Positions 1 to 64,000 of a stretch of DNA of 64,000 nucleotides are shown here, piece after piece. A program made the translations under genes and the position numbers. Source of the stretch: Halorarum salinum (GTDB lineage: Archaea > Halobacteriota > Halobacteria > Halobacteriales > Haloferacaceae); contig NZ_CP058579.1 in the NCBI RefSeq assembly GCF_013402875.1, positions 2,604,001 through 2,668,000 on the forward strand, read 5' to 3'. Every line of letters begins with the position of its first letter. Positions within the stretch are counted from its first letter, which is position 1. Under the pieces are notes generated by a model that had not been told where the DNA came from, ran no database searches, and was given only the letters and a program-made list of their open reading frames with translations.

Positions 1-33
1 ATGACCCACACCGGGATCCTCGGCGAGGACTGA
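1..33 (+). CDS. possible 3' end of an upstream gene
   Basis: The first 33 bases read as an open frame ending in TGA, and the residues before the stop are Gly-Glu-Asp, as at the end of many haloarchaeal proteins. The rest of the gene, if there is one, lies outside the window. There is too little sequence to assign a function, and a chance frame cannot be excluded. Confidence 0.2.
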   Translation: MTHTGILGED

Positions 34-196
34 GCGGAATCGGGAGTCCACGACGGTCGGCGAGGGGTGCGTGGGATCGGGAACCGGCGACGGCGGGATC
101 GGCCGGCGTCGTGCGTTCGTCGGGTCGGGCGTCCGATCTCACGCGAGGCGCGCGACACCTATCAGTTTTTGTCGCAGGCGTGTCAACCGTCCACGC

Positions 197-1336
197 ATGA
201 CAGACGACATCGCACGCGGGCTCGAGGGAGTCACCGTTGCAGAAACGCGACTGAGCAGCATCGACGGCGAGGCCGGCGAACTGACCATCGGCGGGTTCCC
301 GCTCCCGGAACTCGCCGGCAACGCGACGTTCGAGGAGACCGTGTTCCTCCTGCGGGAGGACCGGCTCCCCGACGCGGACGAGTTCGAGTCGATCCGGGCA
401 GACCTCGCCTCGCGCCGCGACGTCGAACCCGAAACGCTGGAGACGCTCCGGGCGGCCGCCGAGGACGGTCTCCCCGCGATGGACGCGCTCCGGATGGGTG
501 TCGCTGCGGCCACGCTCGGAGGCGAGGCGTCGACGGCCGGCGACCCCGCGGATGACGCGCTCACCGCCGTCGCCGTGATGCCGACCCTCGTCGCGGCCTA
601 CTGGCGGTACCACGAGGGCGACGAGCCGGTCGCCCCCCGCGAGGACCTCGGCCACGCCGCGAACTACCTCCACATGCTGAACGACGAGGAACCCGACGAA
701 GCCCGGGTTCGCGGACTCGAGACGTACCTGAACTCGGTCGTCGACCACGGGCTGAACGCCTCGACGTTCACCGCGCGGTGTATCGCCTCCACCGAGTCCG
801 ACGTCGTTTCGGCGGTCACGGGCGCGGTCGGCGCCCTGAAGGGGCCGCTCCACGGCGGGGCGCCCGGTCCGGTCCTCGACATGCTCCTCGACGTCCACGA
901 GTCCGGCGATCCGGAGGCGGCCGTCCGCGATCGTCTGGAAGCCGGCGAGCGTCTCATGGGGTTCGGCCACCGGGTGTACGAGGTACGCGACCCCCGCGCG
1001 GCGGTGCTCTCGGACGCCGCGGAGTCGTTCTACGGGGACGCGGGCGACGCCGACTTCTTCGAGTCCGCGCGCGAGGCCGAGCGGGTCGGCGTCGAGGCGC
1101 TGGCCGAGCACAAGCCGGGGCGGCGACTGGAGACGAACGTGGAGTTCTACACCGCGGTGCTCCTGCACGGCATCGGCGTCCCGAGGGAGCTGTTCACGGC
1201 GACGTTCGGCGTCGCCCGGGTCGGCGGCTGGACTGCCCACTGTCTGGAACAGCTGGCGGACAACAGGATCATCCGGCCACGTGCCCGCTACGTCGGCGAG
1301 ACGAACCGGACCTGGGTACCGGTCTCCGAGCGGTGA
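197..1336 (+). CDS. citrate synthase-like protein (citrate/2-methylcitrate synthase family)
   Basis: This 379-residue protein belongs to the citrate synthase family, which condenses an acyl-CoA (usually acetyl-CoA) with oxaloacetate. The ATG at 197 follows the box-A-like run near 170 and starts the conserved N-terminus MTDDIARGLEGV. Family landmarks are the PLHGGAPG segment (His219), GFGHRVYEVRDPRA (His258) and the C-terminal RPRARYVG. The segment that normally carries the catalytic aspartate (NVDFYS) reads NVEFYT here, so Glu316 takes the Asp position. Haloarchaea usually have a main citrate synthase as well, so this may be the divergent paralogue acting on acetyl- or propionyl-CoA. It stands alone, tail to tail with the regulator that follows. 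Confidence 0.85.
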   Translation: MTDDIARGLEGVTVAETRLSSIDGEAGELTIGGFPLPELAGNATFEETVFLLREDRLPDADEFESIRADLASRRDVEPETLETLRAAAEDGLPAMDALRMGVAAATLGGEASTAGDPADDALTAVAVMPTLVAAYWRYHEGDEPVAPREDLGHAANYLHMLNDEEPDEARVRGLETYLNSVVDHGLNASTFTARCIASTESDVVSAVTGAVGALKGPLHGGAPGPVLDMLLDVHESGDPEAAVRDRLEAGERLMGFGHRVYEVRDPRAAVLSDAAESFYGDAGDADFFESAREAERVGVEALAEHKPGRRLETNVEFYTAVLLHGIGVPRELFTATFGVARVGGWTAHCLEQLADNRIIRPRARYVGETNRTWVPVSER

Positions 1337-1363
1337 CCGGAGGGACGAACGGGACCCGGACGC

Positions 1364-1954
1364 TCAGGCCTCCTCCTCGATCCGCTCGTAGCGCTCGCGG
1401 AACTGCGACTCGCAGGTCGGACAGCAGAAGTGGTGGAGCGTGCCGCCGACGCGCGCGGTCGACCCCTCGTTCGTCACGGAGTTGCCGCACTCGGCGCACT
1501 CGAACGCGAACTCGGCGGCGCCGACGCTCGGCGTCCACTCGGCGTCCACGAGCGGTTCCGCCGCGAAGTCGGCCACGTGCTGGGGGCCGAGCGTCGCCTC
1601 GACCCACTCGTAGGTCGGCCGGTCCGGGACGCGGACGTGGGCGAGCACGTCGCCGTCGTCGGTGACGAACACGTGCTCGACCGCGCCGGCGTCCACGAGG
1701 GATTCGCGGACCGTCTCCCGGTCGCCGGCCGCCGGCGTCACGCGGACCAGCGTGGGGGCGCCGGCCCGGAGCGTCGAGCGGTCCACGTCGACCGTGAACC
1801 GCCGGATGACGCCGGTCTCCCGCAGGCGGGAGACGCGGTCCGAGACGGCCGGAGGGGAGAGGTCGACCGCCTCGGCGATGTCGCTGTAGGACCGGCGGCC
1901 GTCCTCTGTGAGCATGCGGAGGATGTCCAGGTCGGTGTCGTCGAGATCGCGCAT
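1364..1954 (-). CDS. AsnC/Lrp-family regulator with C-terminal TRASH metal-binding domain
   Basis: A 196-residue transcription factor. Residues 4-52 form an AsnC-type winged helix (DDTDLDILRML, then PPAVSDRVSRL), residues about 60-130 fit an AsnC ligand/dimerisation region, and residues 150-185 form a TRASH domain with Cys153, Cys156, His174/175, Cys177/178 and Cys181 as likely metal ligands. TRASH domains sense or deliver transition metals, often copper, in archaea, and haloarchaeal AsnC-TRASH proteins commonly sit by copper exporters. No metal exporter is adjacent here, so the target is unknown. The start codon follows a gap of about 100 bp shared divergently with the small zinc ribbon. Confidence 0.85.
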   Translation of the reverse strand: MRDLDDTDLDILRMLTEDGRRSYSDIAEAVDLSPPAVSDRVSRLRETGVIRRFTVDVDRSTLRAGAPTLVRVTPAAGDRETVRESLVDAGAVEHVFVTDDGDVLAHVRVPDRPTYEWVEATLGPQHVADFAAEPLVDAEWTPSVGAAEFAFECAECGNSVTNEGSTARVGGTLHHFCCPTCESQFRERYERIEEEA

Positions 1955-2058
1955 GGTCGGGCACTGGGAACGCGCGGGGAAAGTTCCTGCCCAAACCGGC
2001 CGGTAACGGCGGATGAACTATCGGTACGTTCAACTTGCGTCCCCGCGAGAGTTCGGAC

Positions 2059-2226
2059 ATGCAGCGACTCATCTCCCGGAGCACCGGCCGGGACCTGCTC
2101 CGGTGTCGGCGGTGCGGTTCCGAGTTCCCGGAGGGGCGTGCGACGACCGACGGCTGGCACTACGCCTGTCCGACCGACGACTGCGACTCCACCGGGATCG
2201 GCGACGGCCTGAAGCGACTCGACTGA
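2059..2226 (+). CDS. small zinc-ribbon protein (55 aa)
   Basis: A 55-residue protein with two cysteine pairs, CRRCG (Cys16, Cys19) and CPTDDC (Cys37, Cys42), fitting a single zinc ribbon. Haloarchaea encode many such small zinc-finger proteins, mostly of unknown function. The ATG at 2059 is preferred; an upstream in-frame ATG at 2035 would add eight residues (RPRESSD) with no family-like character. It is transcribed divergently from the AsnC/TRASH regulator. No specific function is claimed. Confidence 0.65.
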   Translation: MQRLISRSTGRDLLRCRRCGSEFPEGRATTDGWHYACPTDDCDSTGIGDGLKRLD

Positions 2227-2364
2227 CGCGGTTCGGCGGGACGGTTCGCTCGGACGGTTCGCCCGGCCAGACCCCGCCTACGTGGGCCGGCCCGAACGGA
2301 CCGGCCCGGCCACGACCGCACGCGACTCACACCCTTTTTGGCGACGGACGCCCCAGTCCCGGCA

Positions 2365-4233
2365 ATGACCGACCGCGACTACGACGACCTGGGCCTCGTC
2401 GCCGGGCTGGAGATCCACCAGCAGCTCGACACGGCGACGAAGCTGTTCTGCGGGTCGCCGACGACGCTGCGGGAGCCCGAGGAGTCCGACCGGACCGTCA
2501 CCCGGTTCCTGCACCCGACGAAGTCCGAACTCGGCGAGATCGACGAGGCGGCCCTCGAGGAGTCACGGGTCGAGCGGGAGTTCGAGTACCTCGCGTACGA
2601 CACGACCTGCCTCGTCGAGGAGGACGACGAACCGCCCGCCGAGATCGACGCCGAGGCGCTCTCGGTCGCGATGCAGATCGCGAACCTGCTCGACGCGACC
2701 GTCGTCGACCAGGCGCACGTCATGCGGAAGATCGTCATCGACGGCTCGAACACCTCCGGCTTCCAGCGCTCGACGCTGCTCGGCCAGGAGGGGGAGATCG
2801 AGACCCCGGACGGCGCCGTCGGCATCGAGGACCTGATGCTGGAGGAGGAGTCCGCGAAACGGGTCGCGGAGACGGAAGAGGGGGTCCGCTACTCGCTCGA
2901 CCGGCTGGGCATCCCGCTCGTCGAGATCGGAACGAAGCCGGACGTCTCGACCCCGAAGCAGGCCCGGGACGCGGCCGAGCGCATCGGGATGCTTCTCCGC
3001 TCGACGGGCGCCGTGAAGCGCGGGCTCGGCACCATCCGGCAGGACGTGAACGTCTCCATCGCCGACGGCGCCCGCGTGGAGATCAAGGGCGTCCAGGCGC
3101 TCGACCAGATCGACGAGATCGTCGCCCTCGAGGTCGACCGACAGGCCGAACTCGTCGGGATCGCCGCGGAGCTCGACGAGCGCGACGCGAGCGTGGCCGA
3201 GCCGACGGACGTGACCGAGGTCTTCGAGGGCACCGACTCTGGCGTCATCGCCGGCGCGTTGGACGACGGCGGCGCGGTCCACGCGGTCCGGCTCGCGGGC
3301 TTCGACGGCGTCGTCGGCCGGGAACTCCAGCCCGACCGCCGGCTCGGGACCGAGCTCTCGGACCACGCGAAGCGACACGGCGCGGGCGGGGTGTTCCACA
3401 CCGACGAACTGCCGGCCTACGGGGTCACGGAGTCGGAGGTCGCGGCGCTCCGCGAGGCCGTCGGTGCGGGGGCCGAGGACGCGGTCGCGCTGGTGGCCGA
3501 CGACCCGGAGACGGCCGAACTGGCGATCGACGCCGTGGCCGAGCGCGCGGCCGTCGCGATCGAGGGCGTCCCCGAGGAGACCCGCGGCGCGAACGACGAC
3601 GGGACGACCCGCTACATGCGCCCGCTGCCGGGCGCCGCGCGGCTCTACCCCGAGACGGACGTCCCGCCGGTCGAGCTCGACCCGGCCGACGTGGAGACGC
3701 CGGAACTGCTCACCGAGAAGGCCGATCGGTACGCCGCGGAGTACGGCCTCGATCCGGGGCTCGCGGAACAGGTCGCGTACGGCCGCCGGATGCCCCTGTT
3801 CGAGGAGGCGGTCGAGGCCGGGGTCGACCCGACGTTCGCCGCCACGACGCTGGAGTCCGTCGTCACGGAACTCCGTCGGGACGACGTCCCCGTCGAGGAC
3901 CTGACCGACGGGGCGTTTCTCTCGACGTTCGAGCTCGTCGAGGACGGCGACCTCGCGAAGGAGGGCGTGAACGAGGTGCTCGCGACGCTCGCCCGGAACC
4001 CCGGCCTGACCGCCGAGGAGGCCGTCGAGGAGGCCGGACTCTCGGGCGTCGACGAGGACGAGGTGCGCGAGGCCGTCGCCGAGGTCGTCGAGCGCAACGC
4101 CGAGCAGGTCGAGACGGAGGGGATGGGCGCCTTCTCCGGCCTGATGGGCGAGGCGATGGGGGCGCTCCGCGGGAGGGCCGACGGCGAGGTCGTGAGCGAC
4201 GCCCTCCGCGAGGAGATCCGGAAGCGAGCGTGA
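2365..4233 (+). CDS. gatE: glutamyl-tRNA(Gln) amidotransferase subunit E
   Basis: A 622-residue GatB/GatE-family protein. GatE with GatD forms the archaeal amidotransferase that converts Glu-tRNA(Gln) to Gln-tRNA(Gln) in the cytoplasm. The N-terminal GLVAGLEIHQQL start, the cradle domain with the QDVNVSI motif, a GatE-specific inserted domain in the middle (roughly residues 270-410), and the helical tail with the YqeY-like end near residue 500-620 match the family in order and length. The ATG at 2365 is chosen because the conserved GLEIHQQL lies about 15 residues downstream. gatD is not in the window. The UDG gene follows after 6 bp, suggesting cotranscription. Confidence 0.95.
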   Translation: MTDRDYDDLGLVAGLEIHQQLDTATKLFCGSPTTLREPEESDRTVTRFLHPTKSELGEIDEAALEESRVEREFEYLAYDTTCLVEEDDEPPAEIDAEALSVAMQIANLLDATVVDQAHVMRKIVIDGSNTSGFQRSTLLGQEGEIETPDGAVGIEDLMLEEESAKRVAETEEGVRYSLDRLGIPLVEIGTKPDVSTPKQARDAAERIGMLLRSTGAVKRGLGTIRQDVNVSIADGARVEIKGVQALDQIDEIVALEVDRQAELVGIAAELDERDASVAEPTDVTEVFEGTDSGVIAGALDDGGAVHAVRLAGFDGVVGRELQPDRRLGTELSDHAKRHGAGGVFHTDELPAYGVTESEVAALREAVGAGAEDAVALVADDPETAELAIDAVAERAAVAIEGVPEETRGANDDGTTRYMRPLPGAARLYPETDVPPVELDPADVETPELLTEKADRYAAEYGLDPGLAEQVAYGRRMPLFEEAVEAGVDPTFAATTLESVVTELRRDDVPVEDLTDGAFLSTFELVEDGDLAKEGVNEVLATLARNPGLTAEEAVEEAGLSGVDEDEVREAVAEVVERNAEQVETEGMGAFSGLMGEAMGALRGRADGEVVSDALREEIRKRA

Positions 4234-4239
4234 ACTGAG

Positions 4240-4872
4240 ATGCCCGTCCAGGAGGAGTTCGCGAACCCGTTCGGCATGGACGAGGAGTGCCGGAACTGCC
4301 CGGAACTCGCCGCGTGTCGCGAGCGCGTGGTCCACGGCTACGGCGACGCCGGCGCGGAGGTGCTCGTCATCGGCGAGTCGCCGACGGCCGGGGCCGAGCG
4401 GAACGGCGTGCCGTTCACGGGCGACGAGGCCGGCGAACGGCTGCAGCGGGTTCTCGGCGACCTGGGGCTCTCGAACTCGCCCCCAGACGCTGACGAACCC
4501 GAACTGCGGAACGCGTACCTCACCTATCTCGCGCGGTGCCGGCACCCCGATCGCCCCGCGACCGACGTGGAGGTCGCCAACTGCGAGCCGTTCCGGAACG
4601 CCGAACTGCGGATGATCAACCCCGAACTCATCGTCCCGGTCGGCCAGCGCGCGCTGGAGGAACTGGCCGTCGAGTACACCACGCGCGCGCCGGAGAGCTT
4701 CGACGCCGACGCGGAACATGCGACGACGGTCCGCGGCCGGGGGTTCGAACTGCTCCCGATGAAGGACCTCGAGGACCTGACGGACGCGGACGCGGACGCG
4801 TTCGTCGACCACGTGCTGGAGAACGTCTTCTCGCGCGACTACCGGCAGACGAAGGGACGGCGGAGCCGGTAG
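4240..4872 (+). CDS. uracil-DNA glycosylase superfamily protein, Fe-S type
   Basis: A 210-residue protein of the uracil-DNA glycosylase superfamily, which excises uracil from deaminated DNA to start base-excision repair. The N-terminus has Cys17, Cys20 and Cys26 in a CRNCPELAAC arrangement, and a further cysteine pair appears around residues 100-115 (LARCRHP and VANCEPF), fitting the 4Fe-4S cluster of family 4/5 enzymes. The active-site segment GESPTAGAERNGVPFTG corresponds to the GEAPG...G.PF.G motif, with Ser-Pro in place of Ala-Pro. It starts 6 bp after gatE. The exact UDG family cannot be fixed without an alignment. Confidence 0.85.
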   Translation: MPVQEEFANPFGMDEECRNCPELAACRERVVHGYGDAGAEVLVIGESPTAGAERNGVPFTGDEAGERLQRVLGDLGLSNSPPDADEPELRNAYLTYLARCRHPDRPATDVEVANCEPFRNAELRMINPELIVPVGQRALEELAVEYTTRAPESFDADAEHATTVRGRGFELLPMKDLEDLTDADADAFVDHVLENVFSRDYRQTKGRRSR

Positions 4873-4914
4873 GTCCGGCCACGGCCGTCCGGTCTGATCG
4901 TCTCCCCCGCCGAC

Positions 4915-5115
4915 TCACCAGTACCGCGTGCGCCACCGCCGCGGCGCGGTCCGCCAGCCCCAGAGGACGGCCGCGCCAACGGCCACGACCAGCAGCGCGA
5001 GCGTCACGCCGACGCCGGCCCGCGAGGGTCCGGCGAGGAGCAACGTGGCGAGCGCACCGGCCGTCAGCAGGGCGATGGCTAGCGTGCCGAGGACGCCGAA
5101 TCGAGCGAGTCGCAT
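4915..5115 (-). CDS. small two-helix membrane protein (66 aa)
   Basis: A 66-residue protein with two predicted membrane helices, at about residues 6-28 and 34-53, and a basic C-terminal tail rich in Arg and Trp. A good GGAGGT ribosome-binding site lies just before the ATG. I do not recognise the family. It is divergent from the DUF2064-like gene; the 59-bp gap between the two starts probably holds both promoters. Confidence 0.6.
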   Translation of the reverse strand: MRLARFGVLGTLAIALLTAGALATLLLAGPSRAGVGVTLALLVVAVGAAVLWGWRTAPRRWRTRYW

Positions 5116-5174
5116 ACCTCCGCTGGAACGGGCGAGTGTATAAGGTTGAAGGACGCCCCGCGCGGAGGTCCCCC

Positions 5175-5921
5175 ATGACCGTCGTCGTCGTCCTCGCCGA
5201 CCCGCCCCGTCCCGGACTCGCGCTCCCCGACCTCGCGGGGACCTCCCCGCTCTCGGCCGAGGACGCCGCGGACCTGTACCGTGCGCTGCTCTCGGACACC
5301 GTTCGGGCCGTCGAGCGCTCGGGGGCCGACCTGCTCGTGAACTACCGCCCGGACGATCTGTTGCCCGACGAGTTCGTGACCGACACGTCGAGCGAGGCCG
5401 AGTTGCGCTCGCTCGCCGCCGGGGCGCTGGAGGACGTGACCGAGGCGCGCTTCGAGCCACAGGTCGGTTCGACCGTCTCCGCGCGGGTCGGCAACGCCGT
5501 GACCCACCTGCTCCGCGAGGAGGGGGCCACGTCGGTCGCCGCCGTCCGCGGGACTGCGCCGCTTCTCACCCGACCGGTCGTCGACTCGTCGGCGATGAAG
5601 CTCCGGACGAACGAGACGGTGCTCGGGCCGTCGACCCGCGGCCGGACGTACTTCGCCGGCTACACCGCGCCCGTGGACTTCGCGGACTCGTTCGGCGATG
5701 CGGAACTCGAGACGCTGACGAACAGGGCCAGGGACGCCGGCCACGACGTGGAGTTCCTCCCGATGCAGGTCGCGGTCGAGACGGAGGCGGACCTCCGGGA
5801 CCTCCTCCCCGTGCTCTGGTCGCGCATCGCCGCCGAGCGGATCGTCCCGGACCACACCGCCTCGTTCGTCCACGAGCGCGGGCTCAGGGTGCGCGACGGC
5901 GAGGTCGTCCTCGACGGGTAG
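5175..5921 (+). CDS. DUF2064-like protein (GT-A/nucleotidyltransferase-like fold)
   Basis: A 248-residue soluble protein opening with a beta strand (TVVVVLADPP) and containing helices that fit the DUF2064 family, proteins with a glycosyltransferase-A-like fold but unsettled activity. A GAGG ribosome-binding site precedes the ATG at 5175. The segment around SSAMKLRTNETVLGPS and the ending ERIVPDHTASFV look conserved rather than random. Family assignment rests on memory of haloarchaeal annotation, so the function should be treated as unknown. Confidence 0.65.
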   Translation: MTVVVVLADPPRPGLALPDLAGTSPLSAEDAADLYRALLSDTVRAVERSGADLLVNYRPDDLLPDEFVTDTSSEAELRSLAAGALEDVTEARFEPQVGSTVSARVGNAVTHLLREEGATSVAAVRGTAPLLTRPVVDSSAMKLRTNETVLGPSTRGRTYFAGYTAPVDFADSFGDAELETLTNRARDAGHDVEFLPMQVAVETEADLRDLLPVLWSRIAAERIVPDHTASFVHERGLRVRDGEVVLDG

Positions 5922-5964
5922 CGCGGGGGAAGACACTTACCGGCCGCCGCAGGACCCGTAGCCG

Positions 5965-6881
5965 ATGCCCTCCACGCGCCGACGCGTACTCGGAGTCGCC
6001 GGCACCGCCCTCGCCGGGATGGCCGGCTGTGCCGCCCCGTCCGGCGGCGACGGAACCGGCTCGGAACCCCTGACCGACGAGCCGATCCGGTCCCCGGCAT
6101 CGACCGGTTCGCCCGGGGGGTCGTCGTCCCCGGACGGGTCCGTCGCGATCGGCGAGGAACTCGCCGTCGACGGGGCGACGGTGTCGGTGACACGCGTCGC
6201 CGTCCGGGAGTCGTTCCAGTACCTCGACTCGCCGGACTCGATGGACGTGACCGCCGAGGACGGCGTCTGGTACGTGTTCGCCGCGGTCGAGGCCTCCCCC
6301 GAAGGGTCCGGCGATCTCCCGAGGTGGACGACTTCGGGCTGGTCGCGGACGGTGACGGTCACGAAACGACGACGTTCGTCGTCGACACCTACGGCGTCGA
6401 CGGCTGGGGGGCGCCGTTCGATCCGGAGGCGGACGGCGAGGGGTGGATCGGGTTCGCCGTCCCCGCGGGCTCGTCGGGCGAGGACCCGCGGATCACGCTC
6501 GGGGAGGCGTCGTGGCGGCTCGACGACGAACACGCGACCCGGCTCGCGGGGCCGAAACCGACCTTCGAACTCGTCTCGTTCGACGTTCCCGAGACGGTCG
6601 AGGCGAGGGAGTCGTTCGGCGCCACGGTCACGGCCCGAAACGTGGGCGACGTCCCGGGAGCGTTCCGCGGCGTGCTCAACGTCGAGGGCGGCGTGGCGGC
6701 CTACGCCCCGTACTCGTTCGAACTCGAACTCGACGCCGACGAGGAGGCGTCCTGGACCAAGGAGTTCGGATCCGACGTGACCCGCCCCGCGGTCCTGATG
6801 CGCCACCACCTGAAGACACCGGCGGGGGACCGCGACGCCAAGACCGAGGTGTCGTCGACGCCGACGACCGACGGGGAGTGA
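5965..6881 (+). pseudogene. frameshifted Tat lipoprotein
   Basis: The 5' frame encodes a twin-arginine lipoprotein signal (STRRRVLGVAG, lipobox AGMAGC) and a Ser/Gly/Asp-rich spacer, then runs to about residue 118 (SPEGSGDLP). The protein continues in a second frame from about 6321 (EVDDFGLVADG) to the stop at 6881. Restoring one C in the CCC run at 6318-6320 would join the two as DLPEVDDFG and give a protein of about 305 residues. The downstream part resembles beta-rich domains of secreted haloarchaeal lipoproteins (SFDVPETVEARESF). Either a real one-base deletion or a sequencing error in a short homopolymer explains it. Function unknown. Confidence 0.75.
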
Positions 6882-6967
6882 CGCCGGCCGTCGCCGGAGA
6901 CGCGACGGGGGAAGCGACCGACGTCGAACGGAACGACTTTTGTCCAGCGTCGACGAGTTCCCGATGC

Positions 6968-7051
6968 GGTGGGATGGCAGAGCGGCCCATTGCGCCTGCC
7001 TTGAAAGCAGGTAGCCTCACGGCTTCCTGGGTTCGAATCCCAGTCCCACCG
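6968..7051 (+). tRNA. tRNA-Ser (anticodon TGA)
   Basis: The sequence folds as a class II tRNA. The acceptor stem is GGTGGGA paired with TCCCACC, the discriminator is G at 7051, the anticodon stem CCTGC/GCAGG encloses the loop CTTGAAA (anticodon TGA), a long variable arm follows, and the T arm is CTGGG-TTCGAAT-CCCAG. The G discriminator and long variable arm fit serine. No intron and no encoded CCA are seen. Confidence 0.95.
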
Positions 7052-7057
7052 CTCGAC

Positions 7058-7098
7058 CTTTTACGCTGCGGGCTGCCTTCCGCAGCCCTCGGTAAAAG
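7058..7098 (+). terminator. hairpin just downstream of tRNA-Ser
   Basis: Outer arms CTTTTAC (7058-7064) and GTAAAAG (7092-7098) pair perfectly, and an inner stem GCTGCGG (7065-7071) pairs with CCGCAGC (7080-7086). The hairpin begins six bases after the tRNA. It may end transcription or guide 3' processing; neither can be shown from sequence. Confidence 0.5.
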
Positions 7099-7137
7099 CT
7101 CGACCGAAAGCGCTCCTCGCTCCCGTCGCTCGTGGGA

Positions 7138-7160
7138 CGAAAGGCGCTTCGCGCCTTTCG
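7138..7160. repeat. perfect 10-bp hairpin, CGAAAGGCGC arms
   Basis: Arms CGAAAGGCGC (7138-7147) and GCGCCTTTCG (7151-7160) flank a TTC loop. A sister hairpin with the same left arm and an AAA loop lies at 45744-45766 inside another copy of the dispersed element, so this is a recurring module. Confidence 0.6.
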
Positions 7161-7260
7161 AACGACTTCGCTCGCTCGGGTCGGTCGTCGGCCCGCTCGT
7201 TCGCTCACCGCGTTCGCCCCCTCCCGGAGGTGTGCGTTTGCGACCGCACCGCTGCTGCCG

Positions 7261-7414
7261 TGGCGCGCGGCGGCCGAACCCCGTGCGTGGCCGAACCGCG
7301 CAGGGGGCGAGCATCGCAGCGAGCGCGAGCGAGCGGGAAGCGCGGGCGGTTGGGTGAGTTCCGAGGAGTTCGCTCCGAGGTAGGTGAGGTGCGGTCGTGC
7401 GGGGCTGAAAGGGG
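7261..7414 (+). repeat. dispersed intergenic element, copy A
   Basis: This copy begins TGGCGCGCGGC and ends with a core (7388-7414) matching AGGTGCGGTCG-G-GG--CTGAAAGG. It also has the segment GTGAGTTCCGAGGAG..CTCCGAGG shared with copy B. The copies at 45624-45918 and 54073-54207 have the same ends and orientation. No protein-coding character is evident. It occupies most of the 570-bp gap between tRNA-Ser and rqcH. Confidence 0.65.
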
Positions 7415-7510
7415 TCGACCCTATCGAGTCGGGGGCCTCGCTGTGCTCCTCACGCTCACTCCGTTCGCGCTGTGGTGCTTGCTTCGTCCGCCTTCCCCGA
7501 TAGGGTCGAG
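7409..7510. repeat. inverted repeat upstream of rqcH
   Basis: TCGACCCTATCG near 7415 recurs inverted as CGATAGGGTCGA near 7500, giving arms of about 12 bp separated by roughly 75 bp. It overlaps the end of element copy A and lies about 110 bp before the rqcH start. Role unknown. Confidence 0.4.
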
Positions 7511-7619
7511 GGCTTTCTGAGCATGGGTGTTCCAGAAATGGGTGGAGCAAGTGGCCTACAGACGTATCGGACCCATCCCGCAACGCCCAAACGCCCACCC
7601 CAACTACCGAACACAACGA

Positions 7620-9737
7620 ATGGACCCGAAACGCGAGATGACGTCGGTCGACCTGGCCGCGCTCGTCGGGGAACTCGGGCGCTACGAGGGCGCGAAGGTC
7701 GACAAGGTCTACCTCTACGGCGACGACCTCGTGCGGTTCAAGCTCCGGGACTTCGACCGCGGCCGGGTCGAACTCCTGGTCGAGACCGGCGACGTGAAGC
7801 GGTGTCACGTCGCGGACCCGGCCCGCGTCCCCGACGCGCCCGGGCGCCCCCCCGAGTTCGCGAAGACGCTCCGCGCGCGCATCGGCGGCGGCGAGTTCGC
7901 CGGCGTCGAGCAGTACGAGTTCGACCGCATCCTCACCTTCGAGTTCGACCGACCGGACGAGGACACCGTCGTCGTCGCGGAGCTGTTCGGTCAGGGGAAC
8001 GTCGCCGTGCTCGACGAGACCCGCGAGGTGCTGCGCAGCCTCGAGACCGTCCGGCTGAAGTCGCGCACCATCGCGCCCGGCAGCCGGTACGAGTACCCCG
8101 AGTCGCGGATGCACCCGCTGAACGTCGACTACGAACCGTTCGCGGCGCGGATGCGCGAGTCCGACACCGACGTCGTGCGGACGCTCGCGACCCAGCTCAA
8201 CCTCGGCGGCCTCTACGCCGAGGAGTTCTGCACCCGCGCGGGCGTCGAGAAGACGACCGACGTCGAGGGAGTGACCGACGGCCAGCTCCGGGCCGTCCAC
8301 GACGCAATCGTCAGGTTCCGGGACCGACTACGCTCGGGTGATCTCGACCCGCGGGTCTACCTCGAGGACGGCGAGGTGGTCGACGTGACGCCGCTCCCGC
8401 TGGAGGAGCACGAGGGGCTCGAGAGCGAGGCGTACGACGACTTCAACGCCGCTCTTGACGCCTACTTCCACCGGCTGGACCTCACGGAGGACGAGGCGGT
8501 CGACGACTCGCCGGACTTCGAGGCCGAGATCGAGAAGAAGAAACGCATCATCCAGCAGCAGGAGGGCGCGATCGAGGACTTCGACGAGCAGGCCGACGCC
8601 GAGCGCGCCCGCGCGGAGCTCGTCTACGCCCACTACGACCTGGTGGACGACGTGCTCTCGACGGTCCAGGCGGCCCGCGAGGAGGGTCGCGCGTGGGAGG
8701 ACATCGAGGAGACGTTCGCCGAAGGGGCCGAGCGCGGCATCGCCGAGGCCGAGGCCGTCGAGGACGTGAACGGCGCCGAGGGGACCGTTCGGCTCTCCCT
8801 CGGCGACACCTCGGTGACGCTGGACGCGCTAACCGGACCGGAGAAGAACGCCGACCGGTTGTACCAGGAAGCGAAGCGAATCGAGGGGAAGAAGGAGGGC
8901 GCACAGGAGGCGATCGAGAACACCCGGGAGGAACTGGCGGCCGTCCGGGAGCGCAAGGCGGAGTGGGAGCGAAGCGACTGGGACGCGGGGGAACCAGACT
9001 CCGACGGCGAGGACGGGGCGACCGAGGGGAACGAGGAACGCGAGGTCGACTGGCTCTCCCGTCCCTCCATCCCCGTCCGCCAGGGGGACCACTGGTACGA
9101 GCGCTTCCGGTGGTTCCACACGAGCGACGGCTTCCTCGTCATCGGCGGGCGCAACGCGGACCAGAACGAGGAACTGGTGAAGAAGTACATGGACGCCGAC
9201 GACCTGTTCCTGCACGCGCAGGCCCACGGCGGTCCGGTGACGATCGTCAAGGCCACGGACCCCTCCGAGGCGGCGCGCGACGTGACCATCCCAGAGCGGT
9301 CCCGGGAGGAGGCCGCCCAGTTCGCCGTCTCCTACTCCTCCGTGTGGAAGGACGGCCGCGGCGCCGGCGACGCCTACCTCGTGGCGCCCGACCAGGTGTC
9401 GAAGACCCCCGAGTCGGGCGAGTACGTCGAGAAGGGCGGGTTCGTGATCCGGGGCGACCGGGAGTACTACCGGGACGTCCCCGCCGAGGTCGCCGTCGGC
9501 GTCCAGGTCGAACCCGAGACCCGGGTCGTCGGCGGTCCCCCCTCGGCCATCGAAGGGCAGGCCGAGACGGTCATCGGGCTCGAACCGGGCAAGTTCGCGC
9601 AGAACGACGCGGCGGTGAAGTGCTACCGCGAGTTCAAGCGCCGGTTCGCGGACGAGGCGTTCGTCCGCAAGGTGGCCTCGGCGGACCGCATCCAGGAGTT
9701 CCTCCCGCCGGGCGGCAGCGACCTGCTCGGGGTGTAG
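7620..9737 (+). CDS. rqcH: ribosome rescue protein RqcH (NFACT/NEMF family)
   Basis: A 705-residue NFACT-family protein, the archaeal counterpart of Rqc2/NEMF and bacterial RqcH. In that family it binds stalled large ribosomal subunits and recruits tRNA(Ala) to tag stuck nascent chains. The NFACT-N domain opens with REMTSVDLAALVGEL, helix-hairpin and coiled-coil regions run through about residues 290-450, and the NFACT-R (DUF814) domain covers about residues 475-600 (WYERFRWFHTSDGFLVIGG, then DLFLHAQAHGGP). An acidic insert (GEPDSDGEDGATEG) precedes NFACT-R. The ATG at 7620 is the first that gives the family N-terminus. A DUF4013 gene follows with no gap, and pelota lies 1.5 kb downstream. 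Confidence 0.93.
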   Translation: MDPKREMTSVDLAALVGELGRYEGAKVDKVYLYGDDLVRFKLRDFDRGRVELLVETGDVKRCHVADPARVPDAPGRPPEFAKTLRARIGGGEFAGVEQYEFDRILTFEFDRPDEDTVVVAELFGQGNVAVLDETREVLRSLETVRLKSRTIAPGSRYEYPESRMHPLNVDYEPFAARMRESDTDVVRTLATQLNLGGLYAEEFCTRAGVEKTTDVEGVTDGQLRAVHDAIVRFRDRLRSGDLDPRVYLEDGEVVDVTPLPLEEHEGLESEAYDDFNAALDAYFHRLDLTEDEAVDDSPDFEAEIEKKKRIIQQQEGAIEDFDEQADAERARAELVYAHYDLVDDVLSTVQAAREEGRAWEDIEETFAEGAERGIAEAEAVEDVNGAEGTVRLSLGDTSVTLDALTGPEKNADRLYQEAKRIEGKKEGAQEAIENTREELAAVRERKAEWERSDWDAGEPDSDGEDGATEGNEEREVDWLSRPSIPVRQGDHWYERFRWFHTSDGFLVIGGRNADQNEELVKKYMDADDLFLHAQAHGGPVTIVKATDPSEAARDVTIPERSREEAAQFAVSYSSVWKDGRGAGDAYLVAPDQVSKTPESGEYVEKGGFVIRGDREYYRDVPAEVAVGVQVEPETRVVGGPPSAIEGQAETVIGLEPGKFAQNDAAVKCYREFKRRFADEAFVRKVASADRIQEFLPPGGSDLLGV

Positions 9738-10379
9738 ATGCTGCGGGAGGCGCTCCGGTTCCCCCTCCGGGGCGACCGGGGTGACGTCCTCGAGACGCTC
9801 GCGATCGGCGGGGGCCTCCACCTCCTCGCGGCGTATCTCCCTCTCGTCCCGCTGGTCCCCGTAGTCGGCTACCTCGTCGGCGTCCTTCGGGACGGTTCCG
9901 ACGGCGACCCGCCGCTGTTCCGGGACCCACGGCGACTCCTCCGGGACGGCGTGCTCGGCTCCGTCGTCTGTGTCGCGTACCTGCTGCCGCCGCTGGCGTT
10001 GCTGCTCGTCACCGTCGGCCGGGCCGCGATCGAGGGGGTGCCGGCCGACGTCCCCTCCGGGGTGTTCGTCGTCGCGTCGACGCTCTCGCTGCTCTCGGCC
10101 GCGGCGGTCGCGTACCTGCTCCCGGCCGCGCTCGTCGGCCTCTCCCGGGAGGGACTGCGGGCGGCGTTCGCCCCGCGAGAACTGCTCTCCACGGCCGCGA
10201 ACGGCCGGTACTTCTACGCGTGGGTCGTCGGCGGCGCGACCCTCGGGACGGCGGCCGCGCTCTCGCCGGGGCTGAACCGCGTGGCCCTGGGCTTTTTCGT
10301 CCTCTTCTACGCGGAGGTCGTCGCGGCCGCCGCGTGGGCCGCCGCCGTCGGGGGAAACCGTTTTACATCGGCTCCGTGA
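9738..10379 (+). CDS. DUF4013 membrane protein 1
   Basis: A 213-residue polytopic membrane protein of the DUF4013 type. The N-terminus MLREALRFPLRGDRGDVLETLAIGGGLHLL matches the pattern of the next gene (short amphipathic start, then a hydrophobic helix), and four to five membrane segments follow (about residues 20-45, 70-95, 105-135, 150-175, 180-205). The start codon abuts the rqcH stop codon, so the two are probably translated from one mRNA. Function unknown; DUF4013 proteins are common in archaea. Confidence 0.75.
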   Translation: MLREALRFPLRGDRGDVLETLAIGGGLHLLAAYLPLVPLVPVVGYLVGVLRDGSDGDPPLFRDPRRLLRDGVLGSVVCVAYLLPPLALLLVTVGRAAIEGVPADVPSGVFVVASTLSLLSAAAVAYLLPAALVGLSREGLRAAFAPRELLSTAANGRYFYAWVVGGATLGTAAALSPGLNRVALGFFVLFYAEVVAAAAWAAAVGGNRFTSAP

Positions 10380-10389
10380 CGCGACGAGC

Positions 10390-11097
10390 ATGCTCGGAGA
10401 CGCCCTGCGCTACCCCATCGAGAGCGACGACCGCGTCGCGACGCTCGTCATCGGCGGACTGCTCCTCGTCCTCGGCGTGCTCGTGCTGCCGGCGTTCGTC
10501 GTGCAGGGCTACCTCGTTCGGGTCCTCGACTCGTCGGCCAGGGGCGAGTCCGAGGCCCCGTCGTTCACCGACTGGGGCGGCCTCTTCGTGGACGGGCTGA
10601 AACTCACGGTCGTGGGCCTCGTCGTCGGCATCGTGATCGCAGTGCCGTTCGTCCTGGTCACCGCGCTGCTCACGGGCGGGCTAGTGGCGGTCGGCGACTC
10701 GGGCGGGAACGTCGCAGCGCTCGGAGTCGTCGTCGCGCTCGTCTACGTCCTCCTGAGCGTCCTCGCGCTCGTCGTCGCGTACTTCCTCCCGGCGATGTTC
10801 ACGAACTTCGCGGTCGAGGGCCGACTCGGCGCCGCGTTCGACCTCTCGACGGTGACGTCCGTGGCGCTCACGACCGACTACCTCGTCGCGGTCCTCCTCG
10901 CGGTCGTCCTCGGGTCGGTCGTAAACGCCGTCGCCGCGCCGTTCGCGGTCCTCCTCGTCGGCATCCCGCTGCTGTTCTACGGGCAGGTCGTCACCTACTA
11001 CCTGTTCGGGCGGGCGTACGCCGAGGGACGACGTGCGGCGGGACTGCCCGGCATCCGGGGCGGGGCCGCGGCGTCGTCACGTTCGGACCGCGTCTGA
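10390..11097 (+). CDS. DUF4013 membrane protein 2
   Basis: A 235-residue DUF4013 protein paralogous in layout to its upstream neighbour: MLGDALRYPIESDDRVATLVIGGLLLVLG compares with the start of the first copy. It has about five hydrophobic helices (near residues 20-45, 70-100, 110-145, 160-185, 190-215) and a basic tail. It begins 10 bp after the first copy ends. A tandem pair of DUF4013 genes between rqcH and pelota suggests one operon, but no role in ribosome rescue is established. Confidence 0.75.
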   Translation: MLGDALRYPIESDDRVATLVIGGLLLVLGVLVLPAFVVQGYLVRVLDSSARGESEAPSFTDWGGLFVDGLKLTVVGLVVGIVIAVPFVLVTALLTGGLVAVGDSGGNVAALGVVVALVYVLLSVLALVVAYFLPAMFTNFAVEGRLGAAFDLSTVTSVALTTDYLVAVLLAVVLGSVVNAVAAPFAVLLVGIPLLFYGQVVTYYLFGRAYAEGRRAAGLPGIRGGAAASSRSDRV

Positions 11098-11208
11098 AGA
11101 CCCGGGCGGGGCCCGGGCGGGGCCTCCGAGGACCTGACGTGTGGCGTCCGAGGGGTTCCCCGGCGCCGTCTGAGAAGGCCTTAGTAGCCGGGTCGCGCAG
11201 TTCCGGCC

Positions 11209-12276
11209 ATGCGAATCGAAGGCCGCGGCCGCGGCGCGGAGGGCCGCGAGCGGCTCACGGTCGTCCCGGAGACGACCGACGACCTCTGGCATCTCTCGCA
11301 CGTCCTCGAGCCCGGCGACCACGTCGAGGCGGACACGACCAGACGGGTCCAGCGCGACGACGACCGCCTCCGCGACACCGGCGGGGAACGCGAGCACATG
11401 CGCGTCACCCTAGAGGTGGAGGACGTGGAGTTCGCCCGCTTCGCCAACCGGCTCCGGGTCGGCGGCGTCATCGTCGGCTGCTCGCGCGAGGACGAACTCG
11501 GCCACCACCACACCATCAACGTCGAGGAGCGATCCGAACTCACCGTCGAGAAGCGGTTCAAGCCCGACCAGATGGAGCGCATCGAGGAGGCCGAGGAGGC
11601 GACCGACGCGCCCGACGTCGCCATCGCCACCGTGGAGGAGGGCGCGGCGTACGTCCACACGGTCCAGCAGTACGGCACCGAGGAGTACGCCAGTTTCACG
11701 AAGCCGACCGGGAAGGGCGAGTTCGCCCGGCCCCGCGAGGAACTGTTCGCGGAACTCGGCGACGCGCTCGCCCACCTCGACCCCGAGGCGATCATCCTCG
11801 CGGGTCCGGGGTTCACGAAGAACGACGCGCGCGACCACGTCGCCGAGGAGCACCGCGAGTTGGCCGACCGCATCACGGTCGTCGACACCTCGGCTGCCGG
11901 CGACCGCGGCGTCCACGAGGTGCTGAAGCGCGGCGCCGTGGCCGACGTCCAGCGCGAGACGCGCATCGCCCGCGAGGCCGAACTCATCGACGAACTCACC
12001 GAGCGGATCGCGGAGGGCGCGAAGGCGACCTACGGCGTCGAGGAGACGATGGAGGCCGCGGAGTTCGGCGCCGTCGAGACCCTGCTCGTCCTCGACGAGC
12101 GCCTCCGCTCCGAGCGCCAGGGCGAGGGCGACTGGTCGATCGACGCGAACGACCTCATCGAGGAGGTCGAACAGAAGGGCGGCGACGTCGTCGTCTTCTC
12201 CGAGGAGTTCGCCCCGGGTCAGCAACTCCGCAACCTCGGCGGCGTGGCGGCGCTGCTTCGCTACCGGTTGCAGTAG
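11209..12276 (+). CDS. pelA: mRNA surveillance protein pelota (aPelota/Dom34)
   Basis: A 355-residue protein with the three-domain pelota architecture: an N-terminal Sm-like domain (about residues 1-130, [20 protein letters not shown]), a central eRF1-2-like domain (about 130-255) and a C-terminal eRF1-3-like domain (about 260-355, ending [11 protein letters not shown]). It enters the A site of stalled ribosomes and, with the recycling ATPase ABCE1, splits them. Its length is that of other archaeal pelotas. Presence near rqcH groups two steps of ribosome rescue in one region. Confidence 0.95.
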
Positions 12277-12433
12277 CCGGGGACGGCGAGTTCGGAGAGG
12301 GACGGGAACTCCGGCGACGAATCCCGCGCCGGCGACGTCGTCGCTCGGGGACCGGCCGACGTCCGACGAACCGGATCGTGTCACGTGATAACGACGAGCA
12401 AAAAATAAGCCGGAGGTTCCCCTAACGGGAGGC

Positions 12434-13165
12434 ATGGAGACGATCGAACGGCCGACGTTCGAGTCGGAGGCGAGAAAGCGGATGTACGAGTACGTCGAGC
12501 GGCACGGGACGGCGAAACGACACGTCCTGCTCGACGTGCTGTCCGTGTCCTCCGAGGAGTTCCGGGCCGAACTGGACCTGCTGAAGTCGAAGGGCTACCT
12601 CGAGGAGGAGGGGGGGACCCTCAGGGTCGCGCTCGACGCGGGCAGCGTCGAGGAGTACGAGGCCGGCGACGTCGAGTTCACGATCAGGCCGGCCAGACAG
12701 GACGACTTCGAGGGTCTCGTCGACGCGATCCGGGACGTCACGGCCGAGGAGACGTACGTCGTCGCCGAGAGCATCGCGGAGCAACTGCTGTACGAGGACA
12801 CCGTCACGCGCCACAACACCGTCGAGTCCCGCCTGTTCTTCGTCGCGACGGTCGACGGGGAGGTCACGGGGTGGACCCACCTCGACCTCCCGCAGGTCCG
12901 CCGGATCCGGGAGACGGCCCAGCAGACGGTCGGCGTCGAGTCGGCCCACCGCGGCTACGGGATCGGCGGCAAACTCCTGCAGCGCGGACTCGACTGGGCG
13001 GAGGCGAACGGCTACCGGAAGGTGTACAACAGCATCCCCGTGACCAACGAGCACGCCATCTCGTTCCTCTCCGCCCACGGCTGGAACACCGAGGCGATCC
13101 GGGAGGAGCACTACACCATCGACGGGGAGTACGTCGACGAGGTGATGATGGCCTACACGTTCTGA
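12434..13165 (+). CDS. winged-helix/GNAT acetyltransferase fusion
   Basis: A 243-residue protein. The first 65 residues form a helix-turn-helix-like region (ARKRMYEYVERHGTAKRHVLLDVL, then a hinge), and residues about 75-240 are a GNAT acetyltransferase domain with the acetyl-CoA loop SAHRGYGIGGKLLQRGLDWAEA, which matches the Q/RxxGxG/A signature as HRGYGIG. Such proteins acetylate amines on small molecules or proteins; the substrate is unknown. The box-A-like AAAAAATAA run near 12398 and the GGAGG near 12425 lie just upstream. Confidence 0.8.
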   Translation: METIERPTFESEARKRMYEYVERHGTAKRHVLLDVLSVSSEEFRAELDLLKSKGYLEEEGGTLRVALDAGSVEEYEAGDVEFTIRPARQDDFEGLVDAIRDVTAEETYVVAESIAEQLLYEDTVTRHNTVESRLFFVATVDGEVTGWTHLDLPQVRRIRETAQQTVGVESAHRGYGIGGKLLQRGLDWAEANGYRKVYNSIPVTNEHAISFLSAHGWNTEAIREEHYTIDGEYVDEVMMAYTF

Positions 13166-13322
13166 TCGACCGTCCGCCACCGTCGACCCGCACGACGGTT
13201 CGATTCCACGCGGTCCCGCCCGGACGAGCGCCGGACGATGATCGACCCTACCCGACGGACCGTCCCGTCGGTGACGATTACCCACCAACTACTATTACAG
13301 ACACGCCCGTCCTCTTCCACTG

Positions 13323-14855
13323 ATGTCGAACGCATGGGCGAGGGACAGCGCCCCGGCGGCGGCGCTCCCGGACCCCGTCGAGGCCGAGGACGTCACGTAC
13401 GACCCGTCGTTCGAACTACTCCGCGAACTCGCGGCCGACGAGGAGGTGACGACCGAGTTCGGCTCGCCCGCCTACGTGAGCGAGCACCGCTCGCGCAACG
13501 CGGACCGGACGAGAAACGCCGTCGACGACGAGTTCGACCGCGACGAGTACGCCCTCCTCGAGGAGGCGGCCGACGCCGTCGGCGAACGCGGGATGCTGTG
13601 TCTCGACCGCCGGCTGGGACGTCACCCCGACCTCTCGTTCGTCTGCCGGCTCTTCGTCCCCCGCGAGTACGCCCGCATCGCGCTCGCGTGGGCGAAACTG
13701 TGCGAGCCGGTCTCCCCCGGCGACGCGACCGGGGGGCCGCCCGAGCCGGACTTCGTGACCGTCCAGCTTCCCGACCGCGATGACGTCGCGATCAGGGTGC
13801 TGCCGGACGAGGGGTTCACGGCCGTCCTCGGCAGCGACTACACGGGCGAGGCGAAGAAGTCGTTCCTCAGGCTGTACATGTACCGCGCCAAGCGACGGGG
13901 CGGGCTCGGCCTCCACGCCGGCGGCAAGCGCGTGGTGGCGCGCTCGCCCGACGGCGACCTCGACGCGGTGGGACAGCTGTTCCTCGGCCTCTCGGCGACC
14001 GGGAAGTCGACGCTGACCGCCCACGGCTTCGGGCTCGAGGCGCCCGAGGAGGCGACAATGCTCCAAGACGACGTCTGCGCGCTGCTCCCCGACGGGACCG
14101 TCGCCGGCAGCGAGGGGAACGGCCTCTACGTCAAGACCATCGGACTCGACCCCGGGGAGCAGTCCGCGCTGTACGAGGCGACCACCCACGAGTCCGCCGT
14201 CCTCGAGAACGTGGCGGTCGACGGCGACGGCGTCGTCGACTTCGACAGCGACGAGTACACCTCGAACGGCCGGGCGACCGTCCTCAGGGAGCACCTCTCC
14301 TCGGCGGCCGCCGACGTCGACCTGGAGCGGGTCGACCAAGTGTTCTTCATCACGCGGAATCCGACGATGCCCCCGGTCGCGCGGCTCGACCACGACGAGG
14401 CGGCGGCGGCGTTCATGCTCGGCGAGTCCGTCGAGACGAGCGCGGGCGACCCCGACCGGGCCGGCGAGTCGATACGCGTCGTCGGCACCAACCCGTTCAT
14501 AATCGGCCCGGAGGGCGAGGAGGGGAACCGCTTCCGCGACCTCGTCGAGCGGCTCGACGTGGACTGTTTCGTCCTCAACACCGGGTCGCTCGGCGACGGG
14601 AGCGTGGACGTCGGCGTCGAGGACACCGTGACGATCCTCCGGGAACTCGCCCGGGGGACCGTCGAGTGGCGCGAGGACCCCGAGACCGGCTTCACCGTGC
14701 CGAGTCGAGTGCCGGGACTGGACGTCGGGGCGTTCTCGGTCGCCGACGCCGTCGACGACCACGAGCGACGGCTGCGGGACCTCCGTGCCGACCGCCGGTC
14801 GTATCTCGACGGGTTCGAGGCGCTCGAGGACCGGATCCGGAACGCCGTCTACTGA
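13323..14855 (+). CDS. pckA: phosphoenolpyruvate carboxykinase (ATP)
   Basis: A 510-residue ATP-dependent PEP carboxykinase, which converts oxaloacetate and ATP to phosphoenolpyruvate in gluconeogenesis. The P-loop GLSATGKST (residues 222-230, Lys228) and the following QDDVCALLPDG are the kinase-1a and kinase-2 signatures of this enzyme; the usual Gly before Thr-Gly-Lys is Ala here. The N-terminal half contains the substrate-binding region before SDYTGEAKKSFLR. Length is close to bacterial PckA. It is a single gene preceded by a promoter-like region ending in an AT-rich tract (CTACTATTACAGA). Confidence 0.9.
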   Translation: MSNAWARDSAPAAALPDPVEAEDVTYDPSFELLRELAADEEVTTEFGSPAYVSEHRSRNADRTRNAVDDEFDRDEYALLEEAADAVGERGMLCLDRRLGRHPDLSFVCRLFVPREYARIALAWAKLCEPVSPGDATGGPPEPDFVTVQLPDRDDVAIRVLPDEGFTAVLGSDYTGEAKKSFLRLYMYRAKRRGGLGLHAGGKRVVARSPDGDLDAVGQLFLGLSATGKSTLTAHGFGLEAPEEATMLQDDVCALLPDGTVAGSEGNGLYVKTIGLDPGEQSALYEATTHESAVLENVAVDGDGVVDFDSDEYTSNGRATVLREHLSSAAADVDLERVDQVFFITRNPTMPPVARLDHDEAAAAFMLGESVETSAGDPDRAGESIRVVGTNPFIIGPEGEEGNRFRDLVERLDVDCFVLNTGSLGDGSVDVGVEDTVTILRELARGTVEWREDPETGFTVPSRVPGLDVGAFSVADAVDDHERRLRDLRADRRSYLDGFEALEDRIRNAVY

Positions 14856-14966
14856 CCTCGTTCGCGGCGCGCCGCCGGGTCGCGTGATCGCGGGTGCCGT
14901 GTGGTCGGTCGGCGTGGGGTTCGCCGGGGACACCAACGCTAAGGGGCCCGTGAGTGACCCGCCCAC

Positions 14967-16247
14967 ATGGCAGCGCTCGACCGCCGGCACGTCATGTGGG
15001 CGACGCTGGCGTGCGGCTTCCTCTTCGTCAACTTCTTCCGGAACTCGACCGCGGTGCTCGCGGGCGACCTCGCGGCCGTCTACTCGGCGACCGCGGCCGA
15101 GCTCGGGCTCCTCCACTCCTCGTTCTTCTACATCTACGCCGCCGCCCAGCTCCCCGGGGGGCTCGTCGCCGACCGGTTCGGCCCGCGGCGGGTCGTCGCC
15201 GGCGGGCTGGTCGGGATGGCCGTCGGCGTCGCCGTGTTCGCGGCGAGCGGGTCGCTCGTCGTCGGGTTCCTCGGCCGGGCGCTCGCGGGGCTCGGGGCTA
15301 GCGTCATCTACGTCGCGGTCCTGCGGTTCTGTGCGAACTGGTACGCGCCCGAGGAGTTTGCGACGATGACCGGCTTCACCATCGCCGCGGCGGGGCTGGG
15401 CGGCATCCTCGCGACGACGCCGCTCGCGCTCGCGGCCGGCGCCGCGGGGTGGCGACCGGTGCTCCTTGGTTCGGCGGTCGCGATGGTCGTCGTCGCGGTG
15501 GCTGTCGTCTCTGTGGTTCGGGACCGCCCTGCGGACGCCCCCGTCGAGGCGGCGGCCGACGGCTCCGAGTCGCTCGGGGACGTGCTCGCCGGCGCCCGTC
15601 GGGTGCTGGCGGACCTCGACACCTGGCTGATGGGTCTGATGCTGTTTCTCGTCATCGGGCTGAACTTCACGGTCGTGGGCCTCTGGGGCGTGCCGTACAT
15701 CGTACACCTCTACGACGTGTCGGTCGCCACCGCGGCCACGACGGTGCTGGTGGCGAACGTCGGGTTCGCGCTCGGCCCGCCCGTACTGGGCGCGCTCTCG
15801 GACCGACTGGGCCGCCGGACCGAAATCATCCTCGCCTCCTGTCTGGCGTTCACGGCCGCGTACGGGGTCGTGTTCCTCACGGTCACGCCGCCGCTGTTCG
15901 TCGTGGGCGCCGTCCTGTTCCTCGCGATGTTCATCACCGGCGGAACCGCGGTGTCGTACACGGTCGCGAAGGAGCGGCACGTCGAGGACAGCGGCGCGGC
16001 GACGGGGACCATCAACGGGCTCGGATACGCGGGAGCCGCGATCTTTCCGGCCGTCATGGGGCTCGCGCTCGACGCGTACTGGACGGGGGAGCTGATCGAC
16101 GGCGCACGGGCGTACACCACGACCGGCTACCGCGTCGCGTTCGGCGTCGTCACGCTCGGCGGGGTCCTCGCGACGGCCTGTGCGCTCGCGCTCCACGTCC
16201 GCGACCATCGCCGGCCGGAGGACGAGGCCGTCACGGCCGCCGACTGA
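14967..16247 (+). CDS. major facilitator superfamily transporter
   Basis: A 426-residue MFS permease with about 12 membrane helices in two halves. The loop between helices 2 and 3 reads DRFGPRR, the MFS signature motif. A short cytoplasmic linker (PADAPVEAAADGSE) separates helices 6 and 7, and the second half repeats DRLGRRTE. The transported compound cannot be told from sequence. It stands alone, 111 bp after pckA, with convergence on the ornithine-cyclodeaminase gene downstream. Confidence 0.85.
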   Translation: MAALDRRHVMWATLACGFLFVNFFRNSTAVLAGDLAAVYSATAAELGLLHSSFFYIYAAAQLPGGLVADRFGPRRVVAGGLVGMAVGVAVFAASGSLVVGFLGRALAGLGASVIYVAVLRFCANWYAPEEFATMTGFTIAAAGLGGILATTPLALAAGAAGWRPVLLGSAVAMVVVAVAVVSVVRDRPADAPVEAAADGSESLGDVLAGARRVLADLDTWLMGLMLFLVIGLNFTVVGLWGVPYIVHLYDVSVATAATTVLVANVGFALGPPVLGALSDRLGRRTEIILASCLAFTAAYGVVFLTVTPPLFVVGAVLFLAMFITGGTAVSYTVAKERHVEDSGAATGTINGLGYAGAAIFPAVMGLALDAYWTGELIDGARAYTTTGYRVAFGVVTLGGVLATACALALHVRDHRRPEDEAVTAAD

Positions 16248-16323
16248 TCGGGCGCGGTCGGCGTTTCACGCCCGTCCGTCCGCGTCGGCCCGCGCCGGGG
16301 GGGCCGCGTCACTCCCCGGTCGA

Positions 16324-17322
16324 TCACTCCCCGGTGAGCGCCCGGCTCGCCGGGGAGAGGTCGATCGTCGTCCCGAGGTCCTCGCCGCTCGCCTTCTCGT
16401 AGAGCAGGTGCGCGGCGGCGGCGGTCTCGATGCCCGTCCCGCCCGAGTCGAACACCGTGATCTCGTCCCCGCCGGTCCGGCCCGGTTCGACGCCGGCGAC
16501 GACCTCGCCGAGCTCCGCGTGGACGTGGTCCTCGTCGACGACGCCCGCCTCCAGCGCGGAGAGGAACGAGCCGGCGTCGCTCGTCGCCCGTGCCCGGAGG
16601 TCCGGGACGTAGGTCGCCCGTTCGATCGTCGTGTGGTCAAGCTCCCGCCTGCTCGGGTCGTACTGACCCATCGCGGTGACGTGCGTGCCCGGTTCGAGCA
16701 GGTCGCCGTCGAACACGGGCTCGGTCGCGTTCGTCGCCGTCACGACGACGTCGGCGTCCTCGATGGCCGCAGCCGAGGAGGCGACCGCGGCGACGGAGGC
16801 GTCTAGCTGCTTGTTCAGCTCCCCGGCGAACGTCTCCCTGCTCTCCTTGGTCGGCGAGTACACCCAGACCGTCTCGAGGTCGCGGACGGTCGCGGTCGCC
16901 TTCAGCTGGCCGCGGGCCTGCGCGCCGCTGCCGATCATCGCCAGCGAGGTGGCGTCCTCCCTGGCGAGCGCGTCGACGCCCACCGCACCCGCCGCGCCGG
17001 TCTTGAACGGGTTCATGGAGGCGCCGTCGAGCAGCGCGAGCGGTTCGCCGGACTCGGCGTCGAAAAGCGGCGTCACGAACCAGGCGTCACGCTCGCCGAA
17101 GCCGGAGCTGTACATGTACCCCCCCATCGCCCCCGTCTCCGGGAGGACGGCGGCGTAGGTGGTGAACATCCCCCGCGGATCGTCGTTCACGAGCTTCGTC
17201 CGCGGTTCGGCCGGCGCGCCCTCGCCCACCTGGCGGTAGGCCTCGCGGACGGCCGCGACGTACTCGGCCGGAGTGGCGAGGCCGGCGACCTCGTCGCTGG
17301 ACAGGAACGGAATCTCGGTCAT
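16324..17322 (-). CDS. ornithine cyclodeaminase / alanine dehydrogenase family protein
   Basis: A 332-residue OCD/mu-crystallin family enzyme. The Rossmann segment MIGSGAQARGQLKA (about residues 129-142) is the NAD(P)-binding glycine-rich loop, and the N-terminal dimerisation domain contains PRTKLVNDDPRG, which carries a conserved Lys of the family. Family members deaminate ornithine, alanine or reduce ketimines; archaeal AlaDH belongs here too. The substrate cannot be settled without structure-based comparison. Confidence 0.85.
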   Translation of the reverse strand: MTEIPFLSSDEVAGLATPAEYVAAVREAYRQVGEGAPAEPRTKLVNDDPRGMFTTYAAVLPETGAMGGYMYSSGFGERDAWFVTPLFDAESGEPLALLDGASMNPFKTGAAGAVGVDALAREDATSLAMIGSGAQARGQLKATATVRDLETVWVYSPTKESRETFAGELNKQLDASVAAVASSAAAIEDADVVVTATNATEPVFDGDLLEPGTHVTAMGQYDPSRRELDHTTIERATYVPDLRARATSDAGSFLSALEAGVVDEDHVHAELGEVVAGVEPGRTGGDEITVFDSGGTGIETAAAAHLLYEKASGEDLGTTIDLSPASRALTGE

Positions 17323-17366
17323 CGGTCGCGCTTCGAAGCGGGGGGAGAAAAGCTCTGTCGGTCGGC

Positions 17367-17597
17367 TCAGTCCGCGTTCGGCGCGGGGCCGGTCGCCGCC
17401 TCGGACGCGGTCGGGGTCGGTTCGGGGGCGTCGACCGGGCCGCGGACGAACATCGCGTGCGCGATGAGGAGCGCGGAGACACCACCACCGACGGGAACGG
17501 CCATCTGGAGGGACAACCCGCCCAGCGCGAGCAGTGCGGTGATTCCGACGAGTGCGGCTGGGATGAGGCCGAGAACGTAGTCATGGTATCCAGTCAT
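17367..17597 (-). CDS. small two-helix membrane protein (76 aa)
   Basis: A 76-residue protein with two hydrophobic helices at about residues 8-26 and 29-50, followed by a Pro/Thr/Glu-rich acidic tail (EPTPTASEAATGPAPNAD). It starts ATGACTGGATACCATG on the minus strand, downstream of an AT-rich promoter region. The pattern recalls small haloarchaeal membrane proteins of unknown function. It lies 44 bp from the start of the ornithine-cyclodeaminase-like gene, so the two could share one mRNA. Confidence 0.6.
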   Translation of the reverse strand: MTGYHDYVLGLIPAALVGITALLALGGLSLQMAVPVGGGVSALLIAHAMFVRGPVDAPEPTPTASEAATGPAPNAD

Positions 17598-17971
17598 AAT
17601 CTATCACATACTACGATGACCGGTCATATAATTGTTTTGCATACGTACCCCATACCAGCCCAGTCATGATGGAAGATTTGACGCGTAACTTATGAAGACG
17701 TTAGCCTTTCAGTCCTGATAACGCGCCCCTCGCGTCCCCGAATTTTGGTATGTTTTAACTCGACATGCTGCTGCTGCTGCGGGTTACGACCCCTCCTGCC
17801 GAGTGATATGGAACGTCGCGTTCGTCCTTCGGTCCGATGCCGCCGACACGGCCGCCCGGTCGATCGGCTCGGCCGTTCGTCGATCGGCGCGGCCGCTCCG
17901 TCGGCGCGTGCGACGATCCCCGCGAACGCCAGCGCGACCGTCTTTTTGTCGCTGCCGCCCCTGGACGGGCC
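17598..17971. other. AT-rich intergenic region with no recognised gene
   Basis: About 370 bp between the small membrane protein and the amino acid permease. The first 150 bp are AT-rich for this genome (TATCACATACTACG, CATATAATTG) and probably contain the promoter of the minus-strand gene. The remainder is GC-rich without a convincing ORF. A CTTTTTG tract at 17942-17948 lies about 25 bp before the permease start and may be its box A. Confidence 0.5.
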
Positions 17972-19549
17972 ATGGACCGCGTCCGCGCGGCAGGGCGGCT
18001 TCGTCTCGCGGCTGTCGGAGCCGCCGCCTGCCTCGGCGGCGGCCTCGTGTACGTCCCCGAGCGGGTCGCCCCGGTGGCGGGACCACTCGCCCCCGTCGCG
18101 TTCCTGATCGCGGGGCTCGGGGTGGCCTGCGTCGCGGCGGCGTTCGCGGTGCTCGTCTCCGGACCGTTCGGGGGCGGAACCGGGCTCGCGTACCGCGCCG
18201 TCTCGCGGACCTGGGGGTCCAGGACCGCGGCGGTACTGGCGACCTGGCCCGCCGCGGGGGCGTACGTCGCGCTCGCCGCGCTGCTGGCGAACTGGCTCGG
18301 TCACCCGGGCACGCTCCCGCCCGACAGGGCTAGCTGGCTCTCGGCCGGCGGCGACGCCTCGGCCGTCTCCGTCGTCGGGGTCCCGTTCGGCCCGGTCCCC
18401 CACCTCCCCGTCGGGCCGCTCGCGGCGCTCGCCTGCGCGGCGGCGTTCGCCGTCCACCTCCTGGGCCCACGGCGTGCCGCGACCGCGATCGCGGTTCCCG
18501 TGTGGGCGACCCTCGCCGCGCTCGCCGCGGCGTTCGCGCTCGCGCTGGTCCCCGGCGTGGGCGAGTTCGTGGCGGGCAACTACGACCCCCTGTTCCCGAC
18601 GGAGGAGTTGCGAGCGGCCCCGGTCTCCCGGTTCGTCGACGGGGCCGTCGTCGCGCTGTTCGCGTTCGTCGGCGTCGAGGCGGCTGCCAGCGCGAGCGCC
18701 GGCGAGTCGGACGCGGCGCCGGCCGGCACGGTCCTCGGCGCGCTCGCCGTCGTGGCGGCGACGACGGCCGCGGCGTTCGCCTCGCTCGGGGTCGTCGACT
18801 GGATCCGTCTCACCCACGCCGACGTCCCGGCGGCCGACGCGATGGCAGCGTACTTGCCGCTCGACCCGGGCGTGGTGACGGCCGCGGTGAGCCTCCTCTT
18901 CGGGTGGACCGCGCTCGTCGCGCTCGGGTTCCCCGCCTCGCGGACGCTGGCGGGATACGCGGAACTCCTGTGGGCCGGCGACGCCGGCGGTCGAGGCGAG
19001 GAGACGGGGGCTCGAAACGGGCCGGTCTCGGCCGAGACGGCGGCGCTGGCGCTCTGTTACGGCGCCGCAGCGGTCGTCTGTCTGGCCGGGGTCGTCGCCC
19101 CGGCGCTGTATCTCGCGGTCCCGGGCCTCGCCGCATCGTATCTCGCCGTGGTCGCCACCGTCCTCGCGCTCCCGTCCCGTCGCCCCGACCTGTGGGCGGC
19201 CTGCACGCTCCGCCCCGGCCCCGTACGCCGCTGGTCGCTCGGCCTCGGGGGCGTGCTCGCGGCCGGGTCGCTGCTCGTCGTCGCGCTCACGAGCGACCCC
19301 TCGACCGTCCTCGCGCGGTCGCTCCACCGTGTGGCCGTTCCGGTGCTCGGGTTCGACCTCGTCCGCGACCCGGCGGCGAGCGCGCTGCCGGCCCTGCTCG
19401 GCTGGGAACTGCTGGGGCTCGGACTGCTCGTCGTCCTGCGCGAATATCGGGAGTCGCGGGGCGTGCGACTCCCCTCGCTGGGCGGCGTCGAGGACGCAGC
19501 GGTGGCCCGGAGGGACGAGGGGGCGACGTCCGACGGGGACGAACCGTAA
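17972..19549 (+). CDS. APC-type amino acid permease
   Basis: A 525-residue polytopic protein with about 12 hydrophobic helices, arranged like the APC superfamily. The first helix carries GAAACLGGGLVYVPE, resembling the G-rich helix-1 break of APC permeases, and helix 6 lies near ALFAFVGVEAAA, matching the FxGxE pattern common in amino acid permeases. The ATG at 17972 begins the hydrophobic N-terminus and is 25 bp after a CTTTTTG box-A-like run, so the mRNA may be leaderless. The OGG1 gene follows 33 bp later. Confidence 0.75.
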   Translation: MDRVRAAGRLRLAAVGAAACLGGGLVYVPERVAPVAGPLAPVAFLIAGLGVACVAAAFAVLVSGPFGGGTGLAYRAVSRTWGSRTAAVLATWPAAGAYVALAALLANWLGHPGTLPPDRASWLSAGGDASAVSVVGVPFGPVPHLPVGPLAALACAAAFAVHLLGPRRAATAIAVPVWATLAALAAAFALALVPGVGEFVAGNYDPLFPTEELRAAPVSRFVDGAVVALFAFVGVEAAASASAGESDAAPAGTVLGALAVVAATTAAAFASLGVVDWIRLTHADVPAADAMAAYLPLDPGVVTAAVSLLFGWTALVALGFPASRTLAGYAELLWAGDAGGRGEETGARNGPVSAETAALALCYGAAAVVCLAGVVAPALYLAVPGLAASYLAVVATVLALPSRRPDLWAACTLRPGPVRRWSLGLGGVLAAGSLLVVALTSDPSTVLARSLHRVAVPVLGFDLVRDPAASALPALLGWELLGLGLLVVLREYRESRGVRLPSLGGVEDAAVARRDEGATSDGDEP

Positions 19550-19582
19550 CCCCCTACCGCGCCCGACGCCTCCGTCCCGACG

Positions 19583-20497
19583 ATGGAGACGGGCGCGATC
19601 CAGTTACGCGACCTCGCCGGACCGTTCGACCTGCAGGCGACGGTCGAGAGCGGCCAGTCGTACCTGTGGAACCGCGCGGACGGGGGGATGTACGACGCGC
19701 TCTCGGTCCACGGCGGCGACTGCTGGTACGAGACGGTCGTCCCACCCGTCGACGGCGTGAGCGACCGGCGCGCGGTCCTCCGGGTACGTCAGGTGGAGGA
19801 CCGGCTGGAGTGGGAGTCGAACGTGGACGCCGTCCCGCTTCTCACCCACCTGCTGCGGCTCGACGACGACCTCGACGCGGTGCTGGACGCGACCCCGGAC
19901 CTGCCGCTGCTCTCGCGTGCGTACGACGCCCACGAGGGGATGCGGCTCGTGCGCGACCCGCCGTTCGCCTGCCTCGTCTCGTTCATCTGCTCGGCCCAGA
20001 TGCGCGTCTCGCGCATCCACGGGATGCAGGTGGCGCTCGCCCGCTCGTACGGCGACGCCGTGGAGTTCGACGGCGAGACGTACCACGCCTTCCCGACCCC
20101 CGAACGGTTGGCCGCCCGGACCGAGGCGGAACTCCGGGAGCTCTCGCTGGGCTACCGGGCGCCGTACGTCCGGCGGACCGCCGAGATGGTCGCGGACGGC
20201 GAGGCCAGCCCCGAGGACGCGCTCGGATCGCCGTACCCCGAGGCGCGCGAGTCGCTCACCCGGTTCGTCGGCGTCGGCGACAAGGTGGCCGACTGCGTGC
20301 TGCTGTTCTCGCTCGGCTTCCTCGAGGCGGTCCCCATCGACACGTGGATCAGGACCGCAATCGCGGACCACTTCCCCGACTGCGACCGCGGGTCCTACGC
20401 GGACACCTCGCGGGCGATCCGTGAGCGGTTAGGAAGTGATTACGCGGGGTACGCCCAGACTTACCTGTTCTACTACCTCCGCGCGGGCGGGGAGTAA
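19583..20497 (+). CDS. ogg: 8-oxoguanine DNA glycosylase/AP lyase (OGG1 type)
   Basis: A 304-residue OGG1-like enzyme that removes 8-oxoguanine from DNA and can cleave the abasic site. The helix-hairpin-helix motif reads FVGVGDKVADCVLL with the Schiff-base Lys234, and the catalytic Asp253 lies in AVPIDTWI; the 19-residue spacing matches human OGG1 (Lys249/Asp268). The N-terminal domain begins with FDLQATVESGQSYLW, resembling the OGG1 substrate-binding fold. It is larger than the archaeal AGOG family and belongs to the OGG1 branch by these motifs. Confidence 0.9.
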   Translation: METGAIQLRDLAGPFDLQATVESGQSYLWNRADGGMYDALSVHGGDCWYETVVPPVDGVSDRRAVLRVRQVEDRLEWESNVDAVPLLTHLLRLDDDLDAVLDATPDLPLLSRAYDAHEGMRLVRDPPFACLVSFICSAQMRVSRIHGMQVALARSYGDAVEFDGETYHAFPTPERLAARTEAELRELSLGYRAPYVRRTAEMVADGEASPEDALGSPYPEARESLTRFVGVGDKVADCVLLFSLGFLEAVPIDTWIRTAIADHFPDCDRGSYADTSRAIRERLGSDYAGYAQTYLFYYLRAGGE

Positions 20498-20666
20498 CCC
20501 GATCCGCGAGGACCAACTGCCGGGGCTGGGACGTTCATCCGACGATGACCGTGGAGGACACTGATCGCTCGATGGGACGCTCGACGAACCCGGACACCGC
20601 GGCTGCCGTCGGTCCGGGCCACGGTCAGCGCGGCCGGACGTTCGAGGGGACCGCGTCGGGCGCGGC

Positions 20667-21596
20667 TCAGTCGTCGGCCGAGACCGGCGGCCGGCCGCCG
20701 AGTTCGACCGGCGAGGCGTCGACGCCGAACTCCTCGAGGGCCAGTTCCGCGGCGCGCTTGCCCGAGACGAGCATCGCGCCGAACGTCGGGCCCATGCGGG
20801 TGAGCCCGTGGGTCGTCGCGGTCGCGAGCCCGGTCGCCATGAGGCCGTCGTGGACGAAGCCGGTCTCCTCGACGACGCGGTCCTCGCTGTCGGAGACCCA
20901 CATCGAGTCGTGGCCGGGCGAGTCGTGTCCGGGCGCGCCGTACTCGCCCTCGCCGCTCGTGTCCATCCCGACGTTGTGCTCGCTCGCGTGCTCGAGGCCG
21001 GGCGCGTCGATCACCCCCCGCTCGTGGAGCTTCGAGACGACGACGGCCTCGTGGCCGGTCGCGTCGACGACCAGGTCGGACTCGACGGCGACGGGGTCGA
21101 CGCAGGTGAGCTCCCGGGGGAGCGAGTGGACCGGGGTCCAGTTCATCACGACGCCCGCGACGCGGTGGTTCTCCCGGACGACGACGTCGGTGAACTCGGT
21201 CATGTTCTGCATCCGCGCGCCGGCGGCGCAGGCCGCCTCGATGAGCGCGGACGAGGCGTGCGGGGCGTCAGCGACGTAGAGCCCCTCCGCCTCGTCGCTC
21301 TCCTCGTACGGGACGCCGAGTTCGTCCAGGACCCGGTGGGCCGGGTCCCTGACGGTCAGCTTGTTCATCAGGAAGCCGCCGAGCCAGAACCCCCCGCCGA
21401 GGTAGTTGTTCTTCTCGACGACGGTCACGTCGACGTCGCGCTCGGCGAGCTCCTTCGCCATCATCAGCCCCGAGGGGCCGCCGCCCACGACGATGACGTC
21501 CGCCTCCGTGCTGTCCACGAACTCGCCGTGCCAGCTGTCAGCGATCGCTCGGGTCACGGCCGCCTCCTCCGCGTGGCTGAACTGATCGAACTCCAT
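20667..21596 (-). CDS. thi4: thiamine thiazole synthase (Thi4)
   Basis: A 309-residue Thi4 that makes the thiazole moiety of thiamine from NAD, glycine and sulfur. The FAD/NAD-binding start [12 protein letters not shown] (residues 32-43) is intact. Cys165 in LTCVDP aligns with the yeast suicide cysteine (CMDP in yeast) and with the essential Cys165 of Haloferax volcanii Thi4; enzymes using free sulfide carry His there. So this is predicted to be a single-turnover enzyme that donates its own cysteine sulfur. The ATG at 21596 lies about 25 bp from a TTTATTA box A, giving a probably leaderless mRNA. No thiC or thiE nearby. Confidence 0.95.
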
Positions 21597-21602
21597 GGTT
21601 AA

Positions 21603-21628
21603 CCTAGTAATATTAGTTAGTAATAAAC
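21603..21628 (-). promoter_or_regulatory. thi4 promoter, TTTATTA box A with partly palindromic AT element
   Basis: On the minus strand TTTATTA (21621-21627) lies 25-31 bp before the ATG, a standard archaeal TATA position. Downstream bases TTACTAACTAATATTACT form an imperfect inverted repeat that could bind a repressor. Thiamine regulators such as ThiR are known in haloarchaea, but binding here is inference only. Confidence 0.5.
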
Positions 21629-21801
21629 GTGGCGCCGCGCGCGAGGGGCGCCGAGGGGTTCGAGTACGGATGGCGGCGGTACGTCCGGAACCCGTCGCCG
21701 CGGTCCACGCCGGGACCGCCACGCGGGCCCGCGGTGTGCCGAACGGTCCCGCGAGCGACGGCCGAAGCTTCATGGCCGAAGCAGGGGTATGGTACTGTAC
21801 C

Positions 21802-22290
21802 ATGGACTGTAGGGTCGTCCTCGAGGCCGCAGTGCCCGTGTACGACGTGGAGACGGAGGACGAGGCGATCCGGATCGCCATCTCGAAGACCGGCGAGATG
21901 CTGAATCCGGACCTCAACTACGTCGAGATCTCCATGGGCAATCGACGGTCCCCGTCGGGCGAGGAGCTCCCGCCCGCGTTCGTCGCGGCCGACGAGGCGC
22001 TCGTCGCGCTCGAACTCGAGATGACCGTCTTCAACGTCGAGCGCGAGGAACACGCGTCCCGCATCGCCCGCAAGGAGATCGGTCAGCGGATGCGGAACAT
22101 CCCCCTCTCGGTCCTGCGCGTGGACGAAATAGAGGGGGACGAGGGCGCGGCCGACGAGGGGGACGGCGACGAGGGGGACGGTCCCGACGAGGGGACCGAC
22201 GGATCACGTGGGGCCGCCGACGGCGACGAGGGCTCGGAGGGGGACGAACTCCTCCCGGAGTTCGAGGAGATGGTCGAGGACGACCGCTGA
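21802..22290 (+). CDS. UPF0212/DUF555 protein lacking its CPxCG motif
   Basis: A 162-residue protein whose first 110 residues match the archaeal DUF555 family ([20 protein letters not shown], then [20 protein letters not shown]). The family normally carries a CPxCG zinc motif near residue 50; here the segment is [10 protein letters not shown] (codons 21940-21969) with both cysteines missing. A long Asp/Glu/Gly-rich tail (about residues 113-162) follows. The ATG at 21802 starts at MDCRVV, the family start; upstream in-frame codons do not look conserved. Function unknown. It is transcribed divergently from thi4. Confidence 0.85.
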
Positions 22291-22537
22291 ACCGGGCCGT
22301 CGGAAACCGAACGGGTCGACGGGACGGATCGACGGGTTCGAGCGGGCGGACGGCTCCGAACGCGACGACCGAACGGGGGTGGGACGGTCCGCAACGGAAC
22401 GGAACAGTTCCGACCGCTGACTCGATCGGCGTCGGGTCCGTGCGGTCGGCGGGGTTCGAACGGACCCCGAGCGTCGAACGGGACGACCGACGGCGTCGCC
22501 ACTGGACGGCTCGGGTGGGTGTGAGTAAGGGACCGGC

Positions 22538-22771
22538 TCAGTCGGCGGTCGGTGCGACCTGCTCGGACTCGGCTTCGACGACGGAGGCGGTGATTCCGCC
22601 GGCCAGTTTGAACACCGCTGCTTTGTGGTCTGTCTTCGACTTGTGGATCGATGTGGGCTTCACGCCGAGTTCCTCGTACTCGGAGAGGTCGAGATCCGCG
22701 TCTCGTGCTTCACACTCGCTTCGTACCTCGGCGAGAAGGCCGTGCAGGTGAATGAGTTCCTGCTTCTTCAT
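22538..22771 (-). CDS. UPF0058 family protein
   Basis: A 77-residue protein matching UPF0058, a small family found across archaea: the start MKKQELIHLHGLLAEVR and the segment YEELGVKPTSIHKSKTDHKAAVF are diagnostic. The family is soluble, mostly helical and has no known function. A box A (TTTAACC on the minus strand near 22797-22803) lies about 27 bp before the ATG, so the transcript is probably leaderless. Confidence 0.9.
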   Translation of the reverse strand: MKKQELIHLHGLLAEVRSECEARDADLDLSEYEELGVKPTSIHKSKTDHKAAVFKLAGGITASVVEAESEQVAPTAD

Positions 22772-22796
22772 GGACGAACTTGAGTTGCGACCGGAG

Positions 22797-22804
22797 GGTT
22801 AAAT
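22797..22804 (-). promoter_or_regulatory. box A of the UPF0058 gene
   Basis: The minus-strand reading ATTTAACC is centred about 27-30 bp before the ATG at 22771, the usual TATA-box spacing for a leaderless haloarchaeal transcript. Confidence 0.45.
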
Positions 22805-22930
22805 GCTTATCTTGAGGCTCGTTAGCATGGTTCCCGTCCGATTAACGCGATACGCACGCGTTACGGGGGCGAAATCGGGAGTCGAACCCGTTCGGGAACG
22901 ACGGGTTAGGCTCCGGCTTCCGCCCCACGA

Positions 22931-22940
22931 ACGTTTTACC
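22931..22940 (+). promoter_or_regulatory. box A of the aIF2-beta gene
   Basis: ACGTTTTACC is centred about 25 bp before the ATG at 22963, fitting a TATA box for a leaderless transcript. Confidence 0.45.
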
Positions 22941-22962
22941 CCGTGGTCCACTACCGGGAAGT

Positions 22963-23367
22963 ATGGAGTACGACGACATGCTGAACCGGGCGGTCGAGGA
23001 GGCGCCGGACGTCCACCGGCGCGAGTCACGGTTCGAGGTGCCCGACGTGGACGTCCGCCTGGAGGGGAACGTCACGGTGTTCGAGAACTTTCGGGCCGTG
23101 GCGGACACGCTCGGCCGAGAGCCGGCCGACCTGCTCCAGTTCCTCCAGGGCGAACTCGGGACCGCCGCGCACATCGACGAGCGCGGCCGTGCGCGGCTCA
23201 CGGGCGAGTTCAAGTCGGACCGCGTCGCCGACGCCGTCGACGCGTACACCGAGTCGTACGTCGTCTGTCCGGAGTGTGGGCTCCCGGACACTCGGCGCGT
23301 GACCGAGAACGGCACCGAGATGCTGAAGTGTGACGCGTGCGGCGCGCTGTCGGCACCCGGAGCCTGA
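22963..23367 (+). CDS. eif2b: translation initiation factor aIF2 subunit beta
   Basis: A 134-residue aIF2-beta, part of the heterotrimer that brings initiator Met-tRNA to the small ribosomal subunit. The central alpha-beta domain (about residues 30-95) contains FENFRAVADTLGREPADLLQFLQGELGT, and the C-terminal zinc ribbon has Cys pairs CPEC and CDAC (about residues 104-125). Length and domain order match other archaea. The adjacent convergent gene ends 6 bp away. Confidence 0.93.
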   Translation: MEYDDMLNRAVEEAPDVHRRESRFEVPDVDVRLEGNVTVFENFRAVADTLGREPADLLQFLQGELGTAAHIDERGRARLTGEFKSDRVADAVDAYTESYVVCPECGLPDTRRVTENGTEMLKCDACGALSAPGA

Positions 23368-23372
23368 CCGGG

Positions 23373-23552
23373 TCAGTGGAACTGTTTCAGCGTCTCGAGG
23401 TCACGTTCGGTTCGCATGAACTCGGCGAGGCGTCGGGTGGCGTGACAGGAGGGACACGAGAAGTTCTCGCGGTGTTCGGGCAGTTCGGTCGGGTTCTCCT
23501 CCCAGCCTTTCGTGCACTCGGGACACACCAGTCGGATGAACGCCTCGACCAT
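23373..23552 (-). CDS. small zinc-ribbon protein (59 aa)
   Basis: A 59-residue protein with CPECTKGW near the start and CPSCHATR in the middle, giving four cysteines in a zinc ribbon. The rest is charged (MRTERDLETLKQF at the end). The first ATG at 23552 follows a GG-rich spacer and a box-A-like CTTTATTG on the minus strand near 23577-23584. It resembles haloarchaeal zinc-ribbon proteins of unknown role. It is convergent with the aIF2-beta gene. Confidence 0.75.
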   Translation of the reverse strand: MVEAFIRLVCPECTKGWEENPTELPEHRENFSCPSCHATRRLAEFMRTERDLETLKQFH

Positions 23553-23726
23553 ACCTGTTAGGCTGGCACGGCCGTTCAATAAAGGTTTTCGGGCGGAAAT
23601 CGTGGGACGCTAGGACGGCGATAATCGAGGGGCGACGGGTCGGCGATGCTCGAGGGTCGGTGGGACGAGCGACGACGGGACGACCGATCCGGGACGACGG
23701 ATTCCGCGCGTACCGTGCGTGACGGC

Positions 23727-24695
23727 CTACGCCGGGAGGCCGTCCGCCGCCTCGAGCAGTTCCTTGTACCGGTTCCTGATGGTCACCTCGCTCACGCCCG
23801 CGACCTCGCTGACCTGGCTCTGGGTGATCGACTCGTTGGTGAGAAGCGCCGCGGCGTAGACCGCGGCGGCGGCGAGTCCGACCGGGGACTTCCCGCTGGT
23901 CACGCCCGCGCCCTCCGCGTCCTTGAGGAGTTCGCGCGCACGCCACTCGCCCTCGTCCGAGAGGCCGATGCCCGAGGCGAACCGTCCCACGTACTGGGCC
24001 GGGTCCGCCGGCGCGACCTCGAGTTTCAGCTCGCGGACGACGTAGCGGTACGTCCGCGTGAGCTCCATCCGGTCGACGCGGGACACCGCCGTCAGTTCGT
24101 CGAGCGAGCGGGGCGTGTTCGCCTGCCGCGCGGCCGCGTAGAGGCTCGCCGAGGCCACGCCCTCGATGGAGCGACCGGGCAGCAGGTCCTCCTCGAGCGC
24201 GCGGCGGTAGATGACCGAGGCGGTCTCGCGGACGCTCTTCGGGAGGCCGAGCGCGCTGGCCATGCGGTCGATCTCGCCGAGCGCCTGCTTCAGGTTCCGC
24301 TCCTTCGAGTCCCGCGTCCGGAACCGCTCGTGCCAGGTCCGGAGCCGCTGCATCTGCTGCCGGCGCTCCGAGGTGAGCGCCTTCCCGTAGGCGTCCTTGT
24401 TCTGCCAGCCGATGTTCGTCGAGAGCCCCTTGTCGTGCATCATCTTCGTGACCGGGGCGCCCACGCGTGAGCGGTCCGTCCGCTCGCCGTCGGCGAAGGA
24501 CCGCCACTCCGGCCCGCGGTCGATGGCGTCCTCCTCGACGACGAGCCCACAGTCGCGACAGACGCTCTCGCCGTGCTCCTCGTCGACGACGACCGTCCCG
24601 CCGCACTCGGGGCAGGCCGTTCGCGTCCGTTGCTCGCGCGACTCGACCTTCGATTCGCGCTCGTAGTTGCTGATGGTCGTTCGTGTCTCCGTCAT
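23727..24695 (-). CDS. tfb: transcription initiation factor IIB (TFB)
   Basis: A 322-residue archaeal TFIIB, which bridges TBP-bound promoter DNA to RNA polymerase. The N-terminal zinc ribbon has Cys28, Cys31, Cys46 and Cys49 (CPEC and CRDC); the B-reader/linker segment follows (GPEWRSF, then RSRVGAPVTKMMHDKGL), and two cyclin-like repeats fill the C-terminal half, the second ending ITQSQVSEVAGVSEVTIRNRYKEL. Haloarchaea have several TFBs with different promoter preferences, so a number cannot be assigned. A palindrome lies about 60 bp upstream. Confidence 0.95.
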   Translation of the reverse strand: MTETRTTISNYERESKVESREQRTRTACPECGGTVVVDEEHGESVCRDCGLVVEEDAIDRGPEWRSFADGERTDRSRVGAPVTKMMHDKGLSTNIGWQNKDAYGKALTSERRQQMQRLRTWHERFRTRDSKERNLKQALGEIDRMASALGLPKSVRETASVIYRRALEEDLLPGRSIEGVASASLYAAARQANTPRSLDELTAVSRVDRMELTRTYRYVVRELKLEVAPADPAQYVGRFASGIGLSDEGEWRARELLKDAEGAGVTSGKSPVGLAAAAVYAAALLTNESITQSQVSEVAGVSEVTIRNRYKELLEAADGLPA

Positions 24696-25062
24696 GGTGT
24701 ACTCCCGGAGCGACCACGACCGGTGGAAGAAAGGGTCCCGACGGCAGTCGTCCTTACTACTGGTAAGTCGGGGAAGTACTTAACTGTATCTGCCGTGTGT
24801 TCATCGATGACGGGGGTCCTGAAGCCCGATATCGAACGAACGGGTGGCTTTCCACGGGATCGGGAGTGGACGAGTGAATCATATAAGGACTGCGGCTGCC
24901 GTCGTTCGACCCAGGTAAACGTGTCGGTGGCGCGCGGCGCGGTGGCGAGCGATGCGAAGACGCGGTCGCGGAGGCGATCCGCGAGCCCTCGATCGTCGAC
25001 CGGCCGGCCCGTTCACGCGACGACCACACGACTTATCGGGCACCGTCGGGAAACGGCGCCCC
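24696..25062. other. divergent intergenic region between tfb and DUF6517 gene
   Basis: About 370 bp. Near the tfb side is the inverted repeat CTTAC-TACTG-GTAAG (24753-24767) and the palindrome AAGTACTT (24774-24781). A CATATAAGG run near 24878 could be a TATA box for a rightward transcript with a long leader. No convincing gene is seen. Confidence 0.5.
24753..24781. promoter_or_regulatory. palindromic operator-like site upstream of tfb
   Basis: CTTAC (24753-24757) is inverted as GTAAG (24763-24767) around TACTG, and AAGTACTT (24774-24781) is a perfect palindrome; TAAGT and ACTTA also pair across this stretch. It sits 58-86 bp before the tfb start codon, in reach of the promoter. Autoregulation of tfb is a guess. 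Confidence 0.4.
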
Positions 25063-25710
25063 ATGCGACGCAGAGTGCTACTCGGGGGGACCGCACTGAC
25101 GCTCGCGGCCGGGACGGCGGGCTGTCTCGGCTTCCTCACCGGCGAGGAGCCGCTCTCGTTCGAGGCGGAGCCGGCGGCCGCCGCCGACGGGACGGCGAGC
25201 GAGACGGGATACGAGACGGACGGACCGCGTGCGGAGACGGTCACGCGGGAGTTCACGGCGGCGGGGCAGACCCGGGAGGTGGAGGTGACGAACCGGATCA
25301 CGACCTACGAGAAGACCGTCGAGGTGGGAACGTTGGGGGAGGCGAAGCTCGGCGTGTTCGCGGCGATCGCGAGCCCGAAGGTGGAGATCGCGGGGCGGAC
25401 GCTCAACCCGATCGAGGACCACTCGAACGACGACCTCGTGGAACTGCTGGCGAGCCAGTACGAGGGGATCGAGGACCCGTCGGCGGTGGACGAGCGCACC
25501 GTCGAAACGCTCGGGTCCGAAACGACGTTCACCAAGTACGAGGCCGTGGCGACCTTCGACGGTCAGGAGGTCGACGTGTACGTCCACGTCGGCAGGGTCG
25601 AGAGCGGCGACGACTTCGTCGTCGCGATGGGGGTGTACCCGCGGGCGATGGAGGACCAGGAGGAGCCTAACGTCGTCTCGCTGGCCGGGAGCCTCGAACA
25701 CCCGGCCTGA
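25063..25710 (+). CDS. DUF6517 lipoprotein
   Basis: A 215-residue exported lipoprotein. The signal MRRRVLLGGTALTLAAGTAGC combines a twin-arginine start with a lipobox ending at Cys21, so it should be anchored outside the membrane. The mature part starts LGFLTGEEPLSFEAEPA and resembles the haloarchaeal DUF6517 family, including ALSETGYE-like and SVEVTNRITTYEK segments. Function unknown. The start at 25063 is chosen because it gives the complete signal peptide. Confidence 0.8.
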   Translation: MRRRVLLGGTALTLAAGTAGCLGFLTGEEPLSFEAEPAAAADGTASETGYETDGPRAETVTREFTAAGQTREVEVTNRITTYEKTVEVGTLGEAKLGVFAAIASPKVEIAGRTLNPIEDHSNDDLVELLASQYEGIEDPSAVDERTVETLGSETTFTKYEAVATFDGQEVDVYVHVGRVESGDDFVVAMGVYPRAMEDQEEPNVVSLAGSLEHPA

Positions 25711-25795
25711 GGCCGGACCGCGGGAGTGGACCGTCGAACCGGGGTCCGAAACGTCCTCGAACGCCACGGGTGCGGGTACCGTGGGTATCCGACCC

Positions 25796-25806
25796 ATAAA
25801 TATATA
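25796..25806 (+). promoter_or_regulatory. box A of cold-shock gene
   Basis: ATAAATATATA is a strong archaeal TATA box, placed so that transcription would start about 12-20 bp before the ATG at 25844. An inverted repeat CTCCC-CTTATC-GGGAG (25814-25829) lies between and could form a hairpin in the leader or act as an operator. Confidence 0.65.
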
Positions 25807-25843
25807 CGACACACTCCCCTTATCGGGAGCGAGGGTACTGCGA

Positions 25844-26038
25844 ATGGCGAAAGGAACGGTTGCATTCTTCAACGACACGGGTGGTTACGGGTTCATCGAG
25901 AGCGACGACGCGGACGAGGACGTCTTCTTCCACATGGAGGACGTCGGCGGTCCGGACCTCGAGGAAGGACAGGAGGTGGAGTTCGACATCGAGCAGGCCG
26001 ACAAGGGCCCACGCGCGACGAACGTCACGCGCCTGTAG
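25844..26038 (+). CDS. cspA: cold-shock domain protein
   Basis: A 64-residue cold-shock domain protein that binds single-stranded nucleic acid and melts RNA structures. RNP1-like GYGFIE and RNP2-like VFFHMED are present, though the usual K/RGYGFI and VFVHF residues are partly changed. Its acidity (ESDDADEDVFF) fits a haloarchaeal member. The strong box A and short leader hairpin upstream fit temperature- or stress-controlled expression, as is known for Csp genes. Confidence 0.9.
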   Translation: MAKGTVAFFNDTGGYGFIESDDADEDVFFHMEDVGGPDLEEGQEVEFDIEQADKGPRATNVTRL

Positions 26039-26068
26039 CTCCCGACGCGGACGGCGGGAAACCGGGCG

Positions 26069-26419
26069 TCACCCGAGATACGATACCCGGACGGCGCTCA
26101 CACCGTCCGGCGCGTCGAGTTCTACTTCGGTCCGGAGCGACTCCCGGACCGTCGAGCGCCAGCGCTCCGGGCCGCGACCCGGATATCGCGGGACCCCCTC
26201 CCGGACGAACACCCGCGGCTGGAGGTGGATCGGCGAGGGGCTCCCGTACTCGCCCTCGCCGCCCTCGACGTGCAGCCGTGCGCGCATCCGGGCGGAGAAC
26301 GGCGGCGTCACCCGGAGCACGGCCCGCCGGCGCCCGCGGTCGCGTGCCTCGACCGCGGCCACCACGTCGTCGGTCGTCACCGCGAGCGACTCGACGGCGC
26401 GGACGTCGTCGCCGGTCAC
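26069..26419 (-). CDS. conserved haloarchaeal protein of unknown function (116 aa)
   Basis: A 116-residue soluble protein reading through a beta/alpha-type pattern (ARDRGRRRAVLRVTPPFSARMRARLHVE, then ERWRSTVRESLRTEVEL). The GTG at 26419 sits one base after the stop codon of the upstream zinc-ribbon gene, and this close coupling supports it over the ATG at 26461, which would overlap that gene. No known motif is seen. The two genes are a likely operon. Confidence 0.5.
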   Translation of the reverse strand: MTGDDVRAVESLAVTTDDVVAAVEARDRGRRRAVLRVTPPFSARMRARLHVEGGEGEYGSPSPIHLQPRVFVREGVPRYPGRGPERWRSTVRESLRTEVELDAPDGVSAVRVSYLG

Positions 26420-26420
26420 G

Positions 26421-26540
26421 TCACTCGGCCGTCTCCCCCGCCCGTTCCAGCGCACCGCCACAGTTCGGGCAACTCGCCCGGTATGAGAGCACGCTCACCG
26501 TCCGGCGACACGCGCGGCACACGAAGGGGTCGCCCACCAT
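26421..26540 (-). CDS. mini zinc-ribbon protein (39 aa)
   Basis: A 39-residue ORF with FVCRACRR and CPNCGGALERAG, giving two CxxC pairs in a zinc ribbon as in DUF7129/rubrerythrin-like mini-proteins of Halobacteria. The start ATG is at 26540, and the stop is coupled to the start of the following gene by one base. Short length lowers confidence, but the CxxC spacing and codon choice fit a real gene. Function unknown. Confidence 0.65.
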   Translation of the reverse strand: MVGDPFVCRACRRTVSVLSYRASCPNCGGALERAGETAE

Positions 26541-26625
26541 CGAACGCGTGTTGGCCGCTCCGAGTGTTAAATGTTACCACGGAGGAACCACCGCGACTTT
26601 TACCGACTCCCCTGGTGGGGCCGGT

Positions 26626-27096
26626 ATGGCATACAGCTACGAACCCCACCACTTCGAGGACTTCGAGGAGGGCCAGACGTTCGAGAGCGTCGGCCGCACG
26701 GTCACCGAGTCGGACTTCGTGATGCACTCGGCGTTCACGGGCGACTGGACCGAGCTCCACACGAACGCCGACTACGCCGCGGACTCCCAGTTCGGCGAGC
26801 GCGTCGCACACGGGCCGATGACGTTCTCGCTCGCCACCGGGTTCGTCTATCGGTGCGGCTTCCTCGAACGCACGGTGATGGCGTTCCTCGGAATGAACTA
26901 CATGGACATCCCCGCCCCGGTGTACGACGGCGACACGATCTCGCTCGACATGGAGGTCACGGGGACCAAGCCGTTCTCCTCGCGCGAGGACGCCGGCCTC
27001 GTCGTCCTCGACACGGAGATGACCAATCAAGATGACGTAGTTGTGTTCGAAGGCGACATGAAATTCATGATCAAGCGAAGGGACTACTCTCCGTGA
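26626..27096 (+). CDS. MaoC-type (R)-enoyl-CoA hydratase with a replaced 3' end
   Basis: A 156-residue hot-dog hydratase. The segment FTGDWTELHTNADYA (about residues 39-53) carries the Asp and His of the hydratase-2 motif, and the reaction would hydrate (R)-enoyl-CoA in fatty acid or polyhydroxyalkanoate metabolism. Bases 26928-27023 are identical to 35436-35531. After that repeat, the codons to the stop are AT-richer (AATCAAGATGACGTAG) than the rest of the gene, and the last 20-odd residues differ from those encoded by the right-hand copy. So an island insertion seems to have swapped the native end for a homologous foreign end, keeping the gene functional. Confidence 0.85.
   Translation: MAYSYEPHHFEDFEEGQTFESVGRTVTESDFVMHSAFTGDWTELHTNADYAADSQFGERVAHGPMTFSLATGFVYRCGFLERTVMAFLGMNYMDIPAPVYDGDTISLDMEVTGTKPFSSREDAGLVVLDTEMTNQDDVVVFEGDMKFMIKRRDYSP
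26928..27023. repeat. 96-bp direct repeat, left island boundary
   Basis: Every base from 26928 to 27023 is identical to 35436-35531. The repeat lies inside the maoC coding sequence. Together with its right copy it brackets about 8.4 kb of accessory sequence, like an attachment site or a crossover region. Confidence 0.85.
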
Positions 27097-27168
27097 TCAG
27101 GGGACGCGAGTGAACACAGGAAGACGAAGGTGCGCGCGGAGAAAAGGTGCACATAATGGCCCAGCGGC

Positions 27169-27717
27169 ATGCTGCTTTCACATGAAGCCGGTCATTATGG
27201 CTGGCCACGGGCGCGATCACGTATCGTGGTCCTCTCCGAGAACCATCAGCTCGTGACGTGGCCGATCCTCGAGATCCATCCCCCCACGTTCCTCTCTTCA
27301 TCGCACTTTCACCGGGGCAGCTCCTCGTAGTCGGCCTGCTGAGTACGCTCATCGGGTTGAGCGCCATGCAAATCGCTCGTCAGTGGCGCATTGATGAACG
27401 AGCAGGATTTGCGGAGGGGACGACTGGGTCGGCCGCCGTTGTCGGCTCGGGTTCCTGTGGGTGCTGTGGCCCCCTTGTCGCGAAGATCGCGGTGCTAGCC
27501 GCCGGCCCCTCCGTAGCAGCGCCACTCTACTGGGTGTTCGTCGATTCCGCATCCCCTACCTCGCTCGCTCTTCATCGTTGCGAGTATCGTCCTGTTTACA
27601 GGGAGTTTGGTGTACTCGGTCGAATCGGCACGGAATCCCGATCAATCGACCCGATCGTTCCGGCTAATTGAGCAACGGCACCGGAAGAATGAGAATTCCG
27701 GTGATGAACGGGACTGA
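27169..27717 (+). pseudogene. broken Cys-rich small membrane protein
   Basis: Three overlapping frames form one protein. From ATG 27169 the first frame reads MLLSHEAGHYGW... to HPPTFL, then a shift near 27295 leads to LSPGQLLVVGLLSTLIGLSA, two membrane helices and the motif CGCCGPLVAK, then a second shift near 27560 leads to IVASIVLFTGSLVYSVESAR and the hydrophilic tail ending at TGA 27717. The two shifts cancel. The CGCCGP motif next to a helix recalls cysteine pairs in MerT-type metal transporters, but no family can be assigned. Two indel errors would also explain it. Confidence 0.6.
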
Positions 27718-27738
27718 AGCCAGAGATGTTGCCGGGAG

Positions 27739-28378
27739 TCAGCCACTGAACTCGTCGTACGAGACTGCTTCCTGGTCGACGATCGTCTGACTATCCGGCA
27801 CCTCGCCGTCGGGGGGCATACTCCCTTCGGCAGGGCCGCCGGGTTCGTCGACCACAATACGGCCGACCATCCCGAGCGACTTGTGGGGGATACAGAAGTA
27901 GTCGTACGTGCCCGCCGTCTCGAACGTGTGCTCGAACGTCGCGCCCTCCTCGCTCACCGTCCCGCTGTCCCACGCCTCCGCGCCCTCCGGGATGCGCGTC
28001 ACCTCGGCCGGCCCGTTGCCCTCCTGATACGCCGTGGAGGAGTGGCTTCCACTCTCGATCCGGAAGGTGACCGTCGTCCCCGATTCGACGAAGAGGCCGA
28101 TCGGATCGAAGTAGTATTCGCTCCCCCCCCGTCTCCATCGCGATCGTGTTCTCACCGCCGCCACCGCCGGTCTCAGTGGGGGTCCCGTCCTCGGTTCCCG
28201 TCGGTGTCTCCGTGAGCGTCTCCTCATCGGCTTCCGTGGGTGTCTCCCCGTTGGGTTCCGTCGGCGTGTCCTCGGCTGGTTCCTGGTCGTCCCCGTCGTT
28301 GCCGCCACAGCCCGCGAGGATGGTGATGCCTACTGTAGCGGTGGCGCTGCTGGCTTTGACGAATGTTCGTCTGAACAT
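27739..28378 (-). pseudogene. halocyanin-like cupredoxin lipoprotein, frameshifted
   Basis: The 5' part (start ATG 28378) has a lipoprotein signal (FRRTFVKASSAT, lipobox LAGC at Cys24) and a Thr/Glu/Gly-rich linker. The rest of the protein continues in another frame as a blue-copper domain, with copper-ligand pattern His (SGSHSS), then Cys-His and Met (YFCIPHKSLGMVG). The shift occurs at an eight-base run of C at 28123-28130 on the plus strand; seven would restore the frame. It is either a real frameshift, phase-variable tract or sequencing error. Halocyanins carry electrons outside the membrane. Confidence 0.8.
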
Positions 28379-28453
28379 CCCCGTGGGCCTTCGTGAGCGA
28401 GAGGGTTACTGGTTCTGGTGCGATTCTCGAAGGGCATGTGGGCGGAAGATCGA

Positions 28454-28791
28454 TTACTGGCGTTCGTCGGTGCCGACGTACTCGCCGCCGTATTTCGGAA
28501 AGAGGTCGTGAGCCCGAGGATGGGGGTCATCACGACGAATCCGGCAACGCCCAGCGCCTTTGCGCTCCCCGGCAGCGTCGGGGGGCCTCCCCCACCAGTA
28601 TCGCCCCCGCCGTCCCCGTCGACGGTAACCGTGCCTACCATGCCCGCCCCCTCGTGCGGGATACAGAAGTAGCCGTATTCGCCCTCGACCTCGAACGTAT
28701 GTTCGTACGTCTCGCCGCCGGCGATGCTTCCCTCCGGGTACGCATCCCGCGCCGCAGATTCTTGGCACGGAAACGAAAGATATCGGCTTGA
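28454..28791 (-). pseudogene. remnant of a second cupredoxin with C-terminal membrane anchor
   Basis: On the minus strand an open frame from 28791 reads ARDAYPEGSIAGGETYEHTF then YFCIPHEGAGMVGTVTV, the C-terminal half of a cupredoxin with its Cys-His-Met ligands, a Gly/Asp linker and a hydrophobic helix (LGVAGFVVMTPILGL). The sequence then continues in a different frame as FPKYGGEYVGTDERQ before TAA at 28454. A stop at 28792-28794 and the lack of a start show the N-terminus is missing. So it is truncated and frameshifted. It lies next to the first cupredoxin. Confidence 0.7.
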
Positions 28792-28960
28792 TCAGCCGGC
28801 ATTACCGCGTCGAAACCAGAGCATGGACGACCGTTCGGAACCGGGGGACGACGCCGAGAGTCCACGAGTAGCATCCCCTATCTGAGGAATCCCCGTGTTA
28901 ACGATCTCCCGCCTTTTTGGACGCTGAAGCCGTTTTACTCGCCACCCGAAAGGGTGAATT

Positions 28961-29560
28961 ATGACCAGAGACACATTACTCGAGCAAGTAGTTGGCGGGG
29001 AATCGCGTCGGTCGTTCCTGAAGAAGGGCACGCTGGCGACTGTCGGCGCCGGCGCCGCGGTGTCGGGCGCCGTCCACGCACAGGAGGACGACGCCGGTGG
29101 CGGCGGCCTCGACGACGAGTGGCAAGGGCTCATCTTCGCCAACGATTTCCAGCCCAACGCGCGGTTCACGTTCGTCTCGGGAGTCGTCGAGTGGACGCCC
29201 AATTACGGCGACGTACAGGATAGCTTCTTCGCGGACTACAACACCCGCATGATCCGGTGGCTGAACACCGGCGAGAACGACACCCTGTTCGTCGCCGAGG
29301 ACGCCAACGTCGGCCAGTACGACGAGGACGCCGGGTTCGTCACCGACGCCGACGACGACCCGAACCAGCCCCAGCTCTTCGAGATGAATCAGGACTGGAC
29401 GCCGTTCGGCGACAACGAGCGGCTCATCAACGTCAACGTCTCCCCCGTCGACGAGGATGAGGAGGATGCCATCCTCGAGAACGAGGATTGGTGGCTGGAC
29501 GACGGAGCCGACGACGGGACGGAAACCGGGACGCCCGGTACCGAGACGGACGGCGCCTGA
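28961..29560 (+). CDS. Tat-exported acidic protein of unknown function
   Basis: A 199-residue protein. Residues about 13-40 form a Tat signal with the twin arginines in SRRSFLKKG and an Ala-rich hydrophobic core ending near AVHAQEDD. The mature part is acidic and beta-rich in look (RFTFVSGVVEWTPNYGDVQDSF, then NTGENDTLFVAEDANVGQYDEDAG), ending in a Thr/Gly/Asp tail. I do not recognise the family. It is divergent from the cupredoxins, and the two membrane protein genes 60 bp downstream converge with it. The setting suggests a cell-surface or redox role. Confidence 0.7.
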   Translation: MTRDTLLEQVVGGESRRSFLKKGTLATVGAGAAVSGAVHAQEDDAGGGGLDDEWQGLIFANDFQPNARFTFVSGVVEWTPNYGDVQDSFFADYNTRMIRWLNTGENDTLFVAEDANVGQYDEDAGFVTDADDDPNQPQLFEMNQDWTPFGDNERLINVNVSPVDEDEEDAILENEDWWLDDGADDGTETGTPGTETDGA

Positions 29561-29620
29561 CTGACGGATCACGACCGCGGTCGCGGCTCCCAGTGGTCCC
29601 TTCTTTTCTCCTGCAGTTGA

Positions 29621-30262
29621 TCAATCCCCGCTTTCGGAGCGAAGCCGCCGGCCGAGGAAGGCGACGAACCCGCCGACGTAGCACGTCCCCCACGCGGCCA
29701 CGATCACCGCGCCGGCCGTGTTGAAGATCATGTCGGAGACGATGTCGTCGATCCCCATGACCGTGAGTGGGGCCTGTGTGCCGGTAATGCTGGCGAGCCC
29801 TCCGGAGGCGAACTCGAGGATCTCCCAGACGACGCCGGCCGCGAGGACGAACACAACGATGAAAACGGCTCTAAACTTCGACGGTACGTCGATATCGTCG
29901 GAGTGACGCTCAAACGCTCTGAGGGCGGCGTATCCCGTACCCGCAATGACCGTCGCGGAGATCGTGTGCGTGACGGAGTCGTACCACGGGAACCACGTAT
30001 AGGGGCCGAGCGAGCCGACGCTATGAAGGAAGACAGCAACGGTGATCCAGAGTACAAGTCCGGCATCCATCGAGTAGCCGTACTCCCGACGCAACAGGGC
30101 GGGGAGGAGGGTCACGGCCAATGCGAGACCCCCATTCGCCGCCATCCCGAACTGGAGCGTCGCGAGGCCGTAGAGGAGGATGCCCAACAGGACGAGCTGG
30201 AGGATCCGTCCGAATACGCGTTCCTGGGGGTCGGAGAACCCCAGGACGTCGCCCAGCGTCAT
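29621..30262 (-). CDS. DUF2238/YjdF-like membrane protein
   Basis: A 213-residue polytopic protein with about six helices. The segments WFPWYDSVTHTISATVIAG and AGVVWEILEF recall the conserved charged residues of the DUF2238/YjdF family, whose function is unknown. The ATG at 30262 overlaps the stop of the upstream gene by four bases (ATGA), so it is translationally coupled. It lies on the island, convergent with the Tat-exported acidic protein. Confidence 0.7.
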   Translation of the reverse strand: MTLGDVLGFSDPQERVFGRILQLVLLGILLYGLATLQFGMAANGGLALAVTLLPALLRREYGYSMDAGLVLWITVAVFLHSVGSLGPYTWFPWYDSVTHTISATVIAGTGYAALRAFERHSDDIDVPSKFRAVFIVVFVLAAGVVWEILEFASGGLASITGTQAPLTVMGIDDIVSDMIFNTAGAVIVAAWGTCYVGGFVAFLGRRLRSESGD

Positions 30263-30849
30263 GGCTTCTCGGGCGGGATCATCGGCCGCCCGGCCGATCC
30301 GACGTGCTCGACCCGGTCGAAGTACCACACGAAGACCCCTCCCACGACGAGTCCGACGGCCGTGACGAGGACGAAATCCCACTGGAGTTCGGTCTGCGAG
30401 CGCAGGAACCCCGTGCCGAGCCACCGGTCCGAGTAGAACTGGGCGACGGTCCAGAGCCCCTGGATCGCCATCGTCGTCAGGACGGCGAACCCGACCGTGA
30501 AGCGCCGGCTCATGTCGACTGGGGTGAACGCGTCGAGCTCGACGACCGCAATGAGGGCGAGCGATGCGACGGCGACATACCCCGCAATCTCGGGGTATGA
30601 GCCGAGTGTGCGAACGAGTACGGCGATGGCCGTAACCAGCAGAAGTGGCCATGGGGGCAGCATCGTCCCCTCGCCGGTCGACAAGGCGGGTACTACGGTC
30701 ACCGTGGCGATGACCAGCGCAAGCCCGCCCCAGAGGAGGGCACCCTTCCGGAAGCTCTCAACGACCGAAAGAGTCACGCTACCCGTGAGCACCCACCCGA
30801 GAACGGCGTTGATCCGCTTGCTGTGTGCGAGCCAAATGAACGATGCCAT
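30259..30849 (-). CDS. six-helix membrane protein of unknown function
   Basis: A 196-residue protein with about six predicted membrane helices (near residues 13-30, 35-56, 67-83, 88-106, 116-138, 157-177). The start at 30849 begins MASFIWLAHSKRINAVLGW; an earlier in-frame codon at 30927 adds a non-hydrophobic Ser-rich lead and is less likely. It shares an ATGA overlap with the DUF2238-like gene. The composition is less GC-biased than genes outside the island. No family recognised. Confidence 0.6.
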   Translation of the reverse strand: MASFIWLAHSKRINAVLGWVLTGSVTLSVVESFRKGALLWGGLALVIATVTVVPALSTGEGTMLPPWPLLLVTAIAVLVRTLGSYPEIAGYVAVASLALIAVVELDAFTPVDMSRRFTVGFAVLTTMAIQGLWTVAQFYSDRWLGTGFLRSQTELQWDFVLVTAVGLVVGGVFVWYFDRVEHVGSAGRPMIPPEKP

Positions 30850-31204
30850 GGCGAGATTATGAGAAGAAGACGAATAAACTCGGAGGAGACATTGACGGTT
30901 TGCACACCCACCGAACGGATGTTTCACAATCAGGGACGCGAAACGAACAGCGACTGCCTACTGAATACAGCCTCTGTAGTCAGCACGCTGCTTTTGGCAG
31001 GAACACGGTAGGTTCCTAGATCTCTCCTGCATACAGAGCGCGTATTCGCACGACAGCAGTCCAGGTACGTTACTTTTGGAATTATTTGATAGTGTGAGCG
31101 TACTCACTGTATCCGAATGATGCAAAGATGGAGGCTGTCCGCGACCGGCACGGCTGCTGGGCTTGGCGACCTATGCCCACCCCTTTGGATGCTCGTCTAC
31201 TGGG
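30850..31204. other. AT-richer intergenic stretch, repeat-bearing
   Basis: About 350 bp in the island with no convincing gene. It holds one copy of the ~100-bp repeat (30942-31062). Short open frames here lack codon bias and are judged random. Confidence 0.5.
30942..31062. repeat. island repeat, copy 1
   Basis: This copy holds an imperfect palindrome CTGAATACAG-CCT-CTGTAGTCAG (30961-30983) followed by GTAGGTT and ATACAGAGCGCGTATTCGCACGA. The full arrangement recurs at 31578-31682, and the palindrome plus its left flank at 32211-32256. Confidence 0.6.
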
Positions 31205-31474
31205 CTACCACTGCTGGCGCTTCCCGCTGTCCGGGCAGATGGTCGTCAGCTTCGCCGCCTTCATCCCCAGGTACCCACCGATGATAGCGCCAGGAACCGT
31301 CGCAGCAATCCCCGCACCTGCCGTAGCGATGCCGACTTACGCCCCAGCCCACGCGCCACCGGTGGCTCCGGCGAGAGTTGCACCGGCTACCCTGGAGTGA
31401 TGTTTAGTCGGGTCGAATTCATGGCCACATTCCTGGCAGACCGTCGTTCGAGTCGTCTTCGGTTTTCGAGCCAT
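31205..31474 (-). pseudogene. zinc-ribbon/glycine-zipper protein interrupted by TAA
   Basis: From ATG 31474 the frame reads MARKPKTTRTTVCQECGHEF, a CxxC start, then a Gly/Ala-rich stretch GATLAGATGGAWAGA, and meets TAA at 31337-31339. The same frame stays open beyond it, reading VGIATAGAGIAATVPGAIIGG to a C-terminal TICPDSGKRQQW and the true stop at 31205. So a protein of about 89 residues with two cysteine clusters flanking a glycine-zipper membrane helix is split by one nonsense codon. It is a recent pseudogene or a sequencing error. Confidence 0.65.
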
Positions 31475-31831
31475 GAGGTGTTTCTCAGGTAGAACTACGC
31501 TATCGCCGATTAACGTTATCAGCCCCCATCGATCGCCATCCGCATCGTAGGGTTCGTTTTGAACCGGAGGTACTCTCCGTGCTGAACTCACCCTTTGTGG
31601 TCAGCATTCGGATCGTCACAAGGACTGAGTAGGTTGAAACGCCCCTACAATGATACAGGGCGCGTATCGGGCACGAGGGCAGGCCGATGTGCCAAGTGAA
31701 TGTATCGCTAAGTACAGATAATCCAGTTAACGAGACGTGCAGTCAAAACGGGTTCCAAACTAACCGTTGGCCAACCGTCATAGTCAGAGACCTATCGTAT
31801 TGGAAGAGGAAGGGCAGTTCTATCGACTGGG
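31475..31831. other. intergenic stretch with island repeat copy 2
   Basis: Moderate-GC stretch without a clear gene. The repeat at 31578-31682 fills its centre. A possible short ORF between 31687 and 31974 is not supported by codon pattern. Confidence 0.45.
31578..31682. repeat. island repeat, copy 2
   Basis: Matches copy 1 throughout: CTGAACTCAC-CCT-TTGTGGTCAG (31582-31604), then GTAGGTT, then ATACAGGGCGCGTATCGGGCACGA. Spacing between the parts is nearly the same in both copies. Confidence 0.6.
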
Positions 31832-32080
31832 TTACTCTCCTTGTTGTACTTGGTGGATTTCCTCGGCGACGAGGCCGTGTGCCTCGCTGTGAACTTTCTC
31901 ACCCGTCTCTTTGTCAGGAGCTTCAAACAGGCAGAATACGGTACCTTCGTCCTCGTCGAACCAGTATTCCTTAAAGTTTGCATCGTACTGCTCCTGCGTT
32001 TCGAGGTCCTTCTGGTGGGCTTCAGCAACCTCTTCCGGGCTCGCATCAACGTTCTTATGGATGTCCATGAACAGTGGCAT
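31832..32080 (-). CDS. DUF4242 family protein
   Basis: An 82-residue protein of the DUF4242 (SCO4226 nickel-binding-like) family, small dimeric ferredoxin-fold proteins. The start PLFMDIHKNVDASPEEVAEAHQKD, the core YWFDEDEGTVFCLFEAPDKETGEKVHSEAHG and the length fit. The role is unknown; relatives bind metal at a His cluster, and His8 and the CLFEAP Cys are visible here. It lies alone in a poor-gene part of the island. Confidence 0.8.
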   Translation of the reverse strand: MPLFMDIHKNVDASPEEVAEAHQKDLETQEQYDANFKEYWFDEDEGTVFCLFEAPDKETGEKVHSEAHGLVAEEIHQVQQGE

Positions 32081-32210
32081 TGCCCACTAAAATAGCCCAC
32101 AGCAAGGGAATAACGTTCGGCCCTCTTGGTATCCATATAGTTCCTACCACAATGCAAGGACGATGAGAATGCAGGCCCACTTAGCGGCTGTTTCATCGCT
32201 GACGGCCGGA

Positions 32211-32256
32211 AACGAACGACGACCGTCTACTGCATACATCCTCTGTAGTCAGCAGG
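32211..32256. repeat. island repeat, copy 3 (partial)
   Basis: ACGAACGACGACCGTCTACT precedes CTGCATACAT-CCT-CTGTAGTCAG, matching the left flank and palindrome of copy 1. The right-hand half is not clearly present. Confidence 0.5.
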
Positions 32257-32817
32257 CCAGGTCTGTCAACTGTTGCGGGTTTCGACACGGCCCTCCGACC
32301 TCATACTCGATAGTCGACGAGATCCGCATTTCGAGCGTCACTGTCGACTTCCATCGCAGCCAGTGCGGATCCATCGGTCGCAAGAGACGAAGATCAAAGC
32401 GGAAAAAGAATCCGTCACAAGGAAAGAGGAAAGAAAAGAAGAGGAATAGCGGGAGGAAGTCGGAACCGAAGTGATCCCCGGCGACGCCTAACCGGCCTTT
32501 CCTTCTCCCCCATTCCACTTCCTGTTCCCTACCCAGTGAGGGCTCACCTTCTCCGTTCTCCCGCTCAGACGAGAAGTATCGCGAACTCGCCCCCCACCAG
32601 GATTACCTCGACCGGATTCACGTCCGGAGCTGCCTGCTTGGCGCCATCTCCATGTCCCGCTAATTCCGTTTCCGGCCGATAGAAGCTGATACAGCCGGTT
32701 AGAAGGATGTAGCCACCGGAACGATGCAACTGCATCCGGGTGTTCGCCAGTTCTCAAACCCGGTGGAAAGGACAGTTTTTCCCATATCGATACTAATGAA
32801 TTTCAATGTATCACTAG

Positions 32818-32831
32818 ATTAAATTTTTAAC
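32818..32831 (+). promoter_or_regulatory. box A of the secreted hydrolase gene
   Basis: ATTAAATTTTTAAC is a strong TATA box; transcription would start about 25 bp downstream, near 32848-32853, which supports the ATG at 32854 and a leaderless mRNA. Confidence 0.6.
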
Positions 32832-32853
32832 ACATCGGGTGTTAGCGACGGTC

Positions 32854-34830
32854 ATGCCACATAATGGCACGATACCAAGGGGCACACCAATGTCCCGACG
32901 ACGGTTCGTGGAGCTGAGTGGAGTGTCACTCGTCGGTTTCGGCGTTACGGCGAACCCAGTCAAGGGAGCAGTCTCGGAAGAACGGGCACAGACGGGGCAA
33001 CTCGTCGAGAAGAGAGAAAACGTCGAGGTGGAGATGCGGGATGGTCGGATCTTGCGCGCCGACGTGTACCTCCCACCGCAGGCAAATCAGCGCGGGGGTA
33101 TCGAGACGCTGGTAACGCGGACGCCTTATAATAAAGCCGGCTACGGCGGAACTGCGGAGTATTTCGCCCAGCGAGGGTATGCGGTGGTCGTGCAGGACGT
33201 CCGCGGGAAGTTTGAGTCCGACGGGGACTTTTATCCCTATCGGAGCGAGGGGAACGCCGAGGCGGCCGACGGCTACGACACGATTGAGTGGGCGGCTGAA
33301 CAGGAATTCTCGAACGGCATCGTCGGAACCTTCGGTATTTCCTACCTCGCTGGTACGCAGTGGGCGATCGTTCACAACGACGAACTCCCGCCACACCTTG
33401 AGGCGATGGCCCCGGGGTACGCCGTGTCGAGTTACTACGGGCAGGGATCGTACGCAGGTGGTGCGTGCCTGCTCTCGCACAACATCGATTACTTGAACGG
33501 ATTCGGAGTCGAGCGGTTCAATCGGGACAATCCGAACCAGGCTGACAACTTCACCGTCCTTGACGAGGCCCAGGAAGCGATGATGCAGGTCTACTGGGAC
33601 CTCCCGGTCCATCCCTACGAGCCGTTCGAGGAGGTCGGGCTCGACTGGCTCACCGACTGGCACACGAACGAAACCTACAACGAGTACTGGGAAGCCCAGG
33701 ATCATACTCTCCACTACGACAAGGTCGACATTCCAGTCCTCAACTACGGCGGCTGGTACGACATCTTCACGCAGGGTCCCGTCACGAACTACCAAGGGCT
33801 CGCCGAGGAAGGGGTTTCCGACGAGATGGAACTCGTAATGGGTCCCTACACCCACGGCGCGGAGAGCGTGCGTGCGCAGGGGCAGGTAACTGGCTCGGCG
33901 TACTACTTCCCCGAGAACGCGGCGTACGACGAACTTGCGACCGTCGTGGCGTTTTTCGACCGGCACTTGAAAGGGCGCGCGCAACAGGTCGAGTCACTGC
34001 CGAGCGTCCGGTTCTATGTCCCGGGGCTCGACGAGTGGGTCGGCGCGGAGGAGTTCCCCCTGCCGGAGACGGAGTTCACGAACTACTACCTGAACAGCGA
34101 CGGCGATGCGAATGCAGACGCCGCGGCAACCGACGAGCCGACTTACAACGGCGAGCTATCGACGAACGATTCCAGGAGCGATCCGACGGACGAGTACACG
34201 TACGATCCGAGCGATCCGGTCGTCGCTCAGGGCGGCTACAATAGCCACTGGCACGGCGGTGTGACCGACCGCGCGACCGCTTATCACGGCCGCGAAGACA
34301 TCCTAGTCTATCAGACGGATGTCCTCTCCGAGGACGTCGCCATCGTCGGCCCGATAACCGTCACGCTGTTCGCGGAAACGTCGGCGGTCGATACGGACTT
34401 CATCGTCCACCTCTCGGACGTGACCCCTGGGGCCCGCACGGGGGGGCTCTGGGTCGCAGAAGGTGCTCGGCGAGGACGCATCGGCGACGTGGAGGCCGAT
34501 CCGCGTGCTCTCGAATCGTACAGCGACGTGAGTCTGCTGACCCCCGGGGAGGTCTACGAGTGGAAGATCGCCGTCTGGCCCACCGCACGGGTCTTCGAGG
34601 AAGGACACAGGATTCGAATCGACGTTACCAGTAGCGACTTCCCGCGGTACGACCGGAACCTGAACACGGGCGAAGGACTCGACGACGACGAGATGGAGAC
34701 CGCAGAGCAGACGATCTACCACGACGACGTGTACCCCTCTCGCGTCGAACTCCCCATCGTTCCGATGGAAGGCCTCGAAGAGCGAACGATCGACTCACCC
34801 GTGCCCGGGCGCCAGGGACGCGGACGGTAG
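32854..34830 (+). CDS. secreted CocE/NonD-family X-Pro dipeptidyl-peptidase-like hydrolase
   Basis: A 658-residue alpha/beta hydrolase of the CocE/X-Pro dipeptidyl-peptidase (S15) family. A Tat signal (SRRRFVELSG near residues 13-22) predicts export. Ser163 in FGISYLAGTQW is the nucleophile and His334 in GPYTHG is in the family charge relay; an aspartate upstream completes the triad. The C-terminal beta-rich jelly-roll (from about residue 460) is the third domain of the family. It may hydrolyse esters, cocaine-like or peptide amides; substrate unknown. It is the only large intact gene of the island, with a TATA box in a tract unlike the GC-rich surroundings. Confidence 0.85.
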   Translation: MPHNGTIPRGTPMSRRRFVELSGVSLVGFGVTANPVKGAVSEERAQTGQLVEKRENVEVEMRDGRILRADVYLPPQANQRGGIETLVTRTPYNKAGYGGTAEYFAQRGYAVVVQDVRGKFESDGDFYPYRSEGNAEAADGYDTIEWAAEQEFSNGIVGTFGISYLAGTQWAIVHNDELPPHLEAMAPGYAVSSYYGQGSYAGGACLLSHNIDYLNGFGVERFNRDNPNQADNFTVLDEAQEAMMQVYWDLPVHPYEPFEEVGLDWLTDWHTNETYNEYWEAQDHTLHYDKVDIPVLNYGGWYDIFTQGPVTNYQGLAEEGVSDEMELVMGPYTHGAESVRAQGQVTGSAYYFPENAAYDELATVVAFFDRHLKGRAQQVESLPSVRFYVPGLDEWVGAEEFPLPETEFTNYYLNSDGDANADAAATDEPTYNGELSTNDSRSDPTDEYTYDPSDPVVAQGGYNSHWHGGVTDRATAYHGREDILVYQTDVLSEDVAIVGPITVTLFAETSAVDTDFIVHLSDVTPGARTGGLWVAEGARRGRIGDVEADPRALESYSDVSLLTPGEVYEWKIAVWPTARVFEEGHRIRIDVTSSDFPRYDRNLNTGEGLDDDEMETAEQTIYHDDVYPSRVELPIVPMEGLEERTIDSPVPGRQGRGR

Positions 34831-34901
34831 GCAGGCGTCACTACCTCCTCTTGGAGTCCTTTTTGTTCCAGTCGGCCAATGAATCCCCGAGGGGAAATTG
34901 A

Positions 34902-35345
34902 TTCCGTGACCCAGTAGTGGCAGTCGTAACGGTGGATCGAACTGGTGGTCCCGTCGGGGTCCTCACTTTCCCCGCAGAGTGGCGCACGATGTTCGCCGAC
35001 AGGGACGTGCCGGCCAACCAGCTTTTGGTGCAGCAGCGTGTCTCGAAGGACGTCGAGCGGTCCAGCCAGGAGACGCTTACGGTGTGTGCGCTGCGGCGGA
35101 TGCAGTAGGGCACGCCGCTTGCGCCTGGCCAACGGGTCGAGTACGTCGTCGTCGACGCTGCCGGCCGCAGGAGTGTGCGAGTCCGACTCACCCACGAACA
35201 CGTCGACGACTACGATGCTGGCTGGAACCGCGACCAGTGTATCCGGGCTGCGGTCAGTGTCCGCTCACCACGTGGGTATCGAGAGTCGGACATCAAGACG
35301 CATCTCGACGACTGTGAGATGCCGTCGCTCCGGTCCTACCAGTAG
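34902..35345 (+). pseudogene. C-terminal remnant of a family B DNA polymerase
   Basis: The frame reads VAVVTVDRTGG... then LLVQQRVSKDVERSSQETL (a pattern of archaeal PolB C-termini), meets TAG at 35106-35108, and stays open in the same frame as GTPLAPGQRVEYVVVDAAG, then IRAAVSVRSPRGYRESDI to the TAG at 35343. Loss of three bases would turn CAG TAC GTG GGC into CAG TAG GGC, so the stop arose from a small deletion. Only about 145 codons of a polymerase of perhaps 700-1000 residues are left. Replicative polymerases of this kind occur on haloarchaeal plasmids and proviruses. It abuts the right repeat. Confidence 0.7.
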
Positions 35346-35407
35346 GAACCAGTGGCGGGAGGAGTGTTGGCAGACGCGTGACCTACCTTTTTCCACTGCC
35401 ACCTTTT

Positions 35408-35595
35408 ATCTGGACGTTCCCACGCCGGTGTACGTCGGCGACACGATCTCGCTCGACATGGAGGTCACGGGGACCAAGCCGTTCTCCTCGCGCGAGGACG
35501 CCGGCCTCGTCGTCCTCGACACGGAGATGACGAACGGGGACGGCGAGACGGTGTTCGCCGGCGACGTGAAGTTCATGATCGCCCGACGGGACTGA
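35408..35595 (+). pseudogene. severed 3' end of maoC hydratase
   Basis: This fragment encodes YLDVPTPVYVGDTISLDMEV... to FMIARRD and a stop. Bases 35436-35531 are identical to part of the intact maoC. The bases after the repeat (GAACGGGGACGGCGAGACGG) are GC-rich and host-like, as expected for the native 3' end. The bases before the repeat (the YLDVPTP codons) differ from the left gene and look like the island's own copy. It has no start codon and is not expressed as a separate protein. Confidence 0.75.
35436..35531. repeat. 96-bp direct repeat, right island boundary
   Basis: Identical over 96 bases to 26928-27023. It marks the right end of the accessory island. Confidence 0.85.
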
Positions 35596-35701
35596 TCACA
35601 TCGAACGCAGGACGAGCACGGATCCCGGGGACGTGAGGGACTCGCGATCGCCGTGGCCCGTTCGGCGCGACCCCCCTGCGGCAGGTATTTACGGGCGGTC
35701 G

Positions 35702-36181
35702 ATGAACCGACCGACCGTGAGTACCGACGAGCCCTCCGGCGGTGCCGCGGGCGCGCCGTCGACCGAGACGTACTGCATCTCCTGCGGGGAGTCGATCTCC
35801 GCCGACGCCGAGATCTGTCCCCACTGTGGCGTGAGCCAGCGGCGCCTCCCGGAGAGCGGCGGCCCCGGCCGGACGGCCGACGAGAAGTACTGCACGAACT
35901 GCGGGAGCGTCGTCAACCGCGACGCGGAGCTGTGCCCGGAGTGTGGCGCCGAACAGACGATCGGCGCGGGCGGCGAGGTGGACAAACTCGCGGCCGCGCT
36001 CATCGCCCTCTTCCTCGGCGGGCTGGGGATCCACAAGTTCTACCTCGGCGACAACAAGATGGGCGTCCTCTACCTCTGTTTCTTCTGGACGGGGATCCCC
36101 GCCGTGCTCGGGATCATCGAGGGGATCATCTACCTCACGAAGTCCGACGAGGAGTTCCAGCGCCGGTACGTGAAGCGCTGA
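35702..36181 (+). CDS. TM2-domain protein with double zinc ribbon
   Basis: A 159-residue protein. Two zinc ribbons lie in residues about 19-85 (CISCGES/CPHCGVS and CTNCGSV/CPECGAE), followed by a TM2 domain (about 95-150) with GGLGIHKFYLG, two membrane helices and the ending of charged residues EEFQRRYVKR. TM2 proteins are common membrane proteins of unclear role. ATG 35702 is preferred over upstream starts because a following in-frame start would break the N-terminus. The DUF2085 gene starts one base after the stop. Confidence 0.8.
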   Translation: MNRPTVSTDEPSGGAAGAPSTETYCISCGESISADAEICPHCGVSQRRLPESGGPGRTADEKYCTNCGSVVNRDAELCPECGAEQTIGAGGEVDKLAAALIALFLGGLGIHKFYLGDNKMGVLYLCFFWTGIPAVLGIIEGIIYLTKSDEEFQRRYVKR

Positions 36182-36182
36182 G

Positions 36183-36632
36183 ATGAGCCGCCTCACGGAC
36201 CTCCCCGCGGAGGTCCGCGCGGGGTTGCGCGCGGCCGCGCCGTACCTCCTGTCCCACCACCCGCCCGCGGAGCGGCCGCGTCGCTGTCACTCGGTGCGGG
36301 TTCGCGGGCGACGATACCGCCTGTGTGCGCGCTGTGCCGGCGTCCATCCGGGCATCGCGATCGGTCTGCTCGCCGCGGCCGGCGGCGTACGGGCCCCCCT
36401 CGCCGCCGTCGCGGCGCTCCCCGCACCCGCGCTCCTCGAGTGGGTTCTCACCGGGTACGGCGACCGGCCGGGGAGAAACGACGTCCGGACGGCGACGGGA
36501 CTGGCCCTCGGACTCGGATACGGGTTCGGCCTCGCGAGCCTCGTGACCGGCCGGGGTCGTCCCGGCGTCGTCGCCGTGGGGCTCGGATACGCGACGCTCG
36601 CGGCCGCGTTCCTGTACGCCGACTCGCGGTGA
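36183..36632 (+). CDS. DUF2085 membrane protein
   Basis: A 149-residue protein with a conserved Cys/His cluster (PRRCHSVRVRGRRYRLCARCAGVHPG, CxxC, residues about 33-56), then three to four membrane helices. This is the DUF2085 pattern (LCARCTGIYPG in others), found in archaea and bacteria with unknown function. It starts one base after the TM2 gene stop, so the two form an operon. Confidence 0.8.
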   Translation: MSRLTDLPAEVRAGLRAAAPYLLSHHPPAERPRRCHSVRVRGRRYRLCARCAGVHPGIAIGLLAAAGGVRAPLAAVAALPAPALLEWVLTGYGDRPGRNDVRTATGLALGLGYGFGLASLVTGRGRPGVVAVGLGYATLAAAFLYADSR

Positions 36633-36660
36633 CGGGTCGGCCCCGTGCCGGCCGCGACGC

Positions 36661-37296
36661 CTACCCGAACACCTGCTCGAACAGCGCCGCCTGCCCCCGA
36701 CGGAGTCGCTCGAGGAACGCCGACTTGCTCACGCCGAGCTCCGCGGCCACCTCCCCGGCGGTCGCACCCTTCGGGACCGAGAAGTAGCCGGCTGCCAGCG
36801 CCGCCCGCAACGCCGCCTCCTGTGCCGGCGTCACGTCCCAGCGACCCGCCGCGTCGCCCGGCTCCGGGCCCAGCGGGTACACCCGTTCGAGGGTGACGCC
36901 GACCGCCTCCCCCGCCGCCTCCATCACGCCGCGGAGGACGTCCCGGCCGACGACGGCGCCCTCGAACCGTCCCTCGCCGCCGGCGTACGTCAGCGACTCG
37001 GCCATGAATCCCGCGTCGATGAGGTCGTGGACGACGCAGGGGTGCATCGACAGGCAGCGGTAGCTGTCGCGGCCGTCGGCCCGCGAGCGGTGGAGGTACC
37101 GGACTCGTTCGTCTGCGTCCAGCGCTTCGGCCAGGTCCTCCCCCGCGGGCGCCGAGAACCGGAGCAGAGCGTTGCCGTCACGGCGCAACAGCGGCGGTTC
37201 GGCCTCCACGCGCGTCCCGGACGAGCGCGTCGCCGCGGCGAGCGGACACGCGTCGCCGGTGACGCCCACCTCGACGACGAGACACTCCTCTATCAC
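36661..37296 (-). CDS. bacterio-opsin activator-type HTH regulator
   Basis: A 211-residue regulator. The C-terminal HTH_10 domain (about residues 150-210, TPAQEAALRAALAAGYFSVPKGATAGEVAAELGVSKSAF) is that of Bat-like haloarchaeal activators. The N-terminal 140 residues hold a sensor-like region with cysteines Cys80, Cys86 and others (DSYRCLSMHPCVVHDL). It is divergent from paaA across 83 bp, so it may control the phenylacetate operon, as a hypothesis. Confidence 0.8.
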   Translation of the reverse strand: MIEECLVVEVGVTGDACPLAAATRSSGTRVEAEPPLLRRDGNALLRFSAPAGEDLAEALDADERVRYLHRSRADGRDSYRCLSMHPCVVHDLIDAGFMAESLTYAGGEGRFEGAVVGRDVLRGVMEAAGEAVGVTLERVYPLGPEPGDAAGRWDVTPAQEAALRAALAAGYFSVPKGATAGEVAAELGVSKSAFLERLRRGQAALFEQVFG

Positions 37297-37379
37297 GGCG
37301 AACGGATGGTCTCCGGTACGGATAAACCCCGTCCATGGACGGGCGAATCGATAGGGCGGGCCGAACGTAACGATCCTTC

Positions 37380-38321
37380 ATGGACATCGAGACGGTCAAG
37401 GAGCGGGCCGGCCCCCGCCAGTTCGGCCCCGGCGACGACATGCCGGAGGAGTACCGGCGGCGTGCGACCCGGATGATCCAGTTCCACGCGAACAGCGAGG
37501 TGATGGGCGGCTACCTCGACAGGGAGTTCACCCGCCACGCGCCGTCGCTGGACCGAAAGCTGGCGAACACGGCGAAGGTTCAAGACGAGATCGGACACGC
37601 CCAGTTGCTCTACCGGGCGGCGGAGACGCTCGGCGTCAAGACCCGCGACGAGATGCTGGAGGAGCTCCGAACCGGCGAGGGGAGGTTCCTCAACTGCTTT
37701 CACTACCCCGTCGACTCGTGGTACGAGGCGCCGATGATCGACTTCTTCGTCGACGGCGGCGCGATGCGCCGGCAGGCGACGCTGAAGAACACGTCGTGGA
37801 CGCCGTACGCCCACGCGATGGACAAGGTCTGTTTCGAGGAGGGGTTCCACGTCAAGCACGGCGAGTCCATCCTCCGGGAACTGATGCGCGGGTCGAAGGC
37901 GACCCGGGAACGCATGCAGGAGACGTTCGACGAGTGGTGGCCACGGATCCTCCAGTTCTTCGGGCCGACGAACGACGAGTCGACCCACAACGACTTCGCC
38001 CAGGAGGTCGGGCTGAAGACGACGAGCAACGACGACCTCCGCAACTCGTTTCTGAACATGTACGTCCCGAAGGCCGAGAAGTACGGGCTCGAGATCCCGG
38101 AGTACCCGCGCATCTTCGAGCGCGAGGACGGCACGATGGCCGTCCGCGAGGACGACCTCGACTGGGACGAGTTCTGGACCATCGCGAAGAACGAGTACGT
38201 GGGGAGCCACGAACAGATCGGCTCACGCCGACGGCGACGGGACGCGGTCGAGTGGGTCCGCCGGTCGATGGACGCCTGGGAGTCGAGCGCGGGGGCGGCC
38301 ACGGGGGCGGCGAACCCATGA
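37380..38321 (+). CDS. paaA: 1,2-phenylacetyl-CoA epoxidase subunit PaaA
   Basis: A 313-residue catalytic subunit of the multicomponent monooxygenase that epoxidises the ring of phenylacetyl-CoA in aerobic phenylacetate breakdown. Di-iron ligands are visible: Glu40 (FHANSEVMGGY), Glu70 and His73 (DEIGHAQ) and Glu153/Glu154 and His157 (CFEEGFH). The start at 37380 gives DIETVKERAGPRQF, the family start. It overlaps paaB by four bases (ATGA) and is followed by paaC and paaD. Confidence 0.95.
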   Translation: MDIETVKERAGPRQFGPGDDMPEEYRRRATRMIQFHANSEVMGGYLDREFTRHAPSLDRKLANTAKVQDEIGHAQLLYRAAETLGVKTRDEMLEELRTGEGRFLNCFHYPVDSWYEAPMIDFFVDGGAMRRQATLKNTSWTPYAHAMDKVCFEEGFHVKHGESILRELMRGSKATRERMQETFDEWWPRILQFFGPTNDESTHNDFAQEVGLKTTSNDDLRNSFLNMYVPKAEKYGLEIPEYPRIFEREDGTMAVREDDLDWDEFWTIAKNEYVGSHEQIGSRRRRRDAVEWVRRSMDAWESSAGAATGAANP

Positions 38322-38656
38322 TCTACGAGGTGTTCCGCCAGGAGGAGCCGGGCGACTACCACCGGCACGCCGGCAACGTCCACGCCCCGGACCGCGAGAT
38401 GGCGAAGCTGTTCGCGAGCATCCAGCACGGTCGCCGGATGCAGACGAACTCCCTCTGGGTCGTCCCGCGATCCGAGATCGGCGAGGTCGACGCCGACGAC
38501 GTCGCGTTCGGCGGCTCGACCGACAAGGCGTACCGCTGGGCGATGACGTACAACGACATCGACGCCTCGTTCGCACGGGAGGTCGAGGACAGCGAGGCCG
38601 AACAGCGCGAGGCGGCACGCAAACGCCGCGAGGCGACGCGGGAGGGGGCCGACTGA
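38318..38656 (+). CDS. paaB: 1,2-phenylacetyl-CoA epoxidase subunit PaaB
   Basis: A 112-residue subunit matching PaaB (IYEVFRQEEPGDYHRHAGNVHAPD, then QHGRRMQTNSLWVVPRSEI). PaaB bridges two PaaAC heterodimers and is essential for activity in bacteria. Its ATG overlaps the paaA stop by four bases, and its stop overlaps paaC (TGATG), so it is translationally coupled on both sides. The C-terminus is an acidic/basic tail longer than in bacteria. Confidence 0.93.
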   Translation: MIYEVFRQEEPGDYHRHAGNVHAPDREMAKLFASIQHGRRMQTNSLWVVPRSEIGEVDADDVAFGGSTDKAYRWAMTYNDIDASFAREVEDSEAEQREAARKRREATREGAD

Positions 38657-39477
38657 TGGCCGCGGACCTCGATCGCGACGACCTCACCGCCGAACAGCAG
38701 CTCGCGCTGGAGGGGCTCCTCTTCCGGCTCGCGGACGACGAGTTCGTCCACGCCGAGCGGCTCACCGAGTGGCAGATCTTCGCGCCGACCATCGAGTCGG
38801 ATCTCGCGCTCGCCAACGTCGCACAGGACGAGTTCGGCCACGCCCGGCTCTGGTACGAACTCCTGCAGGAACTCGGCTACACCGAGGCCGAGTGCGTCTG
38901 GGAGCGCCCGCCCGGGGAGTGGACCCACGCGACGCTCGTGGAACGTCCGTTCGAGGAGGACGGCTGGGGCGACGCCGTCGTCCGGGGGTACCTCTACGAC
39001 GTCGCCGAACGGCTCCGCCTCGATGCGCTCGTGGACACGAGCTACGCCCCCCTCGCGGACCGCGTCGGCAAGGCGCTCGCGGAGGAGGACTACCACCGCG
39101 ACCACGCCGAGAGCTGGCTCGAACGGCTGTCCGCAGACCCGGCCTCGCACGAGCGCGTCCAGGCGGCCGTCGAGGAGCTGTTCCCGCCGGCGCTCACGCT
39201 GTTCGCCCCGGGACCGCGCGAGGAGGGGGTCGTCGACCACGGCTTCCGGACGGAATCGCTCCCGGACCTGCGCGCCGAGTGGCTGGACGTCGTCGTCCCG
39301 TTCCTCGAGTCGCTCGGCCTGGAGGTGCCCGAACCGGACGCCGTCGAGCGCCCCGCGGCGGTCGGGCGGGACGGGAGCCACACGGACGCCTGGTTCGACC
39401 TCCACGAGGAGTTCACCGCCACGTACCGCGAACTGGAGTTCGAGTCGCCCGCGCGCCTGCGCGGCGAGGGGCCGTAG
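38656..39477 (+). CDS. paaC: 1,2-phenylacetyl-CoA epoxidase subunit PaaC
   Basis: A 273-residue structural partner of PaaA with the ferritin-like fold. Retained metal-type motifs are DEFVHAERL (near the start), DEFGHARLW and EEDYHRDHAESW. In bacteria PaaC has lost most ligands and stabilises PaaA. The start ATG at 38656 overlaps the paaB stop. It is followed at once by paaD. Confidence 0.93.
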   Translation: MAADLDRDDLTAEQQLALEGLLFRLADDEFVHAERLTEWQIFAPTIESDLALANVAQDEFGHARLWYELLQELGYTEAECVWERPPGEWTHATLVERPFEEDGWGDAVVRGYLYDVAERLRLDALVDTSYAPLADRVGKALAEEDYHRDHAESWLERLSADPASHERVQAAVEELFPPALTLFAPGPREEGVVDHGFRTESLPDLRAEWLDVVVPFLESLGLEVPEPDAVERPAAVGRDGSHTDAWFDLHEEFTATYRELEFESPARLRGEGP

Positions 39478-39894
39478 ATGACGACGAACGCGCCGCTCGA
39501 CGCGGACGTCTGCTCGCACACCGACTACGGGTCGGGCGAGTCGTCGGACGAGTACCCGAAGACCGGGGAGGGTGCGACCGGGACCGAGGCCGACGTCTGG
39601 GACGCGCTGTACGGCGTCGAGGACCCGGAGATGCCCGTGAGCGTCGTCGACCTCGGACTCGTCTACGGCGTCGAGGTCGACGAGCCGACTGACCACTGCG
39701 TGGTCGAGTTGACGCTCACTTACTCGGGCTGTCCGGCGCGGGACCTGCTCATGAACGACGTCCGCTGCGCGGCGATGACGGCCGAGGGCGTCGCCGACGC
39801 GGAGGTCCGCCTGCGGTACTCGCCGCAGTGGAACGTGGAGATGGTGACCGAACGCGGACGGGAGCACCTCCGCGAGTTCGGGCTGAGCGTGTGA
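39478..39894 (+). CDS. paaD: PaaD, MIP18/DUF59 part
   Basis: A 138-residue protein with a MIP18-family domain (residues about 38-135): WDALYGVEDPEMPVSVVDLG and YSGCPARDLL are landmark segments. PaaD assists assembly of the epoxidase, probably its Fe-S/iron centre. In bacteria PaaD ends in a C-terminal cysteine motif, which is missing here and is encoded by the next small gene. The first 35 residues are a Ser/Asp-rich extension. It starts directly after paaC. Confidence 0.9.
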   Translation: MTTNAPLDADVCSHTDYGSGESSDEYPKTGEGATGTEADVWDALYGVEDPEMPVSVVDLGLVYGVEVDEPTDHCVVELTLTYSGCPARDLLMNDVRCAAMTAEGVADAEVRLRYSPQWNVEMVTERGREHLREFGLSV

Positions 39895-39901
39895 TCCGAC
39901 G

Positions 39902-40066
39902 ATGAATCCGGACCCGAGCACCACGACGAGCGACGACGGGGAGGCCGCCGAGTGCCCGTACTGCGGGTCGACGGACACGATCCGGGACCATCCGAAGGGG
40001 CCGGGGCTGTGTCGCTCCATGCACTACTGCGAGGACTGTCGGCAGCCCTTCGAGCGGTTCGGGTAG
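39902..40066 (+). CDS. PaaD-type zinc ribbon as a separate 54-aa protein
   Basis: A 54-residue protein: a Ser/Asp-rich start, then ECPYCGSTDTIRDHPKGPGL, then HYCEDCRQPFERF. Cysteines pair as CxxC and CxxC. The pattern CPYCGS...YRCxxCxEPF is the C-terminal zinc ribbon of bacterial PaaD. Here it is split from the MIP18 part and its ATG lies 8 bp after the paaD stop, so both are made from one mRNA. It was found by reading the intergenic gap, as it is short. Confidence 0.8.
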   Translation: MNPDPSTTTSDDGEAAECPYCGSTDTIRDHPKGPGLCRSMHYCEDCRQPFERFG

Positions 40067-40069
40067 CCC

Positions 40070-40363
40070 GTGACCGCCACGCTCGACGACGTTCTCGCCG
40101 CCCTGGAGGAGCTGGGCTACGGCTCGGTGACGCGGACGGAGGGGTACGACGAGGCGGGCGGAACCGTCCCGCTGCCCGAGGAGCACCGCGCCGAACCGCG
40201 GTCTGGCTGGCGGCGTCTCCTCCCACGGCTCTACGACGGCGGCGATCCGGCCCTGGTCCCCGACGACCTCCGGGCCGCGGTCGAGGAGCGCGGCTGGGTC
40301 GTACAGCCGATGGGGCGGTCCGCCGAGACGGCGACCGTCGTCGTCTCGCGCGACGGCGTGTGA
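40070..40363 (+). CDS. conserved hypothetical protein of the paa operon
   Basis: A 97-residue protein starting with GTG at 40070, three bases after the zinc-ribbon stop. It has a pattern of beta-alpha segments (TLDDVLAALEELGYGSV, then DLRAAVEERGWVV). It has no reductase or ferredoxin motifs, so it does not replace PaaE. No family recognised; position suggests a role in epoxidase function or regulation. Confidence 0.55.
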   Translation: MTATLDDVLAALEELGYGSVTRTEGYDEAGGTVPLPEEHRAEPRSGWRRLLPRLYDGGDPALVPDDLRAAVEERGWVVQPMGRSAETATVVVSRDGV

Positions 40364-40682
40364 TCCGGTCCGATGGCGTTCGCGTCGGATCGTTCCCGGC
40401 TCTCGACTCGCGCGTCGCCGTACCCGCCCGGTAGCGGACCTCGGACGCACCGGGTGCCCGACTCGCGCGCCTCGGTGCGACCCACTCCTTCGGTCGCTGC
40501 GTCCTCGGTTGCGGCGCTTCCGTCGTCGGACTCCGCCGAGAACGCGGCCCGTTCGGTCCCACCCTCCGGACGGTCGGGTCCGTCGCGTCGGGGACGACCG
40601 CCGGCACGGGCTCGGGGGGTCGTGGTCCGGTCGGAGAAACGGGATCGTCGCGCGGTCGAAGGCCGGGTTCGTCTCCCGGCGG
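40364..40682. other. intergenic region without recognisable features
   Basis: About 320 bp, GC-rich, between the paa operon and the convergent thrS gene. Arg-rich translations in several frames are what GC-rich non-coding DNA gives; no start with coding pattern is visible. It may hold the two terminators. Confidence 0.5.
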
Positions 40683-42614
40683 TCACTCCGCGCCGACGAA
40701 GTCCGGTTCGAGCCGCTTCTCCTCCCGCTCGGACTCGAGGTGGGCGCGGAACTCGCCCGGGTCGACGTCGTTCGCCTCGTTCTCGAAGCGGTCCCGAACC
40801 GAGACGGTCTCCGTCTCCTCCTCGTCGCCGCCGACGATGATCATGTACGGCACCCGGTCGTCGTGGGCGGCGCGGATCTTCCGGCCGATGGTCATGTCGC
40901 GGTCCTCGACCTCGGCGCGGAAGTCCCCGAGGTCGTTCCGCACCCGGTGGGCGTAGCCGAGGTTGTCGTCCGAGATGGGGAGCACGCGGACCTGCTCGGG
41001 CGCGAGCCACAGCGGGAAGTTGCCCTTGAAGTGCTCGATGATGACGCCCATGAAGCGCTCGAACGTGCCGAGCAGCGCGCGGTGGACCATCACCGGGTGG
41101 TGCTCCTCGTTGTCCTCGCCGACGTAGGTGAGGTCGAGTTTGCGCGGGATGTTGAAGTCGAGCTGGACCGTCCCGACCGTCCACTCCCGGCCGATGGCGT
41201 CGCGCGCGTCGATGCCGACCTTCGGGCCGTAGAAGGCCGCCTCCTCGGATTCGATCCGGTAGTCGAGCCCCTCGCCCTCGAGGGCGGCCTTCAGCGCGTC
41301 GGTCGCCTGGTCCCACACCTCGTCGGAGCCGACCGCGTTCTCGCCCTGGGTCTCGAGCTTGTAGATGACCTCGAGCCCGAAGTCGCCGTAGATCTCCTCG
41401 ATGACCCCCAGCGTGCCGCGGATCTCCGACTCGATCTGGTCGGGGCGGACGAACGCGTGGCCGTCGTCCTGGGTGAACCCCCGCACCCGGAGCAGCCCCG
41501 AGAGCTCGCCCGACTGCTCGTTCCGGTAGCAGGTGCCGAACTCCGAGAGCCGGATCGGGAGGTCCCGGTACGAGTGGGTGCTCGTCGCGTACACGTGCGC
41601 GTGGTTCGCGCAGTTCATGGGCTTCAGGCCGTACTCGGTGTCGTCCTGGACCCAGTTGAACATCTCGCCGTTGGCCGTGAAGTTGTCGTAGTGGCCCGTC
41701 GGCTTCCACAGTTCGGCCTTGTTCAGTTCGGGCGTCCACACCTCGTCGTAGCCGAGGTCGTCGTTCTTTCCGCGGATGTACTCCTCCAGTTCCCGCCGGA
41801 TCGTCATCCCGTTCGGGTGGAAGTGGACACAGCCCGGCGAGTGGTCGGGCACCGAGAAGAGGTCCATCTCCCGGCCGATCTTCCGGTGGTCCCGCTCCTT
41901 TGCCTCCTCGCGCATCTCGAGGAACTCCTCGAGGTCAGACTCGGACTCGAACGCCGTGCCGTACACCCGGGTGAGCTGGTCGTTCGCCTCGTCGCCGCGC
42001 CAGTACGCCGAGGAGATGCTCATCAGCTTCACGGCGCCGATCTCGCCCGTCGAGTCGACGTGGGGCCCCTTACAGAGGTCGCGCCAGTCGTCCTGCTCGT
42101 AGACGGAGACGGGGTCCTCGCCGGCGGCCTCCTCGTGGAGGATCTCCGTCTTGTACGGGTTGTCCTCGAACGCCGCGAGCGCCTCCTCGCGGGGGAGCTC
42201 CCGGCGGACGATGTCGTAGTCGGCCTCGATGACGTCGCGCATCTCCGCCTCCAGTTCCTCGAAGTCGGACTCGTCGAGGTCCACCCCCGTCACGTCGTAG
42301 TAGAAGCCGTCGTCGGTCGGCGGGCCGATGGCGAGCTTCGCGTCGGGGTGGAGCCGCTGGAGCGCCTGCGCGAAGACGTGGGCGGCCGAGTGGCGAAGGA
42401 CGTCGAGGTACTCCTCGGACTGGTCGGTGACGATCTCGAGTCGGGCGCCGTCGTGGACCGGCGCGTGCTTGTCGACCAGTTCGCCGTCGACGACGCCGGC
42501 GATCGTGTCCTCGCCGAGCCCCGGCCCGATCTCGTAGGCCGCGTCCTCGACCGTGGCGTCCTCCGGGACGGACAGCTCCGATCCGTCCGGCAGGACGACT
42601 GCGATGTCGCTCAT
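40683..42614 (-). CDS. thrS: threonyl-tRNA synthetase
   Basis: A 643-residue threonyl-tRNA synthetase of the bacterial type, with a TGS domain (about residues 1-62), the N2 editing domain (HSAAHVFAQALQRLHP, with HxxxH and later CKGPHVDSTGE) and the class II catalytic core (motif 2 FGTCYRNEQSG, motif 3 GFYGPK-like AFYGPKVGID), then the anticodon-binding domain (about 540-643). It charges tRNA(Thr). Length and order match the family. It is followed by the DUF2182 gene on the same strand after a gap, and it is convergent with the paa operon. Confidence 0.95.
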   Translation of the reverse strand: MSDIAVVLPDGSELSVPEDATVEDAAYEIGPGLGEDTIAGVVDGELVDKHAPVHDGARLEIVTDQSEEYLDVLRHSAAHVFAQALQRLHPDAKLAIGPPTDDGFYYDVTGVDLDESDFEELEAEMRDVIEADYDIVRRELPREEALAAFEDNPYKTEILHEEAAGEDPVSVYEQDDWRDLCKGPHVDSTGEIGAVKLMSISSAYWRGDEANDQLTRVYGTAFESESDLEEFLEMREEAKERDHRKIGREMDLFSVPDHSPGCVHFHPNGMTIRRELEEYIRGKNDDLGYDEVWTPELNKAELWKPTGHYDNFTANGEMFNWVQDDTEYGLKPMNCANHAHVYATSTHSYRDLPIRLSEFGTCYRNEQSGELSGLLRVRGFTQDDGHAFVRPDQIESEIRGTLGVIEEIYGDFGLEVIYKLETQGENAVGSDEVWDQATDALKAALEGEGLDYRIESEEAAFYGPKVGIDARDAIGREWTVGTVQLDFNIPRKLDLTYVGEDNEEHHPVMVHRALLGTFERFMGVIIEHFKGNFPLWLAPEQVRVLPISDDNLGYAHRVRNDLGDFRAEVEDRDMTIGRKIRAAHDDRVPYMIIVGGDEEETETVSVRDRFENEANDVDPGEFRAHLESEREEKRLEPDFVGAE

Positions 42615-42718
42615 ACGAAAGCGGAGTCGGAGGGCGTGAATAAGTCTTGTCGAAGCGCGCGGGTCGCGCCCGGGCGAGGTGGAACGCCGGAGCGAACGTC
42701 ACACGCGAACGGCCGCCG

Positions 42719-43516
42719 CTACACCAACGAGAGCGCGATGACGACGGCCCCGCCGCCCCCGGCGAGGACGCCGACCCCGCGGGCCAGATGCTCGCCCCAC
42801 GCGACCGTCCGCTCGAGCGAGAGCACGACCGCGATGAGCGCCACCCAGACGATGTTCATCGAGCCGACGGTCACCATGAACGCGAACAGCGCCCAGCAGC
42901 ACCCGACGCAGAACACGCTGAACTCCCAGCTCGTGCGCACGGCACCGCCCACGCCCGGGCGGTGGTGGCCCACGAGGAACCCGAGCGGCGACCGGCAGTA
43001 GCGCAGACACCGGTACTTGTACGGGGAGAGTTGGTAGCCCGACAGGAGCAGCAGCGTCCCGCCCATCAGGAGTCCGCCGTGAGCGCTCGCGACGCCCGCG
43101 ATCGGCACCAGGGCGTTGACGACGAGCGGCACGACCCCCGTCAGCGTCCAGACGAGCGCGTACGTTCCGACGAACGCGCCGACCCGCGCCGCCTTGCCGG
43201 CGGTCGTCGTCCCCTCGAGCGTCCCCGCGTACAGCCGGAACAGCGGGACCGACGACGGGTACATCATCGCGACCATCATCACCCCCCACATGACCAGGTA
43301 GAGGCCGACGCCGGTCGCCCCGTTCGAGAGCGCCGTCGCCTCCGGTACCCCGGGGTCGGACATCCGCATCCCCGAGCTCGTCGCTCCCCCGGGCATCGGG
43401 AGCCAGCGACCGACGACCGCGGCCCACGCGAGCAGCGCGATGGCGTAGGTGACGAGCGCGACGATCGGGACGCGTCGGCGTGCGATACGATCCCTGAGCG
43501 AGTCGTACGTGGCCAT
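42719..43516 (-). CDS. DUF2182 integral membrane protein
   Basis: A 265-residue protein with about seven membrane helices. It fits DUF2182, annotated as predicted metal-binding membrane proteins, with conserved segments WGVMMVAMMYPS, SGYQLSPYKYRCLRYCRSPL and FCVGCCWAL. Functions are unknown, but DUF2182 often pairs with DUF1326. The DUF1326 gene lies immediately upstream on the same strand (25 bp), so they are a transcription unit. The two Cys clusters could bind a metal. Confidence 0.85.
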   Translation of the reverse strand: MATYDSLRDRIARRRVPIVALVTYAIALLAWAAVVGRWLPMPGGATSSGMRMSDPGVPEATALSNGATGVGLYLVMWGVMMVAMMYPSSVPLFRLYAGTLEGTTTAGKAARVGAFVGTYALVWTLTGVVPLVVNALVPIAGVASAHGGLLMGGTLLLLSGYQLSPYKYRCLRYCRSPLGFLVGHHRPGVGGAVRTSWEFSVFCVGCCWALFAFMVTVGSMNIVWVALIAVVLSLERTVAWGEHLARGVGVLAGGGGAVVIALSLV

Positions 43517-43541
43517 GGAAGCCTCGGCTCTCCGGGCGGCC

Positions 43542-44153
43542 TCAGGAGTTCGCCAGTTCGAAGTCGCCGAGATACGCGTTGTTGCCCGAGACGTCCCACG
43601 TGAACCGGTCGTCGTAGGAGACGGTGGCGGTCGTCGACCTGCCCGTCTGCACCTCGGTGCTGGTCGTCAGCGGGTGGGGCGAGATCGTGCCGACCTCGTC
43701 GTTGAACCCCACGGCGCCGCCGGCGTCCATCTCGAGGACGTCGCCGACCTCGACGGAGAACTCCGACCCGTCCCGCGAGAAACCGATCGGAACGGTCGCG
43801 ACCTCCGCCGACCTGACGTGCGTGTCCGCGACGGGTTCCCAGATGCCGCCGGCGCGGCCGAAGTAGATGTCCTCGACGGCCTCGCGCTGGTCGTCGTCGG
43901 CCGCCTCGTCGACGAGCAGCACGACGTCCCACTCCGTCTCGGGGGCGAACATGACGCCCTCGTCGGTCGAGACGAGCATGGCGACGTTCACCCCGCCGAG
44001 GTCGACGTCGTCGTAGCTCCCCTCGTCGATGTGCCACGCCAACGAGACGGTACAGACGTCGTCGTCCGGCGCTTCCAGCCACACGCACTGGCAAGCGACG
44101 TCGCAGTTGCAGGCTTCGACGTAGTCTCCCTTGATCGTCCACTCCCGTGTCAT
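43542..44153 (-). CDS. DUF1326 protein
   Basis: A 203-residue protein of the DUF1326 family. The cysteine-rich start (YVEACNCDVACQCVW, three CxC/C pairs in residues 12-24) is the family feature and probably binds metal. The remaining beta-sandwich part (RSTTATVSYDDRFTW) fits. DUF1326 with DUF2182 is a recurrent pair in bacteria and archaea. Function unknown. It is divergent from the M20 hydrolase gene. Confidence 0.85.
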   Translation of the reverse strand: MTREWTIKGDYVEACNCDVACQCVWLEAPDDDVCTVSLAWHIDEGSYDDVDLGGVNVAMLVSTDEGVMFAPETEWDVVLLVDEAADDDQREAVEDIYFGRAGGIWEPVADTHVRSAEVATVPIGFSRDGSEFSVEVGDVLEMDAGGAVGFNDEVGTISPHPLTTSTEVQTGRSTTATVSYDDRFTWDVSGNNAYLGDFELANS

Positions 44154-44342
44154 CGGTGAATACCGTGTAGTTCGGCAACGCGGGGCACGATATAGTCACC
44201 CCGTGGAAACCGGTCACCCGCTGGAATCCTCGCAGGCGCCGTCCGATGGCGGAGGTGCGTCCACGGGTCGGAAATCCCTGCACCGGGGAAATCGGCCCGC
44301 CGCGTCGGAAAGGCAAAAGCCCCGGCCGTCACGAGGGGTGGT

Positions 44343-45599
44343 ATGGACATCCCGGTCGACGAGGACCGACTGCGCGAGGACGTCGAGGCGAACGCCGCCT
44401 TCGGCGACGTCGACGCCGACGAGGGGCGGGGACGCACCGTGCTCTGTGGAACCGAGCCGAACCGACTCGCACGGGAGCGGTTCGTCGACCGACTGGCGGA
44501 CGCCGGACTCGACGTGACCGTGGACGCCGTCGGAAACGTCGCGGGGACGTGGGCCCCCGACTCGGCGAACCCGGACGCCCCAGCCGTCGCCGCCGGGAGC
44601 CACCTCGACTCGGTCCCGGAAGGTGGCATCTTCGACGGGCCGCTCGGCGCCTACGGCGCGCTGGAGGCGGTGCGGGCGATGCGGGACGCCGACGTCGAAC
44701 CGGACCGGCCGGTCGTCGTCGTCTCGTTCACCGAGGAGGAGGGCCAGCGCTTCGCGGACGGCCTGCTCGGCTCCTCGGTCGCGGTCGGGGAGCGCTCGGT
44801 CGAGGAGGCGCTCGCTCTGACCGACGACGAGGGCGTCACGCTGGAGTCGGCCCTCGAGGACGTCGGGTTCCGCGGCGAGGGCGTCCTCGACGCGAGCGAC
44901 TGGGACGCCTGGTACGAACTCCACGTCGAGCAGGACACGACGCTGGAGGGGGCGGGCGTCCCCGCGGGGGTGGTGACCACCGTCACCGGAATCACCCACT
45001 GCGAGGTCGAGATCGAGGGCGAGGCGAACCACGCGGGCGCGACCGCTATGGGCGACCGGACGGACGCGCTCGCCGCGGCCGCGGAGTTCGTGCTGGACGT
45101 CGAATCCGCCGCGAGCGAGGTCGTCGGGTCGAGCAGCGAGTCGGCGGTCGGCACCGTCGGGTCGCTCTCCGTCTCGCCGAACGCGACGAACGTCGTCCCC
45201 GGCCGGGTCGAGGCGGGCGTCGACGTTCGCGACGTGGAGTACGAGTCGATGGAGACCGTCGTCGCTGCCGCACGCGACTCGCTCGAACGGCTGGAGGCCG
45301 AGCGCGGGGTCGACACCTCCGTCGAGCGGCCGTTCGACCTCGACCCGACCCCGATGAGCGAGCGCCTCCGCGCGGCCGCACACGAGGCCGGCGACGCGGT
45401 CGGAATCGACACTATCGATCTGCACTCGGGCGCGGCCCACGACACGATGCACGTCGCGGACGTGACCGACGCCGCGCTGCTGTTCGCGCCCTCCCGGGAC
45501 GGCATCAGCCACAACCCTTGCGAGTGGACCGACTGGGACGACTGTGCAGCGGCGACCCGGGTGATGGCCGGCGCGATGGCGAGCGTGGCGACCGAGTAG
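44343..45599 (+). CDS. M20 amidohydrolase (allantoate amidohydrolase / N-carbamoylase type)
   Basis: A 418-residue zinc-dependent amidohydrolase of the AllC/hydantoinase (M20C) family. Metal ligands are visible: AAGSHLDSV (His82-like, Asp), EGGIFDGPLG (Asp), FTEEEGQRF (two Glu) and WYELHVEQD (His), with a distal His in the last 60 residues (LHSGAAHDTM). The substrate may be allantoate, ureido-glycolate or an N-carbamoyl amino acid. The ATG at 44343 gives a full N-terminus. The gene is divergent from the DUF1326 gene. Confidence 0.88.
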   Translation: MDIPVDEDRLREDVEANAAFGDVDADEGRGRTVLCGTEPNRLARERFVDRLADAGLDVTVDAVGNVAGTWAPDSANPDAPAVAAGSHLDSVPEGGIFDGPLGAYGALEAVRAMRDADVEPDRPVVVVSFTEEEGQRFADGLLGSSVAVGERSVEEALALTDDEGVTLESALEDVGFRGEGVLDASDWDAWYELHVEQDTTLEGAGVPAGVVTTVTGITHCEVEIEGEANHAGATAMGDRTDALAAAAEFVLDVESAASEVVGSSSESAVGTVGSLSVSPNATNVVPGRVEAGVDVRDVEYESMETVVAAARDSLERLEAERGVDTSVERPFDLDPTPMSERLRAAAHEAGDAVGIDTIDLHSGAAHDTMHVADVTDAALLFAPSRDGISHNPCEWTDWDDCAAATRVMAGAMASVATE

Positions 45600-45623
45600 C
45601 CACGACCGGAACCCGGCAGGCTG

Positions 45624-45918
45624 TGGCGCGCGGCTGGCGGACCTCCGTGTCCGCCACCGTCGCGCGAGGGACGAGTGGGAGAGGCGAGCGGAGCGAGCCG
45701 ATCGAGCGAATCGGCTGGGAAGGCTCACGCGAACGGAGTCGTTCGAAAGGCGCAAAGCGCCTCTCGTGATGGTGCCAGATTCCTGTGGAATCCGGCCGCT
45801 GACGGAACCCGGTGGGTTCCCGTACTGACGAACATCTTCGATTTTCGAACCACGAGGGTGAGTTCCGAGGAGCCCGCTCCGAGGTAAGTGAGGTGCGGTC
45901 GGGTGGGACTGAAAGGGG
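45624..45918 (+). repeat. dispersed intergenic element, copy B
   Basis: Starts TGGCGCGCGGC and ends with AGGTGCGGTCGGGTGGGACTGAAAGGGG (core 45891-45918). It contains the AGCCGAT...ATCGGCT hairpin, the CGAAAGGCGC/GCGCCTCTCG hairpin (45744-45766), and the segment GTGAGTTCCGAGGAGCCCGCTCCGAGG shared with copy A. It fills the gap between the M20 hydrolase and the ZIP gene. Confidence 0.65.
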
Positions 45919-46005
45919 CCGGCTTTCGCAGCGTTCTCACCGGGGGAGCAGCCGAATTCGTCGCCCTCCCATCCCGCTGCCCGGAGACGGATCAGTCCCG
46001 GCGAC

Positions 46006-46845
46006 TCACGCGGCCAACGCCACGTCCAGGTACAACATCACCACCACCCCGAGCATCGTTCCCAGCGTCGCCAGCCGTTCGTGGCCCCGGGCGTGCGTCT
46101 CCGGGAGGATCTCGTCGGAGATGACGAACAGCATCCCGCCGGCGGCGAAGCCCATCGCGTAGGGCAGGATCGGCGCCGCGAGCGACACCGCGACCGCGCC
46201 GACGATGACCAGCGGAATCTCCACCAACCCCGACCTGATCCCGGTCAGCACCGCGTACGTCTTCCGGTCGAAGCCGGCGTTGATGGCGGCGACCGACACC
46301 GCCAGCCCCTCCGGGACGTTCTGGAGGCCGATTGCGAGCATGAGCGAGAGCGCGTTCGCGACGTCCCCCGAGCCGAAGCCGACGCCCACCGCCAGCCCCT
46401 CCGGCATGTTGTGGATGGTGATGGCGACGATGAAGAGGATGACCGAGGCCACGCCCGACTCGGTGACCGTCTGGTCGACCCGCTGTCGTCCCGTGATGAG
46501 GACGTGGACGTGGGGGACCCAGTGGTCCGCCTGGTCGAGCACGATCACGCCGATGAGGATGCCCGCGAGCACCGGAAACGGCGCGAGAAGCCCCGTCGCC
46601 GGCACGCCGGGGACGATGACCTCCGTCGCGTCGATGCCGGGGACGATGAGGCTCGTGAACGAGGCGGCGAGCATGACGCCCGCCGCGAAGCCGAGCGCGC
46701 CGTCGAGCACCCGCTCGGTCGGGTTGCGGTAGACGAGCACGAGCGACGCCCCGACCATGTTCATTCCGGCGATCACGAGTCCGCCGACGAGCGCCTGCAC
46801 GAGCGGGTTCGTGCCGACGAGGTCGACGAACAACTGTTCGGCCAT
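46006..46845 (-). CDS. ZIP family metal transporter
   Basis: A 279-residue protein with about eight membrane helices of the ZIP family, which imports Zn, Fe or Mn. The metal-binding helix 4 reads HNMPEGLAVG and helix 5 reads NVPEGLAVSV; SDEILPETH is the later His/Glu motif. There is a cytosolic loop with His residues (DHWVPHVHVLITG) between helices 3 and 4. Metal specificity is unknown. Confidence 0.9.
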   Translation of the reverse strand: MAEQLFVDLVGTNPLVQALVGGLVIAGMNMVGASLVLVYRNPTERVLDGALGFAAGVMLAASFTSLIVPGIDATEVIVPGVPATGLLAPFPVLAGILIGVIVLDQADHWVPHVHVLITGRQRVDQTVTESGVASVILFIVAITIHNMPEGLAVGVGFGSGDVANALSLMLAIGLQNVPEGLAVSVAAINAGFDRKTYAVLTGIRSGLVEIPLVIVGAVAVSLAAPILPYAMGFAAGGMLFVISDEILPETHARGHERLATLGTMLGVVVMLYLDVALAA

Positions 46846-46941
46846 ACCGGTGCCATGGAGGGGCCCATATCAAAGATACCGCTCCGGGGACGACGTCTCG
46901 GGATCGCCCCCGTCCGCCGGTCGTCGAACCCCGTCGGCCGA

Positions 46942-48681
46942 CTACAGCCGCCGACTCACGAACGGCCCGTCCTGGTGGTAGCCGAGCTTGTCGCGGTAGT
47001 AGCCCCGGACGCCGAGCCCGGAGATGACCGAGAGCTTGTCGAAGCCGGCGTCGGCGGCCAGGTCCTCGGCCGTCCTGATCAGCCGCCGGCCGTAGCCGCG
47101 GTGCTGCCAGTCGCCGTCCTCGCCGCGGCCGTCGAACGTCGCCGGCGACCCGTACACGTGGAGTTCCCGGACCAGGGCGGCGTCGGCGAGTTCGCGCCGA
47201 ACGGGGTCGTCCTCGGCCGTCGGCCCCGCGCCGGGCGCGGCGTGCGAGTACGAGGGGAACCGGAGCCGGCAGAAGCCGACGAGCAGGTCCCGTACGGGGT
47301 CCTCGAAGGAGACGAACTTCTCGATCCCGCCGCCCGACTCGTACTCCATCACGTCGAGTTCCACGTCGTCGGGGTCCGGATCGGCGTCGTTGTGCCCGAC
47401 CTCGCGGGCGCGGACGTCGCGGAGCTCGTACCCCTTCTCGGCGGCGCGCTGCTCCGCTAGCTGTCGGAGGTTCGACTTCCAGACGCCCGCGTCGATGAAG
47501 TCGGCCGGGATGTCGCGCTGGACGCGCTGGAGCCGGCAGTACTTCGGGATCTCGTCCATCGCGTCGGCGACGAGGTCCGCGGCCGCCTCGTTGTCGAGCG
47601 GCTCGAACTCGTCGCGGCGCCACCGGTCGTACACGCGGGTGCCGCGAACGACGAGCGTCGGGTAGATCTTCAGGTAGTCGGGCCGCCACTCCGGGTTATC
47701 GAACAGCTCCCGGAAGTCCTGCCGACACATCTCGGCGGTCATGCCGGGCTGGCCGGGCATCATGTGGAAGCCGACCTTGAACGCCGCGTCCCGGAGCCGC
47801 CGGTTCGCGTCCACCGACGCGTCGACGCCGTGCCCGCGGTGCATCTCGCGGTTCACCCGCTCGTAGGTCGTCTGGACGCCGACCTCCACCTTCGTCCCGC
47901 CCAGATCGAGCATGCGGTCGATCTGCTCGGGGTCACACCAGTCCGGCTTGGTCTCGAACGTGATGCCGATACACCGCACGTCGGCGTCCTCGTTGCGGGC
48001 CTTCACGTCCTCCAGGTACTCGAACCCGTACTCGTCGGGCTCCTGCGCGAAGCTCCGACCCTCGGCCGGGTTCGGCTCCGCGTCCGTGTCGTACTCGTTC
48101 ATCGCCCGCAGCGCGCGCTTCACGAACCACTCCTGGTAGTCGTGCGAGCGGGCGGTCATCGTCCCGCCCATCAGGATGAGCTCCGCCTTCTCGACCGGGT
48201 GGCCGATGTGCCTGAGCTGTTCGAGCCTGAGGGTGACCTGCCCGTACGGGTCGTAGTCGTTCTGTTTCCCCCGTGCGGCTGCCGGCTCGTGTCCGGTGTA
48301 GCTCTGGGAACTGGAGAACTCCGAGGCCGGCCCGCCGGGACAGTAGAGACACTTCCCGTGCGGGCACATGTGCGGGGAGGTCATGATCGCGACCGGGGAG
48401 ACGCCCGAGGCCGTGCGGACCGGCTTTCGGCGGACGACCTCGGTCACCTCCTCGCGGCGGCCCTCGGGGGCGTGCCGGAGGAGGTCCGTGTTCTTTGGCA
48501 CCTTCGGCGCGGAGAACTCCGAACAGGCCTCGAGCTTCGCGGATTCGAGGTCGTCGCGTCCCAAGTCGCCCTCGAGGATCCGCTCCACGAGCGTCTCACA
48601 GACCCGCACGAACGCCTCGGACTCCTCCGGAGGCCCCGCGGCGTCCGACTCGACGTCCCCGGGACCCGTCGCGCCGCTCAT
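46942..48681 (-). CDS. elp3: tRNA uridine-34 5-carboxymethylaminomethyl modification enzyme Elp3
   Basis: A 579-residue Elp3, the single-protein archaeal Elongator that modifies the wobble uridine of tRNAs. The radical-SAM domain carries Cys106, Cys111 and Cys114 in CPHGKCLYCPGG, and the C-terminal GNAT domain binds acetyl-CoA (about residues 430-579, HRGYGRRLIRTAEDLA). The lysine/cysteine-rich region between and the order match archaeal Elp3. It starts at ATG 48681. Confidence 0.95.
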   Translation of the reverse strand: MSGATGPGDVESDAAGPPEESEAFVRVCETLVERILEGDLGRDDLESAKLEACSEFSAPKVPKNTDLLRHAPEGRREEVTEVVRRKPVRTASGVSPVAIMTSPHMCPHGKCLYCPGGPASEFSSSQSYTGHEPAAARGKQNDYDPYGQVTLRLEQLRHIGHPVEKAELILMGGTMTARSHDYQEWFVKRALRAMNEYDTDAEPNPAEGRSFAQEPDEYGFEYLEDVKARNEDADVRCIGITFETKPDWCDPEQIDRMLDLGGTKVEVGVQTTYERVNREMHRGHGVDASVDANRRLRDAAFKVGFHMMPGQPGMTAEMCRQDFRELFDNPEWRPDYLKIYPTLVVRGTRVYDRWRRDEFEPLDNEAAADLVADAMDEIPKYCRLQRVQRDIPADFIDAGVWKSNLRQLAEQRAAEKGYELRDVRAREVGHNDADPDPDDVELDVMEYESGGGIEKFVSFEDPVRDLLVGFCRLRFPSYSHAAPGAGPTAEDDPVRRELADAALVRELHVYGSPATFDGRGEDGDWQHRGYGRRLIRTAEDLAADAGFDKLSVISGLGVRGYYRDKLGYHQDGPFVSRRL

Positions 48682-48783
48682 TGGGGAGGAGTCCGCGCGT
48701 TTCTCGGGTAAGGGTTTCGTTCCGGGGGGTTCCCGGCGTTGGTTTCTCCCCGGGCACGCCGCGGCGGGGCTCCGGTCCGGAGG

Positions 48784-50343
48784 TCACTCGGCGTCCGGGT
48801 CGACGACCTCGACCCCGCTGAACTCGAACCGCGCGCCGCCGCCGTCGGACTCGACCGCCCGCACGTCCCAGCCGTGTGCCTCAGCCACCCGCTCGACGAT
48901 GGCGAGGCCGAGGCCGGTTCCGCCCGGGATCGAGGTGTACCCCGTCTCGAACACGTCCTCCCGACGGTCGCTTGGGATCCCGTCGCCGTCGTCGGCGACG
49001 TAGAACCCGTCCCCGTCGGGGAGCGGCCCGATTCGGACGGTCGGATCGGGCCTCGGGTCGCCGCGGGGGGCGTGTTCGGCCGCGTTCCGGAAGAGGTTCT
49101 CCAGCACCCGTCGAAACCGGCCGGGATCGGCACGGAGGGTCGTCGTGCCGACCACCTCGAGGGTCCCCGCGACCGAGACTGTGTCCCACGCACGCTCGGC
49201 GGCGGGGCGGAGTTCGACCGGGGCCGTGTCGGTCGGACCGCGCCCCTCCCGGGCGAGCGAGAGCAGGTCGTCGATGAGCGACTCCATGCGGTCGTGGGCC
49301 GTGGCCACCCGGTCGAGTCGGTCGTCGTCCACGTCCTCGGCGATGAGGTCGAGGAAGCCCGACGCGGTCGCGAGCGGGTTCCGGAGGTCGTGGCTCACGA
49401 ACGAGGCGAACCGTTCGAGCCGCTCGTTCTGCCGTCTGAGGTCGCGTTCCCGCTCGTACCGCTCGGTGACGTCGCGTGCGACCAGGACCGCCGCGCGCGG
49501 ATCGCCGTCCTCGCGCGGCAGCGGCGCGACCCGCCCCTCGACGCGGGTCACCGACCCATCGTCGCTCCGGGAGTACTCGACCCGCTGGGGCTCCCCGGTT
49601 CGAACCGCCGCCCGGATCGCAGCGACGATGCGGTCCGATCGCTCGTCGTTGTACACGTCGCGGACGTTCCGGCCGACGGGGTCCCCGGTCGCGTGGATGG
49701 GTCCCGACCCGATCCCCGGCAGCACGTCGAGGCAGGTGCCGTCGTCGTCGTAGACGAACGCGTAGTCGGGGCAGGCGTGCGAGAGCGCCTCGAGGAACTG
49801 GTCGTCCGGCACGTCCGGCCGCGTCTCGGCGGCGGCGCGGCGGACGGCCCCGCCCTCCACCCCGGCGAGTGCCGCCTCCGCGTGACCGACGAGCATCGAG
49901 AGCCCGGCACGCGTGGTGGGGCCGAACCCGTCCCGGTTCGACGTGAGCAGTAACACCGCGCCGTCGCCGTTCAGCGGGGTGACACAGTAGTCGGTGGCGT
50001 CGCCGGCGGACTCGTCGGGAACGGCCCCACAGCGTGTGTCGCCCGACCTCACCGCGTCCGCGAGCGGCGAGTCCGCGCCCGGGAGGACCGGCGGGACCGA
50101 GGTGGGGGGTTCCGGGGGCGCCTCGACGGCGGCGCGGTAGCGGTCACCCTCGCGGCGATAGACGCCGACGGCGTCCGGATCGAGTTCCTCGAGCGCGACG
50201 CGAGCGAGCCGCTCCCGGATCCCGCGAGCGCTCTCACGCGCGCGAATCGTCCCAGCCCGGGCCCGGAGCGCGTCGAAGTCGACTGCGGGGCTCTTCTCGT
50301 GTGCGCGCCGTTCGCCGGTTCGTTCTGTGTGTTCCATGCTCAC
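48784..50343 (-). CDS. sensor histidine kinase (GAF/PAS/HisKA)
   Basis: A 519-residue soluble histidine kinase. After an N-terminal GAF-like region (about residues 30-165) comes a PAS domain (about 180-300, PDYAFVYDDDGTCLDVLPG), then a HisKA helix with phospho-acceptor His318 (FVSHDLRNPLA), and the ATPase domain with NLFRNAAEH, VADDGDGIP and TGLGLAIVERVAE. No transmembrane helices are seen, so it senses an internal signal. No response regulator is adjacent. Function unknown. Confidence 0.9.
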   Translation of the reverse strand: MSMEHTERTGERRAHEKSPAVDFDALRARAGTIRARESARGIRERLARVALEELDPDAVGVYRREGDRYRAAVEAPPEPPTSVPPVLPGADSPLADAVRSGDTRCGAVPDESAGDATDYCVTPLNGDGAVLLLTSNRDGFGPTTRAGLSMLVGHAEAALAGVEGGAVRRAAAETRPDVPDDQFLEALSHACPDYAFVYDDDGTCLDVLPGIGSGPIHATGDPVGRNVRDVYNDERSDRIVAAIRAAVRTGEPQRVEYSRSDDGSVTRVEGRVAPLPREDGDPRAAVLVARDVTERYERERDLRRQNERLERFASFVSHDLRNPLATASGFLDLIAEDVDDDRLDRVATAHDRMESLIDDLLSLAREGRGPTDTAPVELRPAAERAWDTVSVAGTLEVVGTTTLRADPGRFRRVLENLFRNAAEHAPRGDPRPDPTVRIGPLPDGDGFYVADDGDGIPSDRREDVFETGYTSIPGGTGLGLAIVERVAEAHGWDVRAVESDGGGARFEFSGVEVVDPDAE

Positions 50344-50445
50344 GCGAGAGCCGTCGTGGACCGTGAAGTGTCACCAGAATAAATACGTTTCCAATGACAT
50401 CTCTCGGCTGCGTGACGTCGGCGGGAGGAGAAGGCGGGAGTCGAC

Positions 50446-52629
50446 TCAGGGGAACTGTTCCGCGGCGGCGTCGACGACGGCGTCGACGACGGCGTCGCGG
50501 CGGCCCGAGAGGAACTCGATGCGGCCCTCGCGGACGCCGACGGCCGTGACGCCGGCGTTCGGGACGGCCTCGGCCGCCTCGGCGGCGATGGCGCGGACGT
50601 CCAGGTCCGCGGTCGCGCGGAGGAACAGTTCGTCCGTGCCGTACACCAGCGTCACGTGCTCGTCCTCACCCCCCCGCTCGCGTCGGTGGAGTTCGTCGGC
50701 GAGCAGCGGGGTCGGCGGGAAGTCGTACCGGTGGGCGTACGCGTCCGCGTCGAGGACTGTGAACGGGACGCCCGCGGACTCGCGGGACTCGACGTTCGCG
50801 CGGGCGGTATCGATCTCCGTCCCGAGCTTCTCGCGGAACTGCCCGGAGATGTGACCCGCGAGGGCGCCGTCGTCCTCGCCGAAGAGGATGTCCGTGATGA
50901 GCTCCCGCTTGTCCTGATAGCTCTGGTAGAACGCCTCCAGCGCGACGGCCTCGCGGAGCTCCGCGACGCGCTCCGCGTCGAAGCCGGCCTCGTCGGCGAG
51001 GTCCGCGTACGCCTCGGGCACTCCCTCCCAGTAGCTGACCGCCGGGAGGTGTTCGAGGTCGTCGCGGACGTCGGCGTTGGCCGTCGCGGCCAGCGTGGCT
51101 GCGAGCGTCGCGGTCGAGAGCCCGCCGTTGTCCGCCCCCGCGAGGTCGGGGTTGGCGAGGATCTCGACCGAGTCGGCGATCTCGGGGTCGGCGGCCGCGG
51201 CGTCGACGACGATCCGCTCGGCGCCGTAGATGCCCAGGAGGTCGAGCCCGTCGGCGGACTCCGCGGTCGAGCCCGTGCCGAGCAGGAGCACGAGCGGGAG
51301 CTTCTCGTCGTGTCGGTCGCGGTCCTGGAGCATCCGGGTCGCGTCCTTCGTCGCCGCGTCCATGTCGTACACCGGCTCGTCGATCGGCCGCCGGGTGAAG
51401 TAGTGGTACTGGGCGTCGCTCGCGGCGTGTTCCTCGCGGATGAGCGGGAGCACGGCGCGTTCGACGGCCGCGCCGGCGACGTAGCCGTCGGCGGTCGCGG
51501 CGTGGCGGACGACGATCGGGCGCGATTCGAGCACCGCGCGGCGCAGCGCCTCCGCGATGTCGAGCAGTTCGCCCTCCATCGCGTCGAGCGAGTCGTGGGC
51601 GGCGAGCGCGTCGAGCGACTCCGGGCGGGCCTCGTCGGTCAGCGCGTCGGCGAGCCGACGCTGCACGGTCTCGGCCTCCTCGCCGGAGAGCGCGGCGAGC
51701 GCCTCCGTCTCGACCTGGATCTCGTTGCGGCGGCGTTCGATCTCGCCGTCGAGCCGGACAACGTCGCCGACCTCGATCGAGGGGTACGCGCGGACGCCGG
51801 CCTCGACGAAGGCCGCGCAGTCGACGACGCCCGTCTCGTCGCGCAGTTCGAAGACGGTCGGGCCGCCGGTCTGGCGGGCGCTGACGACCTCGCCCTCGAT
51901 CCGGACGTCCCGGCCGACCCGGTCCTGGAGCGACCCGATCGGGACCCGTTCGCGGTCCGCGGTCGGCTCGGACCCGCGCTCGTCGGCGTCCGACCCGGCC
52001 GAGGGGGCGTCCGTCGTCGCCCCGCCCGAACCGGACGCGGACGGTTCCTCGTCCGACCGGGCGGCCGTGGTGCCGCCGTCGTTCGACGTCTCCGCGTTCC
52101 CGGATTCGCCGGACCGGCCGGAGCCGCCGGACTGGCCGGAGTCGTCGGACCGTCCTGATTCCTCGCCGCGGTCGCGGCCGCCGGACCGGTCGGCCGGCTT
52201 CGACGTGACCGAGACCGGCCCGACGTCGTCGTCATCGTCGTCGTCGTCCGGTTCGGCGTCGCGTTCCTCGGTGCCGTCCTGGACGAGCGCGCCGCGGAAG
52301 TCGCGGTCGGCCTGGCGGATGGACCACGTGAGGTCGACGTCGCCGTTGTCCCGGACGTTCTTCACCTGGACGTACACGGGGTCGCCCGGTTCGAGGTCGA
52401 GCGACTCCAGCCGCTGGTCCAGTTCCGATCGGTGTAACAGCCCGGTGACCTGGGGCGACAGGTCGACGAAGAGGCCGAAGTCCGCGTAGCCGTCGACCGT
52501 TCCGCTGTAGAAGCGGTTCGGGACGAGCTGGCTCGGCTTGTCTCCGCGGAACTCGAACACGACGTCCTCCTGGTGGGAATCACAGACACGCCCCTCGGTG
52601 GGCGTACCACAGATGATACAGGTACCCAT
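50446..52629 (-). CDS. DHH/RecJ-like protein with zinc finger, S1 and OB domains
   Basis: A 727-residue protein. Cys4, Cys7, Cys16 and His19 (CIICGTPTEGRVCDSH) form an N-terminal zinc finger. An S1-like domain follows (about 35-105, GTVDGYADFGLFVDLSPQVTGLL), then a low-complexity Gly/Ser/Asp linker (about 120-230), an OB-fold domain (about 230-315, GEVVSARQTGGPTVFELRDE) and a DHH-type phosphoesterase core (about 340-727, RHAATADGYVAGAA). Related archaeal proteins are RecJ-like; some act with GINS-CMG, others in RNA or DNA trimming. The activity here is unknown, since the DHH residues are altered. Confidence 0.85.
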   Translation of the reverse strand: MGTCIICGTPTEGRVCDSHQEDVVFEFRGDKPSQLVPNRFYSGTVDGYADFGLFVDLSPQVTGLLHRSELDQRLESLDLEPGDPVYVQVKNVRDNGDVDLTWSIRQADRDFRGALVQDGTEERDAEPDDDDDDDDVGPVSVTSKPADRSGGRDRGEESGRSDDSGQSGGSGRSGESGNAETSNDGGTTAARSDEEPSASGSGGATTDAPSAGSDADERGSEPTADRERVPIGSLQDRVGRDVRIEGEVVSARQTGGPTVFELRDETGVVDCAAFVEAGVRAYPSIEVGDVVRLDGEIERRRNEIQVETEALAALSGEEAETVQRRLADALTDEARPESLDALAAHDSLDAMEGELLDIAEALRRAVLESRPIVVRHAATADGYVAGAAVERAVLPLIREEHAASDAQYHYFTRRPIDEPVYDMDAATKDATRMLQDRDRHDEKLPLVLLLGTGSTAESADGLDLLGIYGAERIVVDAAAADPEIADSVEILANPDLAGADNGGLSTATLAATLAATANADVRDDLEHLPAVSYWEGVPEAYADLADEAGFDAERVAELREAVALEAFYQSYQDKRELITDILFGEDDGALAGHISGQFREKLGTEIDTARANVESRESAGVPFTVLDADAYAHRYDFPPTPLLADELHRRERGGEDEHVTLVYGTDELFLRATADLDVRAIAAEAAEAVPNAGVTAVGVREGRIEFLSGRRDAVVDAVVDAAAEQFP

Positions 52630-52704
52630 TTGTGCGATGGGAAGGTCCCCGGCTTAAAACGGTTGTCGAAACGTGGACGCGAGACGTCGGAACGTCGGTC
52701 GCCC

Positions 52705-53307
52705 TCAGATCGCCGCCGATCGGGCCAGAAGCGCCCCGAACGCGTCGATTCCCCGGAATCCGACGCCGAACACGAGCGTCGCGGGGAGCGCCCCGGCCAG
52801 CACGGCCCTGAGGGCGGTCGTCCCGTGGACGGCCCTGAGGCCGACGACGAGGAGGACGGCGCCGTAGAGCGCGCAGGCGGCCCGCAGTTCCGGAACCGGC
52901 GGCCCCGCGAGCGCGCACGGAGCGGCCGCGTACGCGACGACCTGCACCGTCTCGCTCACGCCGCCGCGGTCGCGCACGAGGACGACGAGCAGCGCCGTCT
53001 GGAGCGCGGCGACGAGGTGGAGCAGCGCGGGCGCAACGAGCAGCGCCGCGACCGCCAGCGCGAGGAGCGCCGACGCGAGTGGGCCGCCGTACACCTCCGG
53101 GATCGTCGCGGGCGCCGCGGCGAACCCCCCGGCGAGGAACGCGACGGCGACGCAGACGCCGAACACGAGCCCCGGCGCCTGGTCGCCGGGCGAGACGCCG
53201 GTCCGGAAGAAGCGCCCCGGGCGGACGAGCACCTCCGCCCACGCGCGTACGACCCCCCGTGGCCCGCGCGCCCGTCCCCCGTGGGGGTTCTCTACCCAGG
53301 TGGTCAC
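52705..53307 (-). CDS. Yip1 family membrane protein
   Basis: A 200-residue membrane protein of the archaeal Yip1 type, with about five helices (near 35-62, 70-100, 115-135, 145-165, 170-190). Its N-terminus (VRAWAEVLVRPGRFFRTGVSPGDQAPGLVF) is typical of haloarchaeal Yip1 family proteins. Function unknown. Confidence 0.75.
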   Translation of the reverse strand: MTTWVENPHGGRARGPRGVVRAWAEVLVRPGRFFRTGVSPGDQAPGLVFGVCVAVAFLAGGFAAAPATIPEVYGGPLASALLALAVAALLVAPALLHLVAALQTALLVVLVRDRGGVSETVQVVAYAAAPCALAGPPVPELRAACALYGAVLLVVGLRAVHGTTALRAVLAGALPATLVFGVGFRGIDAFGALLARSAAI

Positions 53308-53382
53308 GGTCGCCGTTGGGCGGGGACTCGCAATGACGGTTCCGATGCCCGGTCCGTTCGCTCCCCCGGGTGCTCGGGGCTC

Positions 53383-53976
53383 TCAGTCCCGCCGTACGGC
53401 GTGGCAGTTCCGACAGCGGGCCTCGTAGCTCTCCTCGGCCCCGACGAGGATGGTCGGGTCGTCGGCGTGGGCCGGCTCCCCCCCGATGAGCCGCTGGTTC
53501 CGCGAGGCTGGTTCGCCACAGATCGAGCAGATCGCCTGGAGCTTGTCGACGTACTCGGCGACGGCCATCAGTTCGGGCAGGGGCGAGAACGGCTCGCCGC
53601 GGAACGTCTGGTCTGTGCCCGAGACGACGACGCGCCGGTCGTCCTCCGCGAGCGCCTGGCAGACGTCGACGAGTTCGCCCGAGAAGAAGTTTGCCTCGTC
53701 GACGGCGACGACCATCTCGCCGTTCAGCGCGTCGAGCATCTCCCAGGGCCCGTCACCCTCGCTCTCCACGACGGTCGCCTCCCAGGAGCGACCGTTGTGC
53801 GTCCCGACCGTCGTCTCCCCGTACCGCTCGTCGAGCGCCGGCGTGAACACGGCGACCTCCTGGCCCGCGATCTCGGCCCGACGGAGGCGACGGAGGAGCT
53901 CCTCGGTCTTCCCGGAGAACATCGACCCGGAGATGACCTCGATCCATCCCGACCCCGTGATGGCGTGCATGTTCAC
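53383..53976 (-). CDS. tdk: thymidine kinase
   Basis: A 197-residue type II thymidine kinase that phosphorylates thymidine in nucleotide salvage. The P-loop GSMFSGKTEE (about residues 17-26), the Mg/Glu motif VDEANFF and the zinc-binding pairs CSICGEP and CRNCHAV are all present. ATG 53976 and 53970 (two codons later) both fit; the former gives MNMHAITGSGWIEV. Confidence 0.95.
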   Translation of the reverse strand: MNMHAITGSGWIEVISGSMFSGKTEELLRRLRRAEIAGQEVAVFTPALDERYGETTVGTHNGRSWEATVVESEGDGPWEMLDALNGEMVVAVDEANFFSGELVDVCQALAEDDRRVVVSGTDQTFRGEPFSPLPELMAVAEYVDKLQAICSICGEPASRNQRLIGGEPAHADDPTILVGAEESYEARCRNCHAVRRD

Positions 53977-54072
53977 CCGGGCAGTAGCCGTGGTGAAAAC
54001 GGTTGCTTTCCGGTCGGCACTCGTTCGATCGCGTCCCGGCTCTTACCCGAGAGCGCAAACCCGACCGTCGGA

Positions 54073-54207
54073 TGGCGCGCGGCGGCCGCCCCCTGTGGGC
54101 GGCCGAATCGCGCGAGGGATGAGTGAGGGGAGACCGGAGGGAGCGAGCCGAGCGAATCGGCTGGGGAGGAGCGTGGCTGTAGGTGCGGTCGGGTGGAACT
54201 GAAAGGA
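54073..54207 (+). repeat. dispersed intergenic element, copy C
   Basis: Starts TGGCGCGCGGC and ends AGGTGCGGTCGGGTGGAACTGAAAGG (core 54181-54207). It contains the hairpin AGCCGA-GCGAA-TCGGCT, a sister of the AGCCGAT hairpin in copy B, with different length but paired changes. It lies between tdk and tRNA-Leu. Confidence 0.65.
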
Positions 54208-54301
54208 CCCGCGGGGGCTTTCGGGGTGTTCCGACTCCATGATGCAGATTGACGGCTGCAGATGTCTCTTCTAAGGAGTAGCGTCCGAAAGGATTGTGCG
54301 T

Positions 54302-54344
54302 GGGTGCTGTCTGTAGGGCGACCCCGAGGGGACGCACAGCACCC
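54302..54344 (-). terminator. hairpin downstream of tRNA-Leu
   Basis: Arms GGGTGCTGT (54302-54310) and ACAGCACCC (54336-54344) pair perfectly and enclose a second stem GACCCC-GAG-GGGGAC-like. Read on the minus strand it begins about 15 nt after the tRNA 3' end. It may end transcription or be processed. Confidence 0.45.
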
Positions 54345-54358
54345 GCATCCGTGGTGGA

Positions 54359-54443
54359 TGCGTGGGACCGGATTTGAACCGGCGGACCTCTACAGGACAG
54401 CGCCCTCAACGCTGCGCCGTTGGCCTGGCTTGGCTACCCACGC
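54359..54443 (-). tRNA. tRNA-Leu (anticodon GAG)
   Basis: On the minus strand the acceptor GCGTGGG pairs with CCCACGC, the anticodon stem CAGCG/CGCTG encloses TTGAGGG (anticodon GAG), a long variable arm follows, and the T arm is GCCGG-TTCAAAT-CCGGT. The discriminator is A, which fits leucine. No intron, no encoded CCA. Confidence 0.95.
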
Positions 54444-54583
54444 ACCACGCGTCAGTGCGCAGTCGTTCGTTTCCCCGAGAGGGATAAAAGGTTGTCCATC
54501 TCGACCACCTTCGGGGGACGATCGCACCCCGGCGGGCCGGTCCGAGCCAAACGGCTTTCACTCCGCCGGCCCTCGTCCGAGCC

Positions 54584-55165
54584 ATGAACGTCGACGTCGC
54601 CGGGCTCAGGTCCATCGCGCGCGAGCACGCGGTGGTCGTCGCGGCGCTGCTCTCGACGGTGGCGCTTGCGCTCGTCTTCGCCGTCGCGCTCGAACTGGTC
54701 CCCGGCGGGTCGCTCCCTCGCGCGTCCGATGCGGCGCTGGGGGCCATCCCCCACGTCAACGCCGTCGTCTCGCTGGCCGCCGTCGGCACGATCGCCGTGG
54801 GGGTCCGCTTCGCCCGCCGCGGCGAGTACGGCCGCCACCGGGTCGCGATGCTCGCCTCGACGGCGCTGTTCGGCACGTTCCTGGTTCTGTACCTCTACCG
54901 CGTCGCCATCATGGGGCCGAACGACTTCGCCGGCCCGGCGACGCTCGAACGGTTCCTCTACCTGCCCGTGCTCGCGGTCCACGTGACGCTCGCGGTCGTC
55001 TGCGTCCCGCTCGTCGTCTACGCGCTCACCCTCGCGGCCACCCGCCCGGTCCGGGACCTGTTCGATACCCGCCACGCGCGCGTCGGCCGGGTCGCGGCGT
55101 CGCTCTGGGTCGTCTCCTTCTCCCTCGGCGTCGTCGTCTACGCGCTGTTGTACCACCTGTACTGA
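54584..55165 (+). CDS. DUF420 membrane protein
   Basis: A 193-residue protein with about five helices in the DUF420 pattern (IPHVNAVVSLAAVGTIAVG, then HRVAMLASTALFGTFLVLYLYRV, then YLPVLAVHVTLAVVCVPLVVY). DUF420 proteins sit beside heme-copper oxidase genes in many genomes; the conserved His residues could bind heme. No oxidase gene is adjacent here. ATG 54584 is first. Confidence 0.85.
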   Translation: MNVDVAGLRSIAREHAVVVAALLSTVALALVFAVALELVPGGSLPRASDAALGAIPHVNAVVSLAAVGTIAVGVRFARRGEYGRHRVAMLASTALFGTFLVLYLYRVAIMGPNDFAGPATLERFLYLPVLAVHVTLAVVCVPLVVYALTLAATRPVRDLFDTRHARVGRVAASLWVVSFSLGVVVYALLYHLY

Positions 55166-55197
55166 CGCGTCCAGTCCGCGGGGTGACGGCGGCGGTC

Positions 55198-55554
55198 TCA
55201 GTTTCGCGCCTCCGCCACGGGCTTCACGAGTCGCACGGCCCGGCTCAGGTTATCGGCCGGGACGACGAGGTCACGCTCCTGGTGGTACTCGAGCAACCCG
55301 GCGTCCTGCATCCGCGGGACGTGGTTGTGATAGAGGGTCATGTACACCCGGAGCCGGAGGTCCTCGAACTCCCCGTCGCGCACCCCGTCGTGTTCGAACG
55401 CGGCGATCTCCTCGGCGAGCACGGGGAGTTTCACGGAGGGGCCGAACTCCGAGAGGAGCGAGATCGCGATTCTGCGCCGGGGGTGTGAGAGGATTCGGAA
55501 CAGCCCGTCGTCGGATAGCTTTCCGCTGTCGACGGGTTGGTTCCTCTCACTCAT
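55198..55554 (-). CDS. DUF7344 winged-helix protein
   Basis: A 118-residue protein with a helix-turn-helix pattern (GLFRILSHPRRRIAISLLSE, then YMTLYHNHVPRMQDAGLLEYHQERDLV) typical of DUF7344-like haloarchaeal DNA-binding proteins. The start at 55554 (MSERNQPVDSG) is chosen over an earlier in-frame codon because it follows a likely promoter and gives a typical short N-terminus. Target unknown. Confidence 0.8.
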   Translation of the reverse strand: MSERNQPVDSGKLSDDGLFRILSHPRRRIAISLLSEFGPSVKLPVLAEEIAAFEHDGVRDGEFEDLRLRVYMTLYHNHVPRMQDAGLLEYHQERDLVVPADNLSRAVRLVKPVAEARN

Positions 55555-55647
55555 CCTCTGATACCTCCGGTCCGGTCCAAAAAAGCACGTCGGAGTACGC
55601 CGGACTGGCACCCCCGTTCGTGCGGTCGCGGGGCGGCGTCGGACACG

Positions 55648-57105
55648 TCAATCGTCGGCGGGTTCGCCCCCGGACGTCACGGGTCGGTCGATTTCCCTGT
55701 CCGTCTCCTCGCCGTCGACGTCGAACGGGTACGCGCCGGTGACACAGCCGAGACAGAGGTCCGCGCGCGACTGGCCGATGGCGTCCGCCACCGCGTCGAT
55801 CGAGAGGTACGACAGGGAGTCGGCGCCGACCGCCGCGCGTACCTCCTCGGTCGACCGGTCGGCGGCGACGAGCTCCTCGCGGGTCGCCATGTCGATGCCC
55901 ATGTAGCAGGGCGCGACGATGGGCGGCGCGCCGATGCGGAGGTGGACCTCCTCGGCGCCCGCGTCCCGGAGGAGGTCGACGAGCTGGGTCGAGGTCGTTC
56001 CCCGGACGATGGAGTCGTCGATGAGCGTCACCGTCCGCCCCTCGACGGTCGACCTGATCGGGTTCAGCTTCAGGCGGACCGCCCGCTCCCGTTCGTCCTG
56101 GGTCGGCATGATGAACGTCCGCCCGACGTAGCGGTTCTTCATCAGCCCCTCGGCGAACTCCACGTCGGCGTCCACCTCCCCGGCGGCGTCGGCGTAGCCG
56201 GACGCGAACGCCCGGCCGGAGTCGGGCACGGGCATCACGACGTCGGTGTCGATGCCGGACTCGTCCCACAGCGCGCGTCCGAGGTTCCGGCGGGCCTCGT
56301 ACACAAGCCTGTCGTCGATCACCGAGTCCGGTCGCGCGAAGTAGACGTGCTCGAAGAAACAGTGGGCCGAGGTCTCCTCCTCGAACAGCCTGTAGGAGTC
56401 GTAGCCGGAGCCGTCCGACTCGAGGACGACCAGTTCGCCGGGGCGGACGTCCCGGATCAGCTCCCCGTCGAGGGTGTCGATGGCGGCCGACTCGGAGGCG
56501 AGCACGTAGCCGTCCTCCAGTTCGCCGAGACAAAGCGGCCGGTTCCCGCGCGGGTCGCGCACGCCGAGCACCGCGTCGTCATGCATCACCGTCAGCGCGT
56601 AGGAGCCGTGGATGCGCCCCATCGTCCGCTTGACGGCGCGGATGAGATCGGAGTCGAGGAGGTTCCGTGCGAGGTCGTGGGCGATGACCTCGGTGTCGCC
56701 GTCGGAGGTGAACGCGTGGCCGAGCGATTCGAGTTCGTCGCGGAGTTCGCCGGTGTTGACGAGGTTGCCGTTGTGGGCGAGCCCCAGCGCGCCCGACTTG
56801 AACGAGACGGAGAACGGCTGGGCGCAACTGGCGTTCACGCCGCCCTCGGTCGGGTAGCGCACGTGCCCGATGCCCGCCGAGCCCTTGAGGTCCTCCAGGT
56901 CCTCGGGGCCGAACGCGTCGCCGACGAGCCCCATCTCCACGTGGCCGTGCTGCTGGAAGCCGTCGTGGGTGACGATGCCCGCGGAGTCCTGCCCGCGGTG
57001 CTGGAGCGCGTACAGCGAGTAGTAGAGCGGTCGGGCGGCCTCGCGGTCCGCGAGCGCGACCCCGACCACGCCGCACTTCTCGGTCGGGCCCTCCCCGTGG
57101 TGCAT
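55648..57105 (-). CDS. purF: amidophosphoribosyltransferase
   Basis: A 485-residue enzyme that starts purine biosynthesis by converting PRPP and glutamine to phosphoribosylamine. Cys11 in EKCGVVGVAL would be the nucleophile after cleavage of a ten-residue propeptide. The PRTase motif VTLIDDSIVRGTTS and the phosphate-binding loop are present. Cysteines in APCYMG and CLGCVTGAYPF fit the Fe-S-containing type. Length is normal. The start ATG at 57105 follows a promoter region. Confidence 0.95.
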   Translation of the reverse strand: MHHGEGPTEKCGVVGVALADREAARPLYYSLYALQHRGQDSAGIVTHDGFQQHGHVEMGLVGDAFGPEDLEDLKGSAGIGHVRYPTEGGVNASCAQPFSVSFKSGALGLAHNGNLVNTGELRDELESLGHAFTSDGDTEVIAHDLARNLLDSDLIRAVKRTMGRIHGSYALTVMHDDAVLGVRDPRGNRPLCLGELEDGYVLASESAAIDTLDGELIRDVRPGELVVLESDGSGYDSYRLFEEETSAHCFFEHVYFARPDSVIDDRLVYEARRNLGRALWDESGIDTDVVMPVPDSGRAFASGYADAAGEVDADVEFAEGLMKNRYVGRTFIMPTQDERERAVRLKLNPIRSTVEGRTVTLIDDSIVRGTTSTQLVDLLRDAGAEEVHLRIGAPPIVAPCYMGIDMATREELVAADRSTEEVRAAVGADSLSYLSIDAVADAIGQSRADLCLGCVTGAYPFDVDGEETDREIDRPVTSGGEPADD

Positions 57106-57417
57106 GCCCGACGGTCCGCACGCCGTTCACAAAAACCCTCGTTATCGTGCCTATCGACCGGCGACGGAGTAAGCAGATATGCACAAATGTGGGTATGCGG
57201 GCGTCGGCTCGGGTCCAGTTCGTCGAGTCGCGAGTCCGGACCCGTCGGAATCAGCGCCCTGTAGGGCCGGTCTAGCGGCTCCCGGATCGGGGTGCCCGAA
57301 CCGGAGGGTGGTGGTCGTCCGATCGAACGGGGGCGGATCGGCGACCCTCCGTCGGCGGCCATCGGTCCGGGGGACGGACCTGCCGCTACGGCGTGGAGAG
57401 CCGAGAGGAGAGGGACG
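57106..57417. other. intergenic region upstream of purF
   Basis: About 310 bp. It must hold the purF promoter (leftward). GC-rich outside the first 80 bp. No gene evidence; the small AT-rich part near 57170-57195 (GCAGATATGCACAAATG) could carry the box A. Confidence 0.4.
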
Positions 57418-57594
57418 TCAGTTGTCGCCGGACTTCGACTGCCACTCGTAGTCGCGCCGCTTGGCGGACTTGCCGAAGCCGCACGAGGAGCACTGCTTCT
57501 GCTTGACGTGGTAGGACTTCTCGCCGCAGCGGCGGCACTTCACGTGGGTCGTCTTGTTCTTCTTTCCCTGGGAGGGAGTTCCGGCGCCGGTCAT
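57418..57594 (-). CDS. rpl37e: 50S ribosomal protein L37e
   Basis: A 58-residue protein with start [20 protein letters not shown] and zinc ribbon Cys20, Cys23, Cys35 and Cys38 (CRRCG and CSSCG), followed by [10 protein letters not shown]; all are standard L37e. The ATG overlaps the stop of lsm by four bases (ATGA), so the two are coupled. This short gene is easily missed. Confidence 0.95.
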
Positions 57595-57806
57595 GCGTTG
57601 ATTCTGACGACGTTGTCGCCACGGATAATCGTTGTGTCTTCCACTTCGTCGTCCGTGGAACCGTCCACGTCGGTCGGTTCGAGCACGACGTTCATGTGCT
57701 GGTCGTAGCCGGCGAGGACGCCGAAGAGACCCGTCCCGTCCTTGAGGCGGACGGTCACCGGCGTGTCGAGTGCTTCCTCCAGCACGTCGAGGGGTCGGCC
57801 ACTCAT
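57591..57806 (-). CDS. lsm: Lsm (Sm-like RNA-binding) protein
   Basis: A 71-residue Sm-like protein that forms a ring and binds U-rich RNA. Sm1 runs through [19 protein letters not shown] and [17 protein letters not shown], Sm2 through [10 protein letters not shown]. The lsm-rpl37e operon is known in haloarchaea. A box A (TATATTTAAA, minus strand, 57831-57840) about 25 bp before the ATG implies a leaderless transcript. Confidence 0.95.
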
Positions 57807-58181
57807 ACAGCGGGCGTCGGTCAGGCGAGGTTTAAATATACCGGACGACGGGAGCGGGGTTCCGCCCGGGCCGTCCGTGCGGACCGTCTCGGGGACGCGG
57901 TTTCCCGACCCGAGACGCGCTCTCCGGTTCCAGCGGCCCCGGACGAAAACCGGATCGACGGGTTCCGTTGCGGGAAGCGGAATCGACGAATGCCGTAGCT
58001 AGAGGCGGACCGACGGGTTCCGGTATGGGAAGCGGAGAATCTCCGCCGAGGAGCGCTGTCGGCCCGCGTTCCGTGGCCGTCACACCTCCGGTAGGGACGG
58101 CTTACGCGCGAACGATCACCCTTCCCGCTTCGGAATAGGCAACACTCTTGGCCCCCAAACCGAAACCAGTTCGAAGCCACG
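57807..58181. other. divergent promoter region with a direct repeat
   Basis: About 375 bp between lsm and priS. It holds the lsm box A (57831-57840) and a direct repeat: CGACGGGTTCCG..TTGCGGGAAGCGGA near 57957 and CGACGGGTTCCG..TATGGGAAGCGGA near 58012. The priS start lies about 140 bp past the second repeat. No gene recognised. Confidence 0.5.
57831..57840 (-). promoter_or_regulatory. box A of lsm-rpl37e
   Basis: TATATTTAAA on the minus strand ends about 25 bp before the lsm ATG, giving standard leaderless spacing. Confidence 0.65.
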
Positions 58182-59348
58182 ATGAACCGGCGCACGCGCG
58201 AGTACCTCTCGGGACGCTTCGGCGACTACTACCGGAGCGTCGACGTCTCCCCCCCGCCCGACGCCGACCGGCGCGAGTGGGGACACATCCCGTTCACCTC
58301 GGGCGACGGGACCACGATGGTCCGCCACCAGTCGCTGCTCGACCTGGGCGAGATCGGCGAGTTCCTCGCGCGCGAGTCGCCGCGGCACGCCTACTTCTCG
58401 GCGGCGCGCTACGACGACCCCGGCAACCGGGAGATGAGCGAGAAGGGGTGGCGCTCGGCGGACCTCGTGTTCGACATCGACGCCGACCACCTCCCCGCCG
58501 TCGATCCCGAGGCCGACCCGTATCCGGAGATGCTCGCGGCCGCGAAGGAGGCGCTCGTGAAGTTGCTCGACCTCCTCGAACGGGACTTCGGATTCGCCGA
58601 CGAGGACATGACGGTCGTCTTCTCGGGCGGACGCGGCTACCACGTCCACGTCCGCGACCCGACGGTGGTCGGCCTCGACTCGACGGCCCGACGCGAGGTG
58701 GTCGACTACGTCCGCGCCGTCGACCTGAACCTCGACGGCCTCGTCGAGAGGCGGCCGAACGAACGCGGGACGCTCCAGAAGACCCTTCGCGCGGAGGGTG
58801 GCTGGGGCGGACGCGTCCACGACAGGCTCGTCGCGTACGCGGAGGACCTCCGCGCGATGGAGGAGGAGGCGGCCCTCGCGAAACTCCGGGAGCTCAACGG
58901 CGTCGGCGAGAAGACCGCCCGCACCATCCACGGGGTGCTCCGGCGGAACCCCGAGGGCGTGAAGGCGGGCAACGTCGAGCTCGGACCGGGCGCGAGCACG
59001 CTCGTCCGGGCGCTCGCCCGGGAGGTGATCGCGGAGGAGACGTCGCCCATCGACGAGCCGGTGACCACCGACGTGAGGCGGCTGATCCGGCTCCCGCGCA
59101 GCATCCACGGCGGGAGCGGGCTGGTGGTGACGCCGCTCGACCGCGACGCGGTGGACGGCTTCGACCCGCTCCGGGACGCGATCCCCGAGCGGTTCACCGG
59201 CCGGGACATCCTCGTGAAGGTGACCGAACCGGGACCGGTCCCGGTCGGCGGCGACAGGACTAAGGTGGATGCGGGAGTCCAGTCAGTCAGCGAATACGTC
59301 GGCGTGTTCCTGATGGCGCGCGGGCGGGCGGAGAAAGCGACGGAGTGA
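58182..59348 (+). CDS. priS: DNA primase small subunit PriS
   Basis: A 388-residue catalytic subunit of archaeal primase, making primers for replication. Catalytic Asp98 and Asp100 lie in VFDIDADHL, and FSGGRGYHVHV is the His-rich loop. Length and order are normal. Gins51 follows after 3 bp, a conserved gene pair. It starts at ATG 58182. Confidence 0.95.
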   Translation: MNRRTREYLSGRFGDYYRSVDVSPPPDADRREWGHIPFTSGDGTTMVRHQSLLDLGEIGEFLARESPRHAYFSAARYDDPGNREMSEKGWRSADLVFDIDADHLPAVDPEADPYPEMLAAAKEALVKLLDLLERDFGFADEDMTVVFSGGRGYHVHVRDPTVVGLDSTARREVVDYVRAVDLNLDGLVERRPNERGTLQKTLRAEGGWGGRVHDRLVAYAEDLRAMEEEAALAKLRELNGVGEKTARTIHGVLRRNPEGVKAGNVELGPGASTLVRALAREVIAEETSPIDEPVTTDVRRLIRLPRSIHGGSGLVVTPLDRDAVDGFDPLRDAIPERFTGRDILVKVTEPGPVPVGGDRTKVDAGVQSVSEYVGVFLMARGRAEKATE

Positions 59349-59351
59349 CCC

Positions 59352-60209
59352 ATGGATCTCGACGAACTACGCGGCGTCCAGTCGACCGAACGGGGGCGCG
59401 ACAGCCTCCAGCACCTCCGCGACTCGTTCTACGAGGACGTCGCCGCCTACATCGCCGGCCGGAAGCGACGCCGCGACGAGCGGGCCGCGTCCGTGGACAA
59501 CCCCTTCTCCGACGAACGGGTCCGGAAGCTCTCCGACGAGATCGAGACGGCCGAGGAGGTCGCCGAGTCCCTCTACGAGCGCCGGGTCGGCAAGGTCGTG
59601 AAACTCGCCTCCTTCGCGGCCGCCGACGCCCCGGTCGAGACCGAGGGGATGACCGCCGAGGAGGCGGACCTGTTCGACGACCTGGTCGAACGCATCGAGG
59701 CGAACAAGGGGAACGTCCTCGAGGTGCTCGGCGGGGGCGCCGACGTCGAACTCGACGCGCCCGCGGACGGGAGCGACGACGGTCCCGGGTCGAGGACCGC
59801 GGACGAGCGTGACGCGACGGCGGGTGGCGGGGCCGAACCCGAGGCCAGCACGCCCGACTCGGACGCCGGCGACGTCCTCGCGGACGCCATGGGCGGTGCC
59901 GAGGACCGCGCCGAAACGACCGGCGCCGCGGACGAGGGGGCCCCGCACCCGTCGGGCGGGCCCGAACCGACGGAAGCCCCGTCCGACGAACCCGACCCGA
60001 GCGCCGCCACGCGGGGCGACCCGGCCGCGGCCGACGCCGGCCCGGAACCGGCCGAGGACCGCACGACGGTCCGCATCACCCGCGACGTCGGCGAGATCCT
60101 CGGCGTCGACGACCGCGAGTACGACCTCGAATCCGAGGACGTCGTGACGCTCCCGGCCGCGAACGCCGACCCGCTCGTCGACCGCGACGCGGCGGAACCG
60201 CTGGAGTAG
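59352..60209 (+). CDS. gins51: GINS complex subunit Gins51
   Basis: A 285-residue GINS protein, part of the CMG replicative helicase with MCM. Domain order is the archaeal Gins51 pattern: the alpha-helical A domain comes first (residues 1-120, DLDELRGVQSTERGR), then a long Gly/Pro/Glu-rich linker (about 125-230), then the beta-rich B domain (about 235-285, VRITRDVGEILGVDDREYDLE). The long linker is typical of haloarchaea. It is the promoter-proximal partner of priS. Confidence 0.93.
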   Translation: MDLDELRGVQSTERGRDSLQHLRDSFYEDVAAYIAGRKRRRDERAASVDNPFSDERVRKLSDEIETAEEVAESLYERRVGKVVKLASFAAADAPVETEGMTAEEADLFDDLVERIEANKGNVLEVLGGGADVELDAPADGSDDGPGSRTADERDATAGGGAEPEASTPDSDAGDVLADAMGGAEDRAETTGAADEGAPHPSGGPEPTEAPSDEPDPSAATRGDPAAADAGPEPAEDRTTVRITRDVGEILGVDDREYDLESEDVVTLPAANADPLVDRDAAEPLE

Positions 60210-60279
60210 CGCCCTCGGTCCGTCGTCCGGACCCGTCGGAACCGGAACCGGTTTTTGCCGTCCGCTCACACGACCACCC

Positions 60280-60747
60280 ATGCTCGAGCAAGGCGAGGAG
60301 GCGCCGGCGTTCGAACTGCCGGACCAGAACGGCGAGACCGTCTCGCTCTCGGCGTACGAGGGCGAACGCGTCGTGGTGTACTTCTATCCCCGCGCGGACA
60401 CCCCCGGCTGTACGACCGAGGCGTGCGGCTTCCGCGACGCGTGGACGGAGTTCGAGGCCCGGAACGTCGCCGTCCTCGGCGTCAGCGACGACCCCGTCGA
60501 GGACCTCGCGGCGTTCGCCGACGAGTACGAGCTCCCGTTCCGCCTGCTCTCGGACGAGGACGGCGCGGTCTCGACTGCGTACGACTCCTACGGCGAGAAG
60601 AACGTCTTCGGCAACGAGGTGACCGGCGTGTTCCGGAACACGTACGTCGTCGGGCCCGGCGGGACCGTCGAGCGGGCCTACGAGGGCGTCTCGCCCGACG
60701 GCCACGCGGAGGAGATCCTGGCGGATCTCGACGAACTCGCCGCGTAG
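60280..60747 (+). CDS. bcp: peroxiredoxin Bcp/PrxQ
   Basis: A 155-residue peroxiredoxin. Cys44 in TPGCTTEACGFRD is the peroxidatic residue and Cys49 the resolving one, five residues apart as in the Bcp/PrxQ class. It reduces peroxides using thioredoxin. ATG 60280 follows a TTTTTGCCGTCC box A near 60251. Confidence 0.93.
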   Translation: MLEQGEEAPAFELPDQNGETVSLSAYEGERVVVYFYPRADTPGCTTEACGFRDAWTEFEARNVAVLGVSDDPVEDLAAFADEYELPFRLLSDEDGAVSTAYDSYGEKNVFGNEVTGVFRNTYVVGPGGTVERAYEGVSPDGHAEEILADLDELAA

Positions 60748-60774
60748 CCGACGCCGACCGGGCAGCCCACCCAC

Positions 60775-61695
60775 CTAGCGGACGACCCCGGCTTCCCATC
60801 CGAGCAGGCGGGCGAGCGCGTGCCGTTTCAGCAGCCCGAAGCCGACGACGACCAGCAGGAACCCCGAGACCGTGAAGGGCGTCACCGGTTCCGTGAGGAG
60901 CACTGCCCCGAGCACGGTCGCCACGACCGGGACCACGTACGACACGAGGTTCGTCTCGAAGGCGCCGACCCGGTCGAGGAGCGTGAAGTAGATCGCGTAC
61001 CCGACGGCGCTCGCGAACACGCCCATGAATGCGAGCGCGAGGACGATCTCGGGCGTGACCGCGTGGGGGGAGGGAATCGGTTCCCCCAGCGCGAGCGAGA
61101 CGAGGTGCAACTGGACCGCGCCGAACGCCATCGCCCACGCGGTCCGTGTGAGCGCCGGCGCCGGCGGTTCGAGCGCTCTCGTGAGCACGCCCCCGAGCGA
61201 CACGGAGACGGCGGCGACGAACACGAGCGCGACGCCGAGCGTCGTCTCGCCGGCGAGGGTCGCCGCCGTCGGGTTCGAGACGAGCGCCACGCCGAGGACG
61301 CCCAACAGGACGCCCAGGTATCCGCGGGCGTCGAGGCTCCCCTCCGAGAGCAGCAGCGCGGCGAACGCGGTCGTCAGGATCGGGTTGAGGCTGTAGACGA
61401 CGGAGGCGATCCCCCCGGTGGTGAACTGCTGGCCGAGGAAGAGGAAGACGACGTTGACGGTCACGAGCAGCGTCGACCCGACGACGACCGACCACCGGTC
61501 GGCCGCGGTCCGCGGAAACGGGTCGTCGGTCGCGAGGAGGACGTACCCGAGCGCGATCGCCGCCCCGACGTCGAACCGGAACGCGCCGAGCAGGACGGGC
61601 GCGACGGCCGTCAGGCCGACCTCGACGGCCGGGAACGTCCCGCCCCAGCAGAGCGCGAGCGAGAGAAACAGGGCCGCGTTCCGGGTACGTGTCAC
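60775..61695 (-). CDS. EamA/DMT-family transporter
   Basis: A 306-residue protein (from GTG 61695) with ten helices in two EamA repeats; LWGGTFPAVEVG-like and NPILTTAFAALLLSE segments are typical of DMT exporters. An alternative GTG at 61776 would add 27 mostly hydrophilic residues. It lies 103 bp downstream of idsA (same strand) and could be its operon partner. Confidence 0.8.
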   Translation of the reverse strand: MTRTRNAALFLSLALCWGGTFPAVEVGLTAVAPVLLGAFRFDVGAAIALGYVLLATDDPFPRTAADRWSVVVGSTLLVTVNVVFLFLGQQFTTGGIASVVYSLNPILTTAFAALLLSEGSLDARGYLGVLLGVLGVALVSNPTAATLAGETTLGVALVFVAAVSVSLGGVLTRALEPPAPALTRTAWAMAFGAVQLHLVSLALGEPIPSPHAVTPEIVLALAFMGVFASAVGYAIYFTLLDRVGAFETNLVSYVVPVVATVLGAVLLTEPVTPFTVSGFLLVVVGFGLLKRHALARLLGWEAGVVR

Positions 61696-61797
61696 GTCGA
61701 GGGGTCGTCCCGGTCCGCCTTCGCCGTTTCCGTTCCGGCCAGCCCTACGGGTTCGGGACCGCGTGAGGTCCCCCACGAACTCCGTGGTCGTGGGAGG

Positions 61798-62844
61798 TCA
61801 GTAGCCGCGGGAGATGAGGTAGTCCGCGAGCTCCCGGAGGAGCGTCCGCGCCTCGTTGTCGGGGAGCACGGCGAGCCGCCGCTTGCTCCGTTCGGTCAGT
61901 TCGGTCGCCATCTCCCGCGCGTAGGCGATGCTCCCGGACTCCTCGAGGCGGGCGACCGCCTCGTCGACGGCCGACTCGGTGACCTCGGCGGGCGTGTCCG
62001 CGGAGACGAGCCCGTCCACGTCGACGCCCTGCTGGCGCGCGTGGAGCGTGATGAGCGTCTCCTTCCCCTCGACGAGGTCCGAGCCGCGCTGCTTGCCCAG
62101 CCGCTCCGACGGGACCGTGAGGTCGAGGACGTCGTCCTGGATCTGGAACGCGCGGCCGGATTCGACGCCGTACTGGTAGAGCGCGTCGACGACCTCGTCG
62201 TCCGCGCCCATCAGCACCGCCGGGATGGCGGCCGACGCGCCGTAGAGGACGGCCGTCTTCAGCTCCACCATCTCGAGGTACTCCTCGGGGGTCACGTCGT
62301 CTCGGCCCTCGAAGTCGACGTCGAGCGCCTGCCCCTCGCAGATGCGCGTGCACGTGGACGCGAGGAGGTTCACCGCCTCCAGCCCGTTCGCGGGGTCGGC
62401 GCCGGTGTCCGAGAGCAGTTCGAACGCCTTCGCGTACAGCGTGTCGCCCGCGAGGATGGCCGTCTCGGTGTCGTACTCGCGGTGGACCGAGGGGACGCCC
62501 CGGCGCAGGTCGTCCTCGTCCATGATGTCGTCGTGGATGAGCGTGAACGACTGGATCACCTCGACGCTGACGGCCGACCGCATGAGGTCGAACGAGCCGC
62601 CCGAGAGCGTCGGGAACGACCGGTAGTCGGCCGATCGGGGGTCCACGTCGGCGAGCGCCTCGGCCGCCAGGAGCGCCGCAGTCGGGCGGAGCCGCTTGCC
62701 GCCCGCCTCGAGGATGTACCGGGTCGCCTCGTAGAGACGTTCGGGCTCGGCCATCGGGAGCTCCTCCTCGATCGCGTCGTTGACGAGTTCGCGTCGCTCC
62801 CGGACCGCGGCGAGCACTCGGTCCTCCGTCGCGTCCTGGGTCAT
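61798..62844 (-). CDS. idsA: geranylgeranyl/geranylfarnesyl diphosphate synthase IdsA
   Basis: A 348-residue trans-prenyl diphosphate synthase building the C20 isoprenoid chains of archaeal lipids. The first Asp-rich motif DDIMDEDD (Asp105-Asp109) and the second DDVLDL are seen, along with the substrate motif GGKRLRPTAA. Its ATG is 5 bp from the end of the RNase J gene, a gene order found across haloarchaea. Confidence 0.95.
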   Translation of the reverse strand: MTQDATEDRVLAAVRERRELVNDAIEEELPMAEPERLYEATRYILEAGGKRLRPTAALLAAEALADVDPRSADYRSFPTLSGGSFDLMRSAVSVEVIQSFTLIHDDIMDEDDLRRGVPSVHREYDTETAILAGDTLYAKAFELLSDTGADPANGLEAVNLLASTCTRICEGQALDVDFEGRDDVTPEEYLEMVELKTAVLYGASAAIPAVLMGADDEVVDALYQYGVESGRAFQIQDDVLDLTVPSERLGKQRGSDLVEGKETLITLHARQQGVDVDGLVSADTPAEVTESAVDEAVARLEESGSIAYAREMATELTERSKRRLAVLPDNEARTLLRELADYLISRGY

Positions 62845-62849
62845 CCGAC

Positions 62850-64000
62850 TTACTCCGTCAGCTGGATCATGTTCCCGTTCTGCGTCACGTGGATGTCACG
62901 CCCGAGCGTGTAGCCCATGCCGTTCGCGAGGTCCACGTAGGGGGCGAACCCCTTCAGGTCCTGGTGGGCCGGGATGACGTGTCGGGGCTGGAGCGCGTCG
63001 AGCATCTGGTAGTGTCCCTCCTCGCGGAGGTGGCCCGAGACGTGGATCTCGTCGTAGATGCGGGCGCCCTGCATCCGCAGGAGCTGTTCGGACTGGTAGC
63101 GCTGCCCCTCGTTGGTCGGCTCCGGGATGACCCGGGCGCTGAAGATGACCTTGTCGCCGTCGTCCAGTTCGTACGGCGTCTCGCCGCGGCCCATCCGCGT
63201 GAGCATCGCGCGCGGCTCGCCCTGGTGGCCGGTGACGACGGGGAGGTACTTCTCCTTGCCCTCCTTCATGATGCGCTTGAACGTGCGGTCGACGGACTTG
63301 CGGTGGCCGTACATCCCGAGGTCGTCCGGGAAGTCGACGTAGTCGAGCCGTTCGGCGGTGCCGCTGTACTTCTCCATCGACCGGCCGAGCAGCACGGGCT
63401 GGCGGCCGATCTCCTGGGCGAACTCGACGAGCGAGGAGACGCGCGAGATGTGCGAGGAGAACGTGGTGGCGACGATGCCGCCGTCGTAGTCCTCGATCGA
63501 CTCCATCACGTCCTGGAGGTGGCGACGCGCGACGGACTCGGAGGGCGTCCGGCCCTTCCGGCCGGCGTTCGTACAGTCCTCGATGTAACAGAGGACGCCG
63601 TTGCCCTCGCGGCCGATCTCGCGGAACCGCTGCATGTCGATCGGGTCCTCGAGCACCGGGTTCTGGTCCATGCGCTTGTCGAGGCCGTACACGACCGCTC
63701 CCTCGGGCGTGTGGAGGACCGGGTTGATCGCGTCGATGATGGAGTGGGTGACGTGGACGAACTCGAGTTCGACCTGCCCTGAGTCGCCGATGGACATCGT
63801 CTCGCCGGCCTCCATCTTGACGAGGTCGTTGTTGACGTTGAACTTGTTCTCGCCCTTGATCTGCTGTTTCACCAGTTCGATGGTGAACGGGCTGGCGACG
63901 ACCGGCGCGTCGTATCGGTGTGCCAGCTTCGAGATGGCGCCGATGTGGTCGAGGTGGCCGTGGGTCGGCACGATGGCCTTCACGTCGCCCTCGAGGTCGG
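62850..64000 (-). CDS. rnj: archaeal RNase J (partial, 5' end beyond window)
   Basis: The last 383 codons of a beta-CASP RNase J, a 5'-3' exonuclease. The metal-binding motif [16 protein letters not shown], and the beta-CASP segments [26 protein letters not shown] near the end are present. The beginning of the gene lies past position 64000. It is followed by idsA five bases later. Confidence 0.93.

Follow-up and report, generated by a model that had tools for sequence, protein, structure and literature searches.

An island inserted near the 3′ end of maoC in Halorarum salinum, and evidence suggesting a haloarchaeal attachment site

The maoC locus and the content of the island

The window, a stretch of 64,000 nucleotides of the Halorarum salinum genome (contig NZ_CP058579.1, positions 2,604,001 to 2,668,000), contains a 96-bp direct repeat whose two copies, both on the plus strand, are 100% identical and lie 8,508 bp apart, start to start. 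These 96 bp are the middle of a longer block of homology of about 190 bp, corresponding to the 3′ end of maoC (26899-27096 versus 35407-35595). The alignment of the two blocks has 32 mismatches over 195 positions and none of them falls inside the 96 bp; when 32 mismatches were placed at random 200,000 times, a clean run of 96 was never obtained. The homology begins at codon 92, 29 bp upstream of the 96 bp, and the informative boundary is this left edge of the block rather than the start of the 96 bp. The left copy continues upstream as maoC, and the sequence preceding TAT-CTG-GAC at 35407 shows no maoC likeness. The left gene matches G000:C1:2630626-2631093, with its frame intact. The features of the locus are as follows (E values refer to Pfam matches).

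26626-27096, plus strand: left maoC gene, 156 codons, a hybrid of host 5′ part and core with a foreign 3′ end; frame intact, identity to other genomes piecewise
26889-26913, plus strand: imperfect dyad CGGAATG-N11-CATCCCC spanning codons 89-96 (GMNYMDIP), the putative core for a recombinase acting on the empty site
26899-26927, plus strand: left edge of the block, left copy, host-like (86-90% to congeners)
26928-27023, plus strand: 96-bp repeat, left copy (91% to both congeners)
27024-27096, plus strand: AT-rich, foreign new end of maoC, last 24 codons (GC 45%, 70% to congeners)
27097-35406, no strand: island body (GC 61%)
27258-27671, plus strand: frameshifted membrane-protein remnant; the related gene adjoins a plastocyanin gene on haloarchaeal plasmids
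27739-28378, minus strand: halocyanin (copper-binding) gene with a frameshift (PF00127, E 1.4e-11)
28454-28768, minus strand: second halocyanin-like gene, a fragment (71% repeat of 27836-27945)
28961-29560, plus strand: secreted protein with a twin-arginine-like signal and no Pfam family
29621-30262, minus strand: DUF2238-like membrane protein, a weak match under the family cut-off (PF09997, E 0.0018)
30259-30849, minus strand: membrane protein whose gene adjoins the DUF2238-like one on plasmids too
31832-32080, minus strand: SCO4226-like small protein (PF14026, E 6.4e-21)
32854-34830, plus strand: secreted S15 / CocE-type X-Pro dipeptidyl-peptidase (PF02129, E 2.8e-50; PF08530, E 2.1e-34)
34917-35345, plus strand: type B DNA polymerase remnant, C-terminal part interrupted by a stop, matching plasmids and homologues in the same genome
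35407-35435, plus strand: left edge of the block, right copy, foreign (YLDVPTPVYVG; 69-72% to congeners), the boundary of the element-borne maoC block
35436-35531, plus strand: 96-bp repeat, right copy, identical to the left one
35532-35595, plus strand: 3′ end that the host maoC originally had, now displaced (86-88% to the congener G002)

The GC content of the island is 61%, versus 70% in its flanks, and its cargo is plasmid-like and in large part broken. The membrane-protein remnant and the frameshifted halocyanin genes are related to a metal-handling cluster of haloarchaeal plasmids, and gene pairs similar to the DUF2238-like gene and its neighbour are found on plasmids. Of a replication gene, only the C-terminal remnant of type B DNA polymerase is present, next to the right block. 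This remnant is matched by 115 plasmid records, many of them annotated as type B DNA polymerase; two longer polymerases of this genome come closest to it (68-69%), together with one of G002 (64%). We propose that it may have been left by the replicon of a plasmid or virus. Elsewhere in the same genome, the region L283 (G000:C1:2807000-2826500) contains relatives of the halocyanin, DUF2238-like and type B DNA polymerase genes in the same order as in the island. No integrase was found near the longer polymerase homologues of this genome, those of L283 included.

Profile searches of the six frames recovered neither a tyrosine integrase nor a remnant of one in the island. A weak integrase-profile match at 35579-36178, right of the island, was rejected, this gene encoding a zinc-ribbon protein matched through the zinc ribbon alone; another weak match, in L019, is also a zinc-ribbon protein, encoded beside maoC, which matches the C-terminal zinc ribbon of integrases. 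There is no tRNA gene in or near the island. A dispersed repeat (core CTACTGNATACANCCTCTGTAGTCAGCA) is present three times between island genes, at 30940-30988, 31561-31609 and 32209-32257; with up to 3 mismatches, we counted 5 copies in this genome, 14 in G002 and 0 in G001, the reversed control pattern giving 0. To the right of the island, positions 37380-39894 have the appearance of a phenylacetate-degradation (paaABCD-like) cluster, which adjoins maoC in both congeners, and the maoC gene may belong to this pathway.

Empty sites in congeners and the two ends of maoC

Two congeners, G001 and G002, were available for comparison. In both of them maoC is uninterrupted and directly followed by the genes of the right flank of the window, the synteny resuming at window position 35676 in G002 and 36665 in G001. 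The island body has no counterpart at this place in either genome, and tandem full-length maoC copies with neighbours between them were seen in neither. Because maoC is continuous and the flanks are joined in both congeners, the comparison of sequences confirmed the island as an insertion into the 3′ part of maoC, and not a decayed tandem duplication.

The left gene changes character along its length. Its GC content is 65-67% before the repeat versus 45% after it, and its identity to G001 is 93% in the 5′ part and 91-93% in the core. The best matches of the 3′ tail (about 80%) are in other genera and families, the identity to either congener being 70%. The orphan 3′ end on the right has a GC content of 64%. 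The pieces of maoC are thus distributed crosswise: the left 5′ part, the 96 bp and the right 3′ end match the congeners, and the left tail and the right edge do not. Such a crosswise exchange of host and foreign pieces is what would be expected from one exchange between a circle and the gene. Sign tests on short pieces are singly weak (p = 0.05 for the left tail alone and p = 0.13 for the edge alone), and the case is carried by synteny together with both ends taken jointly. The island has flanking direct repeats of the attB/attP type, a regenerated target and a displaced fragment.

The initial annotation of this DNA had described two identical 96-bp copies in differing surroundings, an intact left frame with an AT-richer, different ending, an orphan right end of host-like GC and no integrase between the repeats, all of which hold with the coordinates and values given above. 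It had also proposed that a circular element bearing its own maoC fragment integrated by a single crossover, giving the gene a new end, and had looked to relatives for an empty site, or for tandem full-length copies that would speak for duplication; the crosswise origin of the pieces supports this proposal and the two congeners provide the empty site.

The same maoC site in other haloarchaea

We searched maoC 3′ ends in about 470 genomes. Further ends were then sought in the family to which one of the positive genomes belongs, and the integrase of another positive genome in the family of that genome. Four further genomes were of interest, G200, G281, G171 and G380. In G200, which belongs to another family, an orphan maoC 3′ fragment starts at the codon YMD. 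This fragment is 94% identical to the maoC ends of the congeners at the protein level, 95.5% identical to G263 at the DNA level, and is followed by the genes found downstream of maoC in its congeners. A tyrosine integrase gene (466 aa) starts 37-49 bp from it. The maoC gene of G200 itself is host-like up to YMD (TACATGGA), then AT-rich, foreign and frameshifted. The element extends over two contigs, which would be the two ends of one element, and measures at least about 21 kb.

The maoC gene of G281 also switches at YMD to an AT-rich tail, its GC3 going from 0.96 to 0.62, the largest drop among 127 genes. This tail is homologous to that of G200, the two hosts being of different genus, and a displaced fragment of the host's 3′ end lies about 0.85 kb downstream, just ahead of the genes found after maoC in relatives. 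The GC3 drop had to be discarded as a means of detecting hybrids in general, since it picks G281 and misses the window, where no more than 24 codons are foreign. In G171, an orphan maoC 3′ fragment starts at NYMD, the left half being absent from the assembly (86% complete). The arm preceding this fragment (TATTCCC...CTATCGTAGT) resembles that of G200 (TATTCCC...CTATAGTCGTAGT) in a by-eye comparison. Finally, G380 (Haloarchaeobius iranensis EB21) has a 1.39-kb insert directly after maoC where its congeners have 5-15 bp. This insert begins precisely at the stop codon of maoC and holds nothing but a lone integrase gene of 419 aa (L120:8492-9751). Occupied and empty sites can be set side by side in relatives for G200 and G380 as well.

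The integrases of G380 and G200 are 38% identical, and most of their relatives are located elsewhere than at maoC. The adjacency of integrase and maoC is not background, since none of 59 other genomes has an integrase of this family within 12 kb downstream of maoC. We found no free element carrying the maoC block among the viral contigs, phages and plasmids searched; the plasmid maoC matches, as far as examined, are annotated or full-length genes. G331, G357, G361, G366 and others with two strong maoC matches were set aside as well, these matches being judged full-length paralogues by open-frame length. In G021 the maoC match (L082, G021:C8:22000-37000) ends shortly after codon 92; the gene was apparently broken by a deletion and no element was seen at this disrupted locus.

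The boundary common to the window, G200, G281 and G171 falls within the GMNYMDIP codons, whose sequence in many genes is CGGGATG-AACTACATGGA-CATCCCG (7-N11-7). This dyad pairs at 5.5 of 7 positions on average in 106 maoC genes, versus 1.9 elsewhere in the gene, and at 5 of 7 in the window. Of the 12,300 arm, spacer and position combinations compared, the 6-N11-6 form ranks first, with another place in the gene a close second. The dyad may be partly incidental, because the codons are conserved and it could be their by-product. We propose this 25-bp stretch, with its flanks, as a putative attB, and TACATGGAC as a candidate recombination site. Together, these sequence comparisons suggest that the same maoC gene has been a repeated landing site of mobile DNA in haloarchaea.

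Origin of the island and comparison with known systems

We regard it as likely that the island is a decayed mobile element, plasmid- or virus-like, that has no integrase left and occupies a haloarchaeal maoC attachment site. Its circular form would have borne its own copy of the last ~65 maoC codons, and a single exchange between this block and the chromosomal gene would have inserted the circle, given the gene the 3′ end of the element and left the 3′ end of the host gene beyond the island. The integrase would since have been lost from this genome. The final junction would have been produced by homologous recombination or gene conversion between the blocks, with the last exchange inside the 96 bp. 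Homologous recombination is favoured for this last step because the switch lies inside the 96 bp, which are host-like in both copies. The block would thus have acted as an attachment site restoring its target gene, as in tRNA-gene islands (PMC4383910).

The block looks like an attachment site, and its homology to maoC is probably no arbitrary stretch, because its left edge is common to other haloarchaeal elements, one of them beside a tyrosine integrase. The element-borne fragment put forward by the initial annotation is retained in this reading. We infer that there was a circular intermediate, that an integrase acts at the maoC site and that one was once present in the island; the recombinase step is borrowed from the other genomes because the island has no integrase or remnant. 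Several observations go against this reading: the switch lies inside the 96 bp and not at YMD as in G200 and G281, the arm of the island next to the right block has no clear likeness to those of G200 and G171, the insertion in G380 is at the stop codon and not at YMD, its integrase has only 38% identity to that of G200, relatives of these integrases are mostly located elsewhere, and the viruses, phages and plasmids searched gave no free element with a maoC block.

In a more specific form of the decayed-element reading, a tyrosine integrase would have inserted the element at codons 92-94, exactly as in G200; the integrase would later have been lost, and a conversion or second exchange between the two blocks would have moved the switch into the 96 bp. 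The left boundary is the same as in G200, G281 and G171, and an integrase adjoins the block in G200, but an extra step is needed to explain a foreign right edge together with a host-like left edge. We hold this form tentatively, at somewhat less than even probability.

Pure homologous recombination would do without an attachment site or an integrase: a foreign circle carrying a part of maoC by chance would have recombined with the gene, the 96-bp identity being a conversion tract. The position of the switch, within 96 bp that are host-like in both copies, and the lack of an integrase in the island agree with this scenario, and gene conversion is efficient in the polyploid haloarchaea. However, although the window switches inside the 96 bp whereas G200 and G281 switch at YMD, the edge of the block is common at codon 92, and the block starts at the same codon as the orphan fragments in two other families, one of which lies beside an integrase. 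This edge also coincides with a conserved dyad that is among the strongest in maoC, and we estimated that a random fragment would share it by chance in roughly 1/100. Since the block edge is common to other genomes, an attachment-site origin of the block is favoured. Recombination of this kind as the whole explanation seems unlikely to us.

A decayed tandem duplication of maoC with genes inserted later between the copies would account for two homologous copies in direct orientation, but it is rejected by the synteny with both congeners, which have no second copy and joined flanks, and a duplication would not produce copies whose parts are of reciprocally different origin, as seen here; it is very improbable. 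Equally improbable is an assembly artefact, the chimeric joining of two similar loci: repeats can mislead assemblers and the estimated contamination of this genome is 4.8%, but the contig is of chromosome size (4.02 Mb), a 96-bp repeat is short, the orphan end is in its expected syntenic place, and the longer polymerases nearest to the island remnant are in the same genome and genus.

A broader reading would make maoC an order-wide attachment site, at which haloarchaeal elements, each bringing its own last 65 codons of the gene, repeatedly exchange the C-terminal third of a functional host enzyme, using several only distantly related tyrosine integrases; the arguments for and against it appear to us evenly balanced.

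Phage 21 and the element e14 attach in the icd gene of E. coli. There too, the element bears the 3′ end of the gene, a hybrid enzyme is regenerated and a 3′ fragment is displaced, but the host is bacterial and the integrase intact. In tRNA-gene islands, the target is regenerated at one end and a displaced fragment lies at the other (Islander, PMC4383910). The marks at the ends of our island are alike, whereas its target is a protein gene and no tRNA gene is near.

Similar cases are known in archaea, so that a metabolic gene as target is unusual, as the initial annotation held, but not unprecedented (PMC8371274; PMC6563490). A review of archaeal recombinases places the attachment site of halovirus BJ1 in an HMG-CoA reductase gene; as described there, this is also a haloarchaeal element using a metabolic protein-coding gene, although a different one (PMC8371274). 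In Thaumarchaeota, 14 integrations into the 3′-distal regions of protein genes have been reported, and the example described has a 13-bp att site and replaces eight nucleotides including the stop codon (PMC6563490). These cases resemble ours in the insertion at the 3′ end of a protein gene, the restoration of the frame by the sequence of the element and the empty sites in relatives. They differ in that our island carries a block of ~65 codons and replaces 24 to 65 codons, and the list of targets given for those cases does not include maoC (PMC6563490).

Haloarchaea gain here a defined, testable attachment site in a protein gene, with natural examples of occupied and empty states. According to the same review, recombination at such protein-gene sites has never been tested and the role of dyad symmetry there is an open question (PMC8371274); both can be put to the maoC site directly. 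The locus also shows how an island can be recognised after the loss of its integrase, and how mobile DNA may give a metabolic enzyme a different end with the reading frame still open. No report of maoC as an integration target was found in the literature searched. Integration into the 3′ ends of protein genes is established in archaea, and what is new here is the use of maoC as a target in several haloarchaeal families and the unusual length of the protein end that is replaced.
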